DNA of 64,000 nucleotides, taken from Novosphingobium sp. (GTDB taxonomy: Bacteria; Pseudomonadota; Alphaproteobacteria; Sphingomonadales; Sphingomonadaceae). Under the pieces are notes generated by a model. The model was not told the origin of the DNA and searched no databases. It was given only the letters and a program-made list of their open reading frames with translations. The first letter of the stretch is position 1. Each line of letters begins with the position of its first letter. Position numbers and translations under genes: made by a program. This document shows positions 1-64,000 of this stretch, piece by piece. The DNA lies in contig NZ_JAUYNB010000010.1 of assembly GCF_030699305.1 (NCBI RefSeq), positions 124,001-188,000 of the forward strand. The letters are read 5' to 3'.

Positions 1-665
1 CTTGCCACCAGGCTTTTCCCGCCGCGCGGGATAATCATGTCGATCAGGCCGGCGGCGGTCAGCATCGCGCCGACAGCCGCGCGGTCTTGCGTGGGGATCA
101 GCTGCACGGCGGCGGCGGGCACTCCGGCGCTGGCCAGACCCTGCACCAGCGCGGCGTGGATCGCGCGGTTGGAATGGACCGCCTCGCTCCCCCCGCGCAG
201 CAGCACCGCGTTGCCGGACCGGACGCACAGCGCGGCGGCATCGGCGGTGACGTTGGGGCGGCTTTCATAGATGATCCCGATCAGCCCGACCGGCACCCGC
301 ACCCGGCGCAGTTCCAGCCCGTTGGGCCGCACCGCTGCATCGATCACCTGCCCGACCGGATCGGGCAAGTCGGCCACCGTATCGACCGCGTCGGCGATCC
401 CCGCCAGCCGGGCAGAATCCAGCCGCAACCGGTCCAGCAGCGCGCCGGTCAGCCCGCGCGCTTCGCCTGCGGCCATGTCCTGCGCATTGGCGGCCAGAAT
501 ATCCGGTTCCGCAGCGCGCAAGGCGGCGGCGGCGGCGTGGAGCGCTGCGGCCTTGGCCGGGGCATCCAGCCGCGCCAGCACGCGCTGGGCGGCGCGGCCC
601 GCTTGCGCAAGTCGGGCAACAAGCGCTTCGGGCGCGTCGGCAGCGGGGGCAATTTCACGGGTCAT
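1..665 (-). CDS. proA: Gamma-glutamyl phosphate reductase, partial (C-terminus beyond window start)
   Basis: Minus-strand translation MTREIAPAADAPEALVARLAQAGRAAQRVLARLD...VPVGLIGIIYESRPNVTADAAALCVRSGNAVLLRGGSEAVHSN...IPRGGKSLV matches the ProA family; runs off the left edge. Confidence 0.93.
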   Translation of the reverse strand, partial: MTREIAPAADAPEALVARLAQAGRAAQRVLARLDAPAKAAALHAAAAALRAAEPDILAANAQDMAAGEARGLTGALLDRLRLDSARLAGIADAVDTVADLPDPVGQVIDAAVRPNGLELRRVRVPVGLIGIIYESRPNVTADAAALCVRSGNAVLLRGGSEAVHSNRAIHAALVQGLASAGVPAAAVQLIPTQDRAAVGAMLTAAGLIDMIIPRGGKSLVA

Positions 666-881
666 CAGGTCCGCGCGCCTAGCACTTCCCCCTGCCCCTG
701 TCACCGCCTCCGCCGATTCGCCGCAATCCTTTGCAACGCGATTACGGGCCAATTCGTAAGCAACCCGAACGATTCGTCGCGCGAGGCCTTCGGTTCGGCG
801 ACTCCAACGGTAAACGGATTCGCCAGTCCTGCTTGCACCTGCTAGCGGGCGCCCAGCTGAAAACAGTTTTCCGGGGTCGTC

Positions 882-2045
882 TTGCAAAAATTGAGCGTTG
901 GCGGTTTCGGGGATCGCCTGCGGACATGGTTTCCGGATCGCGAATTTTTCATGCGATCACAGGGACAGGTTCGCTTCATCAAGGTTTCATCGCGGGTCCA
1001 GATGATCGGCGCAGGCGTAACCGCCGCGCTGCTGGCAGTGTGGGTGCTTTCCATGGCCGGAATGGCCGTGTCGCAGTACTTCGCCGCGCGCGACCGGCTG
1101 TCGCTGCTGAACCGTGAGGCGCAGGTCGCCACCGCCGAAAGCCGCGTTTCCGAATACCGCGATGACATCAAGGGTGTCGCTACCGACCTCGAAAAGCGCC
1201 AGGAATTCCTGGAAAAGATGGCAGAGGCGCACCTGGGCGACCTGCCGGAAGACAGCAAGACCGGCGAAACCGTGTCCGATTCGTCGGGCGAAGCGGCGAA
1301 GACCGTAAACAAGGTCAGCTCGATGATCCCCGAAGCCGGCGCGCTTGCCCGGATCGAGGCGCGCCAGCTGGCCTTCACCGAACGGCTCACGCGCGCCGCC
1401 GATCGGCGGTCCGCCATCGCCGAAAGCAAGATCAAGCGCCTCGGCCTCAACCCCGGCACGCTGCTCGCCTCGGTCGATGATCGCAGCGCGATGGGCGGCC
1501 CCTTCATTGCGCTGGCCACGGCCCGCAAAGGCGGGATCGACCCGCGCTTTGAACGGCTCGGCGTCAGCCTGGCGCGGATGGACGCGCTCGAACGCGGCCT
1601 TGCCGGAATCCCGCAAGTCCTGCCCGCTGCGCTGGAATTTGTCTCGTCCGGGTTCGGCTACCGCGCCGATCCGTTCGGCGGCGGCGCAGCGTTTCATGCC
1701 GGGCTGGATTTCAAAGGCCCGATCGGTGCGCCGATCTATGCCGCCGCAGACGGCACCATCAGCTTCGTCGGCGTGAAGTCGGGCTATGGCAACTGCGTGG
1801 AGATCGACCACGGTAATGGCCTGACTACCCGCTATGCCCATATGTCGCGCTTTGCCGCGCGGGTCGGCCAGCCGGTCGAGGCTGGGGCCGTGATCGGCGC
1901 CATCGGCAACACCGGGCGGTCCACCGGGCCGCATCTCCATTTCGAAGTGCGGATGCACGACCGTCCGCTCAACCCGCGTCCTTTCCTTGAGGCTGCCGCA
2001 AATGTTTTCCAAAAACCGCGCGCCGTCGCGCCCGGCGGGCAATAG
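882..2045 (+). CDS. M23 family metallopeptidase (murein hydrolase/LytM-like)
   Basis: ORF (TTG start) with N-terminal TM segment, coiled-coil region and C-terminal LytM motif GLDFKGPIGAPIYAAADG...GNTGRSTGPHLHFEVR. Confidence 0.9.
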   Translation: MQKLSVGGFGDRLRTWFPDREFFMRSQGQVRFIKVSSRVQMIGAGVTAALLAVWVLSMAGMAVSQYFAARDRLSLLNREAQVATAESRVSEYRDDIKGVATDLEKRQEFLEKMAEAHLGDLPEDSKTGETVSDSSGEAAKTVNKVSSMIPEAGALARIEARQLAFTERLTRAADRRSAIAESKIKRLGLNPGTLLASVDDRSAMGGPFIALATARKGGIDPRFERLGVSLARMDALERGLAGIPQVLPAALEFVSSGFGYRADPFGGGAAFHAGLDFKGPIGAPIYAAADGTISFVGVKSGYGNCVEIDHGNGLTTRYAHMSRFAARVGQPVEAGAVIGAIGNTGRSTGPHLHFEVRMHDRPLNPRPFLEAAANVFQKPRAVAPGGQ

Positions 2046-2421
2046 TCCCGTGGCTGGCTCCACCTTCTCCGTATTCGGAGCCGATATCCGGATCACCGGC
2101 GATGTCGCCGCTTCGGCCGACCTCCACGTCGATGGCCGGATTGAGGGCGACGTGACCTGCACGTCACTGGTCCAGGGCGAAGCGAGCGAGATCGTCGGCG
2201 CGGTCAGAGCCGAAACCGCCCGCCTCGCAGGTGTGATCCGCGGCACGATCAGCGTGCGCGACCTGGTGGTGCTCAAATCCGCCCGCATCCACGGCGATGT
2301 CCACTACGATTCGCTGACCATCGAACAAGGCGCCCAGGTCGAAGGCCGCTTCGCCCCGCGCGGCGCGAACGACCCCAGCGTGGCCGCTGGCGTCGAGGCA
2401 CTGCTGGTGGCCGCGGAGTAA
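2002..2421 (+). CDS. Bactofilin family (polymer-forming cytoskeletal) protein
   Basis: FGADIRITGDVAASADLHVDGRIEGDVTC...GVIRGTISVRDLVVLKSARIHGDVHYDSLTIEQGAQVEGRF beta-helical repeats; overlaps the M23 gene, a common bactofilin/M23 pairing. Confidence 0.9.
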   Translation: MFSKNRAPSRPAGNSPVAGSTFSVFGADIRITGDVAASADLHVDGRIEGDVTCTSLVQGEASEIVGAVRAETARLAGVIRGTISVRDLVVLKSARIHGDVHYDSLTIEQGAQVEGRFAPRGANDPSVAAGVEALLVAAE

Positions 2422-2459
2422 CCCGGCGGTCGTCGGAGCGCGGCCAACACCTCCGCTGC

Positions 2460-2756
2460 TCACTCGTGACCGGCCGGAACAATATCCGTTTCTGAAAACA
2501 GATACGTCTTCAGTTGCAGTGCAAATTCACTGCTGTTGCGGCGGAGCCATTCGATCAGCATCGCGGCGTGCTCGATCTCTTCGCGCATATTGTGCAACAG
2601 CACCGCGCGCAGGGCGGCATCCTCGCAGTCGTCGGCGCGCTGGGCATACCAGTCGGCCGCTTCCAGCTCTTCCATCAGCGATGTGATCGCCTGATGCAGG
2701 GCGTAAGTATTGCCGGACAAGCGTTCGCGCGGAACGTGTAAGCCTTCACTGGACAT
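2460..2756 (-). CDS. Encapsulated-ferritin-like (EncFtn) small ferritin-like protein
   Basis: 98 aa; HQAITSLMEELEAADWYAQRADDCEDAALRAVLLHNMREEIEHAAMLIEWLRRNSSEFALQLKTYLFSE matches the EncFtn signature (MEELEAxDWY...EExEHAAMxxEWLRRN...LRTYLF). Confidence 0.85.
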   Translation of the reverse strand: MSSEGLHVPRERLSGNTYALHQAITSLMEELEAADWYAQRADDCEDAALRAVLLHNMREEIEHAAMLIEWLRRNSSEFALQLKTYLFSETDIVPAGHE

Positions 2757-2792
2757 GCAATTCCCTTTCAGTTTGCGGTATCTCTGTTCGGT

Positions 2793-3416
2793 CTAGGAAT
2801 CCTGCCAGGCCTGATCGCCGCGTGACACGCCCGCGCCGTCCAGATTGAGCGCGGCAAAATCCCAGTTCAGGTGGTGGTCCAGCACGGCATCGAGGTAGCG
2901 GGGCCGGGCATTGCGGTAATCGATGTAATAGGCATGTTCCCAGACATCGACCGCCAGCAGGGGCTGCATCCCCTTGTGCGCGGCGGGCGTTTCCCCGTCA
3001 TGCGACGTCGTGATCGTGAGCGCGCCCTGGTCCAGCATCAGCCAGGCCCAGCCGCTGCCAAAGTGACCGGCGGCCTGTTCCCCCAGATCCTTGAGCAAGG
3101 CTTCGGTCGATCCGAACCCGGCGCTGATCAGGTCCGCCAGTTCACCGGACGGCTGTTGGGTATCGGGCGACAGGCTCTGCCACAGAAAGTTGTGGTTCCA
3201 CAGCTGGCAGGCATTGTTGAACAAGGCCCCCGGTCCGGCCACGCCGATCAGATCGACCAGCGATTGTCCGCCCAGTCCGTTCGAGGTGGCCAGTTCGTTG
3301 GTCTTGTCGACGTAGGCCTGATGGTGCTTGCCGTGGTGATACTCCAGCGTTTCCGCCGAGATCTGCGGCGTCAGGGCATTGCGCGCAAACGGCAGCGGTG
3401 ACAGGACATAGGGCAT
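2793..3416 (-). CDS. sodB: Fe/Mn superoxide dismutase
   Basis: MPYVLSPLPFARNALTPQISAETLEYHHGKHHQAYVDKTN...WEHAYYIDYRNARPRYLDAVL. Confidence 0.95.
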   Translation of the reverse strand: MPYVLSPLPFARNALTPQISAETLEYHHGKHHQAYVDKTNELATSNGLGGQSLVDLIGVAGPGALFNNACQLWNHNFLWQSLSPDTQQPSGELADLISAGFGSTEALLKDLGEQAAGHFGSGWAWLMLDQGALTITTSHDGETPAAHKGMQPLLAVDVWEHAYYIDYRNARPRYLDAVLDHHLNWDFAALNLDGAGVSRGDQAWQDS

Positions 3417-3548
3417 GCAGCAGTTCCTTTGACCCGGGAAGGATCAAGCAGAGAACGCACCATCAGGCCGATTGTTTCATCCGGGCGGAGACGCCTGCAC
3501 CCGCCCGCAAGGCTTGCACGGAGCGCGCGGGCGCGCCAAGAGGCCGGA

Positions 3549-4022
3549 ATGCGGATTGCCCTGTTTGAACCGGAAATTGCTGGCAACGTCGGGGCCGTGC
3601 TGCGCCTTGGCGCGTGTCTTGGGGCCGGGGTGGACCTGATCGAGCCGCTGGGCTTTGCATGGGATGATCGGCGCGTGCGCCGGGCGGCGATGGATTATAT
3701 CGATCATGTCGCCATTGCCCGCCATGCCGATTTTGCCGCGTTCAGGGCGGCAATCGGGGCGCGGCGCGTGGTGCTGTTCACCACGAAGAGCACCGGGTCG
3801 GCCTATGCGTTCGACTTCAGGCCGGACGATGTGCTGCTGTTCGGCAAGGAAAGCGCGGGCGTGCCGCCGGAAATCGCGGCGGTCTGTGACGCGCGGGTCT
3901 GCATTCCCATGGTCCGTCAGGTGCGCTCGATGAATCTGGCCACGTCGGCAGCGCTCGCGCTGGGCGAGGCCTTGCGCCAGACCGCAGCTTTGCCGGAGTG
4001 GCCACCAGAACCGGCCAGCTGA
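3549..4022 (+). CDS. trmL: tRNA (cytidine(34)-2'-O)-methyltransferase, SpoU family
   Basis: MRIALFEPEIAGNVGAVLRLGACLGAGVDLIEPLGF...LLFGKESAGVPPEI...IPMVRQVRSMNLATSAALALGEALRQ. Confidence 0.92.
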   Translation: MRIALFEPEIAGNVGAVLRLGACLGAGVDLIEPLGFAWDDRRVRRAAMDYIDHVAIARHADFAAFRAAIGARRVVLFTTKSTGSAYAFDFRPDDVLLFGKESAGVPPEIAAVCDARVCIPMVRQVRSMNLATSAALALGEALRQTAALPEWPPEPAS

Positions 4023-4042
4023 ACCGGTCAGCGGCGGGCCGG

Positions 4043-5767
4043 TCAGCCTTCTGCGGCTTTGGCCTCATCCTCAGCCGCAACTTCGGCGCGCAGCGCCTTG
4101 CGGTCCAGCTTGCCGATCATCGTCTTGGGCATGCTTTCGCGCACCACCACGGCCTCGACGCGTTCGTGCTTGCCGATGCGTTCGTTGATCCAGTCGCGCA
4201 GGGCTTCGCCGGTTTCGGCCGCGCCTTCGTTCAGGGTGACGTAGGCGCGCGGGGCTTCGCCGCGATAGGGATCGGGCACGCCGATCACCAGCACTTCCTT
4301 GACCGCCGGGTGGTCCAGCACCACCGCTTCGACCTGGCTGGGGAAGACCTTGAAACCGCCGACCGCGATCATGTCCTTGATCCGGTCAACGATGCGGATG
4401 TAGCCCTGTTCGTCCAGCACCGCGACATCGCCGGTGCGCAGCCATGCGCCGTCGGGGCGCTGCGCAAAGGCGGCGGCGGCGGCTTCGGGGCGGCGCCAGT
4501 AGCCGCGCATCACTTGCGGGCCCTGGATCGCCAGTTCGCCCGGTTCCCCGGCGGGGGCATCACGGGTTGGATCTTCCTTGTCGAGCAGGCGGATCCGGGT
4601 GGCGGGGATCGGCTGGCCGATGGTGCCGGTGCGGTCCTCGCCCTCATAGGGGTTGGTGGAGGCCACGCCCGCCGTTTCGGTAAGACCATACCCTTCGACC
4701 AGCCGCGCGTCGGTGGCGGCCTCGAACTTGTGCTTCAGCGGCCCGGCCAGCGGCGCGCCGCCGGAAATGCAAACCCGCAGCGAGGAAAAATCGGTCTTCG
4801 CCAACGCGGGATGATCGAGCAGCGCCTGATACATCGTCGGCACGCCGGGCATCGCGGTGGCCTTGACCCGTTGCAGCGTCTTGAGCGCCTGTCCGGCGTC
4901 GAACCGGGGCAGCATCGCAATGCACCCGCCGTTCACCACCGTACGGTTGAGCACGCAGATGTTGGCGAACACGTGGAACAGCGGCAGCACCCCCATGATC
5001 ACGTCGCGGTCACCCCGGCGCGGGTCGATCGCCTCAACCTGGCGGGTGTTGGCGGAAATGTTCTGGTGGGTCAGCATCGCGCCCTTGGGCGTGCCGGTGG
5101 TCCCGCCGGTATATTGCAGCAGCGCCAGATCCTCCAGCGGGTCAAGCTGGACGGGCGCGGGCGCGGCATCGACCAGCGCATCTTCCCAGCGGATCACTTC
5201 CGGGCGGGCGGGAATGCGGGTGAGTGACTTGCGCCCCAGCAGCCGCAGCGCCAGCCCCTTGGCCAGCGGCAGCATTTCTGCGAGCGAGCCGACCACCAGC
5301 CGTTCCAGCCCGGACTGGTCGAGCACGGTCAGCGCGGTCGGCAGCAGCGCGGCGGAATCGATCGTCACCAGCAGCCGCGCGCCCGAATCGGCCACTTGCG
5401 CGGCGAGTTCCTGCACCGTGTAGAGCGGGCTGAAATTGACCACCACCGCGCCTGCCAGCATCGCCCCGTAATAGGCCGAGACATAGATCGGGACGTTGGG
5501 CAGGTAGAGCCCGATACGGTCACCCTTGACCACGCCGAGCCGTTGCAGCCCGGCAGCAAAGGCGCGCGCCTCTTCATGGAGATCGCGGTAGGTGAAACTG
5601 CGCCCCATGAAGTCCACCAGCGGCCGCTCGGCAAAGCGCGCGGCACTGTCGGCGAACATGTCGGTCAGGGTCAGCGGCGCAAAATCCATATCCCACGCGC
5701 AGGGGTGGGCATAGTGGGCCTGCCAGGGGGCAGGCGCGGCGATCAGGGCGGGGGTGTTATCCGTCAT
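4043..5767 (-). CDS. fadD: AMP-dependent synthetase; long-chain fatty acid-CoA ligase
   Basis: LLQYTGGTTGTPKGAMLTH AMP-binding motif; VEGYGLTETAGVAS; ...MIGKLDRKALR. Confidence 0.88.
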   Translation of the reverse strand: MTDNTPALIAAPAPWQAHYAHPCAWDMDFAPLTLTDMFADSAARFAERPLVDFMGRSFTYRDLHEEARAFAAGLQRLGVVKGDRIGLYLPNVPIYVSAYYGAMLAGAVVVNFSPLYTVQELAAQVADSGARLLVTIDSAALLPTALTVLDQSGLERLVVGSLAEMLPLAKGLALRLLGRKSLTRIPARPEVIRWEDALVDAAPAPVQLDPLEDLALLQYTGGTTGTPKGAMLTHQNISANTRQVEAIDPRRGDRDVIMGVLPLFHVFANICVLNRTVVNGGCIAMLPRFDAGQALKTLQRVKATAMPGVPTMYQALLDHPALAKTDFSSLRVCISGGAPLAGPLKHKFEAATDARLVEGYGLTETAGVASTNPYEGEDRTGTIGQPIPATRIRLLDKEDPTRDAPAGEPGELAIQGPQVMRGYWRRPEAAAAAFAQRPDGAWLRTGDVAVLDEQGYIRIVDRIKDMIAVGGFKVFPSQVEAVVLDHPAVKEVLVIGVPDPYRGEAPRAYVTLNEGAAETGEALRDWINERIGKHERVEAVVVRESMPKTMIGKLDRKALRAEVAAEDEAKAAEG

Positions 5768-5830
5768 GCCTGCAACTTGGCCCTTCCCGCCGGGAAGGGC
5801 AAGCCGGAGCAGTGCGGAAAACGGGCCGAA

Positions 5831-6532
5831 TTACTGGCCTTCGGCGGCCTCGGCAGCGCGCTTTGCCTCAAGCCAGGCGGCGGCTTCGGCTTCCTGCGCG
5901 GCTTCACCGGCCAGCTTGGTCGCGGCGTCGCGTTCGGCGCGCAGTTCCTCGATCAGCGAGGCGCGGTCATCACCCAGGCGCTGGTCGTCACCGGCAGCAT
6001 CGTCCAGCCCGGCCTTCTTCGCGGCCTTGGCCACGATTCCGTCCAGTTCACGCTGGCTGCACAGGCCAAGCGTTACCGGGTCCTTGGGCTGGATGTTGGC
6101 GATGTTCCAGTGGCTGCGATCACGGATCGCGGAGATGGTGTTGCGGGTCGTGCCGATCAGCTTGCCGATCTGCGCGTCCGAGATTTCCGGGTGATGGCGC
6201 AGGATCCAGGCAATGCCATCGGGCTTGTCCTGGCGCTTTGACACCGGGGTATAGCGCGCGCCCTTGGTGCGGCTGACCGTGACCGGGGCTTTCTGCATCT
6301 TCAGCGCATAGCCCGCATCGGCCTGGCCCTTTTCGATTTCGGCCATGTTCAGTTCGCCCGCGCGCACCGGATCGCGCCCGGTATACTTGGACGAGGCGAG
6401 ATCATCGGCCATCGCCTGGACTTCCAGGATATGCAGGCCGCAGAACTCCGAAATCTGTTCAAAGGTCAGCGCGGTGTTGTCGACCAGCCACGAGGCAGTG
6501 GCATGCGGCATCAACGGGGTCGGCTGGGACAC
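5831..6532 (-). CDS. trcR: DUF1013 family protein, TrcR-type cell cycle transcriptional regulator
   Basis: SQPTPLMPHATASWLVDNTALTFEQISEFCGLHILEVQAMAD...PVSKRQDKPDGIAWILRHHPEISDAQIGKLIGTTRNTISAIRDRSHWN; GTG start inferred. Confidence 0.85.
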   Translation of the reverse strand: MSQPTPLMPHATASWLVDNTALTFEQISEFCGLHILEVQAMADDLASSKYTGRDPVRAGELNMAEIEKGQADAGYALKMQKAPVTVSRTKGARYTPVSKRQDKPDGIAWILRHHPEISDAQIGKLIGTTRNTISAIRDRSHWNIANIQPKDPVTLGLCSQRELDGIVAKAAKKAGLDDAAGDDQRLGDDRASLIEELRAERDAATKLAGEAAQEAEAAAWLEAKRAAEAAEGQ

Positions 6533-6547
6533 GGGTGCTCTCCGTTC

Positions 6548-6580
6548 AAAAAAGAAGGGCCGCCCCTCCCGGAGCGGCCA
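6548..6580 (-). terminator. Rho-independent terminator (minus strand, downstream of quinone oxidoreductase gene)
   Basis: Minus strand GGCCGCTCC-ggga-GGGGCGGCC followed by CTTCTTTTTT. Confidence 0.7.
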
Positions 6581-6642
6581 TTTGGGCAGGCATCTAGGCG
6601 GATTCGCCGCGCAGGGCAAGGCTTTCTAAGGCCGCGCTATGC

Positions 6643-7647
6643 TTAGCCAATCGCCAGCACAATCTTGCCGATATGGCTGCCCGCCTCCATCCGCGCGTGG
6701 GCGCCCGCCGCATCGGCCAGCGGGAAGGCCCGGTCCATTACCGGGCGCAGCAGTCCGCTTTCCACCAGCGGCCAGGCCATCCGCGCGATTTCCTGCGCCA
6801 GCAGCGCCTTGAACTGGTTGGAGCGCGGACGCAGCGTCGATCCGGTCAGGCACAGGCGGCGGCGCATCACTTCGGCCATGTTCAGTTCGGCCCGCACTCC
6901 GCCCTGCACCGCGATGGTCACATGGCGGCCATCGTCGGCCAGACATTTGAGATTGCGCATGACGTAATCACCCGCAACCATGTCGAGCACCAGATGCACC
7001 CCCTGACCAGCCGTGATCCGTGCAACTTCCGCGACGAAATCCTGCGCCTTGTAATCAATCGCGTGGTCCGCGCCGATCCGCAGCGCCGCGGCGCACTTGT
7101 CCGCGCCGCCGCAGGTGACGATCACGGTCATCGAAAACAGCTTGCCCAGCATGATTGCCATGCTGCCGATCCCGCTGGTGCCGCCGTGGACGAGGATCGT
7201 CTCCCCCTCTTTCGCCCAACCGCGTTCGAACACGTTGTGCCAGACGGTGAACAGTGTTTCGGGGAGCGCGGCGGCCTGATCCAGCGGCAGGCCAGCCGGC
7301 ACCGGCAGGCAGTGATCCGCCACCGCCACGCAATATTCGGCATAGCCGCCGCCCGAGACGAGCGCGCAGACCTTTTGCCCCAGCAGCGCCGGTTCCACCC
7401 CTGCGCCGAGCGCCGCGACCTCGCCCGCAATTTCCAGTCCCGGAATTGGCGAAGCGCCCGGCGGCGGCGGGTAGAAACCCTGGCGCTGGATCACATCCGG
7501 GCGGTTCACCCCGGCAAACGCAACCCGGACCAGCACCTCGCCCGGTCCCGGCACTGGCACCGGCGCATCGGCCAGCCGGAGCACGTCCGGCCCACCGGGG
7601 GCGTCAAAGCCCGCGAACTTCATGGAATCCGGAAGTATACCAGTCAT
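6643..7647 (-). CDS. NAD(P)H:quinone oxidoreductase (zinc-binding dehydrogenase/zeta-crystallin family)
   Basis: MKFAGFDAPGGPDVLRLADAPVPVPGPGEVLVRVAFAGVNRPDVIQRQGFYPPPPGASPIPGLEIAGEV...LVHGGTSGIGSMAI. Confidence 0.9.
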   Translation of the reverse strand: MTGILPDSMKFAGFDAPGGPDVLRLADAPVPVPGPGEVLVRVAFAGVNRPDVIQRQGFYPPPPGASPIPGLEIAGEVAALGAGVEPALLGQKVCALVSGGGYAEYCVAVADHCLPVPAGLPLDQAAALPETLFTVWHNVFERGWAKEGETILVHGGTSGIGSMAIMLGKLFSMTVIVTCGGADKCAAALRIGADHAIDYKAQDFVAEVARITAGQGVHLVLDMVAGDYVMRNLKCLADDGRHVTIAVQGGVRAELNMAEVMRRRLCLTGSTLRPRSNQFKALLAQEIARMAWPLVESGLLRPVMDRAFPLADAAGAHARMEAGSHIGKIVLAIG

Positions 7648-7738
7648 TTGCCAACCCCGTTGCCAAAAAAGCACGCCTGCCTTCCCCTATCCTTTGGCCG
7701 TGTTGACAGCAAGCGGTCCAGCGGTGATTCTGCCGGCA

Positions 7739-7942
7739 ATGGAGAACGATGATCGCCCCCGCCCACGCGGCGATGCCGCCAGCGCCCTCGCCCGCGAAAG
7801 CCTGGACAGCTATTCGCAGGATGAACTGGCTGTGCGCATCAGTTTGCTCGAAGCCGAAATCGCCCGCGTCGCGGCCCACCGCGACAAAGCCGCCGCGCAC
7901 CGCGCGGCGGCCGATGCGCTGTTCGGCGGACCAAAACCATGA
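7739..7942 (+). CDS. DUF1192 domain-containing protein
   Basis: DSYSQDELAVRISLLEAEIARVAAHRDKAAAHRAAADALF matches the DUF1192 pattern. Confidence 0.8.
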   Translation: MENDDRPRPRGDAASALARESLDSYSQDELAVRISLLEAEIARVAAHRDKAAAHRAAADALFGGPKP

Positions 7943-8046
7943 TCGCCCCTACCGGTTTGGCGAATAGGTGCCATATAGGTCCGGTTAACCGGCCGCGTTC
8001 ATACTCCCCGCTGCTCCCCCGTTCCTCCCGCGTGAAAGCCAGCTAG

Positions 8047-10410
8047 ATGCCCAGTTTCGCCCAGAGCCTTGAAAAGACGCTGCATTCCGCGCTCGCCAAC
8101 GCTTCGGAACGCAGCCACGAATATGCCACGCTGGAGCATTTGCTGCTGGCGCTGATCGATGACGCCGACGCGGCGCAAGTGATGCAGGCCTGCGGGGTGG
8201 AGCTTGGCGAACTGGGCGACGTGGTGCGCCAGTATCTCGATCAGGAATATCAAAGCCTCAAGACCGAGGAAAAGGGCGATCCTGCCCCGACGGCCGGGTT
8301 CCAGCGCGTGATCCAGCGCGCGATCCTGCATGTCCAGTCATCGGGCAAGGATACCGTCACCGGCGCCAACGTGCTGGTCGCGCTGTTTTCCGAACGCGAT
8401 TCCTACGCGGTCTATTTCCTGCAACAGCAGGACATGAGCCGGCTCGATGCGGTCAGCTATATCAGCCACGGGATCGGCAAGGGCGGCAAGCGGATCGAGG
8501 ATCGCAACCCCAAGGGAGCCGACAGCGATCAGCCCGCCGCCGAGGAAAAGGCTCCCGCCAAGGATGGCAAGAAGGAAACCGCGCTCGATCAGTTCACGGT
8601 CAACCTGAATGACAAGGCGCTGGCCGGCAAGATCGATCCGCTGATCGGGCGCGGCCCGGAAGTGGACCGCACGATCCAGATCCTGTGCCGCCGCAGCAAG
8701 AACAACCCGCTCTATGTCGGCGATCCCGGCGTGGGCAAGACCGCGATTGCCGAAGGCCTGGCCCGCAAGATCGTCGAAGGCGACGTGCCCGAAGTGCTGT
8801 CCGAAGCGGTGATCTATTCGCTCGATATGGGCGCGCTGCTGGCTGGCACGCGCTATCGCGGCGATTTCGAGGAACGGCTCAAGCAAGTCGTGAACGAACT
8901 CGAAAAGATGCCGCACGCGGTGCTGTTCATTGATGAAATCCACACCGTGATCGGCGCCGGGGCGACCAGCGGCGGGGCGATGGATGCATCCAACCTGCTC
9001 AAGCCCGCGCTGTCGGGCGGGACGATCCGCTGCATCGGATCGACCACCTACAAGGAATTCCGCAACCACTTCGAAAAGGACCGCGCGCTGCTGCGCCGGT
9101 TCCAGAAGATCGACGTGAACGAACCGACGATCGAGGACACGATCAAGATCCTCAAAGGCCTGCGGACCGCGTTCGAGGATCACCACAAGGTGAAATACAC
9201 CCCCGATGCGATCAAGACGGCGGTGGAACTGTCCGCGCGCTATATCAATGACCGCAAGCTGCCCGACAAGGCGATCGACGTGATCGACGAATGCGGCGCA
9301 ATGCAGATGCTGGTCCCACCGTCCAAGCGCAAGAAGACCATCACCGCGCGGGAGATCGAGGCTGTGATCGCGACGATGGCGCGCATCCCGCCGAAGTCGG
9401 TATCCTCGGACGACCGGACCGTGCTGGAACATCTCGACCGCGATCTGAAGCGCGTCGTGTTCGGGCAGGACAAGGCGATCGAGGTGCTGTCCAGCGCGAT
9501 GAAGCTCAGCCGCGCCGGGCTGCGCGATCCCGACAAGCCGATCGGCAGCTTCCTGTTTTCCGGCCCCACCGGCGTCGGCAAGACCGAAGTGGCCAAACAG
9601 CTTGCCCAGATCATGGGCATCCCGATGCAGCGCTTCGACATGTCGGAATACATGGAGCGCCACTCGGTCAGCCGGTTGATCGGCGCGCCTCCGGGCTATG
9701 TCGGCTATGATCAGGGCGGTTTGCTGACCGACGCCATCGACCAGCAACCGCACTGCGTGCTGCTGCTCGACGAGATCGAAAAGGCCCACCCGGACCTGTT
9801 CAACATCCTGTTGCAGGTGATGGATAACGGCCGCCTGACCGATCATCACGGCAAGACAGTCGATTTCCGCAACGTGGTCCTGATCATGACCACCAATGCG
9901 GGCGCATCCGACATGGCCAGGCAGGGCATCGGGTTCGGCGATGTGTCCAAGGCGGATGCGGGCGACGAAGCGGTGAAGCGGATGTTCAGCCCCGAATTCC
10001 GCAACCGGCTCGATGCGATCGTGCCGTTTGCCTATCTCGGCACCGAAGTGATCGCCCGCGTGGTCGACAAGTTCGTGCTCCAGCTGGAGCTGCAACTGGC
10101 CGAACAGAACGTCCACATCCAGTTCGATGGCGATGCCCGCAGCTGGCTGGGCGCGCGCGGCTATGACAAGCTCTATGGTGCGCGGCCAATGGCCCGCCTG
10201 ATCCAGGAAAAGGTCAAGCAGCCGCTGGCGGAAGAGCTGCTGTTCGGCAAGCTGCGCCACGGCGGCGAAGTCCACGTAGCGGTGAAGGACGATGTGCTGG
10301 CGTTTGAATTGACACCCGCCCCGCCCAAGCTGGTCAAGGGCAAGAAGACCGTCCCTTCGGTCGGCAAGAAGCCCAAAGCCGCGCCCGAACCGAGCGGCGA
10401 CGGCGAATAA
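8047..10410 (+). CDS. clpA: ATP-dependent Clp protease ATP-binding subunit ClpA
   Basis: MPSFAQSLEKTLHSALANASERSHEYATLEHLLLALIDD; two Walker A motifs GDPGVGKTA and GPTGVGKTE; full-length AAA+ Clp architecture. Confidence 0.97.
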   Translation: MPSFAQSLEKTLHSALANASERSHEYATLEHLLLALIDDADAAQVMQACGVELGELGDVVRQYLDQEYQSLKTEEKGDPAPTAGFQRVIQRAILHVQSSGKDTVTGANVLVALFSERDSYAVYFLQQQDMSRLDAVSYISHGIGKGGKRIEDRNPKGADSDQPAAEEKAPAKDGKKETALDQFTVNLNDKALAGKIDPLIGRGPEVDRTIQILCRRSKNNPLYVGDPGVGKTAIAEGLARKIVEGDVPEVLSEAVIYSLDMGALLAGTRYRGDFEERLKQVVNELEKMPHAVLFIDEIHTVIGAGATSGGAMDASNLLKPALSGGTIRCIGSTTYKEFRNHFEKDRALLRRFQKIDVNEPTIEDTIKILKGLRTAFEDHHKVKYTPDAIKTAVELSARYINDRKLPDKAIDVIDECGAMQMLVPPSKRKKTITAREIEAVIATMARIPPKSVSSDDRTVLEHLDRDLKRVVFGQDKAIEVLSSAMKLSRAGLRDPDKPIGSFLFSGPTGVGKTEVAKQLAQIMGIPMQRFDMSEYMERHSVSRLIGAPPGYVGYDQGGLLTDAIDQQPHCVLLLDEIEKAHPDLFNILLQVMDNGRLTDHHGKTVDFRNVVLIMTTNAGASDMARQGIGFGDVSKADAGDEAVKRMFSPEFRNRLDAIVPFAYLGTEVIARVVDKFVLQLELQLAEQNVHIQFDGDARSWLGARGYDKLYGARPMARLIQEKVKQPLAEELLFGKLRHGGEVHVAVKDDVLAFELTPAPPKLVKGKKTVPSVGKKPKAAPEPSGDGE

Positions 10411-10426
10411 CCGGCCATGAACAACC

Positions 10427-10455
10427 CGCCGCCCCGGACCTGTTCCGGGGCGGCG
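10427..10455 (+). terminator. Hairpin downstream of clpA, possible terminator
   Basis: cgccgccccgga-cctgt-tccggggcggcg, perfect 12-bp stem; no clear U tract. Confidence 0.45.
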
Positions 10456-10533
10456 ATTGATTCGGGTCAATTCCCTTGGCATCGCAGCGCGCTAGGCATT
10501 ATCTGTCCACCTGTGCCTGCCGGAGACTTGCCC

Positions 10534-10935
10534 GTGACCATGACTGCCGAAGCCCCCGCCACCAGCCCGTTTGAACGGATCGGCGGTCACCCGGTGCTGC
10601 GGGCGATCACGGACCGGTTCTATGACCTGATGGACCAGGACCCGGCCTATGCCGAATTGCGCGCGATGCACGCGCCGGACCTGCTGGAAATGCGCGCCTC
10701 GCTGCCGCTGTTCCTGGCGGGCTGGGCAGGCGGTCCGCGCGACTGGTTTGAGGCGAACCCCGGCAAATGCATGATGAGCGCGCATGGCAGCTTCCGCATC
10801 AATGCGGCCACCGCCGGGCAGTGGAGCGAAGCAATGCGCCGCGCGCTGGCTGAGACCGACGTGGCGGACCGCGAAATCGCCGACGCGATGGCCGATGTGC
10901 TCGACCGGATGGCGAAAGGCATGGCGCGGGATTGA
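10534..10935 (+). CDS. Group II truncated hemoglobin-like globin
   Basis: SPFERIGGHPVLRAITDRFYDLMDQDPAYAELRAMHAPDL...LPLFLAGWAGGPRDWFEANPGKCMMSAHGSFRIN. Confidence 0.85.
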   Translation: MTMTAEAPATSPFERIGGHPVLRAITDRFYDLMDQDPAYAELRAMHAPDLLEMRASLPLFLAGWAGGPRDWFEANPGKCMMSAHGSFRINAATAGQWSEAMRRALAETDVADREIADAMADVLDRMAKGMARD

Positions 10936-10972
10936 TCTCGCCAGAAACGCCGCGGGGGGTTAAACGGTCCCG

Positions 10973-11605
10973 ATGCACCAATACGACCGACCACGCCGGG
11001 CGCTGGCCATCGCGCTGGCGGGCCTTGCCGGATATATCGACGCCGCCGGATTTCTCTCGGCGGATCGCTATTTCGTGTCGTTCATGTCGGGCAACACTAC
11101 CCGGCTGGGCGTGGACCTGATCCAGTTTCCCGCGCTCGCGTGGATCCCGGCGCTGCTGATCATCGGCTTTGTAGCCGGGGTGATGGGCGGCGCGATGCTG
11201 GCCGCAGCCGCCGGAGAACGGCGCAAGCCCGCAGTGCTGGGACTGGTCGCGCTGCTGCTGGCGGGCGCGGCGGTGGTTCAGGCCGCCGGGCAGACGGGCG
11301 TGATGCTGGCGCTGCTGGTGGTGGCGATGGGGGCGCTCAACAACACGTTCCAGCGCGACGGGGCGGTTTCGGTCGGCCTCACCTACATGACCGGGGCGCT
11401 GGTCCGCATGGGGCAGGGTCTGGCCGCACGGCTGATAGGCAAGGGCGGCGATGGCGGGTCTGGCTGGGCGCTGTTGTGGCTGGGACTGGCGCTGGGCGCG
11501 GTGCTGGGGGCGGTCGGCTGGATTCACGCCCCGGCACTGGTGCTGTGGATCGCGGCAGGCTGGGCCGGAATGCTCGCGGCGCTGTCGCGGCGCTTGCGGG
11601 GATAA
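10973..11605 (+). CDS. YoaK/DUF1275 family membrane protein
   Basis: LAIALAGLAGYIDAAGFLSADRYFVSFMSGNTTRLGVDL with multiple TM segments. Confidence 0.88.
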   Translation: MHQYDRPRRALAIALAGLAGYIDAAGFLSADRYFVSFMSGNTTRLGVDLIQFPALAWIPALLIIGFVAGVMGGAMLAAAAGERRKPAVLGLVALLLAGAAVVQAAGQTGVMLALLVVAMGALNNTFQRDGAVSVGLTYMTGALVRMGQGLAARLIGKGGDGGSGWALLWLGLALGAVLGAVGWIHAPALVLWIAAGWAGMLAALSRRLRG

Positions 11606-11611
11606 ACGGCG

Positions 11612-11896
11612 CTATCCGTCCAGTTGAACCAGCTTGTCGCGCCCAGTTGCGCCGCGCAACATGCGCAGTCGTGACGTCGCCACCCCCAGCGCATCCGCCA
11701 GCAATTCCAGCACGGCGGCGTTCGCTTTGCCGTCTTCCGGCTTGACCCGCACTTTCACCAGCACCCGGCCATCCCCCAGCTCAACCGATTCCACCCGCGC
11801 ACCCGGCGTGACGCGCAGCGCCAGCCGCCCTTCGCCATCGGCCAGCGCGCGGATTGCGTCCGCCGCGGGAAAATCAGCCCTGGGCCGCGCCATCAA
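11612..11896 (-). CDS. DUF167 (YggU) family protein
   Basis: LRVTPGARVESVELGDGRVLVKVRVKPEDGKANAAVLELLADALGVATSRLRMLRGATGRDKLVQLDG. Confidence 0.88.
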   Translation of the reverse strand: MMARPRADFPAADAIRALADGEGRLALRVTPGARVESVELGDGRVLVKVRVKPEDGKANAAVLELLADALGVATSRLRMLRGATGRDKLVQLDG

Positions 11897-12442
11897 TCGC
11901 GGCGCGGTGGTGCTTCGCGTTCTCGACGTAGTGCTTCACGCCCAGTTGCAACCCGGCCAGCGCACGGTCTTCCAGATCGCGCATGAACGTGGCTGGCCGC
12001 CCGCTCCACAACTGGCGGCTGGGGATGCGCTTGTTGGGGGCGAGCAGCGCGCCCGCAGCCAGCATCCCGTCCGCCTCGATCACGCAGCCGTTCATGGTCT
12101 GCGCGGCAAAGCCGACGAACCCGCGATCTTCGATCACGGTGCCGTGGATCATCGCCATGTGGCCGATCAGCACATCATCCCCGATCAGCGTGGGAAAGCC
12201 ATCCAGCGCGCCGGGCATCGGGCTGTCGCAGTGGATCACGCTGCCGTCCTGCACGTTGGTGCGCGCGCCGATCACGATCTGGCTGACATCGCCGCGCAGC
12301 ACGCAGTTGTACCAGATGCTGGCGTCCGGCCCGATTTCGACGTCACCGATGATCCGGCAACCCGGCGCGATGAACGCACTGTCGTGGATGCGCGGGGTCT
12401 TGCCGTGGATCGAGATGATCGAAACGTCGGGGCGGCTAGCGG

Positions 12443-12446
<4 letters not shown>
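11874..12446 (-). CDS. Gamma carbonic anhydrase family protein
   Basis: IHDSAFIAPGCRIIGDVEIGPDASIWYNCVLRGDVSQIVIGARTNVQDGSVIHCDS hexapeptide repeats. Confidence 0.92.
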
Positions 12447-15683
<3,237 letters not shown>

Positions 15684-15754
15684 CTAGAACGGGACCTGCC
15701 CGGTTGGAAGCCCGGTGTGCGGAGCGGTGCCCTTGAGAATCCAACCCCAAACTT

Positions 15755-15822
15755 CCGTTCGTGTCGAGCGTAGTCGAGACACCGTTGCGCGAACGTGCCT
15801 CGACTACGCTCGACACGAACGG
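15755..15822. repeat. REP-like inverted repeat
   Basis: ccgttcgtgtcgagcgtagtcgag (15755-15778) and its exact reverse complement (15799-15822), 20-nt loop; each arm contains two GTCGAG direct repeats. Confidence 0.75.
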
Positions 15823-15853
15823 ACAAGGTGCTGGGAATCAAGCGAGTGCGCGC

Positions 15854-17461
15854 CTAATCCAGCCGCTCGATCTCACGCGATGGGCCGACCACGGCAGCCT
15901 GACGCGGGGCGAGGCTGATCAGTGCGGCACCGGGCTGGACCGATCTGAGCGACGCCAGCCGCGCCTTGAACGCGGCCAGTTCCTGCGCATCAACCTGGGT
16001 GCTGACCGTGAACTTCACCGACATCGGGTTCACTTTCTGGCCGTTGCGATAGAGTTCGTAGTGCAGGTGCGGCCCGGTCGACAGGCCGGTGGAACCGACA
16101 TAGCCAATCACTTGCCCGGCGCGCACGCGCATGCCCGATGCCACGGCAATCCGGCTCATGTGCGAATAGCTCGTGCCAAACCCGCCGCCGTGTTCCAGCC
16201 GCACGAAATTGCCGTTGCCGCCACGCCAGCCGGAATAGCTGACCACCGCATCGCCGACAGCATAGATCGGCGTGCCGGTCGGCGCGGCAAAATCCACCCC
16301 GCCATGCATCCGGGTATAGCCCAGGATCGGATGACGCCGCGCGCCGAAGTTGGACGTGATCCGCCCGACCACCGGCATCAACAGCCCGGTGCGCTGCGCG
16401 CCCATGCCCGATGCCTCGAAGAACTGGCCCTCGCTACCCCAGCGCAGCAGCTGCGCCTTGGCCCGGTTGTCACGCTCGATCCCGGCATAGAGCAGTTCGC
16501 CGACTTGCGTCTCGCCACTGGCCGACCGCTTGTAGGCGACGACGAGGTCGAACGTGTCGCCCGGCTCGATCGCGGTGTCGAGGCTGAGGTGCTGGTCGAC
16601 CGCGTGGAGGTATTGCTGGATCGCCTCGATCGGCGCACCCGCCGCGCGGGCCGAGCGATAGAGGCTGCCCCCCACCGTGCCGCGAATCCGCAGCGGTGTC
16701 GTATCGACATGGATCGGGCGCGGGCTGACCACCAGCGCGCGGCCGCTGCGCGAAATCGCCAGGTCCAGATCGAACCGCGCGCGCAGCGCCAGGCTTTCCA
16801 GCGGGCGCGCACTTGCGCCATCAGCACGGCGGCCGAGTGTGATGTCCACTTGCGTGCCGGGCGCAATCTGTCCCGGCGGAACGGTCTGCGCGACCAGTTG
16901 CGTCACGCGCTCCGCATCGGCAATCCCGACTCCGGCGCGTTGCAACATCCGGGTAAAGCTGTCGCCCTGCACCAGCGTCGCGGTCAGTTGCACCAGCGCG
17001 CGTTCGGGCGCGGCAGTCAGCGGCACCACGGCGGGGGTCGGTCCCATCCGGTGACCGCTATCGCCGCCCAGCGCGAGCGGCTGGATCATCTGGCTGCGAA
17101 ACTCGTCGCGCGCGCCTTCATCCATGCGCATCGCGGGCGGCGCAGCCAATGCCGAATAATCGGGCCAGAACGCCAGCGCCGCCAGCGTCAGCCCCAGCAT
17201 CGTGCCCAGCCCGCGAAACCAGCGCTGGCTGCCGATATCCTCGGCCAGATCAGGCGCCCAATCATAGGTGGCAAGAGTGTGGAGCACGGCGGCACGGCGC
17301 TCGTCCAGCCGCTGGCCCAGACGCTGGCCCATGGCGACCGCGTCTGGCTGGACGATCTGACCATGGGTCAGCACCGCGGCAATCGCGACCGGGCCGCCCT
17401 GGCCCGGTTCCGGCATTTCGCGCGGCTTGAACAAAAATCCCGCCCCCGGCAGCTGCAGCAT
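15854..17461 (-). CDS. M23 family metallopeptidase (peptidoglycan endopeptidase)
   Basis: HGGVDFAAPTGTPIYAVGDAVVSYSGWRGGNGNFVRLEHGGGFGTSYSHMSRIAV...GLSTGPHLHYELYRNGQKVNP. Confidence 0.92.
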   Translation of the reverse strand: MLQLPGAGFLFKPREMPEPGQGGPVAIAAVLTHGQIVQPDAVAMGQRLGQRLDERRAAVLHTLATYDWAPDLAEDIGSQRWFRGLGTMLGLTLAALAFWPDYSALAAPPAMRMDEGARDEFRSQMIQPLALGGDSGHRMGPTPAVVPLTAAPERALVQLTATLVQGDSFTRMLQRAGVGIADAERVTQLVAQTVPPGQIAPGTQVDITLGRRADGASARPLESLALRARFDLDLAISRSGRALVVSPRPIHVDTTPLRIRGTVGGSLYRSARAAGAPIEAIQQYLHAVDQHLSLDTAIEPGDTFDLVVAYKRSASGETQVGELLYAGIERDNRAKAQLLRWGSEGQFFEASGMGAQRTGLLMPVVGRITSNFGARRHPILGYTRMHGGVDFAAPTGTPIYAVGDAVVSYSGWRGGNGNFVRLEHGGGFGTSYSHMSRIAVASGMRVRAGQVIGYVGSTGLSTGPHLHYELYRNGQKVNPMSVKFTVSTQVDAQELAAFKARLASLRSVQPGAALISLAPRQAAVVGPSREIERLD

Positions 17462-17617
17462 CAGCCTTGTTCCTGCACGGTAAGGGTTAATGTTCGGCTA
17501 AAACCGCCCGATTCTGCGGTGTTTTCACCGTGTTTCCGCGACCAGTCCGGGCAATTGGGGATCATCCCCAAGGGCCGGGTTGCGGGGGGCGGGCGGCAAT
17601 GCCACACCGAGCCGGTC

Positions 17618-20149
17618 ATGCCGCACCGCCCGCTCCGCCATGCCGACTCCCGCGTGAAGGCCGTGCTCGGCCCGACCAACACGGGCAAGACGCACCTCGC
17701 GATCGAGCGGCTCTGCGCGCATTCCTCCGGCGCAATCGGGTTTCCGCTGCGGCTGCTGGCGCGTGAGGTCTATGACCGGGTCTGCGCGATCAAGGGCAAG
17801 GACCGGGTTGCGCTGATCACGGGGGAGGAACGGATCGAGCCGCCCGGCGCGCGCTGGCTGCTCTGCACGGCCGAGGCGATGCCGGTCGACGCCGATCTGG
17901 CCTTTGTCGCGCTGGACGAAGTGCAACTGGCGGCAGACCGCGAACGCGGCCACATCTTCACCGACCGGCTGCTGCACGCGCGCGGGCGTGAGGAAACGAT
18001 GTTCCTGGGGTCCGCCACCGCCGAACCGCTGATCCGCGCGCTGTTGCCAGAGGCCGAGATCATCGGCCGCCCGCGCTTTTCCACGCTCAGCCATGCAGGC
18101 GCGAAAAAGCTGTCGCGCATTCCCCCGCGCAGCGTGATCGTCGCGTTCTCGGCCGAGCAAGTCTATGCGGTGGCCGAAATGCTGCGGCGGTTCCGGGGCG
18201 GCGCGGCGGTGGTGATGGGGGCGCTCTCGCCCGAAACCCGCAACCGCCAGGTCGCGCTCTATCAGGCCGGCGAGGTTGATTACCTCGTCGCCACTGACGC
18301 CATCGGCATGGGCCTCAACCTTGACGTCGGGCACGTCGCGTTCGCGGGCCTGTCCAAGTTCGACGGGGTGCGCCAGCGGCGGCTGACCACGGCCGAAATG
18401 GCCCAGATCGCGGGCCGCGCCGGGCGGCACCAGCGCGACGGCACGTTCGGCACGCTGGCCGGATCGGGCGGCCACGACGCCGAATTCAGCGCCGAGGAAG
18501 TCTATGCCATCGAGGAACACCGCTTTCCCCCGCTGACCCGCCTGTTCTGGCGCGACGCTGCGCCGCGCTGCGCATCGCTGGGCGGGCTGATCGCCGATCT
18601 GGAAGCGCGCCCGGACCGCCCCGAACTCGCCGCTGCGCCCGAAGCCATCGACCTGGCGGTGCTGAAGCGGCTGGCCGAGGAACCCGACATCGCCCGGACC
18701 GTGCGCGGCGAAGCGCTGGTGCGGCGGTTCTGGACCACCTGCTCGCTGCCCGATTTCCGGCAGGCGGGAGTCGATACCCATTCTCGCTTCGTCGCGCGGT
18801 TGTGGGAGGATTTGCGCGGCGGTTATCTGGGCGGGGACTATGTCGCGCGCTCGATCGCGGAGCTCGACAACCCGTCAGGCGATATCGACACACTGCAAAT
18901 GCGGATCGCGGCGATTCGCAGCTGGGCCTATATCGCCCAGCGTCCGGACTGGGTGCTGGCCCGCGATGAGATGGCCGCCCGCGCCCGCGCGGCGGAGGCC
19001 CGCCTGTCCGATGCGCTCCACGCCCGCCTGACCGAACGCTTCGTCAACCGCCGCACCAGCGTGCTGATGAAGAAGCTGGGTCCGGATGCCGCCCTGCTGC
19101 CGGTCGCCATCGCAGATGACGCAGTGGAAGTGGACGGTGAACATATCGGCCAGCTGACCGGGTTTCGCTTCAACGTTGATCCGGGCGCGCGGCTGGCCGA
19201 CCGCAAGCTGCTGCTCGCGGCGGCGGAGCGTCACTTGCCCGCCCTGCTGGCCGAGCGGGCGAACCGGCTGATCGACGCCATTGCGGCGCGCACCGCACCG
19301 CTGGAACTGACCGGCACCATGATCTGCTGGGACGGCGCTGCGCTGGCCCGGCTGCGGCCCAGCCGTTCGGCCCTTGCGCCCCTGCTCCAGGCCGATCCTG
19401 CGCTGAACTCGCTCGACCCGGCGGTCAGGCGCGCGGTGCTGGGCGGGCTGGAAGGCTGGCTGGGGCAGGCGCTTGCCCCGCTCGGCCCCTTGCGCAAGCT
19501 CGAAGCAGCCACGACCGATCCCGCCGCCGGACCGGAATTGCGCGCACTGCTGATCCGGCTGGTCGAAGCAGGCGGATTGCTGGACCGCGGCGAATCCGGA
19601 CTGGACCGGCTCGCTCCCGGTCAGCGCGCGATGCTGCGCCAGCTGGGCGCGCGGGTCGGCGCGCTGGATCTGTTCGTGGCCGCCATGCTCAGACCGGCTG
19701 CGCAAGCGGCATGGTGCGTGGCATCGGCGGTGCGCGGCGGTAGCATGATACCGCACCCGCCGGGGATGCCGCCCGTCCTGCCACTGGCGGGCAAGGCATC
19801 ATCTCCGCCGGGCTATCGCGCGCTCGGCAGGCAGGCGCTGCGGATCGACCTGGCCGAAAAGCTGCTCCACACCGCCCACGGTCTGCGCACCGGCGCGGGC
19901 AAAGCGGCGTTCACCATCGACCCGGCGCTGGCGGTTTCCATGGGCCTTGGCACAGCGGCCTATGCCCAGTTGCTGCGGCAGGCCGGGTTCCAGCCACTGG
20001 TGCCGCGCGCCCTGGCCAAAGGCGCGGCTGGCCCGCCTGCCCCGCTCAAGTGGCGGTGGCGGCCCACCCGGTGGCAGGCGGCGGCCGAGCGGCCCGCACC
20101 GCCGCCCGCGACGGGTGCGTTTGCCGCTCTGGCGGAACTGGTCCGGTAA
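17618..20149 (+). CDS. SUV3-type DEAD/DEAH helicase-related protein
   Basis: VKAVLGPTNTGKTHLAIERLCAHSSGAIGFPLRLLAREVYDRV...LVATDAIGMGLNLDVGHVAFAGLSKFDG...QIAGRAGRH. Confidence 0.92.
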   Translation: MPHRPLRHADSRVKAVLGPTNTGKTHLAIERLCAHSSGAIGFPLRLLAREVYDRVCAIKGKDRVALITGEERIEPPGARWLLCTAEAMPVDADLAFVALDEVQLAADRERGHIFTDRLLHARGREETMFLGSATAEPLIRALLPEAEIIGRPRFSTLSHAGAKKLSRIPPRSVIVAFSAEQVYAVAEMLRRFRGGAAVVMGALSPETRNRQVALYQAGEVDYLVATDAIGMGLNLDVGHVAFAGLSKFDGVRQRRLTTAEMAQIAGRAGRHQRDGTFGTLAGSGGHDAEFSAEEVYAIEEHRFPPLTRLFWRDAAPRCASLGGLIADLEARPDRPELAAAPEAIDLAVLKRLAEEPDIARTVRGEALVRRFWTTCSLPDFRQAGVDTHSRFVARLWEDLRGGYLGGDYVARSIAELDNPSGDIDTLQMRIAAIRSWAYIAQRPDWVLARDEMAARARAAEARLSDALHARLTERFVNRRTSVLMKKLGPDAALLPVAIADDAVEVDGEHIGQLTGFRFNVDPGARLADRKLLLAAAERHLPALLAERANRLIDAIAARTAPLELTGTMICWDGAALARLRPSRSALAPLLQADPALNSLDPAVRRAVLGGLEGWLGQALAPLGPLRKLEAATTDPAAGPELRALLIRLVEAGGLLDRGESGLDRLAPGQRAMLRQLGARVGALDLFVAAMLRPAAQAAWCVASAVRGGSMIPHPPGMPPVLPLAGKASSPPGYRALGRQALRIDLAEKLLHTAHGLRTGAGKAAFTIDPALAVSMGLGTAAYAQLLRQAGFQPLVPRALAKGAAGPPAPLKWRWRPTRWQAAAERPAPPPATGAFAALAELVR

Positions 20150-20442
20150 TGCGCGTCGACAAGCTGCTCTGGTTCTTGCGGTTTGCGGGCACGCGCAGCC
20201 TGGCGCACGATTGGGTGCTGGAAGGGCATATGCGGCTGAACGGACGGCGGATCGAACGTGCCAGCGCCGCCGTGAAATCCGGCGACGTGCTGGTCCTGCC
20301 GCTGCCCCGGCGCGTGACCGTGATCGAGATTCTGGCCCTGCCCGACCGCCGCGGACCGGCGGCTGAAGCACAAGCATGCTATCGGACGCTTGACGACCCC
20401 GCTGAAAATCCCATAGCAGCGATCAAGTGCAACGTGCCTTAG
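20149..20442 (+). CDS. RNA-binding S4 domain protein (HslR-like)
   Basis: [62 protein letters not shown]; start overlaps the helicase stop (TAATG). Confidence 0.9.
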
Positions 20443-20456
20443 AGGATAAGCCTGCC

Positions 20457-20795
20457 ATGACTTATGTCGTCACCGATGCCTGCATCAAGTGCAAGTACAT
20501 GGACTGCGTCGAGGTCTGCCCGGTGGACTGCTTCTACGAGGGTGAGAACATGCTGGTGATCAACCCCAGCGAATGCATCGATTGCGGCGTATGTGAGCCG
20601 GAATGCCCGGCCGAAGCGATCCTGCCCGATACCGAATCCGGGCTGGAACAGTGGCTGGAACTCAACACCAAGTATTCCGCCGAATGGCCGAACCTGACCT
20701 CCAAGAAGGATTCGCCGGCCGACGCCGACGATTTCAAGGGTGTGGACGGCAAGTTCGAAAAGTTCTTCTCGCCGGAACCTGGCGAAGGCGATTGA
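20457..20795 (+). CDS. fdxA: 7Fe-type ferredoxin FdxA
   Basis: [55 protein letters not shown]. Confidence 0.96.
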
Positions 20796-20904
20796 GCGGA
20801 CGCGCCTGAACGGACGCGAATCGGGCCTTTCCGCCTGATTCCACCGTTTGACCACAGCAAAAAACCGGGTTTGCCGGCGCGCGATTCTGCGCGCTGGCAA
20901 TATT

Positions 20905-20932
20905 GTTGCGGATATGTTATATAATCCGCAAC
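20905..20932. promoter_or_regulatory. Operator-like inverted repeat overlapping a TATAAT -10-like box upstream of carD
   Basis: gttgcggat-atgttatata-atccgcaac, perfect 9-bp arms; TATAAT at 20920-20925. Confidence 0.5.
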
Positions 20933-21100
20933 TGCCGGGGTTTTCCGCCTCGTGCGCAGCCGCAGATCATGAAAGGCAGGACGCAACGTTCGGTTGATGG
21001 GAACATCGGACCGGGTCGCAAGGCTTTACCCCGTTCCAGCAAGCATCAATCGACCAAAGGCCCGCAAGCGGGTCCGTTCAGCCGTATGAAAGGACGTTAC

Positions 21101-21634
21101 ATGGTGGTCAAGGCGCACGCCTTCGATGTTGGTGACTACGTCGTTTATCCCAAGCACGGTGTTGGCCGGGTGATTGAACTGCAAGAGCAGGAAATCGCTG
21201 GCATGAAGCTCGAACTCTATGTCCTGCGTTTCGAAAAAGAACGCATGACGCTCCGCGTGCCGACCAACAAGGTCGAAGCGATCGGAATGCGCAAGCTGTC
21301 GTCTGACAAGACGCTGCGCGAAGCGCTGGATACCCTGACCGGCAAGCCCAAGGTGAAGCGCACCATGTGGTCGCGCCGCGCCCAGGAATATGAAGCAAAG
21401 ATCAATTCGGGTGATCTGGTGTCGATCGCCGAAGTGACGCGCGATCTGTTCCGCGCCGATGACCAGCCGGAACAGAGCTATTCCGAACGGCAGATCTTCG
21501 AAGCCGCGTCTTCGCGCCTGGCGCGCGAACTGGCCGCGATGGAAAAGACCGACGAACCGGCTGCACTGAAAAAGATCCTCGCGATCCTGAACGAGCACGC
21601 GCCGAAGTATTATGCGGAGCAGGCTACCGCCTGA
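21101..21634 (+). CDS. carD: CarD/CdnL family transcriptional regulator
   Basis: AFDVGDYVVYPKHGVGRVIELQEQEIAGMKLELYVLRFEKERMTLRVPTNKVEAIGMRKLSS; an alternative ATG lies at 21086. Confidence 0.93.
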   Translation: MVVKAHAFDVGDYVVYPKHGVGRVIELQEQEIAGMKLELYVLRFEKERMTLRVPTNKVEAIGMRKLSSDKTLREALDTLTGKPKVKRTMWSRRAQEYEAKINSGDLVSIAEVTRDLFRADDQPEQSYSERQIFEAASSRLARELAAMEKTDEPAALKKILAILNEHAPKYYAEQATA

Positions 21635-21660
21635 CCCCGCCGATCCGGCAAGCCGAAAAA

Positions 21661-21693
21661 AGGGCCGCTCCTGCAAGGGAGCGGCCCTTTTTG
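21661..21693 (+). terminator. Rho-independent terminator of carD
   Basis: agggccgctcc-tgcaag-ggagcggccct followed by ttttt. Confidence 0.9.
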
Positions 21694-21778
21694 CATTGGC
21701 CCTCTTGAAACCGCAGAGTTGGCGTATTATTACAGTAATACACGAGAGCACTTGCTGACCAAACGAGGGAGTTTCACA

Positions 21779-22554
21779 TGAAGCTGGGCAATTTCGCAAA
21801 GGCGTTCGCGCCGATCATCGCCGTGGTCATGGCCGCCGGAGTGTCCGGCTGCGATGCATCCAACATCACGCTGAACGGCGGCGAAGGCAAACCGCTGTCC
21901 GAACTGGACCTGACCGGGACCGCGCCGAGCGAACTGGTCCTGCTTGGTCCCGATGAAGTGCGCGTCACCACGGGCGACAAGCTGGCCATCACGATCGAAG
22001 GCGACGACGCGCTGAAGGACCAGATGCGCTTTACCCTGAAGGACGGCGCGCTGGGCATCCTGCGCAAGGACAAGACCTTTTCCGGCAGCGGCAAGGTCGC
22101 GGTCGTCAACGTGACGATGCCCGCGCCCGCCGAACTGGTCATGGCCGGATCGGGCAAGATCACCGCAGGCGCGTTGGCCAGTGCCGCGAAAATCACGATT
22201 GCCGGGTCCGGGCAGATCGAAACCCCGACCGTGGCAGGTGATTCGCTGGACGTGACGATCGCCGGATCGGGCAACTACCGCGCAGCAGGCAACGTGAAGT
22301 CGCTGAAATTGACGGTGGCCGGCAGCGGATCGGCGGCGCTGGACGCGCTCAAGGCCGATACCGTGAAAGTCACCATTGCAGGGTCGGGCAGCACCACGTT
22401 TGCGTCTGATGGCGATGTCGATGCCACGATCATGGGATCGGGCGATGTCACCGTAAAGGGCCGCGCCCGCTGCAAGGTCAGCGCGATGGGATCAGGCAAG
22501 TTGACCTGCGAAACCGGCGCAACCGGCAAGGCGGAACCCGCCAGCGCTGAATAG
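21779..22554 (+). CDS. Head GIN domain (DUF2807) lipoprotein
   Basis: Lipobox-like VSGC; repeated AGSG motifs (MAGSGKITAG, IAGSGQIETP, IAGSGNYRAAG, VAGSGSAALD, IAGSGSTTF) typical of DUF2807. ATG at about 21778. Confidence 0.85.
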
Positions 22555-22601
22555 CAATTGCGCATTCGCGCTGAACCACCAGTCCCGGTTCATCGCGGCG
22601 T

Positions 22602-22645
22602 AACCCCGCACTGCCATGTTGCGCTCCATCATGCAGTGCGGGGTT
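22602..22645. repeat. Inverted repeat / hairpin upstream of the lipoprotein start codon
   Basis: aaccccgcactgc (22602-22614) and gcagtgcggggtt (22633-22645), perfect 13-bp stem. Confidence 0.7.
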
Positions 22646-22651
22646 CTGATC

Positions 22652-22972
22652 ATGCGGTACGGGGGCATAATTCTGGGGGCGCTGATGCTGAGCGGGTGCG
22701 GCGCGGCAAGTGCCGTGGTCGATCTGGCCACGCTGCCGGTGCGCGGCGCGTCGAAGGTGGTCGATGCCGCAACCGTCAGCCAGTCCGAACGCGACCAGCA
22801 GCGCGGCCAGGACATTCGCCGCCGCGAAGAGCGGCTGGGCGAGCTGGACCGCGAATACGAGAAGCAATCCCGCCGCTGCGCCGAGGGCAACGACGAAGCC
22901 TGCCGCAAGCGCGATGCCGCCTATGCCGAAATCCGCACGCTGCTGCCCGGCGTGCCGTACGAACCGCGTTAG
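22652..22972 (+). CDS. Hypothetical small lipoprotein
   Basis: MRYGGIILGALMLSGCGAASAVVDLATLPVRGASKVVDAATVSQSERDQQRGQDIRRREERLGELDREYEKQSRRCAEGNDEAC; lipobox LSGC. Confidence 0.7.
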   Translation: MRYGGIILGALMLSGCGAASAVVDLATLPVRGASKVVDAATVSQSERDQQRGQDIRRREERLGELDREYEKQSRRCAEGNDEACRKRDAAYAEIRTLLPGVPYEPR

Positions 22973-23931
22973 GCCGCAGCGCGCCGCAAGCGATCATTGA
23001 TCGCCGCCCCGATCCCTTCGTCAGGCACCGGGGCAACGGCAATGCGCGGCTGATCGGCGGCTGCCGCGCGGTGCAGGCAATCGTACAGCCGCGCCGCCGC
23101 TTCGGCGAGATCGCCGCTGGCCGAGAGGGTCATGTCACCCGCAACCACGCCGAACCCGATGTGGAATTCATCCGCTGCCGCCGCTTCCGCATCCAGCCGG
23201 ACGGGTTTGCCCGGAGCATAATGGCTGGCCAGCTGGCCCGGCGCCTCGATTCCGGTTGACGTCGCGGCGTCGGATTCCTGTCCCAGAACGGTGGAAATCT
23301 GCGCTTCCGTGATCGGTCCAGGGCGCAAGACCTGCCAGCCCCCATCGGCGCGCAGCGCGACGATGGTCGATTCGATCCCCGCCGCGCAGGCCCCGCCATC
23401 CAGCACCAGCGGCACCCGATCCCCCAGCGAGGACATCACGTGAGCGGGCGTGGTCGGGCTGACCGCGCCAGACCGGTTGGCCGATGGTGCAGCCAGCGCC
23501 AGTCCGCTCTCAAGCAGGACGCTGCGCATGGCCGGGTGCGCGGGGCAGCGCAGCGCGATCGTCGGCAAGCCTGCCGTCACCGCCGGGGCGATTCGCGCGC
23601 CCGCCCGCAGCGGCAAGACCATGGTCAGCGCGCCGGGCCAGAACGCCGCCGCCAACTGCTTTGCGCGATCATCCAGCACAGCGATGGTTTCGGCCTGCGC
23701 GACGTCCAGCACGTGGACGATCAGCGGGTTGAAATCGGGCCGTCCCTTGGCACGATAGATTGCCGCTACGGCATCGGCGCTGTCCGCGCGGGCGGCGAGG
23801 CCATAGACCGTCTCGGTCGGCACCGCGACCAGCTGGCCGGCCAGCAACGCCTGCGCGGCAGCGGCAATTCCCGCCGGATCGGGCACAAGCAGCTGTGGGC
23901 GCAGATGTGGGGCTTGCGGCTTGTCGGGCAT
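22969..23931 (-). CDS. L-threonylcarbamoyladenylate synthase (Sua5/YciO/YrdC)
   Basis: AGQLVAVPTETVYGLAARADSADAVAAIYRAKGRPDFNPLIVHV...APSANRSGAVSPTTPAHV; the genuine ORF is the C-terminal part of the 963-aa ORF listed. Confidence 0.93.
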   Translation of the reverse strand: MPDKPQAPHLRPQLLVPDPAGIAAAAQALLAGQLVAVPTETVYGLAARADSADAVAAIYRAKGRPDFNPLIVHVLDVAQAETIAVLDDRAKQLAAAFWPGALTMVLPLRAGARIAPAVTAGLPTIALRCPAHPAMRSVLLESGLALAAPSANRSGAVSPTTPAHVMSSLGDRVPLVLDGGACAAGIESTIVALRADGGWQVLRPGPITEAQISTVLGQESDAATSTGIEAPGQLASHYAPGKPVRLDAEAAAADEFHIGFGVVAGDMTLSASGDLAEAAARLYDCLHRAAAADQPRIAVAPVPDEGIGAAINDRLRRAAA

Positions 23932-23988
23932 GGCAGCCGCGCTATAGGCCATAGGCAGCAAAGCCAAGGAAAAGCGCGAGGACGCCCG

Positions 23989-25719
23989 ATGGAATTCACT
24001 GCCCCCACTGCCGAACAGGTCCTGGCCATCAAGGTCAACGCCGGGATCGACGAAATCGCCGGGCATGACCGGTTCGCCGCTGCCAGCCCTGACATGGTCG
24101 AAGCCATTGTCGAAGGGATCGGCACGTTTGCTGCCGGTGAATGGGCACCGCTCAACCGGATCGGCGACACGCAAGGCGCGGTGCTGGCCAACGGCACGAT
24201 CACCCTGCCCGCCGGGTTCGCCGAAGCCTATCGCGGTTATGTCGAGCAGGGCTGGAACGCGATATCCGGCGACGCGGAGTTTGGTGGTCAAGGCCTGCCG
24301 TTCACGCTGTCGGCCAACGTGATCGAGAACCTGGGCACGGCAAACATGGCGTTCGGCCTGCTGCCGATGCTGACCGTCGGCGCGATCGAGGCGCTGACGC
24401 ATCACGGCAGCGCCGCGCAAAAGGCGCTCTATCTGGACAAGCTGATCAGCGGCGAATGGTCCGGGACGATGAACCTGACCGAACCGCAGGCCGGGTCTGA
24501 CGTCGGCGCGCTGCGCACCACCGCCACACCGATCACGGATGGCGAACATGCGGGCCGCCATAGGATCAAGGGCACCAAGATCTACATCACCTGGGGCGAG
24601 CATGATCTGGCGGGCAATATCGTCCACCTGGTGCTGGCCCGCACACCGGGCGCGCCCGAGGGCAGCCGGGGGATTTCGCTGTTCATCGTGCCCAAGTTCC
24701 ACGTCGCTGCGGACGGCACGCTGGGCGGGCGCAACGACGCGCGCTGCGTGTCGATCGAACACAAGCTGGGTATCAACGCCTCGCCCACCTGCGTGATGAG
24801 CTTTGGCGACAACGATGATTGCATCGGCGAGCTGGTCGGCGCGGAGAATGCGGGCCTGAAGGCAATGTTCACGATGATGAACTCCGCCCGGATCAATGTC
24901 GGCAATCAGGGCGTGCAGATCGCCGAACGCGCGCTGCAACAGGCGCAGTATTATGCCCGCGAGCGCGTCCAGTCGGCGCGGGCGGGCGGGCCGGGCCGCG
25001 AACCGGTCGCAATTATCGAGCATCCCGACGTGCGGCGGATGATCCTGCGGATGCGGGCGCTGACCGAAGGCGCGCGGGCGCTGCTCTACTACACCGCCGG
25101 GATGGTCGATCGCGGGACGCTGGGCGTGGCCGGAGCGCAAGGGCGCGCCGATTGCCTGGTGCCGATGATCAAGGCCTGGGGCACCGACATCGGCTGCGAA
25201 GTGGCCAGTATCGGCGTGCAGGTCCACGGCGGCATGGGTTTTGTCGAGGAAACCGGCGCGGCCCAGCATTACCGCGATGCGCGGATCACCCCGATTTATG
25301 AAGGCACCAACGGCATTCAGGCGGCTGACCTGGTCACCCGCAAGCTGGGCTATGAAGGCGGCGAAGTGCTGATCGCGCTGCTGGCCGATGTCGCGGCGGG
25401 CGCGGGTGACGGTGCCCCGGCGCTGAAAGCACTGGCCGAGGACTGCATCGCAGTCGCGCGCTGGATGATCAGCGATGCCAGCCTGGATGACAAGCTGGCA
25501 GGCAGCACCGCGTTCTGCACGATGTGTTCGGTCGCGGTGGCGGGCTGGCAACTGCTGCGCCAGGTCGATGCCGCCGAAGGCGCGCTGGCGGTCACCAAGC
25601 CGGTGATCGCACGTTATTTCGTGGAGCATATCGTTCCCGAAGCACGCGGCCTGAAAGCGGCGGCCACCGCCGGTACTGACCTGCTCTATGCGCTCGACGC
25701 AGCGACGCTGGCGGGATGA
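23989..25719 (+). CDS. Acyl-CoA dehydrogenase
   Basis: MNLTEPQAGSDVGALRTTA...ITPIYEGTNGIQAADLVTRKL; C-terminal extension as in 3-methylmercaptopropionyl-CoA/long-chain ACADs. Confidence 0.92.
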   Translation: MEFTAPTAEQVLAIKVNAGIDEIAGHDRFAAASPDMVEAIVEGIGTFAAGEWAPLNRIGDTQGAVLANGTITLPAGFAEAYRGYVEQGWNAISGDAEFGGQGLPFTLSANVIENLGTANMAFGLLPMLTVGAIEALTHHGSAAQKALYLDKLISGEWSGTMNLTEPQAGSDVGALRTTATPITDGEHAGRHRIKGTKIYITWGEHDLAGNIVHLVLARTPGAPEGSRGISLFIVPKFHVAADGTLGGRNDARCVSIEHKLGINASPTCVMSFGDNDDCIGELVGAENAGLKAMFTMMNSARINVGNQGVQIAERALQQAQYYARERVQSARAGGPGREPVAIIEHPDVRRMILRMRALTEGARALLYYTAGMVDRGTLGVAGAQGRADCLVPMIKAWGTDIGCEVASIGVQVHGGMGFVEETGAAQHYRDARITPIYEGTNGIQAADLVTRKLGYEGGEVLIALLADVAAGAGDGAPALKALAEDCIAVARWMISDASLDDKLAGSTAFCTMCSVAVAGWQLLRQVDAAEGALAVTKPVIARYFVEHIVPEARGLKAAATAGTDLLYALDAATLAG

Positions 25720-26534
25720 GCGACGCGCTGATCCGGATCGCCGAGGCGCTGGAGCGACTGGCTCCGCCGCCCGCCAGCGCGGCAGACTGGGCCGCTGCCC
25801 CGGCGTTTGTCTATGACCAGCGCGGCGCCCGCGCGGTGGAGCGCTTCGTCGCCCCGCCACTCGATCTGCTGCGCGGGATCGAGGCGCAGAAGGCGCTGGT
25901 TACCGCCAACGTCAACCGGCTGGCGCAGGGCCATGCCGCGCATGACATGCTGCTGTGGGGGGCGCGCGGCATGGGCAAGTCCGCGCTGCTGCGCGCCAGC
26001 ATTGTCGCCGCGCAGGCGTTGCACGACAACGCGGTGGCGCTGGTGCAGGTTGCGCCCGATGCGCTTTCGGCGCTGGCACCACTGTTCGCCGCGCTGGGCA
26101 GGCAGGACCGCCGGTTCCTGGTGTTCATCGACGACCTGGGGTTCGAAGACGCCGACGGCGCAGGCCCGCGCACGCTGCGCAGCTGGCTGGAAGGCGGGGT
26201 CGAGGCGCGGCCCGGCAACGTCCGGCTGGCCGTAACCTCAAACCGCCGCGCCATCGTCCCGCGGCACCTGTCAGAACAGGATGATCCGATCAACCCGCGC
26301 GACGCGGTGGATGACAAGCTGGCGCTGGCAGACCGGTTCGGCCTGTCGATCGGGTTCCACGCCTGCCCCCAGGACGATTACCTGGCGATCATTGGCGGCT
26401 ATTGCGCGCAGTACGGACTAGAATGGGACGCTGGCGAAGCGCTGGAATGGTCCAAGCGGCGCGGCGCGCGGTCAGGCCGGGTGGCCTGGCAATTCGTCAC
26501 CGAACTGGCAGGCCGGGCGGGCAAGGCGCTTTAG
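25716..26534 (+). CDS. DUF815 family AAA ATPase
   Basis: HDMLLWGARGMGKSALLRA Walker A; RRFLVFIDDLGFE Walker B; LSEQDDPINPRDAVDDKLALADRFGLSIGF. Confidence 0.9.
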   Translation: MSDALIRIAEALERLAPPPASAADWAAAPAFVYDQRGARAVERFVAPPLDLLRGIEAQKALVTANVNRLAQGHAAHDMLLWGARGMGKSALLRASIVAAQALHDNAVALVQVAPDALSALAPLFAALGRQDRRFLVFIDDLGFEDADGAGPRTLRSWLEGGVEARPGNVRLAVTSNRRAIVPRHLSEQDDPINPRDAVDDKLALADRFGLSIGFHACPQDDYLAIIGGYCAQYGLEWDAGEALEWSKRRGARSGRVAWQFVTELAGRAGKAL

Positions 26535-26546
26535 GCGCCCCGCCCG

Positions 26547-28019
26547 CTATTGCTGCTTCACCGTCGTATCGTCCTTGAACCCGGCCGAGAAGCGCGCGTT
26601 GGGATCGCCCTGAAGCGAGCGCTGCGGCGGCAGCTTGCCGGTCACCACGGGCTTCACCGGCGCAGCAGGCTGCGCGTTCGGGGCGATCACGCGCCAGATG
26701 ATCCCGGCGGTATCGTCCGACACCAGCAGCGCGCCGCCCTTGTCAAACGCTACCCAGGTCGGGCGGCCCTGAGTCTCGCCGCCGTCCTTGGTGAGGAACC
26801 CGGTCAGCACCGGCACAGGCAGCCCCACCGGGTTGCCGTTGGCGTCAAACCGCACGAACACGACGTCGTATCCGGCCTTGGGCTTGCGGTTCCATGAACC
26901 GTGGCGGGCGATGAACGCGCCATTGCCAAAGTCCGCGCCCAGCCGTTCCCCGCCGCTTACAAAGGCCATTCCCAGCGCAGCCACGTGCGCGCCGAGTGCG
27001 TATTCCGGCTTGCGCACGAAATCGTCGATGTACTCAGGCGCGGCGGCGGTAACGCGGTCATCGTTGTATTTCTTGAAGTATATCCATGGCCAGCCATAGT
27101 GCGCGCCAACCGGCACGTTGGTGAGGTAATCGGGCACCAGATCGGGACCGAGCATGTCACGCTCGTTCACGGTGGTCCACAATTCACCCGACGCAGGGTT
27201 CCAGGCGAGGCCATTGGCATTGCGCAGCCCTTGCGCGTACTGGCGCGGATGGCCGGTCTTGAGGTTCAATTCCCAGATCGCGGCGCGGCCCTGTTCGATC
27301 TCCATCCCCTTTTCGCCGATGTTCGAGGCCGAACCGACGGCCACGTAGAGCTTCTCGCCATCGGGGCTGAGGATGATGTTGCGCATCCAGTGGTTGCCGC
27401 CCGGCGGCAGGTCCATCAGCTTTTTCGGCGCGCCCGCCAGGGTGGTTTCGCCAAGCGGATAGGCGAACGCGAGCACCGCATCGTGGTTGGCGACATAAAG
27501 CGTGCCATCGCGCCAGGCGAGGCCGGAGGGGGAGACGAGGCCATTGCCGACGCGCAGGTCGAACTTGCCCTCGGCCTTGCCGTCGCCGTCCGCGTCGCGC
27601 AGCAGCACCAGCGTATCGGCCGATTCGCCTTTCGCGCCCGCGCTGCTCATCAGCCATTTGCCAATCTTCGCCATCAGGCCCGTGCCAAGATTGCCCTTGG
27701 GCGATCCGGTCAGCGCCACCACGACGTCGCCGTTGGGTAATGTCAGCATGGTGCGCGGATGGTTCAGCCCTTCGGCAAACCGGCCCACGACCAGCCCCTT
27801 GGCCGGGGTCGGCGCGGCATCGGCGGCCCAGCCGATCGGCTTGGCAATGCCGACGCTCGGCAAGGTTTCGGGTTTGGGTTCGACGATGACCGGATCGGTC
27901 CCGGACAGCTGGTCGACGGTGTATTCCGCCGGAACCCCCCGCCAGATCCAGAACACGAACCCGCCCACGACGAGCAGGAATACCCCAAGGGCGACGAGCA
28001 GCTTGCGTTTGGTCGACAT
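26547..28019 (-). CDS. PQQ-dependent sugar (sorbosone) dehydrogenase family protein
   Basis: FAEGLNHPRTMLTLPNGDVVVALTGSPKG...YAQGLRNANGLAWNPASGELWTTVNERDMLGPDLVPDYL. Confidence 0.88.
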   Translation of the reverse strand: MSTKRKLLVALGVFLLVVGGFVFWIWRGVPAEYTVDQLSGTDPVIVEPKPETLPSVGIAKPIGWAADAAPTPAKGLVVGRFAEGLNHPRTMLTLPNGDVVVALTGSPKGNLGTGLMAKIGKWLMSSAGAKGESADTLVLLRDADGDGKAEGKFDLRVGNGLVSPSGLAWRDGTLYVANHDAVLAFAYPLGETTLAGAPKKLMDLPPGGNHWMRNIILSPDGEKLYVAVGSASNIGEKGMEIEQGRAAIWELNLKTGHPRQYAQGLRNANGLAWNPASGELWTTVNERDMLGPDLVPDYLTNVPVGAHYGWPWIYFKKYNDDRVTAAAPEYIDDFVRKPEYALGAHVAALGMAFVSGGERLGADFGNGAFIARHGSWNRKPKAGYDVVFVRFDANGNPVGLPVPVLTGFLTKDGGETQGRPTWVAFDKGGALLVSDDTAGIIWRVIAPNAQPAAPVKPVVTGKLPPQRSLQGDPNARFSAGFKDDTTVKQQ

Positions 28020-28111
28020 GGGGCGGGACGATAGATGCACTGCGGCTAGGCGGCAACAGGGGAGTATTGTAGGGCCGTCACCACCCGCCGCCGCCAAGGA
28101 AACCACCGCCC

Positions 28112-28597
28112 ATGTTCGCCTTTGAACCCGATCCAAACCAGCCCAGGGCCGAATTGTATGCCGATCTGGTCGGCGCGGCCCGGGCGCTGACCCACGGGGA
28201 AAGTGACGGCGTGGCCAACATGGCCAATGTCGCGGCGCTGATCTGGCAGTTCCTGCCCCGGCTCAACTGGTCAGGCTTCTACCGCGTGGTGAGCGCGGAC
28301 GAGCTTGTCCTGGGGCCATTCATCGGCAAGCCCGCCTGCATCCGCATTCCGTTCGGTCAGGGCGTGTGCGGCGCAGCGGCGGCCACCGGGGCAACCCAGC
28401 TGGTGCCCGATGTCCATGCCTTTCCCGGCCATATCGCCTGCGATGCCGACAGCCGGTCCGAACTGGTGGTCCCGGTTCTGCGGGATGGCCGGTTGATCGC
28501 GGTGATTGATCTCGACAGCCCCGAACCCGCCCGCTTCGATGCCGAGGACGCAGCGGGAATCGAGGCCTTGGCAGCGGCCATCGCCGACGCGATCTGA
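28112..28597 (+). CDS. msrC: GAF-domain free methionine-(R)-sulfoxide reductase
   Basis: LPRLNWSGFYRV...LVLGPFIGKPACIRIPFGQGVCGAAAATGATQLVPDVHAFPGHIACDADSRSELVVPV; three Cys with 10- and 24-residue spacing characteristic of fRMsr. Confidence 0.92.
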   Translation: MFAFEPDPNQPRAELYADLVGAARALTHGESDGVANMANVAALIWQFLPRLNWSGFYRVVSADELVLGPFIGKPACIRIPFGQGVCGAAAATGATQLVPDVHAFPGHIACDADSRSELVVPVLRDGRLIAVIDLDSPEPARFDAEDAAGIEALAAAIADAI

Positions 28598-28733
28598 GCG
28601 CGCGCAAACCGCACCGATTCGGGACAGCGCCAAGACAACACCCCTCCCCGCCTTGGTTTTCCGGGCGATACGATGCTAAATTTCGGCTTAACGCCGGGAA
28701 TCGCCGTATCGTCGCGCCCGGTCGATCAGGGGA

Positions 28734-29558
28734 ATGCCCATGCCTGTCGCTCATTCGCTCCACCCGCTTGCCGCCGCCGCCGTGCTGGCCGGTTCGCTCG
28801 CCCTTGCTGCGCCCGCGCTGGCGCAATCCATGCCGGGTGCCGCCGTCGATGCCCAAGGGCGCGTTTTTGGCAACGCGGTTCCGGCAGAGCAGATGCCGGC
28901 CATGCCGCCGATGGTCTCGCATCCGGTGGTCCAGCCGCTGCCTGCCGGAGCACTGCGGCATGCAGTTCCCGGCGCGCCGATGGCGCACCCCGGTGCCTAT
29001 CATGCGCCCGCCCAGGCCCCCGGCTACGATCCGGCGGCGTGGGACCGCGCCAGGGGTGACTGGCTGGCCGAATGCCGCCGCCGCATGGGCGGTTCCAGAA
29101 GCACGACCGCCGGGGCCGTCGTCGGCGGGCTGTTCGGCGGCCTGCTGGGCAACCGCGTCGCGGGCCGGGGTAACCGCACGGTCGGCACGATTGCCGGGGC
29201 AGCCGTCGGTGCAGTGGCTGGCGGCGCGATCGGCGCTTCGGCCGACCGCAACCGCGCGCGCGACTATTGCGAAGCCTATCTGGAAGATTCGCTGGCCGGG
29301 TATTACGGTCAGGGTCAGGCCGGGTATGGCCATGGCTATCAGCAGGCGGGTTATGGCCCGGCGCATTATGGCTATGCCATGCAGCCGGTGATGATGGTTC
29401 CGGTCATGCACCACGCCGCGCCGCCCAAGGCGCGCGAATGCGTGGAAACCACCGTGATCGAGGAATGGGTGCCGGTGAAGACCCGCAAGCGCACCATCGC
29501 CCCGCGCCCCGACAAGCGCGTGAAAATCGTGCCGGACAAGCGCGTCCGCACCTATTGA
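28734..29558 (+). CDS. Glycine-zipper 2TM domain-containing secreted/outer membrane protein
   Basis: Signal peptide; TAGAVVGGLFGGLLGNRVAGRGNRTVGTIAGAAVGAVAGGAIGA glycine zipper. Start could be a few codons downstream. Confidence 0.75.
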   Translation: MPMPVAHSLHPLAAAAVLAGSLALAAPALAQSMPGAAVDAQGRVFGNAVPAEQMPAMPPMVSHPVVQPLPAGALRHAVPGAPMAHPGAYHAPAQAPGYDPAAWDRARGDWLAECRRRMGGSRSTTAGAVVGGLFGGLLGNRVAGRGNRTVGTIAGAAVGAVAGGAIGASADRNRARDYCEAYLEDSLAGYYGQGQAGYGHGYQQAGYGPAHYGYAMQPVMMVPVMHHAAPPKARECVETTVIEEWVPVKTRKRTIAPRPDKRVKIVPDKRVRTY

Positions 29559-29602
29559 GCAGCAACGAAAAAGGGGGCGCCATCCGGCTCCCCCTATTCC
29601 AT

Positions 29603-29627
29603 CGCCCCCGGCAACACCGGGGGCGTT
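29603..29627. terminator. Hairpin between convergent genes, possible terminator
   Basis: cgcccccgg-caaca-ccgggggcg. Confidence 0.5.
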
Positions 29628-29639
29628 CTGGTTTGCGCG

Positions 29640-30794
29640 CTAGAGCGAGCGGCCGATCAGTTCCTTCATGATCTCGCTCGTGCCGCCGAAGATCCGGGTC
29701 ACGCGCGCGCCGCGCCACTGCTTGGCAATCGGGTGTTCGTTCATGAAGCCCGCGCCGCCGTGCAGTTGCAGGCACTTGTCGACCACTTCGCCCTGCAATT
29801 CCGTGTGCCACAGCTTGGCGCCCGACGCCTCGACCGAGGTCAGCTCGTGCCTGATATGGCGTGACAGCGCCCAGTCGATATGCGCCCAGCCGACCTGCAA
29901 CTTGGTCTTGAGGTCCGCCAGCAGGAAGCGGGTGTTCTGGAAATCCAGCACCGACTGGCCGAACGCCTTGCGCTCACGGCAGAACTCGACCGTCATGTCG
30001 AACGCGCGCTGCGCGGCGGTCTGCGCCGAAATGGCGATGCCGAGGCGTTCCTGTGGCAACTCGCTCATCAGATAGATGAAGCCCTTGCCCTCTTCACCCA
30101 GACAATTGGTAATCGGCACGCGGACGTCCTCGAAGAACAGTTCCGACGTATCCGCCGCGTCCAGCCCGACCTTGTCGAGGTTGCGGCCACGCTTGAACCC
30201 ATCGCGGCTGGCTTCGACCAGCACGATCGACACGCCTTTCCACGCGGGCTGCACATCGGTGTCGGTCTTGCAGCACACCAGGATCAGGTCAGCGGTCTGA
30301 CCGTTGGTGATATAGGTCTTGCTGCCGTTGATGACATAATGGTTGCCATCCTTCTTCGCGGTGGTGCGCAGCGCCTGAAGGTCAGAGCCGGTGCCCGGTT
30401 CGGTCATCGCGATCGCGGTAACGACTTCGCCCGACACCATCCTGGGCAGCCAGGTCTGCTTCTGCTCTTCCGAGCCGTATTGAATGATGTAGTTGGCGAC
30501 GATGTCCGACTGGAGCGAGAAACCGGTGGCCACATCGGTGCCGTAGCCGATTTCCTCGTCGATGATAGCGTTATAGCCGAAGTCGAGGCCCAATCCGCCG
30601 TATGCCTCGGGCACGGTCGGGCAGAGCAGGCCCAGTTCGCCCGCCTTGGGCCAGACGTCCTTGGGGATGATCCCATCCTCGTCCCACTTGGCGGCGTTGG
30701 GTTCCAGCTGTTCGGCCACGAACCGGCGCACGGTGGAACGGAATGCTTCGTGATCTTCGTTGTAACAAGTGCGGTGCAGCTGATCGAGCGACAT
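29640..30794 (-). CDS. Acyl-CoA dehydrogenase
   Basis: AIAMTEPGTGSDLQALRTTAKKDGNHYVINGSKTYITNGQTADL...LHGGAGFMNEHPIAKQWRGARVTRIFGGTSEIMKELIGRSL. Confidence 0.94.
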   Translation of the reverse strand: MSLDQLHRTCYNEDHEAFRSTVRRFVAEQLEPNAAKWDEDGIIPKDVWPKAGELGLLCPTVPEAYGGLGLDFGYNAIIDEEIGYGTDVATGFSLQSDIVANYIIQYGSEEQKQTWLPRMVSGEVVTAIAMTEPGTGSDLQALRTTAKKDGNHYVINGSKTYITNGQTADLILVCCKTDTDVQPAWKGVSIVLVEASRDGFKRGRNLDKVGLDAADTSELFFEDVRVPITNCLGEEGKGFIYLMSELPQERLGIAISAQTAAQRAFDMTVEFCRERKAFGQSVLDFQNTRFLLADLKTKLQVGWAHIDWALSRHIRHELTSVEASGAKLWHTELQGEVVDKCLQLHGGAGFMNEHPIAKQWRGARVTRIFGGTSEIMKELIGRSL

Positions 30795-30866
30795 GGGAAA
30801 CCCTCTCTACCGGGAATGATTGTGGCAAAGGGTTAGGCCGGGCCGCGCGGGGCGGTCAAGCCGAAT

Positions 30867-30882
30867 TTAATCGCGCGATTAA
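30867..30882. promoter_or_regulatory. 16-bp perfect palindrome upstream of acyl-CoA dehydrogenase gene
   Basis: TTAATCGCGCGATTAA. Confidence 0.45.
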
Positions 30883-33584
30883 GGCCTTTCGGCACCCTGC
30901 GCCGCAACTTGCGTCGCGCGCGGCCCGGCCTCCAGCCGCAGTCGCCCTAGCCGGAGCGAGGCATTGCCCCGATCCAGCGTCAGCGTGCCCGCGATATCGG
31001 GCTTCACCCCCAGGATCTGCGCGCTCGGCCCATGTACCCGCAGGCGATATTGCCCGTAAGGGACACTGTCGAACAGCGTGTACCCATCGAAGTCGCTGCG
31101 CGTCTGGACCAGCATCTGCCCGGTCATGTCGACCAGTTCGATCGGAACGCCTGCGCGCGGTTCGCCGTCCGGGCCGAGCAGGATTGCCTCGATCTCACCG
31201 GTCGGGGCCAGGGCCAGTTGCACTTTGGCCGCAACGCCGGGGCGCGGCACCACGACCATGCCCTGCCCCTTGGGCTGGAGCAGCGGATCGGGCAGCGTCC
31301 CCGCGTCGATCGAGATCAGCACCGGCACATACGGCGTCAGCCCGTTGATCACCGCGCGGCCATCGGGGTTGGTGGCTTTCTCGCTGTGGCGGAAGCCCGC
31401 TTCGACCGTCACGCCTTCAACTGCTTCCTCGCCCGCCTGACGGATGCCGTCGCCGTTCTCGTCGCGATAGACCTCGATGCTCGCCTGGCCTTCCTCGGCC
31501 AGCCGCTCCCGCGCCAGCCTGATCCCGCCGCTGACCGGGTCCGGCCCCAGGCTGAAGGCCAGCGTCAGGTTGGCGCCGCGATTGCCGCGATTGTCCATTC
31601 GCCCTTCGGCGCGGACCGCAAACTTCTGGAACTGGTGGACCACCCCCAGCATCAGCTCGCGGCGGCCCGCCCGGGCATCGTAATCCAGCCCGGCGCGCAC
31701 GGTCGAGGCGCGGGCAAAGCGGGTTTCCGCCATGACCTGCGCGGTTTCCAGCCCGCGCTTCGGCCCGCTGAGCGCAATGCGCGCCGAGCCGCGCAGCCGC
31801 ACGCCGCCGATCATGGTGTTGGCGATCAGGTTGAGCTTGGTCCCGGCATCGCCCAACCCCAGCCCGGCGGTCGGCCCCGTCGCGCTGCGCTGCATCAGCT
31901 CCGCCGCGAGCGAGACCCGGCCAAAATGCGCCGATGTGCGCAGTAACAATTCGTTAACTTTTGCGCCGCTGCGCAGGAGCGACTGGCGATAGCCCACCTC
32001 GACCGGCAAGCGCCAGCTGCCCAGCGGAATCGCACTGCTCAGCCGCAAGCTGGCATCGCGCCGCAAGGTCGATCGCACCAGATCACTGTCGAAATCGCCG
32101 TTCACCCACAACACTTGCGCGTTGAACCGCACCGGGCCGACCTTGCCCAGCGCTTCGGCCCGCACGGCTTGCCCGCCGCCCAGCTGCTGCGCGCCGGACA
32201 GCCCGACCAACACCGGGCCGAACGCATGGTCGACCCGCGCTTCCAGGTACTGGCGGCGCTGATCGGCCAGCATCAGGCTCTGATACTCGACCCCGACGCT
32301 GGTGCGCTTACTGATGCCATGCTCCACCCCCACGCCCCAGCGCCAGCCGGTCTGCGGATTGGCAAAGCTGCTGGAGAAATCGATCAGGTCACGGCCTTCC
32401 TCGGCGATGCCCGCCCAATAGAGCGTCTGCCCCGCCGGAACCCGCGCCTGCCCGACCGGCACGCTGGAGCGTTCGCGCTTGATCTGCCCCTGCGGGCCAT
32501 AGAGCACGACTTCGAACTCGTTGTCGCCGAACAGCAGTTCGACATCGTTGAAATCATAGCGTCCGTCGCCGCGATCAGCCTGAAACGCGCGCAGTTCGCC
32601 GTTGCGATAGAGTTCCGCGTCCCACCCGGCCGGCAATGTCCCGCGCAGCGCGGTTACACCGAACCGCGCGGGCCGGTTGATCGGTTGATTGGTAACCACC
32701 GCCCCCCGGCCATAGGCGCTTTGCCCGGTCAGGTTGCCGCGTTGCAGATCGACATCGCCCAGCGCGACTTGCGTCGCCTTGAGCGGCCCGAGCAGTTCGC
32801 CCGCCGGATCGCTCCGATAGGCGCGCACGCGCAGCGAATCCGGGCGGCCCAGCCCTTCGCCCGCCAGCCGCGCGGTATAGCTCATGCCCAGCAGCTCGCC
32901 CGCCGCCAGCGCTTCATACTGCACGCGGGTGCCGCCCGCCTTGCTCCACTGCGCCTGCAACTGGATATCGACCGACGGCGCGCGCCAGGTCTTGTAGGGC
33001 AATTGCGCCTGCGGCAGCTTGGCCAGGTCGAATTGATCAGACGAACGCGGCTGAAGTCGCGCCGCGCGACTTTTGCGCTCGATCGCTTCGAGGAACGGCA
33101 GCTTGCGGTCGGATTCGAGCACCACGGTCAGATTGCCGAGATCCGGTTTGAACCGCACCCCCATCCAGCCCGACAGCGCCCCCAGATCCATGCACCAGCC
33201 TTCGGGCACATCGAGAATCGCATTCGCGGCAATTCCGCGCGCCCCGTTCATGGTTTGTACCGTGTTGGCATCGCGGTCGAGGACGAAGCGCTGATCCTCC
33301 GCGAACAACCAGCCAGTTGCGCGGCGCGACTTCTTGTCGAGTCGCACCGGCAGGTCGAGGTTCTGGATCAGGTCGGCAAAATCGATGCACACTCCGGCGG
33401 GCGTCTGATAGCCGCGCATCGGCTCGCCCAGCCTGTAGGCTCCGCTGCGCAGTTCGAGCAGCAACTGGTCATCTTCGGTCGGCTGCCAGGCTTCCGCCTG
33501 CGCGCTGCCCGCCCCCGCGCAAACGCCAAGCGCCGCCCCAACCAGGGCGGCGACGTGGCGCAGCGAGGATGACCAGCGTGTCAT
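30879..33584 (-). CDS. Usher-like outer membrane protein with C-terminal carboxypeptidase-regulatory/SpaA-like domains
   Basis: Signal peptide; AELYRNGELRAFQADRGDGRYDFNDVELLFGDNEFEVVLYGPQGQIKRER usher-type plug-like segment; long beta-rich barrel; C-term EVYRDENGDGIRQAGEEAVEGVTVEAG. Confidence 0.7.
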   Translation of the reverse strand: MTRWSSSLRHVAALVGAALGVCAGAGSAQAEAWQPTEDDQLLLELRSGAYRLGEPMRGYQTPAGVCIDFADLIQNLDLPVRLDKKSRRATGWLFAEDQRFVLDRDANTVQTMNGARGIAANAILDVPEGWCMDLGALSGWMGVRFKPDLGNLTVVLESDRKLPFLEAIERKSRAARLQPRSSDQFDLAKLPQAQLPYKTWRAPSVDIQLQAQWSKAGGTRVQYEALAAGELLGMSYTARLAGEGLGRPDSLRVRAYRSDPAGELLGPLKATQVALGDVDLQRGNLTGQSAYGRGAVVTNQPINRPARFGVTALRGTLPAGWDAELYRNGELRAFQADRGDGRYDFNDVELLFGDNEFEVVLYGPQGQIKRERSSVPVGQARVPAGQTLYWAGIAEEGRDLIDFSSSFANPQTGWRWGVGVEHGISKRTSVGVEYQSLMLADQRRQYLEARVDHAFGPVLVGLSGAQQLGGGQAVRAEALGKVGPVRFNAQVLWVNGDFDSDLVRSTLRRDASLRLSSAIPLGSWRLPVEVGYRQSLLRSGAKVNELLLRTSAHFGRVSLAAELMQRSATGPTAGLGLGDAGTKLNLIANTMIGGVRLRGSARIALSGPKRGLETAQVMAETRFARASTVRAGLDYDARAGRRELMLGVVHQFQKFAVRAEGRMDNRGNRGANLTLAFSLGPDPVSGGIRLARERLAEEGQASIEVYRDENGDGIRQAGEEAVEGVTVEAGFRHSEKATNPDGRAVINGLTPYVPVLISIDAGTLPDPLLQPKGQGMVVVPRPGVAAKVQLALAPTGEIEAILLGPDGEPRAGVPIELVDMTGQMLVQTRSDFDGYTLFDSVPYGQYRLRVHGPSAQILGVKPDIAGTLTLDRGNASLRLGRLRLEAGPRATQVAAQGAERP

Positions 33585-33629
33585 GACGTCAGTTTGAAGT
33601 AATTATCGCTTGGTTTCAGTGCTATGGGT

Positions 33630-34463
33630 TTAGCGGATGGCCGAAGTGACAGCGGCGATCAGCTGGCCGCCGTTCTCCGGCAGCTCGCGGTATTCGATCC
33701 GGATCGGGCCGGTCAGCTTCGCCTGCTGCTCTGGGGTGACCGCAACGCGCAGTTTGCGTTGGGTCACTTCGGGGTAGATCGCGATCCCGCGCAGCTGGAA
33801 CACTTGTTCCCCGCGCGCGGTCTTGCCCTCTACCATGCCGAACACCGAACGCTCACCAGTGCGGCTCATGTCGAGTTCGACGAAGGTCTGCCCCCCATCC
33901 TTGACCAGACGGGGGTTGGCCAGCGCCGCGCCCCCTTCCAGGCGGCCCTTGCGCACGAACACGGGAATCGTGATCCCGTAGATCGGGGTCAGCCGGATCG
34001 AGAGGCCCCCGGCGGCGGCTTCCCTGGCAGCTTCCCCTGGCGTCAGCGCGGCGGGAATCGCACGAAAACCCATATGGACCCGATATTCGCCATCGGGGAG
34101 ATCCGGTGCGGGCCGGGCCGACAGCCGCACGGCTTGCGGCTGTCCGGGCAACAGCGTGATTCGGCGCGGCGCATAGCGGATCATGTCCAGCGCGGCCCGC
34201 TCCACCGCATTCGCGGATTCCTCGGCCACGTCCTTGAAATCGCCTTCGCCGTCCATCCGGCGCAGTTCCAGGGTGATCCGGTAGGTCGCTGGGGCGCTGC
34301 CGATGTTGCTCAGCACCACTTCAGCCGAACCGCCGCCGTTCATCACCACGCGGGTCGGGGCAACCAGCAGGTCGCCCTGGGCCTGCGCAGGCACTGCGGC
34401 GAACACGGCACTGATGGCAGCCACGCCACACACGGCACGGCGAAAACGGGAAAGATGCGACAT
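33630..34463 (-). CDS. Periplasmic pilus-assembly chaperone (PapD-like)
   Basis: Signal peptide; DLLVAPTRVVMNGGGSAEVVLSNIGSAPATYRITLELRRM...MIRYAPRRITLLPGQPQAVRLSAR chaperone Ig-fold motif. Confidence 0.8.
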   Translation of the reverse strand: MSHLSRFRRAVCGVAAISAVFAAVPAQAQGDLLVAPTRVVMNGGGSAEVVLSNIGSAPATYRITLELRRMDGEGDFKDVAEESANAVERAALDMIRYAPRRITLLPGQPQAVRLSARPAPDLPDGEYRVHMGFRAIPAALTPGEAAREAAAGGLSIRLTPIYGITIPVFVRKGRLEGGAALANPRLVKDGGQTFVELDMSRTGERSVFGMVEGKTARGEQVFQLRGIAIYPEVTQRKLRVAVTPEQQAKLTGPIRIEYRELPENGGQLIAAVTSAIR

Positions 34464-34594
34464 GAAATACCCCTTGGTGCAATCACGACCGGCCGGTGCA
34501 CAGGCACCTCCGGGAATTCCCTTAGGGCTTAGGAAAACAGGGTTAATTTTCGGCTAACCACGCCAGCTTGATCGAGCGCGGAGCGCAGACAAGC

Positions 34595-34630
34595 CAAGGG
34601 CCGCACCCGCGTTGGCGGATGCGGCCCTTG
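34595..34630 (-). terminator. Hairpin between DUF4402 subunit and chaperone gene (attenuator/stability element candidate)
   Basis: caagggccgca ... tgcggcccttg, perfect 11-bp stem; no strong U tract. Confidence 0.45.
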
Positions 34631-34675
34631 TGAATTCGTGTCGCGGCTGCGACGCGGTGCTTTCAGGTATTGGGC

Positions 34676-35218
34676 TTACTGGTATTCGACCGAAACGTCG
34701 AAGGTGCCGTTGTAAACGCCCGGGTGCTGTGCGCTACCCACGGCCAGCGTACCGCCGACCTTGAAAGTGCCCTGGCCGGTCGTGGCGCTGAGCGCGACGT
34801 CGGTCAGGTTCGATTCGAAGCCGTCCAGCGACATCGTCGGCAGCGGGCCCTGTGCGACCACGTCCCAGCTGGGATCGTTGAGGCTCAGCACAACCGGGCC
34901 GCCCGAGGTGTCGGGCAGTGAAACCAGCACGTTGGCACCGGCGCTGCCGGTGACGGTGAAGCCGGCCGGAGCGCGCGTTCCGGTCGAAACCAGTGCGCCG
35001 GTCGTCGCGGTGTTGGCATCCGAACCGACAGTCACAGTGCCGCCAGTGTTGGCAGCGATCTGGCCGAAGTCGAGCGCCGAATCGGCGGTCAGCGACAGCG
35101 TGTCGAGCACTTCTGCCGTGGCGGTGGCGGTGGCGGTGGCGGCGGCGTTGGCAACCGAAGCAAACGAGATGGCGCTGAGAGCGGCGCCGACAACAGCAAG
35201 GCGAAGTGAGTTACGCAT
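34676..35218 (-). CDS. DUF4402 domain-containing secreted protein (putative fibre subunit)
   Basis: MRNSLRLAVVGAALSAISFASVANAAATATATATAEVLDTLSLTADSALDFGQIAANTGGTVTVGSDANTATTGALVSTG...GVYNGTFDVSVEYQ. Confidence 0.85.
   Translation of the reverse strand: MRNSLRLAVVGAALSAISFASVANAAATATATATAEVLDTLSLTADSALDFGQIAANTGGTVTVGSDANTATTGALVSTGTRAPAGFTVTGSAGANVLVSLPDTSGGPVVLSLNDPSWDVVAQGPLPTMSLDGFESNLTDVALSATTGQGTFKVGGTLAVGSAQHPGVYNGTFDVSVEYQ
35118..35141. repeat. Hexanucleotide tandem repeat (4 x gtggcg) encoding an Ala-Thr run
   Basis: gtggcggtggcggtggcggtggcg in the 5' part of the DUF4402 gene. Confidence 0.85.
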
Positions 35219-35392
35219 AATTCTTCTGGTCCCTATCCAAGCATTCAAAAGCTTGCAGCGCGTGGAGCGCCGCCCGAATGGACGGTCTGCCCCATTCGCA
35301 GGACCTTAAGTAGAACCACTCTGTTCAGGCATTGCTTTTGAGTATGGTTAATGGAATCGAGTAATCTGTTAACGCTTCTCCGGGGAAATTCC

Positions 35393-36379
35393 CTATATTC
35401 CGCCGCCAGTTAGCCGCTGGCAGATCAGATCGAGCTGATCGAGCGTGCGATAGCGGATGGTGACCGTACCGGACCGCGGATCAGCATCGGCGTTGATCCG
35501 CACCGACAGGCCCAGAAACTCCTCAAGATGGCTCTGAACCGCTGCAATGTCGGCGGATTCGCCCACATCCCGGTCCCGGCGGGCGCGGCGCGGCGCGGTG
35601 GTGCCGGTCGTCTGGCGGCGGACCAGCTTTTCCACTTCGCGCACCGACAGCTGTTTCGCAACCGCCGTCTCGGCCAGCGCCCCGGCATTTTCCACGCCGA
35701 CCAGCGCGCGCGCATGGCCCATCGACAGGCGGCCATCCTGAACCATGTCCATGACCGGTTCGGGCAAGGCCAGCAGGCGCTGGAGATTCGCGACGTGACT
35801 GCGGCTCTTGTCGACCAGCTTGGCGATTTCCGCCTGAGTCAGCCCTTCCTGTTCGGCCAGGCTGTGATAGGCGCGGGCCTCCTCGATCGGATTGAGATCT
35901 TCGCGCTGAAGATTCTCGATCAGCGCCAGCGCCATCACCTCGCGTTCGCTCAAATCGCGAATAATCGCAGGAATTTCATGGAGTTGTGCGCGCTGGGCGG
36001 CCCGCCAGCGGCGCTCACCCGCCACCAGGCGATAGCGCCCGTCGCCCAGCGGGGTGACAATCACCGGCTGGATCACGCCGCGCGCCGCAATCGACGCGGC
36101 CAGTTCGTCCAGCGCGGCTTCATCAAAATGACGGCGCGGCTGGCCGGGTAGCGGTGAAATGGCCGAAACCGCCAGTGTTGCAAGGCCCGATGACGCCATG
36201 ACCGGTGACGTCGTGGCCGCATTCGCGCCCGCTGGCCCGTCCGCAGACATGACCAGCGGTTCTTCCCGGCGGGTTTCACCCAGCAGTGCGCCCAGCCCGC
36301 GGCCCAGCGCAAGCGGGCGCTTCCTGGCCGCACTGGCGGCTGGCGGCGCGGAAATGCGGATTACGGGTTCGTCGCTCAT
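35393..36379 (-). CDS. parB: ParB/RepB/Spo0J family chromosome partition protein
   Basis: LGRGLGALLGE; LPGQPRRHFDEAALDELAASIAARGVIQPVIV...YRLVAGERRWRAAQRAQLHEIPAIIRDLSEREVMALALIENLQREDLNPIEEA. Confidence 0.97.
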   Translation of the reverse strand: MSDEPVIRISAPPAASAARKRPLALGRGLGALLGETRREEPLVMSADGPAGANAATTSPVMASSGLATLAVSAISPLPGQPRRHFDEAALDELAASIAARGVIQPVIVTPLGDGRYRLVAGERRWRAAQRAQLHEIPAIIRDLSEREVMALALIENLQREDLNPIEEARAYHSLAEQEGLTQAEIAKLVDKSRSHVANLQRLLALPEPVMDMVQDGRLSMGHARALVGVENAGALAETAVAKQLSVREVEKLVRRQTTGTTAPRRARRDRDVGESADIAAVQSHLEEFLGLSVRINADADPRSGTVTIRYRTLDQLDLICQRLTGGGI

Positions 36380-37152
36380 GCGGCCTTCCTCTGTTTGGGC
36401 AGGCGGGTAATCAACTCACGCGCCAGCGCCATATAGGCGCGGCTGCCAACGCAGTTGTGGTCATAGATCAGCGCAGGCAACCCGTGGCTGGGCGCTTCCG
36501 ACAAACGCACGTTGCGCGGGATGACCGCTTCGAACACGAGGTTGCCGAGGCACGAGCGCACGTCGTCTGATACCTGATCGGTCAGGCGATTGCGGCGATC
36601 GAACATCGTCAGCGCAATGCCGACAATCCCCAGATCGGGGTTGAACCGCTGCTGCACCCGCTCCACCGTCTGGAGCAGCTGGCTCAGCCCCTCCAGCGCG
36701 AAGAATTCACATTGCAGCGGCACCAGCAACGTGTCGGCCGCGCACAGCGCGTTCAACGTCAACAGGCCCAGCGACGGCGGGCAATCGATAAAGCAGATAT
36801 CATGCGTGGTATCGCCAGCCAGCGCATCGGCCAGGCGCTGGGTCCGATTCTCGACCGACACCAGTTCGACTTCCGCCCCGGACAAGTCGACGGTCGCCGG
36901 GATGAGGTCCAGTCCCGGAATGCGCGTCGGCATCACGCATTCATCGAGCGCGGCCTGATCGACCAGCAAGTCATAGGACGACCGCTCCCGCTCGGCCGTG
37001 CTGACGCCAATCCCGGTTGAGGCGTTGCCCTGCGGATCGAGATCGATCAGCAGCACTTTCCACCCGGTTGCAGCCATCGCGGTGGCGATGTTGATGGCGG
37101 TGGTGGTTTTGCCCACTCCGCCCTTCTGGTTGGCGATCGCCACGCGAATCAC
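36376..37152 (-). CDS. parA: ParA family ATPase (Soj)
   Basis: [52 protein letters not shown] start inferred. Confidence 0.97.
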   Translation of the reverse strand: MIRVAIANQKGGVGKTTTAINIATAMAATGWKVLLIDLDPQGNASTGIGVSTAERERSSYDLLVDQAALDECVMPTRIPGLDLIPATVDLSGAEVELVSVENRTQRLADALAGDTTHDICFIDCPPSLGLLTLNALCAADTLLVPLQCEFFALEGLSQLLQTVERVQQRFNPDLGIVGIALTMFDRRNRLTDQVSDDVRSCLGNLVFEAVIPRNVRLSEAPSHGLPALIYDHNCVGSRAYMALARELITRLPKQRKAA

Positions 37153-37802
37153 GATTTGCGTCCCTTCCTTGCGGTGCTTTCGGCCACAGTGCCGACGATC
37201 ACCCCCGCTTCGGCATCGGTCAGCGATGGTTCCACGTGGAACGTATGCTGCCAGCCGGAGAGTTCCTGCAATTCTTGCGGCGCGGAACGGCCTTTCGGCA
37301 ACAACCAAATCGTGTCGGCTGTGGAAAATCGTGCGGATAGCTCCAGCAGGCGGGGCAACGGCGCAAACGCACGGGCCGAAATGACGCGAACCGGCTGACT
37401 AGGCACCAGTTCCAGCCGGGCGCCGACCACTTCCGCCCGGTCCAGCCCCAGCGCGATTCGCGCGCGCTCCAGCCACTCGATTCGCCGCGCCCGCGATTCG
37501 ACCATCAGCACCGCGCATTCCGGACGCAGCGCCGCGATCACCAATCCGGGGAACCCCGCACCGGTTCCCAGATCCAGCCAGGGCGATCCTGTTTCACGTG
37601 GAACATGGGTCAGCAACTGCGCCGAATCGGCAATGTGCCGCCGCCACACCTCAGCAAGACTGGCGGCGGAAACCAGATTCTGGCGCGTGTTCTCTTCGAC
37701 CAGCAATCGCACGAGCGCATCGAGCCGCTCGGCAGCAGCCCCGTCCCATTCGGGCAACTGCGCCAGCCAGTCGCGGGCATCGGCTTCGCTGTGCAGTATC
37801 AT
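37149..37802 (-). CDS. rsmG: 16S rRNA (guanine(527)-N(7))-methyltransferase
   Basis: [59 protein letters not shown]. Confidence 0.95.
37228..37243. promoter_or_regulatory. parS-like site inside rsmG
   Basis: GGTTCCACGTGGAACG; perfect palindromic core GTTCCACGTGGAAC. Confidence 0.75.
37590..37605. promoter_or_regulatory. parS-like site inside rsmG
   Basis: TGTTTCACGTGGAACA, one base from canonical TGTTTCACGTGAAACA. Confidence 0.85.
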
Positions 37803-39661
37803 GCCGCCCGCCGCCGGGCATGAACCAGCAGCGCCGCCAGCGCCGCCGGGGTAATTCCCGGCACACGCCCCGCTGCGGCCAAAGTTTCCGGGCGCGCACG
37901 GGACAAGCGTTCCACCATTTCCCGCGACAGGCCGGGGATCGCCGCGTAGGGAAAGTCATCCCCCAGCGGCAGCGCTTCAGCCGCGCGCAGATCGCGCAGT
38001 TCAGCATCCTGCCGCGCAAGGTAGGGCGCATAGGCCGCATCTTCCGCCACTTCCCCGGCCAGTTCCGGGTCTGCCGCCTGCGCCGCGGCAAGGCTGTCCA
38101 CCGCGATCCACGGGGACAGGCTGGTCAACGCCACCCCGCCGAACCGCAGCCATTCGCGCAGCGGCAGGCGTCCGGTATCGGCCCGGACCGGCAGGCCTGC
38201 CAGAGCCAGTTCGTTGCTGGTCACCGCCGAATCGAGCGCCAGATCGAGCCGCGACCGCGCCGCTTCGCGCGCCTGATACCAACTGGCCCGCTCCGGTCCG
38301 ATGCACCCTGCGGCCAGACCCAGCGGCGTCAGCCGCGAGGTGGCATTGTTGGCCCGCAATCGCAGCCGGTATTCGGCCCGGGCTGTGAGCATCCGATAAG
38401 GTTCGGTAACGCCGTGCAGCGTCAGATCATCGATCATGACGGCCAGATAACTGTTCGCCCGGTCGAGCGCGACCGGCGGCCGACCCAGCACCGCAGCGGC
38501 GGCGTGCATTCCCGCGACCAATCCTTGTGCAGCGGCCTCTTCATAACCGGTGGTGCCGTTGATCTGGCCGGCGCAATACAGCCCCGGCAGATCGCGCAAT
38601 TCCAGCGATGACCGCAAGGCGCGCGGATCGATGTAATCGTATTCCACGGCATAGCCCGGAACGACCATTTCGACGGCTTCCAGCCCGGCCATCGTCCGCA
38701 GCATCGCGAGCTGGACATCGCTGGGGAGCGAAGTGGAGATCCCGTTGGGATAGACCAGATGCGTCGCCAGCCCTTCGGGTTCCAGGAACACCTGATGCCC
38801 ATCGCGGTCAGCGAACCGGTGAATCTTGTCCTCGATCGACGGGCAGTAACGCGGCCCGGACGCGCCGATCGCCCCGCTGAACAAGGGCGAACGATGCAGG
38901 TTCGCGCGGATGACGTCGTGACTGCGCGGGTTGGTCCGGGTGATCGCGCAGAACACCTGCGGATTAACCCGCCCGTTCCCAAGCGCCGACATCGTCCATG
39001 GTTCCGCATCGGACGGCTGCTCATCCAGCCGCGCCCAGTCAATCGTCCGGCCATCAAGCCGGGGCGGTGTCCCGGTCTTGAGCCGCGCCATCGGCAGCGC
39101 GGCTTCGCGCAGTTGCGCCGCCAGCTGCTGGGCCGATGCCTCACCGATCCGTCCGCCGACAATCCGCTCTTCCCCCCGGAACAGCACGCCGCCCAGGAAC
39201 GTGCCGGTGCACAGCACCACGGCCTGCGCGGCGATTCGGGTGCCGTCCGCCAGGGTAACCCCCGTGACGCGGCCCCCATCCAGTTGCAGCGCTGCCGCCT
39301 CGCCGGCAATCAATGTCAGGTCGCCTTGCAGGGCCAGCAAGCGCTGGACCTCGACCTTGAACAGCACCCGGTCCGCCTGAACGCGCGGCCCCTGCACGGC
39401 GCTGCCTTTGGAACGATTGAGCATCCGGTAATGGATCGCGGCGGCATCGGCCGCGCGGGCGATAATGCCGTCGAGCGCGTCGACCTCACGCACCAGATGG
39501 CCCTTGCCCAGCCCGCCAATTGCCGGATTGCAGCTCATCGCGCCGATCACGTTCAAGTCAAAGCTGACCAGCGCGGTGCGCGCACCCATTCGCGCCGCCG
39601 CAGCCGCAGCCTCAACCCCCGCGTGCCCGCCGCCGATCACGATGATGTCAAACGCCTGCAT
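37799..39661 (-). CDS. mnmG: tRNA uridine-5-carboxymethylaminomethyl(34) synthesis enzyme MnmG (GidA)
   Basis: [66 protein letters not shown]. Confidence 0.97.
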
Positions 39662-39682
39662 GGCGCCGCTGTAGCGGAGGAG

Positions 39683-39698
39683 CGTTTCACGTGGAACA
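39683..39698. promoter_or_regulatory. parS-like site in mnmG-mnmE intergenic region
   Basis: CGTTTCACGTGGAACA, two mismatches to consensus. Confidence 0.75.
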
Positions 39699-39727
39699 GG
39701 TTTTACGGCGATTGCATCGGCGCGCGA

Positions 39728-39743
39728 TGTTTCACGTGAAACA
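39728..39743. promoter_or_regulatory. Canonical parS site
   Basis: TGTTTCACGTGAAACA, exact 16-bp consensus palindrome. Confidence 0.95.
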
Positions 39744-39746
39744 CGC

Positions 39747-41024
39747 TTACTTGCCGATACAGAACCGTCCGAAAAGCGTGTCGAGCATGTCTTCGGTCGT
39801 GGTTCGCCCCAGCAAGGCATCGAACGCCACCCGACCCAGCCGCAGGCTTTCCGCCACGAGCAATGGGTCGCTCAAGGTTTCCGCCGCTGCCAAAGCTGCT
39901 CGCGCCTCGCCCAGCCAGTGGTGCTGGCGGGCGTTGAGTGCGGCTTCGCCGGGGCGCGGCAGGCTGGCACGGGCGTGGGCCACCAGATCGGCGCGCAGCG
40001 CGTCCAGCCCTTCCCCCGTCACCGCCGATACCCGGTGCCGCGGCGCGCGCTTGACCGGGTGACCGGCCACATCGATCTGCGCCTCGATGTCCCATCCGCC
40101 ATCCGGTCCGGCACCGTCTGCGCCCAGCCACAGCACCAGATCGGCCTGCGCCAGCGCAGACCGGGCGCGCTCAACCCCGATTGCTTCGATCGCATCGCCC
40201 GTGTCATCGCGCAGACCAGCCGTGTCGCTGAACCGGAACGGCACGCCGCCCAGCGCCACGGGATGGGTCAGAACATCACGCGTGGTTCCGGCGACCGGCG
40301 CGGTAATGGCCGCTTCGCTCTCCACCAATGCGTTGAACAAGGTGCTTTTGCCGGAATTGGGCGGGCCTGCCAGCACGACCCGAAAGCCATCGCGCAAGGT
40401 TTCAGCACGCGGGCGGACGAGCCATCCGGCAATCTCGTGCTCCAGACCCGCAACCTGCGCGATGAAATCGGCGGGCAGATCGGCAACGTCATCTTCATCG
40501 CCAAAGTCGAGCACCGCCTCGACCGCTGCCGACAGCAGCAGCAAGCGTTCGCGCCATCCGGTCACTTCGCGTGAGAAATCGCCGCCTGCCATCGCCAGTG
40601 CCGCGCGGCGTTGCAGTTCGGTTTCCGCGGACAGCAAATCCGCCAGCCCCTCTGCCTCGGCCAGGTCGATCCGTCCGTTGGTAAAGGCCCGGCGGGTGAA
40701 CTCCCCCGGCTGCGCCGACCGCAGCCCCGCCACGGCGGCCAGCGCCCGCTCGACCGCGCGCACCACCGCGCGCCCGCCGTGGCAGTGCAGTTCCAGCGTG
40801 TCCTCACCGGTGGCGGTTGTCGGCCCCGGCAACCACAGCGCCAGCACCCGGTCCAGCACCGTGCCCGCATCGTCGCGCAGCGTTACGGCAACCGCCCGGC
40901 GCGGCGGAAGGCTGCGCCCGGTCAGCGCGATCGCCGCCGCCCCGGCTTGCGGGCCGCTGACCCGCACGACCGCGATTGCGGCAGGCGGGGCGCCGCTCGA
41001 CAAGGCAAAGATCGTGTCATTCAT
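39747..41024 (-). CDS. mnmE: tRNA modification GTPase MnmE (TrmE)
   Basis: [27 protein letters not shown]...[37 protein letters not shown]...[12 protein letters not shown]. Confidence 0.97.
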
Positions 41025-41066
41025 CGCCGCGCGCCTGCCACGGCGGGCGCGCGGTGGGAAGCGGGA

Positions 41067-41324
41067 TCAGTCCTCACGCTTCTTCTTGGTTCCCCCGGCA
41101 AAGGCCGCGCCGTTTTCCATGAAGGATTGAAACAGCTTCATACCGGCTTGTCCCATGGGTGCCATGTTCTTCGCGAATTCCTGCACCTGCTCGATATTGC
41201 CGGCCCCCTTCATCGCCTTGGCGATGGCGTCGACATAGAACTCGTTGGCTTTGCCCACATCGGGCAGCCCCAGGAAGGTGCGCGCTTCTTCTGGCGTGCA
41301 GTCGATCTCGAGATGAACTTTCAT
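41067..41324 (-). CDS. DUF6489 family small protein
   Basis: MKVHLEIDCTPEEARTFLGLPDVGKANEFYVDAIAKAMKGAGNIEQVQEFAKNMAPMGQAGMKLFQSFMENG. Confidence 0.75.
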   Translation of the reverse strand: MKVHLEIDCTPEEARTFLGLPDVGKANEFYVDAIAKAMKGAGNIEQVQEFAKNMAPMGQAGMKLFQSFMENGAAFAGGTKKKRED

Positions 41325-41457
41325 TTGCTTCTCCTTCGGCCAGCACCCCAGCCTTCCCCGCTATGAAGCTGACACATGGGCTTGGCAAAGTCCACGGTGC
41401 GTGGTTAGGCCTTGGCCGTAGCCGTAACGCGAAGCACCCATCACAGGAGCACCACCG

Positions 41458-42171
41458 ATGTCCGATATGGTCCAGATCCCCACACCCGATGGCCCCTCTT
41501 CCGCTGGCCATGCTGCCATTCCCGCTTATGTCGCCCGTCCTGCCGGGACGCCCACGGCGGCGATCATCGTCATTCCCGAAATCTTCGGCCTAAACCCCGG
41601 CATCCGCCAGAAGTGCGACAAGTGGGCTCAGCTCGGATTCCTGGCAGTCGCGCCCGACGTGTTCTGGCGCTTTGCCCCCGGCGTGGAACTGAACCCCGAC
41701 GTGCCCGCAGAGCTGGAGGAAGCCTTCGGCTATTTCCAGCGGTATGATCCCACTGACGGCGTTGCCGATATCGCCGCGACGATCACATGGCTGCGCGCCA
41801 CGCAGGGCGTGGGCAAGGTTGGCTGTGCCGGATACTGCCTGGGCGGGCGGCTGGCCTATATGGCCGCGGCGCGGACCGATATTGACGCCTCGGTCGGCTA
41901 TTACGGCGTTGCAATCGAAACGATGCTGGACGAAGCCGCCGCCATCGCCAACCCGCTGCTGCTCCACATCCCGACCGGGGATCATCTGGTCGGTCCGGAG
42001 GCGCAGGCCGCGATCCACGGCGCGCTGGATGCCCACCCCAAGGTCACGCTGCACGACTATGCCGGGCTGGACCACGGCTTCGCCGCCGAAATGGGCAACC
42101 GCCGCAACGAAGAAGGCGCGCAGCTGGCTGATGGGCGGACGGTGGCGTTCCTCAAGGCAAATCTGGCCTGA
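41458..42171 (+). CDS. Dienelactone hydrolase family protein
   Basis: AIIVIPEIFGLNPGIRQKCDKWAQLGFLAVAPDVFWRF...VGCAGYCLGGRLAYMAAARTDIDASVGYYG. Confidence 0.92.
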   Translation: MSDMVQIPTPDGPSSAGHAAIPAYVARPAGTPTAAIIVIPEIFGLNPGIRQKCDKWAQLGFLAVAPDVFWRFAPGVELNPDVPAELEEAFGYFQRYDPTDGVADIAATITWLRATQGVGKVGCAGYCLGGRLAYMAAARTDIDASVGYYGVAIETMLDEAAAIANPLLLHIPTGDHLVGPEAQAAIHGALDAHPKVTLHDYAGLDHGFAAEMGNRRNEEGAQLADGRTVAFLKANLA

Positions 42172-42302
42172 TTTTGTTTGCAGGGGCCATTGCCCCTGCA
42201 CCCCTGACGTCTTCCGGCACGATGCGCGCGCTATGGTTCATCCAGGCGCACCGACCGCGCCGGGAGACGTATCGGGGCCCGGGGCAATGGGCCCCGGAAT
42301 CC

Positions 42303-43433
42303 TTATTCGTACTGCCCAATCGCCTGAAAAATCCGACCGATTGCCTCACGATCCGCAGTGTCAATTTCCGGACGCCAGATCTCGAACAACAGCACCACGC
42401 GTTCCCGCGGACCGTCATTCTTGGCCTCGTGGTTGATGCTGTCATCGAACACCAGCGGCACGCCATCGACCCAGCCGCGTGTTTCGCTGCCCACCCGGAA
42501 CCAGCAGTCGGGCGCGGTCAGGATCGGGATGTGGCAGATCAGCCGGGTGTTGAGCATCCCGGTATGCGGGGCGATATGCGCGCCCGGCAGCAGCCGCGAC
42601 CAGTGCGCATTGGGGGACCGCCCCGGAATCTGCGGCATCGGTGCATGGGCCAGCGCCTCCATCGTTGCGGGGCAGCGCGCGGCGTTGTCCTCGACCCGTT
42701 CGCCATCCTGCCAGAAATGAAGCGCGGTCCAGGCCGGGTTGTCGAGCAAGGGCGTATTGGGCGCGGGCCGGTGTTCCTTGCGGTGAACATAGGGCGCAAA
42801 ACCTTGCGCCCCGCTTGCCAGCACTGCGGTAAGCTCATCCTGCATCCGGGGGGCCAGCGCCAGCATCGGTTCCAGCCAGGGGAACTCCGCCGGATCATAG
42901 AACCGCTTTTGCGGCAGGCCCGGGTAATAGAACACCGATGGTTCCTGCAAATAGAGGTCGCGCTTGCCGGTCAGCAACTCGATCGCCTCGGCCATCGTTG
43001 GTGACAGGTCTTTTCCAATTAGTTCATAGAGATAACTCTCAAACCCGGCATTGGCCTGCCCCAGATACTGGACCGCATGGGCATGCAGCGCGGTCAGCGC
43101 AGGCGGCACCGCGCCGTCCGCCGCCGCCTGATTCAGCGCGGTGCGGTAAAAGGTCGATGCAGCCCGTGCGTCGCCCGCCTGTTCGCGTAGCCGGGCCTTG
43201 AGCAACAGCGCACCCACTTCACGCGGAGCAAGCTCCAGCTGTTGCTCCAGCGCGGCCTCCGCGGCATCGGCGTGGCCCAGCGCCAGTTCGGCGTTGGCCA
43301 GCGCCACCCATGGCACGTCCGCCGCCGGTGCGTGCTCCGCCGCCTCGCGCAACAGCGCGGCGGCGCGGGCCATGTCGCGCGCTGCCAGGGCCTGCATGCC
43401 CGCCGCGATTGCCGCGCGGAAGTCGTTGCTCAT
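42303..43433 (-). CDS. Aspartyl/asparaginyl beta-hydroxylase domain protein with TPR-like N-terminus
   Basis: LLPGAHIAPHTGMLNTRLICHIPILTAPDCWFRVGSETRGWVDGVPLVFDDSINHEAKNDGPRERVVLLFEIWRPE. Confidence 0.9.
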   Translation of the reverse strand: MSNDFRAAIAAGMQALAARDMARAAALLREAAEHAPAADVPWVALANAELALGHADAAEAALEQQLELAPREVGALLLKARLREQAGDARAASTFYRTALNQAAADGAVPPALTALHAHAVQYLGQANAGFESYLYELIGKDLSPTMAEAIELLTGKRDLYLQEPSVFYYPGLPQKRFYDPAEFPWLEPMLALAPRMQDELTAVLASGAQGFAPYVHRKEHRPAPNTPLLDNPAWTALHFWQDGERVEDNAARCPATMEALAHAPMPQIPGRSPNAHWSRLLPGAHIAPHTGMLNTRLICHIPILTAPDCWFRVGSETRGWVDGVPLVFDDSINHEAKNDGPRERVVLLFEIWRPEIDTADREAIGRIFQAIGQYE

Positions 43434-43532
43434 GCGCTCTCCTTGTGGAGTCAACGCATAGGCGAGGCTGGAACTTCTTCGCAAGCTGGGTCATGCTGCC
43501 CGGCAGCAAATAACCGCAGAGGATACCCGCAG

Positions 43533-43931
43533 ATGGCAAAACACCCCGGACTGACCCGCTGGCACGCCTATATGGAAGGCGGCAGCAACCCGGCCGTGCT
43601 GGCCGACATGCTGGCGGATGACGCGGTGTTCCACTCGCCCGTGGTTCACACGCCGCAGGCCGGCAAGGCCAAGGTGATGGCCTATCTGGGCGCGGCGGGC
43701 GGCGTGTTCGGCAACGGCACGTTCGAATATGTCCGGGAAATTGCCGATGGCGACAATGTCATCCTGGAATTCACCGCCGAAATGGACGGGATCATGGTCA
43801 ACGGAATCGACATGATCCAGTTCAACGCGGACGGAAAGATTCAGGATTTCAAGGTGATGGTCCGCCCGCTGAAGGCGATCAACAAGGTCTGGGACATGAT
43901 GGCCGCGCAGCTGGCGGCGGCGAAGGGATAA
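43533..43931 (+). CDS. Nuclear transport factor 2 (SnoaL-like) family protein
   Basis: LTRWHAYMEGGSNPAVLADMLADDAVFHSPVVHTPQAGKAKVMAYLGAAGGVF. Confidence 0.85.
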   Translation: MAKHPGLTRWHAYMEGGSNPAVLADMLADDAVFHSPVVHTPQAGKAKVMAYLGAAGGVFGNGTFEYVREIADGDNVILEFTAEMDGIMVNGIDMIQFNADGKIQDFKVMVRPLKAINKVWDMMAAQLAAAKG

Positions 43932-43995
43932 CAAAATGGCGCCGCTCGGCCAGAACCAAGCGGCGCCCTGATTGCGTGAAGCTGGTTACCCGGCC

Positions 43996-45252
43996 TTACT
44001 GATTCATCGTCGCGAAGAAGTCTTCGTTGGTCTTGGAATCCTTCATCTTGTCGAGCAGGAATTCCATCGCGTCGATCGTGCCCATTTGCATCAGGATGCG
44101 GCGCAGGACCCACATCTTGCTGAGCTTGTCCTTGCTGACCAGCAGTTCTTCCTTGCGGGTGCCGGACTTGCCGACGTCCAGCGCCGGGAAGATCCGCTTG
44201 TCCGCGACCTTGCGGTCCAGCACGATTTCCGAGTTACCGGTGCCCTTGAATTCTTCGAAGATCACTTCGTCCATGCGGCTGCCGGTATCGATCAGCGCGG
44301 TGGCGATGATCGACAGCGAACCGCCTTCCTCGATGTTGCGGGCCGCGCCGAAGAAGCGCTTGGGGCGCTGGAGCGCGTTCGCGTCGACGCCGCCGGTCAA
44401 CACCTTGCCCGATGACGGGACCACGGTGTTGTAGGCCCGGCCCAGGCGCGTGATCGAATCCAGCAGGATCACCACGTCACGCTTGTGCTCGACCAGACGC
44501 TTGGCCTTTTCGATAACCATTTCAGCAACTTGCACGTGGCGCGTAGCAGGCTCGTCGAAGGTCGAGGAGATCACCTCACCCTTCACGCTGCGCTGCATGT
44601 CGGTCACTTCTTCCGGGCGTTCATCGACCAGCAGGACCAGCAGGAACACTTCGGGGTGGTTGTCGGTGATCGCCTTGGCGATATTCTGCAGCAGCACGGT
44701 CTTGCCGGTGCGCGGCGGGGCGACGATCAGCGCGCGCTGGCCCTTGCCCTGCGGGCTGATGATGTCGATCACGCGGGCCGATTTGTCCTTGACCGTGGGG
44801 TCCAGCGTATCAAGATTGAGCTTCTGATCGGGATAGAGCGGGGTCAGGTTGTCGAAGTTGACGCGGTGGCGCACGGCATCGGGATCGTCGAAGTTGACGC
44901 TGATCAGCTTGGTGATCGCGAAATAGCGTTCGCCGTCCTTGGGCGCGCGGACTTCACCTTCCACCGTGTCACCGGTGCGCAGGCCCCATTTGCGGACCTG
45001 ATTGGGTGAAACATAGATATCGTCCGGGCCGGCCAGATAGTTCGCTTCCGGGCTGCGCAGAAAGCCGAACCCATCGGTCAGCACTTCGATCGTGCCAATC
45101 CCCAGGATCTGTTCGCCATCGTCGGCCAGTTCCTTGAGGATCGCGAACATCAGGTCCTGGCGGCGCAGGGTCGAAGCGCCTTCGACGCCCAGCTCTTCAG
45201 CCATTTCAACCAGTTCGGCCGAAGTCTTTTGCTTGAGTTCTTTCAGATGCAT
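43996..45252 (-). CDS. rho: Transcription termination factor Rho
   Basis: [40 protein letters not shown]...[31 protein letters not shown]. Confidence 0.98.
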
Positions 45253-45428
45253 GGCGAATCCAAATCCAGCTTGCCTTGGTTCAGGTCTTGAAACGGCCGG
45301 CTGATCGAAGGGCTTGGAGAAAGCGGATCATCCCGCGCACAAGGGCGCAGGTCATGCCGGATAGCATGGCGCGGATAACCCCGCAGCCGCGCCCCTGTCA
45401 ACGTAAACCCGCCATTCCAGGCCAGAAA

Positions 45429-47090
45429 TCAGGCTGAACGGAACGCGTGACTGATCGGATAGCGGCGATCGCGGCCAAAGTTGCGCGTGCCCAGCTTGAC
45501 CCCCGGCGGGGCCTGACGACGCTTGTATTCGGCCAGATGCAGCAGGCGCTCAATCCGCACCACAGTGGCGTGATCGAACCCTTCGGCAACCAGCTGGGGC
45601 ACGCTTTTTTCATGCTCTACCAGTCCCAGCAGGATCGCATCGAGCACCGGATATTCCGGGAGCGAATCCGAATCCTTCTGGTCCGGGCGCAGTTCGGCGC
45701 TGGGCGGCTTGGCAATGATAGTGTCAGGCATAACCGGGCCGTCCGGTCCCAGCCCGATCTTGGGCTTGTGCCGGTTGCGCCACTTCGACACCGCGAACAC
45801 GGTCAGCTTGTAGGCATCTTTCAGCGGGTTATAGCCGCCTGCCATGTCGCCATAGATGGTGGCATACCCAACGCTCATCTCGCTCTTGTTGCCGGTGGTC
45901 AGCAACATCGGACCGAACTTGTTGGACAGTGCCATCAGCGTCACGCCGCGAATCCGGCTTTGCAGGTTTTCCTCGGTAATATCGACGGCTGCATCGGCAA
46001 AGCTGCCTTCCAGCATGGCATCGAACCCGGCAACCGCAGGCTGGATCGGGATCGTTTCATAGCGGCACCCGATCAGCCGGGCGCATTCGGTTGCGTCATC
46101 CAGGCTTTCCTGACTGGTGAACCGGCTGGGCAGCATCACGCACCACACCCGCTCCGGCCCCAGTGCATCGGCCGCAATCGCGGCGCAGATCGCGCTGTCG
46201 ATCCCGCCGGACAGGCCCAGCACCACGCCGGGAAAGCGGTTGCGGTTCACATAGTCGCGCAGCGCCAGCACCATTGCGCAATAGATGTCCTCCGGATGGT
46301 CGGACAGCGGCTCGATCACGCCGCGATCACAGCGCCAGCCAGTGGCGGTGCGGGTCCAGCGCGTCGTGATTTCCTGTTCTTCCCAGTCGGTCATCTGCAC
46401 CGCCAGGCTGCCATCGCCGTTGACCACAAAGCTGGCCCCGTCGAACACCAGTTCATCCTGCCCGCCCACCCGGTTGAGATAGGCCAGCGGCAAGCCGGTA
46501 TCGACCGCGCGGCGCTTGGCCACGCCATCGATCCGCAGCGTATCCTTGTCGATCTCATACGGGCTGCCGTTGATGCAGATCAGCAGTTCCGCGCCGAAAT
46601 CGGCGAGGTGGCGGCAAACGTCGGGGTGCCAGATATCCTCGCAGATCGGCAGGCCGATCATCACGCCCTTAAACACGATCGGTTCGGGCAGCGGGCCGGG
46701 CTCAAACAGGCGCATTTCATCGAAAGTGCCGTAATTGGGCAGCTCATGCTTGAACCGGACCGCTGCGATCTTGCCCTGATCGAGCAGGGCCACCCCGTTG
46801 TGCAGGTTGCCATCGCGGACGAACACGCTGCCAACCAGCATTGCCGGGCCGCCGTCAGCGGTCGCCAGCGCCAATTGTTCCAGCCCGGCCGCCGCGCGTT
46901 CGATCAGTGCAGGTTTCAGCACCAGATCTTCGGGCGGATAGCCGATCAGCTGCATTTCCGGGAACACGACCAGATCTGCCCCTGCACTGCGCGCCCGGTC
47001 ACGCGCAGCAAGCATCGCAGCAGAATTGGCAGCCAGATCGCCCACAGTCTGGTTAAGCTGGGCCAGCGTGATCGCAAGAGTATCGGTCAT
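45429..47090 (-). CDS. nadE: Glutamine-dependent NAD+ synthase
   Basis: Nitrilase domain (DLVVFPEMQLIGYPPEDLVLKP) plus NAD synthase LGLSGGIDSAICAAIAADALGPERVWCVMLPSRFTS. Confidence 0.96.
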   Translation of the reverse strand: MTDTLAITLAQLNQTVGDLAANSAAMLAARDRARSAGADLVVFPEMQLIGYPPEDLVLKPALIERAAAGLEQLALATADGGPAMLVGSVFVRDGNLHNGVALLDQGKIAAVRFKHELPNYGTFDEMRLFEPGPLPEPIVFKGVMIGLPICEDIWHPDVCRHLADFGAELLICINGSPYEIDKDTLRIDGVAKRRAVDTGLPLAYLNRVGGQDELVFDGASFVVNGDGSLAVQMTDWEEQEITTRWTRTATGWRCDRGVIEPLSDHPEDIYCAMVLALRDYVNRNRFPGVVLGLSGGIDSAICAAIAADALGPERVWCVMLPSRFTSQESLDDATECARLIGCRYETIPIQPAVAGFDAMLEGSFADAAVDITEENLQSRIRGVTLMALSNKFGPMLLTTGNKSEMSVGYATIYGDMAGGYNPLKDAYKLTVFAVSKWRNRHKPKIGLGPDGPVMPDTIIAKPPSAELRPDQKDSDSLPEYPVLDAILLGLVEHEKSVPQLVAEGFDHATVVRIERLLHLAEYKRRQAPPGVKLGTRNFGRDRRYPISHAFRSA

Positions 47091-47140
47091 CCCGCTACCC
47101 TAGGCGGGAAAAAGCGGTTCGCGCAATGCCGCAAGGCCGA

Positions 47141-47584
47141 TCAGAACGGCCGGACGATCACCAGAATGACGATCACCGGAATGGCAATGCCGGGCACCTC
47201 GTTGATCATCCGCAGCGCCCGCCCGCTCAGCTTGCGTTCTCCGCGCGCCAGCGCCTCGGCATAGCCCGCCAGCCAGACGTGATAGGCAGTCAGGCCCAGC
47301 ACCGCGGCCAGCTTCACCAGAAACCAGCCGGAGGCGAAATACCCCATCGACCAGGCAATCATCAGGCCCAGCACCCAGCTGACCAGCAGTGATGGCCACA
47401 TGATGATCTTCAGCAACCGCCGCTCACGCTGGATCCAGGCTGCGTTATCGGGGGAATCCGGCGCGCATTCCTGATGATAGACAAATACGCGGGGCAGCAT
47501 GAACAGCCCGGCCATCCAGAAGATCACAAAGATCAGGTGCCCGGCCTTCAGCCAGAGATATGTCACGGAAAGAACCTCTTGCAT
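47141..47584 (-). CDS. hemJ: HemJ/CopD family protoporphyrinogen oxidase
   Basis: LWLKAGHLIFVIFWMAGLFMLPRVFVYHQE...ERRLLKIIMWPSLLVSWVLGLMI. Confidence 0.92.
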   Translation of the reverse strand: MQEVLSVTYLWLKAGHLIFVIFWMAGLFMLPRVFVYHQECAPDSPDNAAWIQRERRLLKIIMWPSLLVSWVLGLMIAWSMGYFASGWFLVKLAAVLGLTAYHVWLAGYAEALARGERKLSGRALRMINEVPGIAIPVIVILVIVRPF

Positions 47585-47598
47585 GAACCCATGATAGC

Positions 47599-48624
47599 TT
47601 ACTTGCGCCAGCCGCGCACCACCGCAAGCAATGCCTCGACATGCTCCAGCGGGGTGAACTGGCCGATCCCGTGGCCCAGATTGAACACGTGCGGCCGATC
47701 CGCAAACGCGTCCAGCACGCGCAGGGTCTGGCGTTCCAGCTCTGCCCCGCCGGCCAGCAGCAACAGCGGATCGAGGTTGCCCTGCACCGGCAGCCCGGCA
47801 GGCAGCGTTCTGGCCGCCCACAGCGGGTCAACCGTTTCATCGATCCCCACCGCATCCACCCCGGTTTCACGGGCATAGGCGGCCAGCTTTTCACCGGAAC
47901 CCTTGGGAAAACCAATCACCGGCACATCCGGATACCGCGCCTTGATCCGTCCGGCGATTGCAGCATTCGGGGCAATTACCCAGCGTTCAAACTCCTCCGG
48001 GGCCAGACTGCCGGCCCAGCTGTCGAACAGTTGCACCGCTTCGGCGCCCGCTTCGATCTGACCGGCAAGGTATTCCACGGTCACATCGACAATGGCGTCG
48101 ATGATCGCCTGGAACGCCGCCGGATCGCGATAGGCCATGGCGCGCGTTTCATGCTGGTCGCGGCTGCCCTCGCCCGCCACCATATACGTCGCGACGGTCC
48201 ATGCACTGCCCGCAAAGCCCAGCATGGTCTTGTCTGCGGCCAATCCGGCGCGGACCAGCCGGACGGTGTCATAGATCGGGCTGAGCCGGTCTGGCACGGC
48301 TGTCAGCGCGGACAAGGCCGTATCGACCAGCCGGGGGGACAGGTGCGGACCTTCACCGGCCAGGAACTGCAAATCCTGCCCCATGGCGTAAGGCACGATC
48401 AGAATGTCTGAAAACAGGATCGCGCCGTCGAACCCGAACCGCCGGATCGGCTGCAAAGTGATCTCTGCCGCAGCTTCGCTGTCATAGACCAACGGCAGGA
48501 ATCCGCCCTTTTCGGCCCGCAATGCACGGTATTCCGGCAGATAGCGCCCTGCCTGCCGCATCAGCCAGACTGGCCGCTGACTGGCGTTCCGACCACGCAG
48601 GGTATCAAGCAGCAAACCGGGCAT
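47599..48624 (-). CDS. hemE: Uroporphyrinogen decarboxylase
   Basis: MPGLLLDTLRGRNASQRPVWLMRQAGRYLPEYRALRAEKGGFL; an upstream ATG at 48648 is also possible. Confidence 0.96.
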   Translation of the reverse strand: MPGLLLDTLRGRNASQRPVWLMRQAGRYLPEYRALRAEKGGFLPLVYDSEAAAEITLQPIRRFGFDGAILFSDILIVPYAMGQDLQFLAGEGPHLSPRLVDTALSALTAVPDRLSPIYDTVRLVRAGLAADKTMLGFAGSAWTVATYMVAGEGSRDQHETRAMAYRDPAAFQAIIDAIVDVTVEYLAGQIEAGAEAVQLFDSWAGSLAPEEFERWVIAPNAAIAGRIKARYPDVPVIGFPKGSGEKLAAYARETGVDAVGIDETVDPLWAARTLPAGLPVQGNLDPLLLLAGGAELERQTLRVLDAFADRPHVFNLGHGIGQFTPLEHVEALLAVVRGWRK

Positions 48625-48934
48625 CGAACGATTCCATTCCAATAACATTTAAGATTTTTTATAAGGATGTGACTGTAGTTGGCCTGTGGATAGCGCGAAC
48701 AACCGCGCCTTGCCTGATTTGTCCCGGCCTGAACAGGGGGCAAGCGCAGGGCGACTCTGTTGCCCCCCGCGTCAAGCAAAGGTTATCCCGGCTATCCCCA
48801 GCCTGTGGGTAACAGTTTCCACCTGTCCACAAGTGGCGCACAGGAGTCCGGTCAATGGGCATGGAATCCATGTCGGATCTTGTCCCCCGGTTTGTCCCGT
48901 GATTTATGCGACCAATTGTCCACAGGGAGCCAAA
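48625..48934. other. Putative chromosomal replication origin (oriC)
   Basis: hemE/DUF299 intergenic region: AT-rich tract aacatttaagattttttataagg; DnaA-box-like sites CTATCCACA (48685-48693, -), TTACCCACA (48804-48812, -), CTGTCCACA (48823-48831, +), TTGTCCACA (48916-48924, +) and weaker CTATCCCCA (48792-48800, +); gene orientation flips here. Confidence 0.78.
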
Positions 48935-49765
48935 ATGCCCCGTCTCAACCTGCATCTGCTGTCGGATTCCACCGGCGAAACGCTGGAAGCCATCGCCAAG
49001 GCGGCGCTGGCGCAGTTCGAGGGGGCGGACGTGATCCGCCATTTCTGGCCGATGGTCCGCTCGCAGCAGCACCTTGACCGGATCATGGGCGATATCGCCA
49101 GCAATCCGGGGCTGGTGTTCTATACCATGGCCAGCACTGAATTACGCGGCAAGCTGGTGGAACGGTGCCGCGCGCTGGGGTTGCCGGTCGTGTCGGTGTT
49201 GGATTCGGCAGTCGAAGCGCTGGAATCCGCGCTGGGCCAGCACCCCCGCGCCCGCCCCGGCCGCCAGCACATGATGGACGAGGCCTATTTCGCCCGGGTC
49301 GACGCGATCCAGTTCACCATCGCCCACGACGACGGGGTGATGTGGGAAGACTGGGAAGAGGCCGACATCGTCCTTGCCGGGGTGTCACGCTCGTCAAAGA
49401 CGCCGACCAGCATCTATCTCGCCAATCGCGGGTTCAAGGTCGCGAACATCCCGGTCGTGGTGGAAAGCCCGCCGCCCACTGCGCTGTTCGGGCTGAAGCA
49501 TCCACTGGTCGTGGGGCTGACCACCGCGCCCGACCGGCTGATTCAGGTCCGCCGCAACCGGCTGCTCTCGCTCAACCAGGCGCCCGAAACGGCTTATGTC
49601 GATCAGGACCGGGTGGTGCGCGAAGTGCAGTATGCACGGCGGATGTTTGCCGATAACGACTGGCCCGTGATCGACGTCACCCGCCGCTCGATCGAGGAAA
49701 CCGCTGCCGCCGTGATCAACCTTTACAACGAATCCCGTGCGCCCAAGGATGGCCGGGCCGACTGA
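48935..49765 (+). CDS. Pyruvate,water/phosphate dikinase regulatory protein (DUF299, kinase/pyrophosphorylase)
   Basis: MPRLNLHLLSDSTGETLEAIAKAALAQFEG...ADIVLAGVSRSSKTPTSIYLANRGFKVANIPVV. Confidence 0.94.
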   Translation: MPRLNLHLLSDSTGETLEAIAKAALAQFEGADVIRHFWPMVRSQQHLDRIMGDIASNPGLVFYTMASTELRGKLVERCRALGLPVVSVLDSAVEALESALGQHPRARPGRQHMMDEAYFARVDAIQFTIAHDDGVMWEDWEEADIVLAGVSRSSKTPTSIYLANRGFKVANIPVVVESPPPTALFGLKHPLVVGLTTAPDRLIQVRRNRLLSLNQAPETAYVDQDRVVREVQYARRMFADNDWPVIDVTRRSIEETAAAVINLYNESRAPKDGRAD

Positions 49766-50349
49766 TGCTGGTGCTCGCATCGCAAAGTGCATCGCGTCAG
49801 GCGATGCTGACCGCTGCCGGGGTGGCTTTCACCCCCTGCCCCGCCGATGTCGATGAACGCGCGCTTGAGGCCAGCATGGCGGGGGCCGATCCCGATGGAA
49901 TCGCGCTGGCGCTGGCCCGGGCCAAGGCGCTGGCCGTCTCGGCGCAGCACGTCGGCGCGCTGGTGCTGGGCAGCGACAGTCTGGTCGAAGTCGCTGGCCG
50001 CCGGTTCGACAAGCCGCGCAGCCGCGCCGAAGCGGCCGAGCATCTGCGGTTCTTTTCCGGACAGGCGATGCGGTTGCACAGCGCGGTCGCGCTGGCCCAG
50101 GGTGGCGCGGTGACCTGGCAGCATGGCGAATGCGCCGTGTTGCAGGTCCGCCCGCTAACCGAGGGATTCATCGAACGCTACCTTGCCGCCGAATGGCCCG
50201 ACGTGCGCGCCTGCGTGGGCGTGTTCCGGATCGAGGGGCTGGGCGTGAACCTGTTCGAAACGATCACCGGCAGCCACTTCACCGTCCTGGGCATGCCGCT
50301 GCTGGCCGTGCTGGGCGCGCTGCGCGAAGCTGGGGAGCTGCCTGCATGA
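49765..50349 (+). CDS. Maf family nucleotide pyrophosphatase
   Basis: MLVLASQSASRQAMLTAAGVAFTPCPADVDERALE...VLGSDSLVEVAGRRFDKPRSRAEAAEHLRFFSGQAMRLHSAVAL. Confidence 0.92.
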   Translation: MLVLASQSASRQAMLTAAGVAFTPCPADVDERALEASMAGADPDGIALALARAKALAVSAQHVGALVLGSDSLVEVAGRRFDKPRSRAEAAEHLRFFSGQAMRLHSAVALAQGGAVTWQHGECAVLQVRPLTEGFIERYLAAEWPDVRACVGVFRIEGLGVNLFETITGSHFTVLGMPLLAVLGALREAGELPA

Positions 50350-51203
50350 CCCGCCCCTATGCCGAAGTGATCGGTGATCCGATCGTGCAATCAAAATCCC
50401 CTGCGATTCATGGCTTCTGGCTGGGCAAGCTGGGGATCGAGGCCGATTACCGCGCCTGTCATGTCGCCGCGGATGGGCTGGCCGATTACGTCGCCCGCCG
50501 CCGCGCCGATCCGGACTGGCGCGGGTGCAATGTCACCATGCCGCACAAGCAGGCGATCATGCCGCTGCTCGACCGGATCGATCCGGCCGCCGCGCGGATT
50601 GGCGCGGTGAATACGGTGGTGCGGGCCAGCGACGGCACGCTGACCGGCTACAACACCGACGCCCCCGGCTTTCTGGAGCCGCTCCAGTCACTGCTGGACC
50701 AGACGCACCTGTACCGGATGGCGCGGATTTTCGGCGCGGGCGGGGCTGCGCGGGCGATCATCACCGCGCTCGCGGACAAGGGCTTCACGCTGGTCGTTGC
50801 GGCGCGCAAGCCCGCGCAGGCCCGCGCATTGCTGGATGACCTGGCCCCGAACGGCGAACATCACGCGGTGGAACTCGCCCACTTTGCCCCCGCCACCGAT
50901 TTCGCGTTCGACGACCGGGACCAGATCCTGGACCTGGTGATCAATGCCAGCCCGCTGGGCATGGCTGGCAACCCGCCGCTGGAGCTGGATTTCAGCCACG
51001 TTCCACCCGGCAGCGTGGTCTATGACATTGTCACGCATCCGCTCGACACCCCGTTGCTGGTCGAAGCCCGCCAGCGCGGACTGGCAACGGTTGATGGGCT
51101 GGCGATGCTGATCGGACAGGCGGCGGCAGCGTTCGAACGGTTCTTTGCCGCGCCCGCTCCGCGCGAATACGATGCTGAACTGCGCAAGGTGCTGACCGCA
51201 TGA
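50346..51203 (+). CDS. aroE: Shikimate dehydrogenase
   Basis: YAEVIGDPIVQSKSPAIHGFWLGKLGIEADYRACHV...GCNVTMPHKQAIMPLLD...IFGAGGAARAIITAL. Confidence 0.96.
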   Translation: MTRPYAEVIGDPIVQSKSPAIHGFWLGKLGIEADYRACHVAADGLADYVARRRADPDWRGCNVTMPHKQAIMPLLDRIDPAAARIGAVNTVVRASDGTLTGYNTDAPGFLEPLQSLLDQTHLYRMARIFGAGGAARAIITALADKGFTLVVAARKPAQARALLDDLAPNGEHHAVELAHFAPATDFAFDDRDQILDLVINASPLGMAGNPPLELDFSHVPPGSVVYDIVTHPLDTPLLVEARQRGLATVDGLAMLIGQAAAAFERFFAAPAPREYDAELRKVLTA

Positions 51204-51805
51204 CTGAACAACGCCCGTTTATTCTTGGTCTGACCGGCTCGATCGGCATGGGCAAATCGGCCGTCGCGGCCATGCTGCGGGGGTTGGGCGTGCCGGTGTT
51301 CGATGCCGACGCCGTGGTGCATGAATTGCAGGGTCCGGGCGGACCGCTGCTCCCCGCGATCGAGGCGGCGTTTCCCGGCACCACCGGGCCGGACGGGGTC
51401 GACCGGATCAAGCTGGGCGCGGCCGTGTTCGGCAATCCGGAAGCGCTGGGGCGGCTGGAAATGATCGTCCATCCGGAAGTGGCCGAAGTGCGCCGGGCGT
51501 TTCTGGCTGACAATCGCGATGCCCCGCTGATCGTGTTCGATGTGCCGCTGCTGTATGAAAAGGACGGCTGGAAAGCGGTCGATGCGGTTGCGGTCGTGTC
51601 CGCCCCGGCGGAAATGCAGCGGGCCCGCGTGCTGGCCCGCCCCGGCATGACCGAGGAGAAGTTTGAGCGGATCCTAGCGCTGCAAGTGCCCGATGCGGAC
51701 AAGCGCGCACGGGCCGATCATGTGATCGATACCGGAACCTCGCTGGCCGAAACGCGCCATGCGGTGCAGCGGTTGATTCATGCGATCATCGGCGGTCAAA
51801 AATAG
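51200..51805 (+). CDS. coaE: Dephospho-CoA kinase
   Basis: RPFILGLTGSIGMGKSAVAAMLRGLGVPVFDADAVVHEL. Confidence 0.96.
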   Translation: MTEQRPFILGLTGSIGMGKSAVAAMLRGLGVPVFDADAVVHELQGPGGPLLPAIEAAFPGTTGPDGVDRIKLGAAVFGNPEALGRLEMIVHPEVAEVRRAFLADNRDAPLIVFDVPLLYEKDGWKAVDAVAVVSAPAEMQRARVLARPGMTEEKFERILALQVPDADKRARADHVIDTGTSLAETRHAVQRLIHAIIGGQK

Positions 51806-51855
51806 GGTTTCACCCCCTTGCCTAGGTGCCCTGACAGGCCCATGTCTTGTGCGTA

Positions 51856-52539
51856 ATGCGTGAAATTATCTTCGATACCGAAACGACTGGACTTGATCCC
51901 AGAAACGGTGACCGCCTGGTTGAGATCGGCTGTATCGAAATGGTCAACCGGGTCACCACCGGTGCGACATTCCACTGCTACATCAACCCTGATCGCGATA
52001 TGCCCGCTGCGGCCGAAGCGGTGCACGGCCTGTCGGCGGCATTCCTGTCGGACAAGCCGCGCTTCCATGAAAAAGCGGCTGCGTTTCTGGACTTCATCGG
52101 CGATTCGATGCTGGTCGCGCACAATGCCGGGTTCGATTTCGGGTTCATCAACGCCGAACTCGAAGCCTGCGGGCTGGAACCGGTCAGCAAGACGCGGATG
52201 ATTGATACCGTGGCGCTGGCGCGGGTCCGCCACCCCGGTGCGAAGCTCAGCCTTGATGCGCTGTGCACGCGTTACGGGATCGATCGCAGCCACCGCACCA
52301 TGCACGGCGCGCTGCTCGACGCCGAACTGCTGGCGCAAGTTTACGTGGAACTCACCGGGGGCCGCCAGATTGGCCTTGAACTGGCTGGTTCCCGGCAAGA
52401 ATCGATCGTCGCCCCGGCAGCCATGCCGGTGCGCGACCGTGTGTTCCGCCCCGCACGTCCACATCGGGCGAGCGAGGCAGAGCTGGCGGCGCACGCCGCT
52501 TTCCTCGAATCGGTAAAGTCACCGCTATGGAACGACTGA
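51856..52539 (+). CDS. dnaQ: DNA polymerase III subunit epsilon
   Basis: MREIIFDTETTGLDPRNGDRLVEIGCIEMVNRVTTGATFHCYINPDRDMPAAAEAVHGLS. Confidence 0.97.
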   Translation: MREIIFDTETTGLDPRNGDRLVEIGCIEMVNRVTTGATFHCYINPDRDMPAAAEAVHGLSAAFLSDKPRFHEKAAAFLDFIGDSMLVAHNAGFDFGFINAELEACGLEPVSKTRMIDTVALARVRHPGAKLSLDALCTRYGIDRSHRTMHGALLDAELLAQVYVELTGGRQIGLELAGSRQESIVAPAAMPVRDRVFRPARPHRASEAELAAHAAFLESVKSPLWND

Positions 52540-52574
52540 TTCGGATCGGCTGATTAAGACAGGAGAAGGTACTT

Positions 52575-53141
52575 ATGGATATCCGCGTTTCCGGCCACCA
52601 GGTTGAAACTGGTGAAGCGCTGCAGGTCCATGCGCAAGAGCGGATGACCGCCATCGCCGCCAAGTACTTTGTCGGCACGATTTCCGCACACGTGACCTTC
52701 AATCGCGCCCCGGCGGGCGCGTTCCGCTGCGATATCGTGATGCACGTGATGCAGGGCCTGATCCTGAAGGCTGCCGGGGTTGCGCACGAGGCGCACGCCG
52801 CGCTCGATGTCGCGGCTGAAAAGATCGACAAGCAGCTGCGCCGCTACAAGCGCCGGATCAACGACCGGCATGAACAGACCGCCCATGCCATGCGGCAGGA
52901 AGAAGCCGCTTATACCGTGTTTGTCGAGCCGGAGCCGGATGCGGAGGAGGTGACCGTCGATGCGCCGGTCGTGATTGCCGAAACCCGGGTCGACGTGCCT
53001 GAATCGACGGTCTCGGACGCGGTGATGATGCTCGACCTGCGCAACACCAACGCGCTGTTGTTCAAGAATGCGGGTACCGGCACCTACAACATGGTCTACC
53101 GCCGCGGGGACGGTTCAATCGGCTGGGTTGAACCTTCCTGA
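52575..53141 (+). CDS. hpf: Long-form ribosome hibernation promoting factor (HPF/RaiA)
   Basis: MDIRVSGHQVETGEALQVHAQERMTAIAAKYFVGTISAHVTF; C-terminal domain NALLFKNAGTGTYNMVYRRGDGSIGWVEP. Confidence 0.93.
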   Translation: MDIRVSGHQVETGEALQVHAQERMTAIAAKYFVGTISAHVTFNRAPAGAFRCDIVMHVMQGLILKAAGVAHEAHAALDVAAEKIDKQLRRYKRRINDRHEQTAHAMRQEEAAYTVFVEPEPDAEEVTVDAPVVIAETRVDVPESTVSDAVMMLDLRNTNALLFKNAGTGTYNMVYRRGDGSIGWVEPS

Positions 53142-53276
53142 ATGAACGCGTAAAGGCGCGGTCATTCTGAAGGGGTGAGGGGCAGGAAATTGACGGTGCA
53201 GCCGCGCCGGGTTTCCAATCCTGCCCCTTTCCCCTGCACTTGCCGGATCCGGCAACTTTGGGACACGGGCCTTTCC

Positions 53277-53738
53277 ATGACCGCACTTTTCACGCTTACG
53301 CCCGAAGCTGTCGGCACGATCGATGCAGACAGCAAACAGGCCATTCTGGACCAGCTTGCGCACTGCTTTGCCCAGGTCTACCAGCTCGATCCGGCCGTTG
53401 TGCTGGAACGGATCGAAGAACGGGAGAAACTGGGCAGCACCGGCTTTGGCCGCGGTGTCGCCATCCCGCACGCCCGCATTCCCGATCTTGCCCGTCCAGT
53501 GGCGGTGTTCTTTCGGCTGACGTCGCCAGTGGCGTTCGATGCAGCGGACGGCATGCCGGTGGAAATGGTGTTCGGGCTGCTATCGCCCGAATCGGCGGGA
53601 GCGGCGCATCTGCACGCGCTCGCCGCGATCAGCCGGATGATGCGCAATGAACAGATGCACACCGCCCTGACCGAAGCGCCAGGGGCCGAGGCGATCTATT
53701 CGCTGATTGCCAATGACATTGACCGCAACGTTGCCTGA
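53277..53738 (+). CDS. ptsN: PTS IIA-like nitrogen regulatory protein
   Basis: VVLERIEEREKLGSTGFGRGVAIPHARIPDLARPVAVFFRL. Confidence 0.9.
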   Translation: MTALFTLTPEAVGTIDADSKQAILDQLAHCFAQVYQLDPAVVLERIEEREKLGSTGFGRGVAIPHARIPDLARPVAVFFRLTSPVAFDAADGMPVEMVFGLLSPESAGAAHLHALAAISRMMRNEQMHTALTEAPGAEAIYSLIANDIDRNVA

Positions 53739-54201
53739 AGCAGCCCCCGCCGGCGCGGCGCTGCACTGGCGCGCGCTGGAGGGGCTGTATGCTTCGGCTC
53801 CCGTCAACAGCCTGTTCGCCTCGACCCTGGCCATCACCGGTGAAGGCACGGCGCGGATTGCGTTCGACATTGATGAGCGCTGCTATCACGCGGCCGGTGC
53901 GGCGCATGGCACGATCTATTTCAAGATGCTGGATGACGCCGCATTCTATGCCGCAAACACGCTGGTAACGGACAAGTTCCTGCTGACCACATCCTTCAAC
54001 CTGCACTTTTCGCGCCCGGTCAAAGTGGGGCGGGTCATTGCCGAGGGGCGCTGGGTTTCCGGCCGCCGCCGCGTGCTGGTGGCCGAATCCCGCCTGATTG
54101 ATCGGGACGGAGAGGAAATTGGCCGCGGCACCGGGACGTTCCAGCGCAGCCGGATCGCCTTGTCCAGTCTGCCGGGTTACGCCGCCGGTCTGGTCGGCTG
54201 A
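53713..54201 (+). CDS. PaaI-type acyl-CoA thioesterase
   Basis: HAAGAAHGTIYFKMLDDAAFYAANTLVTDKFLLTTSFNLHFSRPVKVGRVIAEGRWVS; overlaps the ptsN 3' end. Confidence 0.85.
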   Translation: MTLTATLPEAAPAGAALHWRALEGLYASAPVNSLFASTLAITGEGTARIAFDIDERCYHAAGAAHGTIYFKMLDDAAFYAANTLVTDKFLLTTSFNLHFSRPVKVGRVIAEGRWVSGRRRVLVAESRLIDRDGEEIGRGTGTFQRSRIALSSLPGYAAGLVG

Positions 54202-54207
54202 CCGGGC

Positions 54208-54531
54208 GTGGAGCCGCGCCTGCCAGCCCACATCGAAGTCAGCGCGATGATTCGCCGCGCGAATGCCGAAGGCGGCTTTGCCAGCGTGCTGCAAAAGGGT
54301 GAGCATGATGCCGGGACGATCCTGCTGGTATTGACCGAACGCGGCGGAAATGCGCGGGTTTTTGAACGGATGCCGGGGCCGTCCGGCCCCCGCTCCTGGC
54401 AGAAGTCAAATGCGGAAACTCCTGAAAACAAACAGCAATTTTATGAATGGCTGGATCGGCGCGGGGCGCAGGACCCGGATCTGTGGATTGTCGAACTGGA
54501 TATCGCGGATGGAGAACGGTTCATCCGATAG
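54208..54531 (+). CDS. DUF1491 family protein
   Basis: EPRLPAHIEVSAMIRRANAEGGFASVLQKGEHDAGTILLVLTERGGNARVFERM...LWIVELDIADGERFI; GTG start. Confidence 0.85.
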   Translation: MEPRLPAHIEVSAMIRRANAEGGFASVLQKGEHDAGTILLVLTERGGNARVFERMPGPSGPRSWQKSNAETPENKQQFYEWLDRRGAQDPDLWIVELDIADGERFIR

Positions 54532-54736
54532 CAAGGTTGGGTGGGTTGACTTTGTTGCATTGCGGCATCTAGGGGCGCGAACGTTTTGATGCGGAGGCAG
54601 CGCATTCGGGCAATCGGCCCGGTTCGCCAGCACGCAGACGGGGGACAGTCGGCAGGGCTGGATTGAGGGTTTCAGGGTCATTCGGCCCCATCCTCACCAC
54701 TCTGCGTCAGGCGCGTTCACCGCCCGTTTTGATGTA

Positions 54737-55336
54737 TTGATGAGCAGTAAACTGAACAAGGCCAGCGCGTTTGCCGTGGCGGCCATGATGACAACCATAC
54801 TTGTCAGCGCCAATGGTTCCGGCGCCGCTGCGGAAAGCCTCGATCCCGTGGCCATTCCCCAGGAACCAATCCCCGAAATCCAGCTTCAAGTGCCGCAAGT
54901 CGCCTCGGTTGAATCCGACGCCGCTGACTCGCTGGCTGAACTGGTCGCAACGCAGCCCTATCCCCAGGAATTGTCGAGCGAGCTGAACTGCCTCGCCGGC
55001 GCGATCTATTTCGAATCCAAGGGTGAAACTCTGGCCGGCCAGCTGGCCGTGGGCCGGGTGGTTGTTGCCCGGTCCAAATCGGGCCGCTTCCCCGGCAGCT
55101 ATTGCGGCGTTGTGTTCCAGCCGTCGCAGTTCTCGTTCGTGCGCGGCAACGCCCTGCCCTATGTCCGCAAGCAGTCGGCCGAATGGAAAGAGGCGGTGGC
55201 AATCGCCCAGATCGCGAATGAAGGCACCTGGCGCAGCCCGGTCGAAGGTGCGCTGTTCTTTCACGCGACGTACGTCTCGCCCGGCTGGCGCCTGAAGCGC
55301 CTGGCGCGGGTGGATAATCACATTTTTTACCGCTGA
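54737..55336 (+). CDS. Cell wall hydrolase (SleB-like)
   Basis: LNCLAGAIYFESKGETLAGQLAVGRVVVARSKSGRFPGSYCGVVFQPSQFSFVR...GALFFHATYVSPGW. Confidence 0.9.
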   Translation: MMSSKLNKASAFAVAAMMTTILVSANGSGAAAESLDPVAIPQEPIPEIQLQVPQVASVESDAADSLAELVATQPYPQELSSELNCLAGAIYFESKGETLAGQLAVGRVVVARSKSGRFPGSYCGVVFQPSQFSFVRGNALPYVRKQSAEWKEAVAIAQIANEGTWRSPVEGALFFHATYVSPGWRLKRLARVDNHIFYR

Positions 55337-55354
55337 GCCTTCGCGGATCAGTTC

Positions 55355-55384
55355 AAAAGGGGCCGGGCAATCCGGCCCCTTTTT
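55355..55384. terminator. Bidirectional rho-independent terminator between convergent genes
   Basis: aaaaggggccgg-gcaat-ccggccccttttt. Confidence 0.88.
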
Positions 55385-55399
55385 CATGCCGCTGCCGCG

Positions 55400-56176
55400 T
55401 TATTCGGGGCGCAGCTTGACCCACATCGGCGCGTGGTCGCTGGCCTTTTCCCGGCCGCGATGGTCCTTGTCGACGCCGCACGCTTCCAGCCGGTCGGCCA
55501 GTTCCGGCGAGAGCAGGGCATGGTCAATCCGGAACCCGTGATCACGCTGCCAGGCTCCGGCCTGATAGTCCCAGTATGTCCATACCCCGCCGCGCGGATT
55601 GTGGGTGGCGATGGCATCGGTCCAGCCATCATTGAGCAGCCGCAGATAGCCATCGCGTGATGCAGGCTGCATCAGCGCATCATCGGCCATCGCGCGGGGC
55701 GACCAGATATCGGCGTCGGTCGGAATGACGTTGAAATCACCGGTCACGATCGCGGGCACCTCTTCGGCCTTGATCGCCGCCATGCGCGCGCGCAGCCGCT
55801 CCATCCAGGCCAGCTTGTAATCGAACTTCGGCCCCGGCTGCGGATTGCCGTTGGGCAGATAGATGCACGCTACCCGCACCCCGAACACGTCCGCTTCGAG
55901 ATAGCGGGACTGTTCATCCGCCGGATCGCCCGGCAGCCCGCGCATGACTTCCACCGGCCTGGTCCCGTCGGCCAGGATCGCGACGCCGTTGAAGCTTTTC
56001 TGACCATGCCAGATCGCGTGATAGCCCAGCCGTTCAAACTCTTCGGCGGGAAAGCCTTCATCCTGGGTCTTGATTTCCTGAAGGCAGGCGACGGCCGGGC
56101 GGGTTTCTTCCAGCCATTCCAGCAGGCGCGGCAGCCGGGCCTTGATGCCGTTGATATTGTACGCGGCGATTTTCAT
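55400..56176 (-). CDS. xth: Exodeoxyribonuclease III
   Basis: MKIAAYNINGIKARLPRLLEWLEETRPAVACLQEIKTQDEGFPAEEFE...RIDHALLSPELADRL...KASDHAPMWVKL. Confidence 0.95.
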   Translation of the reverse strand: MKIAAYNINGIKARLPRLLEWLEETRPAVACLQEIKTQDEGFPAEEFERLGYHAIWHGQKSFNGVAILADGTRPVEVMRGLPGDPADEQSRYLEADVFGVRVACIYLPNGNPQPGPKFDYKLAWMERLRARMAAIKAEEVPAIVTGDFNVIPTDADIWSPRAMADDALMQPASRDGYLRLLNDGWTDAIATHNPRGGVWTYWDYQAGAWQRDHGFRIDHALLSPELADRLEACGVDKDHRGREKASDHAPMWVKLRPE

Positions 56177-56508
56177 CAGATCGCGAAGCTGGAACCACAA
56201 CCGCAGCCCGAAGCCGCATTGGGGTTGGTCACCCGGAACGCCGCACCGCCCAGCGATTCGACGTAGTCCACCTCTGCCCCGGCGACCAGATCCAGACTGA
56301 CCGGATCGACCACCAGTGCGACGCCATCGGTTTTGACCATCAGGTCATCGCCATCCGCGGCGTCGGCCAGACCGAACTTGTACTGGAACCCGGAGCACCC
56401 GCCCCCTTCGACCGACAGGCGCAGGATTGCGGGCTTGCCCTGTTTGGCGGCAATCGCGGCCACACGGGCAGCGGCAGACGGGCTGAGAGTCATCGTTTGA
56501 GCGTCCAT
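56176..56508 (-). CDS. HesB/IscA-type iron-sulfur cluster insertion protein (ErpA-like)
   Basis: LRLSVEGGGCSGFQYKFGLAD...LVAGAEVDYVESLGGAAFRVTNPNAASGCGCGSSF. Confidence 0.93.
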   Translation of the reverse strand: MDAQTMTLSPSAAARVAAIAAKQGKPAILRLSVEGGGCSGFQYKFGLADAADGDDLMVKTDGVALVVDPVSLDLVAGAEVDYVESLGGAAFRVTNPNAASGCGCGSSFAI

Positions 56509-56551
56509 CCCGCCGATGTAGGGCGCTTCGGTCCGTGCGGCAAGGACGCCC

Positions 56552-56980
56552 TCAGGCGCTCTGGATATAGCTGCGCATTGCGTTTGCTTCGGATTCGATC
56601 CGGTCGATCCGGTATTTCACCAGATCGCCAATCGACACGAAGCCGACAACCGTCCCGCCATCGACCACCGGCAGGTGGCGAATCCGCCGCCGGGTCATCA
56701 GCCCCAGCGCTTCCAGCACGTCGGTGTGGGGTGAGACGGTAATGGCCGGGGCGGTCATCGCGGAACTGACCGGCTGGCTGAGCATGGCCGGACCGTTTGC
56801 CGCCAACTGATAGACCACATCACGTTCGGAGAAGATCCCGGCGATCTTGCCATCGGCGAAAACCGGCAGCGCCCCGATGCGCCGTTCCGCCAGAATCGCG
56901 ACCGCTTCGCGCACGCTTAGCGTCGCATCGCAACTGACGACTTCCCCGCTTCGCCCTTCGATCAGCCGTGCAATGGTCAT
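56552..56980 (-). CDS. CBS domain-containing protein
   Basis: VSCDATLSVREAVAILAERRIGALPVFADGKIAGIFSERDVVYQLA...ITVSPHTDVLEALGLMTRRRIRHLPVVDGGTVVGFVSIGDLVK. Confidence 0.92.
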   Translation of the reverse strand: MTIARLIEGRSGEVVSCDATLSVREAVAILAERRIGALPVFADGKIAGIFSERDVVYQLAANGPAMLSQPVSSAMTAPAITVSPHTDVLEALGLMTRRRIRHLPVVDGGTVVGFVSIGDLVKYRIDRIESEANAMRSYIQSA

Positions 56981-57063
56981 GGAACCTCTCCCGCTCCTGT
57001 TGTTGCCTCAGCTTCTCATGATTCGCGGGGTAACGCCAGACCGTGCAAATGCGGGGTGAATGC

Positions 57064-57099
57064 GGGCCAAATGCCGGGCCAAATGCCGGGCCAAATGCC
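57064..57099. repeat. 12-bp tandem repeat, three perfect copies
   Basis: gggccaaatgcc x3 followed by partial ggg. Confidence 0.95.
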
Positions 57100-57140
57100 G
57101 GGTTGCGGCCGCGCGGCGGAGGGCGCAAAAGCGCCGCACT

Positions 57141-57431
57141 ATGCATCGTTCAAGCCTTGATACGCCCGAAGGGGCGGCGTTTGCCTGGGCGCGGTTCCGC
57201 CGCATCATGCGCGGCTGGGGCTGGGCCTCGCTCGTCTGCGTGATCGTGGTTGAGGCGTGGCTGTGGCCCAGCTTCGGGTTCAGTTCGCTCCACGTCTATC
57301 TGGCGTCTGCCGTTGGTACGGTCGGCATCGTGATGATGGTGGGGGCGCTGATGGGACTGGTGTTCCTGTCCAGTGGCACGGGTCACGATGAATCCGTGAT
57401 CGACCCGACCGAGATCGAGAAACGGCGCTAG
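57141..57431 (+). CDS. Small hypothetical inner-membrane protein
   Basis: [83 protein letters not shown]; two TM segments. Confidence 0.75.
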
Positions 57432-57814
57432 GCGGTCTGGTCAGCGGCTTCCGGTCGCAGCCGGAACTCCTCCACCGGCACACCCCCGATCAGATGTTCC
57501 TGGATAATCCGTTCCAGCACGGGCGGGGTGCAGGAATGATACCAGACCCCGTCCGGCCAGACGACGGCGACCGGACCAGCCGCGCAGATCTTCAGGCAAT
57601 CCGCCTTGGTCCGGGCGATGCCGCCATCACGGTCCAGCCCCAGTTCCTTCAGCCGTTTTTTCAGGAACTTCCACGCGGGCGCACCTACTGCCGCAGAGCA
57701 GCATTCGCCCTTCTGCGGTTCGGCGCAAAGGAAGATGTGGCGGCGAATGCCGTCGCCTCCGCAGCTTGTCAGCGCCGCGCGGGCGCGGGCCAGTTCCTCA
57801 GAATCAGCGGTCAT
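57428..57814 (-). CDS. (2Fe-2S) ferredoxin domain protein, thioredoxin-like
   Basis: [16 protein letters not shown]...[54 protein letters not shown]. Confidence 0.88.
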
Positions 57815-58245
57815 TCCTTCAGGGTCCAGTCGCTGAGCAGGTGGGTGCGGAACGCGTCGGGAATGGGGGAGGGGGTATCACCATCGGTGCAGACGATGAT
57901 CGACCGCGCGAACGCCACGTTCTGCCCGCCTTGCGACAGCAGCTGGATGATGGCGAAACTGGTCCGGCCCACCCCCTCGATGGCGCAGCACACTTCGACC
58001 GGATCGGGGAAATACCCTTGCGCCAGATATTCGATCCCCATGCTCGCCACCATGGCACGGCGCGGGGCAATCGCCTCGCGAAACCCGATCGCAAAGTTGA
58101 ACCGCACCCGCCCATCTTCCATCATCGCCGCCAGCGCGACGTTGTTGAGGTGCTGGTTGGGATCGACATCGGCAAACCGCGTGGTCGTTTCCAGCCGGAA
58201 CGGATAGCGCGCCGCGTTCAGCAGCGCGGGATCGGGACGGGGCAT
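57811..58245 (-). CDS. Acyl-CoA thioesterase (4HBT family)
   Basis: [38 protein letters not shown]. Confidence 0.88.
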
Positions 58246-58249
58246 CGGC

Positions 58250-60355
58250 CTATTTCCCCGACTTCAGCCAGCGGTCGAGCCAGCTGAACACTGTCTGGTG
58301 CCATTGCAGCGAGTTTTTCGGCTTGAGCACCCAGTGGTTCTCGTCCGGGAAGACCAGCAGCTCGGCCGGAACCCCCTTGCGCTGCAAGGCGGTGAACGCC
58401 CCCAGTCCCTGGCTGTAGGGGATGCGGTAATCCTTTTCGCCCAGCACCACCAGCATCGGCGTCTGCCATTGGGCCACGCGGCTGGCCGGGTTCCACTTTT
58501 CGTATTCGTCCGGCGCTTCATGATAAGGCTTGCCGCCGTGTTCCCACTCGGTGAACCACAGCTCCTCGGTCGAATAGGCCATGCCGCGATTGTCGAACAC
58601 GCCGTTGTGGTTGACCAGGCACTGGAACCGGTCGGCCCATTCGCTCTGGATCCAGTTCATCATGTAGCCGCCATAGGACGCCCCCAGCGCGCAGGTGCGG
58701 GTGCCATCCAGTGCGGAATCCCTGGCCAGCGCGGCGTCCAGCCCCTGCTTCAGGTCTTCCAGCGGCTTCCCGCCCCAATCGCGGTTGATCGCATCGGTAA
58801 AGGCTTGCCCGTATCCGGTGGAGCCGTGGAAATCGACCGACACTACCGCATAGCCCTGCGCCGCGAACAGGCGCGGGTTCCAGCGCGAGGACCAGGAATC
58901 GTTATAGCTGCCTTGCGGCCCGCCGTGGACGAACAGCAGCACCGGCAGTTTGCCAGCCGCACCGGCAGGCTTGTGGATCTGCCCCCACACTGTTGCCCCT
59001 TGCGCCCCGGCAAAGCTGAACCGGGTGGATTCGACCGGGGTGAGCGCGGTGAGTGCGTCGGCGTTGGCCCGGCTCAGCGCCGTGGCGGGCTTGCCCCTGG
59101 CTGCGATCAGGACTTCCGCCGGCCCGGCAATGGCATCGCGGGTGAACACGATCCGCCCGTCCTTCAGCGGCACGACATTGGCGACGTGCGCTTCGGCCAG
59201 CCCCTTGGGGGCCAGCTTCAGCCGCTCTACCCTGCCGCTGGCGATGTCGATGCGGAACGCGGGCGTATCGAGCACGTCCTGCGCGGTCGCGATCAGGGCT
59301 CTTGAATCGGGCGTCCAGGCGAGCGAACTGACCGAGCGGTCCCAGCCCGCCGTCAGCGCGCGCTTTTGCCCGGTTTTGAGGTTGAGCAACTGCACGATCA
59401 GCCGGTCGGCCTCGTAACCCGGCCGCTCCATCGCGGCCCAGGCCAGCCACTTGCCATCGGGCGAGGCGGCGGGGAGCGTATCGGTGGCCTTGTTGTCCGC
59501 TGTCAGGTTGTGGGGCGCGGTGCCGTCCAGCGGGGCGTGCCAGATGTCCAGATTGGTGGACAGCGGCTCATGCCGGTCGGCTTGCCGGGCGGCAAAGAAC
59601 GCACCCCTGGAATCAGCCTGCCATGCAATTTCCTCAGCCCCGCCCATCGGCTTTGACGGGGTATCGCCGGTCAGGGTTCCGGGCGGGCCATCCAGCGCGG
59701 TGGCATCGCCGGTCACCCTGCCGTCTGTGCCCAGCGTCAGCGCAAACGCGCGACTGTAGGTGCCGGGGGTTTCCCAGCTGTCCCAGTGCCGGACGAAGCC
59801 CGTCCCGTCGCGATAGAGGCGGCCCGTGCCGGGACCGGGCTGGCTGGTATCGCCACCGGCATCACAGTCCAGTGTCGGGCAATCGCGCGCGACATCGCCC
59901 CAGACCAGCACGCGCCGGCCATCGGGGGAGAGCAGGTATCCGGCGACATCGGCCTTGAACGTGCTGGCCTGGACAGGAGCAGCGGCAGGATTGGTCAGGT
60001 CCAGGAACCACAGCTGGTCCGTGCCCGACTGGCCGGACAGGAAATAGAGCCGCTGGCCGTCCGGGCTGAAGGCCGGCGCGCTTTCGCCGGCGTCGGGCAG
60101 GTCGGCAATCCGCACGGCCGTGCCGCCCCCGGCGGGCACGCGCCACAGGCCGGGCGTGCGCTTGTAGCTGGCCGGATCGGTATCGGTCTGCTGGAACACC
60201 ACGGTTTGCCCATCGGGCGATACGGCGGGTGCGCCGATGCGCTTCAGCGTGACAAGGTCCTGCGCGTTCATCGGCCGGGTTTCGGCCATGGCGGGCAGTG
60301 CGGTGAAAGTCAGGGCGATAGTCAGCGCGCCGAGCGCGGTCGTGATGTGCTTCAT
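58250..60355 (-). CDS. S9 family prolyl oligopeptidase-type peptidase
   Basis: LPVLLFVHGGPQGSYNDSWSSRWNPRLFAAQGYAVVSVDFHGSTGYGQAFTDAI...CALGASYGGYMMNWIQ. Confidence 0.94.
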   Translation of the reverse strand: MKHITTALGALTIALTFTALPAMAETRPMNAQDLVTLKRIGAPAVSPDGQTVVFQQTDTDPASYKRTPGLWRVPAGGGTAVRIADLPDAGESAPAFSPDGQRLYFLSGQSGTDQLWFLDLTNPAAAPVQASTFKADVAGYLLSPDGRRVLVWGDVARDCPTLDCDAGGDTSQPGPGTGRLYRDGTGFVRHWDSWETPGTYSRAFALTLGTDGRVTGDATALDGPPGTLTGDTPSKPMGGAEEIAWQADSRGAFFAARQADRHEPLSTNLDIWHAPLDGTAPHNLTADNKATDTLPAASPDGKWLAWAAMERPGYEADRLIVQLLNLKTGQKRALTAGWDRSVSSLAWTPDSRALIATAQDVLDTPAFRIDIASGRVERLKLAPKGLAEAHVANVVPLKDGRIVFTRDAIAGPAEVLIAARGKPATALSRANADALTALTPVESTRFSFAGAQGATVWGQIHKPAGAAGKLPVLLFVHGGPQGSYNDSWSSRWNPRLFAAQGYAVVSVDFHGSTGYGQAFTDAINRDWGGKPLEDLKQGLDAALARDSALDGTRTCALGASYGGYMMNWIQSEWADRFQCLVNHNGVFDNRGMAYSTEELWFTEWEHGGKPYHEAPDEYEKWNPASRVAQWQTPMLVVLGEKDYRIPYSQGLGAFTALQRKGVPAELLVFPDENHWVLKPKNSLQWHQTVFSWLDRWLKSGK

Positions 60356-60394
60356 CCTGCCGGGTTAGCGGGAAGGACGGGGCTGGAAAAGGGG

Positions 60395-60856
60395 TTAGCC
60401 CTTTTTCCCGACGATCCGGGCGATTTCGGCGGCGACCATGCGCTCCACCAGCGGCGGCAGGTTCCGGTCGAGCCATTCGGCCAACGCCGGTCGCAGCAGT
60501 TCGCGGGTCAACCCTTCCAATGACGTTTCGCCGCTGCGCACAATCTGCGGTGCGACGCCCGGTTCGGCCAGCATTGCCAATGCAGCCAGCGAATCGCGCA
60601 TCGAACTGGCAACACCGGCGTCCAGCAGCGGCGAATCGTCCGAATCATCGTCAGCGTCGTCGGTGATCGCGGTTGCGGCGTCCAGTTCCAGGACTTCGTC
60701 AGCGTCGTCTGGTGCCTGCGCCCGACCACCACGCGCAAGGCCGCGCTCGGTCCGCTCGCGCCGTTCCAGCGCGGCGCCATCGCGATTGTCGCGCGCGATC
60801 ACGTTCTTGATCGACGCGAGAATCTCCTCGACTGACGGTTCACCCACCTGACGCAT
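60395..60856 (-). CDS. popZ: DUF2497 / PopZ-family polar organizing protein
   Basis: MRQVGEPSVEEILASIKNVIARDN ... acidic linker DDADEVLELDAATAITDDADDDSDDS ... ETSLEGLTRELLRPALAEWLDRNLPPLVERMVAAEIARIVGKKG, matching PopZ N- and C-terminal motifs. Confidence 0.87.
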   Translation of the reverse strand: MRQVGEPSVEEILASIKNVIARDNRDGAALERRERTERGLARGGRAQAPDDADEVLELDAATAITDDADDDSDDSPLLDAGVASSMRDSLAALAMLAEPGVAPQIVRSGETSLEGLTRELLRPALAEWLDRNLPPLVERMVAAEIARIVGKKG

Positions 60857-60906
60857 TTTCCAATCAACCCCCGATGATCCGGATATGTCCCGTGGCGGGA
60901 CGCCAA

Positions 60907-62352
60907 TCACTGGCCGGTTACTGAACCGTCCTGGGGCGCGGTGTCAACGGTGCGAGTGCCGACCGCCCTGGGATCGGGATCGGTCGACCAGTCCCAGATC
61001 TGGTTGCGGACGCGTTGGTAATTGGTCTCAGGGTCATACAGCGCCCCGCCATCAAGGCCCAGATCGCGCGCTTCGGCCTTGCCCATGGCGGCCAGCAGAT
61101 TGAACCCGGCGACATAGGCATTGCGCCGGGCGGTCGCGAGCTGGACCTGTGCGCCAAGCAGTTCCTGTTCGGCGTTCAGGATTTCCAGAATCGTGCGGTT
61201 GCCGACGGTGTTTTCCGCCCGCACGCCTTCGAGGCTGAGCGCGGCGGCATCGACCGCGCTTTGGGTGGAGGCGATGATATCGCTCGATGCGCTCCAGCTG
61301 GCATAGGCGGCGCGGACCGAGGCGATCACTTCGCGTTCGATCGCGATTTCCTGTTCCAGCGTCGCCCCTTCACGGGCCTGGGCCTGACGCTGTTGCGCAG
61401 CGGGCAGGCCCCCCTGGAACAGCGGAATCGTTGCGCGCACCCCGGCCGTGGCCGAAGTGAAGCCCTGACGGGTCACAGCCGAGGCCGGGCCGCCGTTGGT
61501 GCCCAGGTAATCGGAATAATCCGCGCCGGTGAACACGCTGATCCGGGGCATCCGGCCAGCGCCTGCGGCATTGCTGTCAAACCCGGCGGCCTTGCTGCGC
61601 TGGCGCGCGGCGATCAGGTCGGGGTTGTTGTCCAGCGCGGTTGTCACCGCTTCGTCCACGCTGGCGGGCAGGCCGGGCAGGGCGGGAGGGGCTTGCAGAT
61701 CGACCGGGGCCTTGCCCACGATCTGGATATAGCGCTCGCGCGCGGCGATCAGGTTGGCTTCGGCGCTGCGCGCCTGCCCCTTGACCAGCGACAGGCGTGC
61801 CTGCGACTGGGCAACATCGGTGCGCGTCAGATCGCCAATCTCGAACCGGTCCTGTGTGGCCTGCAGGTTTACTTCCAGCACGCCCACGTTGCCGCGGTTC
61901 AGCTTGACCACGGCTTCGGCCAGAATGACGTCCATGTAAGCGGCCACGACCGCGCTGAACACGCCGGTTTCCGCGCCGCGCAGATCGGCCTGTCCGGCTT
62001 CGACGCGGGTCTTGGCTGCGCGGATCGAATTGCGGATGCCGCCGCCTGCGTAAAGCGGCATGCCCAGCGTGGCGGATGCGCCCAGGACCCGGTCGGGCGA
62101 GGCGACGTTGGGCGTGCTCTGCTTCATCAGTTCGGTGAAGCTGGCTGTGCCGCTGAGCGAGGGCAGGCTGGCCGACCGGGCGATCGGCACGCTTTCGTCC
62201 ACCGCGCGCTGCGCGGCGCGCGCGGCTTGCAGGTTAGGGTTGGTGTTATACGCCAGCACCAGAGCCTCGCGCAGATCGTCAGCCAACGCGGGCGTAGCGA
62301 TCATGGCGAAACCCGCAAGCAGGACGGCGGCGCGACCCCTCCGTGATGGCAT
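60907..62352 (-). CDS. tolC: TolC family outer membrane protein
   Basis: DDLREALVLAYNTNPNLQAARAAQRAVDESVPIARSASLPSLSGTASFT...GQRTILEILNAEQELLGAQVQLATARRNAYVAGFNLLAAMG. Confidence 0.94.
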   Translation of the reverse strand: MPSRRGRAAVLLAGFAMIATPALADDLREALVLAYNTNPNLQAARAAQRAVDESVPIARSASLPSLSGTASFTELMKQSTPNVASPDRVLGASATLGMPLYAGGGIRNSIRAAKTRVEAGQADLRGAETGVFSAVVAAYMDVILAEAVVKLNRGNVGVLEVNLQATQDRFEIGDLTRTDVAQSQARLSLVKGQARSAEANLIAARERYIQIVGKAPVDLQAPPALPGLPASVDEAVTTALDNNPDLIAARQRSKAAGFDSNAAGAGRMPRISVFTGADYSDYLGTNGGPASAVTRQGFTSATAGVRATIPLFQGGLPAAQQRQAQAREGATLEQEIAIEREVIASVRAAYASWSASSDIIASTQSAVDAAALSLEGVRAENTVGNRTILEILNAEQELLGAQVQLATARRNAYVAGFNLLAAMGKAEARDLGLDGGALYDPETNYQRVRNQIWDWSTDPDPRAVGTRTVDTAPQDGSVTGQ

Positions 62353-62354
62353 AT

Positions 62355-62975
62355 TCAGAAGCTCCAGCGTTTCGGCGCGGCGAATTCGGCCAGGACGGGA
62401 ATGCCGATCTCGGCCAGGGGCAGCAGCGCCACAGACCCGGACAATTTGCGACCGGCGGCCAGACGGGTCACCCCGCGTTCGACCAACCCCGTTACCACTC
62501 GACCAGCGTCAACCAGGCAATCGGTCAGCGCGGCGGGCAACTGTTCGACGGCCCCATCCACCAGCAGCAGCGAATAGTCGCCGCGGACCTGCCCGGCGGC
62601 GGCATCGGCGGCGGACACGACGGTGACCGCACCGGCGAGCGGGCGGACCAGCGCCGCCAGATAATCGCTGCCGCAGCTGACGATCAGCACAGTGTCCTGT
62701 GCGGTCGGGGCGGCTTCACCCAGCATCCGACCATGAACCAGCGGGGCGGGCAGGGCATGGCCATCGTCCAGCGGGATCGCCCGGTCGATATAGGCGTGGC
62801 CGCGTGCGGCGGCGGGCACGAAATCTTCGCGCGGGGCCTTGCCCATCGCGGAAAGCACCCATTCCTCGTTCACACCGCTGACGCGCAGCTGGCTGTCGAT
62901 CATGGCGCGGCGCGCGGCGACAAAATCGGTGGCTGCCGGATCGGCGGAAGTCGGACGGTCTGCGGTAAGCGTCAT
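62355..62975 (-). CDS. Protein-L-isoaspartate O-methyltransferase family protein
   Basis: DFVAARRAMIDSQLRVSGVNEEWVLSAMGKAPREDFVPAAARGHAYIDRAIPLDDGHALPAPLVHGRML. Confidence 0.9.
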   Translation of the reverse strand: MTLTADRPTSADPAATDFVAARRAMIDSQLRVSGVNEEWVLSAMGKAPREDFVPAAARGHAYIDRAIPLDDGHALPAPLVHGRMLGEAAPTAQDTVLIVSCGSDYLAALVRPLAGAVTVVSAADAAAGQVRGDYSLLLVDGAVEQLPAALTDCLVDAGRVVTGLVERGVTRLAAGRKLSGSVALLPLAEIGIPVLAEFAAPKRWSF

Positions 62976-63130
62976 TTTGGGATCCCTCTTGGACGCTGTA
63001 TTGCACACGTAACACAGCGACGCAATCCCGTGCCTTCTAGGCGAAGCGTCTTCCTGCGCCAAGCGCTTTGACGCGTTCGCCGCAGCGGCTTATGGGGACG
63101 GCAAATCATGGCTTGGCGAAGGAGCGCGAT

Positions 63131-64000
63131 ATGACCGGGATGGTAACGATCCGTGAGGAAGACCTGATCGAAAGCGTCGCCGACGCGTTGCAATACATCA
63201 GCTATTACCACCCGATGGACTACATCCGCGCGCTGGGCGAAGCCTACAAGGCGGAACAAGGCCCGGCAGCCAAGGATGCCATCGCCCAGATCCTGACCAA
63301 CAGCCGGATGTGCGCCGAAGGGCATCGTCCGATCTGTCAGGATACCGGAATCGTCAACGTGTTCATCGCCTGGGGCCAGAACTGCCGCCTGGAATCGGAC
63401 AAGTCGCTCCAGGACGTGGTCGATGAAGGGGTGCGGCGGGCCTATCTCAACCCGGAAAACAAGCTGCGCGCCTCGGTTCTGGCCGATCCCGCGTTCACCC
63501 GCCGCAACACGCGCGACAACACGCCGTGCGTGCTGCACGTCGACATGGTTCCGGGCAGCACGGTGTCGGTCGACGTCGCGGCCAAGGGCGGCGGGAGCGA
63601 GAACAAGTCGAAGTTCAAGATGATGAACCCCAGCGACAACATCGTCGACTGGGTGGTGGAAATGCTGCCGCAGATGGGCGCGGGCTGGTGTCCGCCGGGG
63701 ATGCTGGGGATCGGCATCGGCGGCACGGCGGAACATTGCATGCTGCTGGCCAAGCAGGCGCTGATGGAACCCATCGATATGGCCCAGCTGAAACAGCGCG
63801 GGGCCCAGAGCGATATCGAGGCGCTGCGGATCGAGATCTTCGACAAGGTCAACGCGCTGGGGATCGGCGCGCAGGGGCTGGGCGGTCTGTCGACCATCCT
63901 CGACGTCAAGATCATGGACGCGCCCTGCCATGCCGCGGGCAAGCCGGTGGCGATGATCCCCAACTGCGCCGCCACCCGCCACGCGCACTTCACGCTGGAC
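63131..64000 (+). CDS. Class I fumarate hydratase, partial (C-terminus beyond window end)
   Basis: MTGMVTIREEDLIESVADALQYISYYHPMDYIRALGEAYKAEQGPAAKDAIAQILTNSRMCAEGHRPICQDTGIVNVFI...GGSENKSKFKMMNPSDNIVDWVVEMLPQMGAGWCPPGMLGIGIGGTAE; runs off the right edge, so absent from the ORF list. Confidence 0.95.
   Translation, partial: MTGMVTIREEDLIESVADALQYISYYHPMDYIRALGEAYKAEQGPAAKDAIAQILTNSRMCAEGHRPICQDTGIVNVFIAWGQNCRLESDKSLQDVVDEGVRRAYLNPENKLRASVLADPAFTRRNTRDNTPCVLHVDMVPGSTVSVDVAAKGGGSENKSKFKMMNPSDNIVDWVVEMLPQMGAGWCPPGMLGIGIGGTAEHCMLLAKQALMEPIDMAQLKQRGAQSDIEALRIEIFDKVNALGIGAQGLGGLSTILDVKIMDAPCHAAGKPVAMIPNCAATRHAHFTLD

Follow-up and report, generated by a model that had tools for sequence, protein, structure and literature searches.

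The hemE–DUF299 Intergenic Gap as the Probable Chromosomal Replication Origin of a Novosphingobium, and Its Load of GANTC Sites

Results and Discussion

The Locus and Its Gene Neighborhood

The window analyzed here is a 64-kb stretch (positions 124001–188000) of the 583-kb contig C35, from a Novosphingobium genome of 3.36 Mb available as a draft of 40 contigs. Window coordinates are contig coordinates minus 124000. Two divergent genes enclose a gap of 310 bases at 48625–48934 (contig 172625–172934). The left boundary gene is hemE (47599–48624, minus strand; TIGR01464, E = 3.6e-114; start placed from relatives), and the right one encodes a DUF299/COG1806 pyruvate phosphate dikinase regulator (48935–49765, plus strand; PF03618, E = 4.6e-93; NF003742), 97 percent identical to the protein of the genome's nearest named relative, Novosphingobium arvoryzae KCTC 32422. 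The initial annotation, which proposed an oriC between these genes, had named both of them and their orientation correctly. The gap has both flanking genes of the alphaproteobacterial hemE-type oriC, and the same two genes are adjacent in 78 of 80 named loci. The longest hemE ORF begins at 48648; however, because tblastn matches in most relatives start near residues 7–9, the gene probably begins at the ATG ending at 48624, and 48625–48934 would therefore be the right gap. An automatic annotation of hemE from 48648 may cut 24 bases from the origin.

To the left, the gene order is parB, parA, mnmG and mnmE, then rho, NAD synthase, a UPF0093 protein and hemE; to the right, the DUF299 gene is followed by maf and coaE. 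ParB is encoded at 35393–36379 (minus strand; TIGR00180, E = 2.6e-55, above the cut-off). The ATPase gene at 36376–37230 (minus strand, 5′ end approximate) has ParA/RepA partition ATPases as its best NCBIfam matches, below their curated cut-offs, and is named parA-like because it adjoins parB. A search of the whole genome for parS with at most two mismatches returned sites only at 37590–39743, 9–11 kb from the gap and adjoining parB, mnmG and mnmE: a perfect TGTTTCACGTGAAACA (39728–39743), a parS-like site with two mismatches (39683–39698) and a site with one mismatch (37590–37605). In Caulobacter, parS lies within about 8 kb of the origin, Cori (PMC4468827).

DnaA Boxes and the AT-Rich Tract

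Three 8/9 matches to the DnaA box had been claimed for the gap, and all are at the expected places: CTATCCACA at 48685–48693 (minus strand), whose GTGGA core all but one of the 89 relatives retain; TTACCCACA at 48804–48812 (minus strand; GTGG core in 71/89); and TTGTCCACA at 48916–48924 (plus strand; CCAC core in 86/89). The weaker plus-strand matches CTATCCCCA (48792–48800), toward which the 48804–48812 box is inverted, and CTGTCCACA (48823–48831) were likewise correctly located. YTNTCCNCA occupies the former position in 47 of 61 representatives, and a CCAC core is found at the latter in 52 of 89 relatives. A further weak box-like sequence, TTATCCCGG, precedes them at 48783–48791 (plus strand; TTnTCC at the same column in 45/61). 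The description of the boxes as mostly TTGTCCACA-type was wrong, as they are mixed one-mismatch types. The AT-rich tract that had been reported does exist, one base to the left of the position given for it, at 48644–48666. With 19 of 23 positions A or T, it is a candidate unwinding element adjoining the leftmost box; its mean column identity is 0.71, and it is AT-rich in every aligned relative. A simple test for a DnaA-trio (3′-[GA]A[N] triplets) beside that box was negative, its best run (1.92) falling short of the shuffled value (2.04).

Across the full 64 kb, 8/9 matches are no more frequent than usual (5 vs 3.4 expected), but their clustering is unusual, three of the five falling within 240 bases. 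DnaA-box scoring, as the initial annotation had suggested, makes the gap the maximum of box clustering on 580 kb of the contig under all three box definitions tried. Of the 77 YTRTCCMCA sites that the genome holds, four lie in 240 bases of the gap, where 0.0055 are expected; the chance expectation for such a cluster in the genome is about 2e-6. These four form the tightest cluster of the 77, unique in the genome, and TTACCCACA adds to it; none of the genome's 12 perfect TTATCCACA sites is in the gap. On contig C34 (42210–42263), CTGTCCACA and a perfect TTATCCACA box lie within 54 bases of each other, flanked on one side by the 3′ end of an ORF resembling argininosuccinate synthase and on the other by a dehydrogenase-like ORF (both identified by eye).

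Conserved Architecture of the Gap

We aligned 89 distinct gaps from the Novosphingobium group along their length and calculated block identities from 61 representatives. The blocks keep the same order in all 89. Starting from hemE, an AT-rich stretch is followed by GTTGGCCTGTGGAtAG with the first DnaA box, TGCCcGATTTGTCCCG, CTGAACAG, GANTC and GTCAAG; then come the box pair TTnTCCCC / CTATCCCC facing CCTGTGGG, followed by TCCACCTGTCCACAA, ACTTGTCC, TCCCGTGGTTTATGC and the last box, TnTCCACAG. The blocks, with identities of 0.80–0.92, stand out because the stretch 48834–48852 between them averages only 0.49. Identity reaches 0.91 around the leftmost DnaA box (48677–48692). The block TGCCTGATTTGTCCCG at 48709–48726 (plus strand; mean column identity 0.87 in the 61 representatives) is probably a weak DnaA site.

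At the right edge of the origin lies a conserved element, TCCCGTGATTTATGC (48895–48909, plus strand; 15-bp TCCCGTGRTTTATGC; block identity 0.91). All but two of the 61 representatives have its core at this column, and its 14-mer occurs once in the genome and once in each of the 16 congeners found to carry it. Outside the family, one exact match occurs in a genome of another family (G059:C1:151724). It was taken as chance, since on its contig it is some 150 kb from the start while the DUF299 gene is at 4.098 Mb, and it is thus away from the hemE origin.

Other elements were sought in the same gaps. An IHF site is not conserved (strict pattern in 2/61 and relaxed pattern in about 13/61 representatives), and the CtrA site TTAA-N7-TTAA is absent from the gap studied here and present in 1 of 61 representatives. 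A plasmid origin was also considered and rejected: no similar DNA was found among 72,556 plasmids.

Evidence for the Origin and Competing Readings

We conclude that the gap 48625–48934 is almost certainly the single chromosomal oriC. In addition to the densest DnaA-box cluster and the blocks conserved in 89 relatives, strand asymmetry points to it. Over 580 kb of the contig, cumulative GC skew is lowest at contig position 172972 (window 48972), and keto skew reaches its minimum at 172646 (window 48646). The GC-skew check proposed initially was thus carried out as far as a draft allows: the minimum falls on the gap, and it is that of one 583-kb contig of 40 rather than of a closed chromosome, with a GC skew that is weak (about 2 percent). 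A complete relative (G005, chromosome of 3.91 Mb) was sampled as 40 stretches of 20 kb. An unsupervised split with two change points placed its flip from minus to plus skew between 3,422,501 and 3,520,001, and its DUF299 gene, at 3,475,790–3,476,602, is inside this interval. Skew, parS and the flip in the relative are three lines independent of the boxes, and they agree on the origin. The initial proposal of an oriC is well supported by these lines and by the box cluster.

The gap could instead be only a divergent promoter region, its conservation reflecting transcription control with DnaA acting as a transcription factor. Because hemE and the DUF299 gene are divergent, the gap has to contain the promoters of both; DnaA regulates transcription in Caulobacter, and the 15-bp element could be part of the DUF299 promoter. 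However, this reading leaves the skew minimum, the parS linkage and the skew flip of the complete relative without explanation. Moreover, a sigma-70-type scan found neither a promoter nor a terminator in the gap, and Rfam gave no RNA above threshold, only two weaker matches (E about 0.6, the gathering score being three times higher). We therefore consider a purely promoter role highly improbable, while noting that origin and promoter functions can coexist in one gap. Still less credible, to the point of being nearly negligible, is a functional origin elsewhere, for example beside dnaA, the location that had been named as the alternative. Although oriC adjoins dnaA in many bacteria and the assembly is not closed, dnaA is on another contig (C13, 16.7 kb) that has a single YTRTCCMCA site, about 8 kb from the gene, and elsewhere in the genome such boxes come at most in twos.

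For the origin at 48625–48934, we propose that DnaA-ATP would assemble on at least five imperfect boxes (48685–48924), whereupon the AT-rich tract at 48644–48666, beside the leftmost box, would be the likely site of opening. Helicase would then be loaded for two diverging forks, and ParB bound to parS 9–11 kb to the left would segregate the new origins. As a weaker addition, the clustered GANTC sites, hemimethylated after passage of the fork, may report or modulate initiation.

Comparison with Known Origins

Cori is flanked by hemE and the COG1806/DUF299 gene (PMC1914354), and oriC has been placed near hemE for most Sphingomonadaceae (PMC4741004). Position and gene neighbors of the present gap match Cori and the published sphingomonad predictions; the origin location is already known for relatives, and the gap is therefore another example of a known origin type. 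It shares with Cori the flanking genes, DnaA boxes below consensus, an AT-rich tract and a nearby parS. GANTC sites are present in Cori as well, according to a passage of PMC3973325 citing Shaheen 2009. Cori boxes are of reduced affinity, with stronger boxes elsewhere in Caulobacter (PMC4468827); similarly, the Novosphingobium origin is without perfect boxes while the 12 perfect sites sit elsewhere. There are also differences, since Cori has five CtrA sites and the Novosphingobium gap none, and the IHF site is not conserved in the gaps of the Novosphingobium group. The boxes in this gap of 310 bases are one-mismatch TTATCCACA types, in contrast to the Cori G-box (TGATCCACA). CtrA sites are absent from most other oris (PMC4468827).

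Within the family, the oriC predicted for Sphingopyxis granuli TFA, like those of other Sphingomonadaceae (Ori-Finder/DoriC), is also beside hemE; its DnaA boxes are likewise conserved, and an unwinding element is proposed for it; GANTC, parS and the 15-bp element are not discussed in the excerpts of that paper used here (PMC4741004). The present analysis fixes the origin for a member of Novosphingobium, which serves in studies of biodegradation and lignin, and provides a curated origin set with conserved blocks suitable for mutation. The less expected part is the family-wide crowding of the origin with apparent CcrM sites, one of them invariant in 89 of 89 aligned gaps.

GANTC Sites in the Origin

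CcrM is a cell-cycle DNA methylase that methylates GANTC. The genome encodes a CcrM-type protein with a RAMA domain, a domain that was matched among 14 control genomes only in Caulobacter. Four GANTC sites are found in the gap. The one at 48753–48757 (GACTC) is present in 89/89 relatives and 61/61 representatives, with a varying central N; those at 48630–48634, 48844–48848 and 48864–48868 are shared by 28, 14 and 27 of the 89 relatives, respectively. Four sites in 310 bases (12.9 per kb) is a low count for this group. The 61 representative gaps average 4.70 sites (first-order shuffles, 1.41). Sampling a single genome from each genus of the family gives 31 gaps with a mean of 5.77 compared with 1.54, at least two sites being present in 30 of the 31. 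The over-representation in oriC is thus 3.3- to 3.8-fold across the Sphingomonadaceae, and most genera of the family have a GANTC roughly as far from hemE as the invariant one. We found no paper on GANTC in sphingomonad origins in the openly accessible literature searched.

Enrichment as a rule for all alphaproteobacterial origins was rejected. Sixteen origins representing other families of the same order have a mean of 1.25 sites with 1.26 expected. In 18 origins from other orders, the excess is slight (3.67 vs 2.43 expected). Six origins of one other genus average 5.5 sites vs 1.6, a value driven by two near-identical origins with 13. These two (G040 and G028, from another family of the order) carry their 13 sites in 457 bases, and other species of the genus have one or two.

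The excess in oriC may simply express a GANTC enrichment common to intergenic DNA at large, with no role specific to the origin, and we give this explanation roughly even odds. Alphaproteobacterial intergenic regions are enriched in GANTC (PMC3973325, in the citing passage of PMC8116508). In addition, the Caulobacter origin has several GANTC sites, yet CcrM is not required to control initiation there (PMC3973325); a GANTC load therefore need not mean origin control. Among seven permuted palindromic control motifs of the same composition, AGNCT is also raised, 2.4-fold. This is at least partly because AGCCT sits in a conserved DnaA-box block, and part of any such excess therefore reflects block conservation. 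Conversely, the other six controls are at or below expectation, and other intergenic DNA on the contig holds 2.8 GANTC per kb (rough gene calls, the oriC gap not among them), far from the 12.9 per kb of the gap. The invariance of one site in all 89 relatives and the lack of an excess, as a group, in fifteen of the 16 other-family origins also argue against a general effect. The load may, alternatively, serve the hemE or DUF299 promoters that share the gap.

The ccrM Upstream Region and Possible Methylation Control

The 250 bases upstream of ccrM are also loaded with GANTC. They hold 8.3 sites in the genus vs 1.4 expected and 4.7 vs 1.0 in other families of the order, and all 30 genomes examined from the order keep this load. 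Two GANTC sites are present in the Caulobacter ccrM promoter (PMC10073500). Upstream of ccrM in the present genome there are two perfect, oppositely oriented TTATCCACA boxes (C30:160647 and 160729), the only pair of perfect boxes in the genome that close together; in roughly half of the congeners, this region contains a single perfect box. This arrangement would be consistent with a feedback loop between DnaA and CcrM.

The pattern resembles Dam/SeqA of E. coli, in which a replication-sensitive adenine-methylation site is likewise over-represented both at the origin and at a single regulated promoter. The methylase and site are different, however, the second loaded promoter is that of dnaA there and ccrM here, and we know of no SeqA-like reader for the GANTC system. 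E. coli has eleven GATC in oriC and eight at dnaA (PMC10073500), and a further difference is that CcrM of Caulobacter does not control initiation (PMC3973325).

Sphingomonad origins are without the CtrA sites through which Caulobacter controls replication, and Sphingomonas melonis can do without CtrA (PMC8116508), which raises the question of what limits firing to once per cycle. It is conceivable, although we regard it as unlikely, that the Sphingomonadaceae origin is gated by CcrM methylation, convergently with Dam/SeqA. The invariant GANTC at 48753 and its variable neighbors would become hemimethylated on firing, and ccrM, with its GANTC load and, here, its two perfect DnaA boxes, would close a DnaA–methylation loop in place of the CtrA control of Caulobacter. 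With one GANTC invariant in the origin and a heavy GANTC load upstream of ccrM, an answer based on methylation lends itself to direct testing. In the present genome, the ccrM upstream region (C30:160640–160800) contains nine GANTC in 250 bases.
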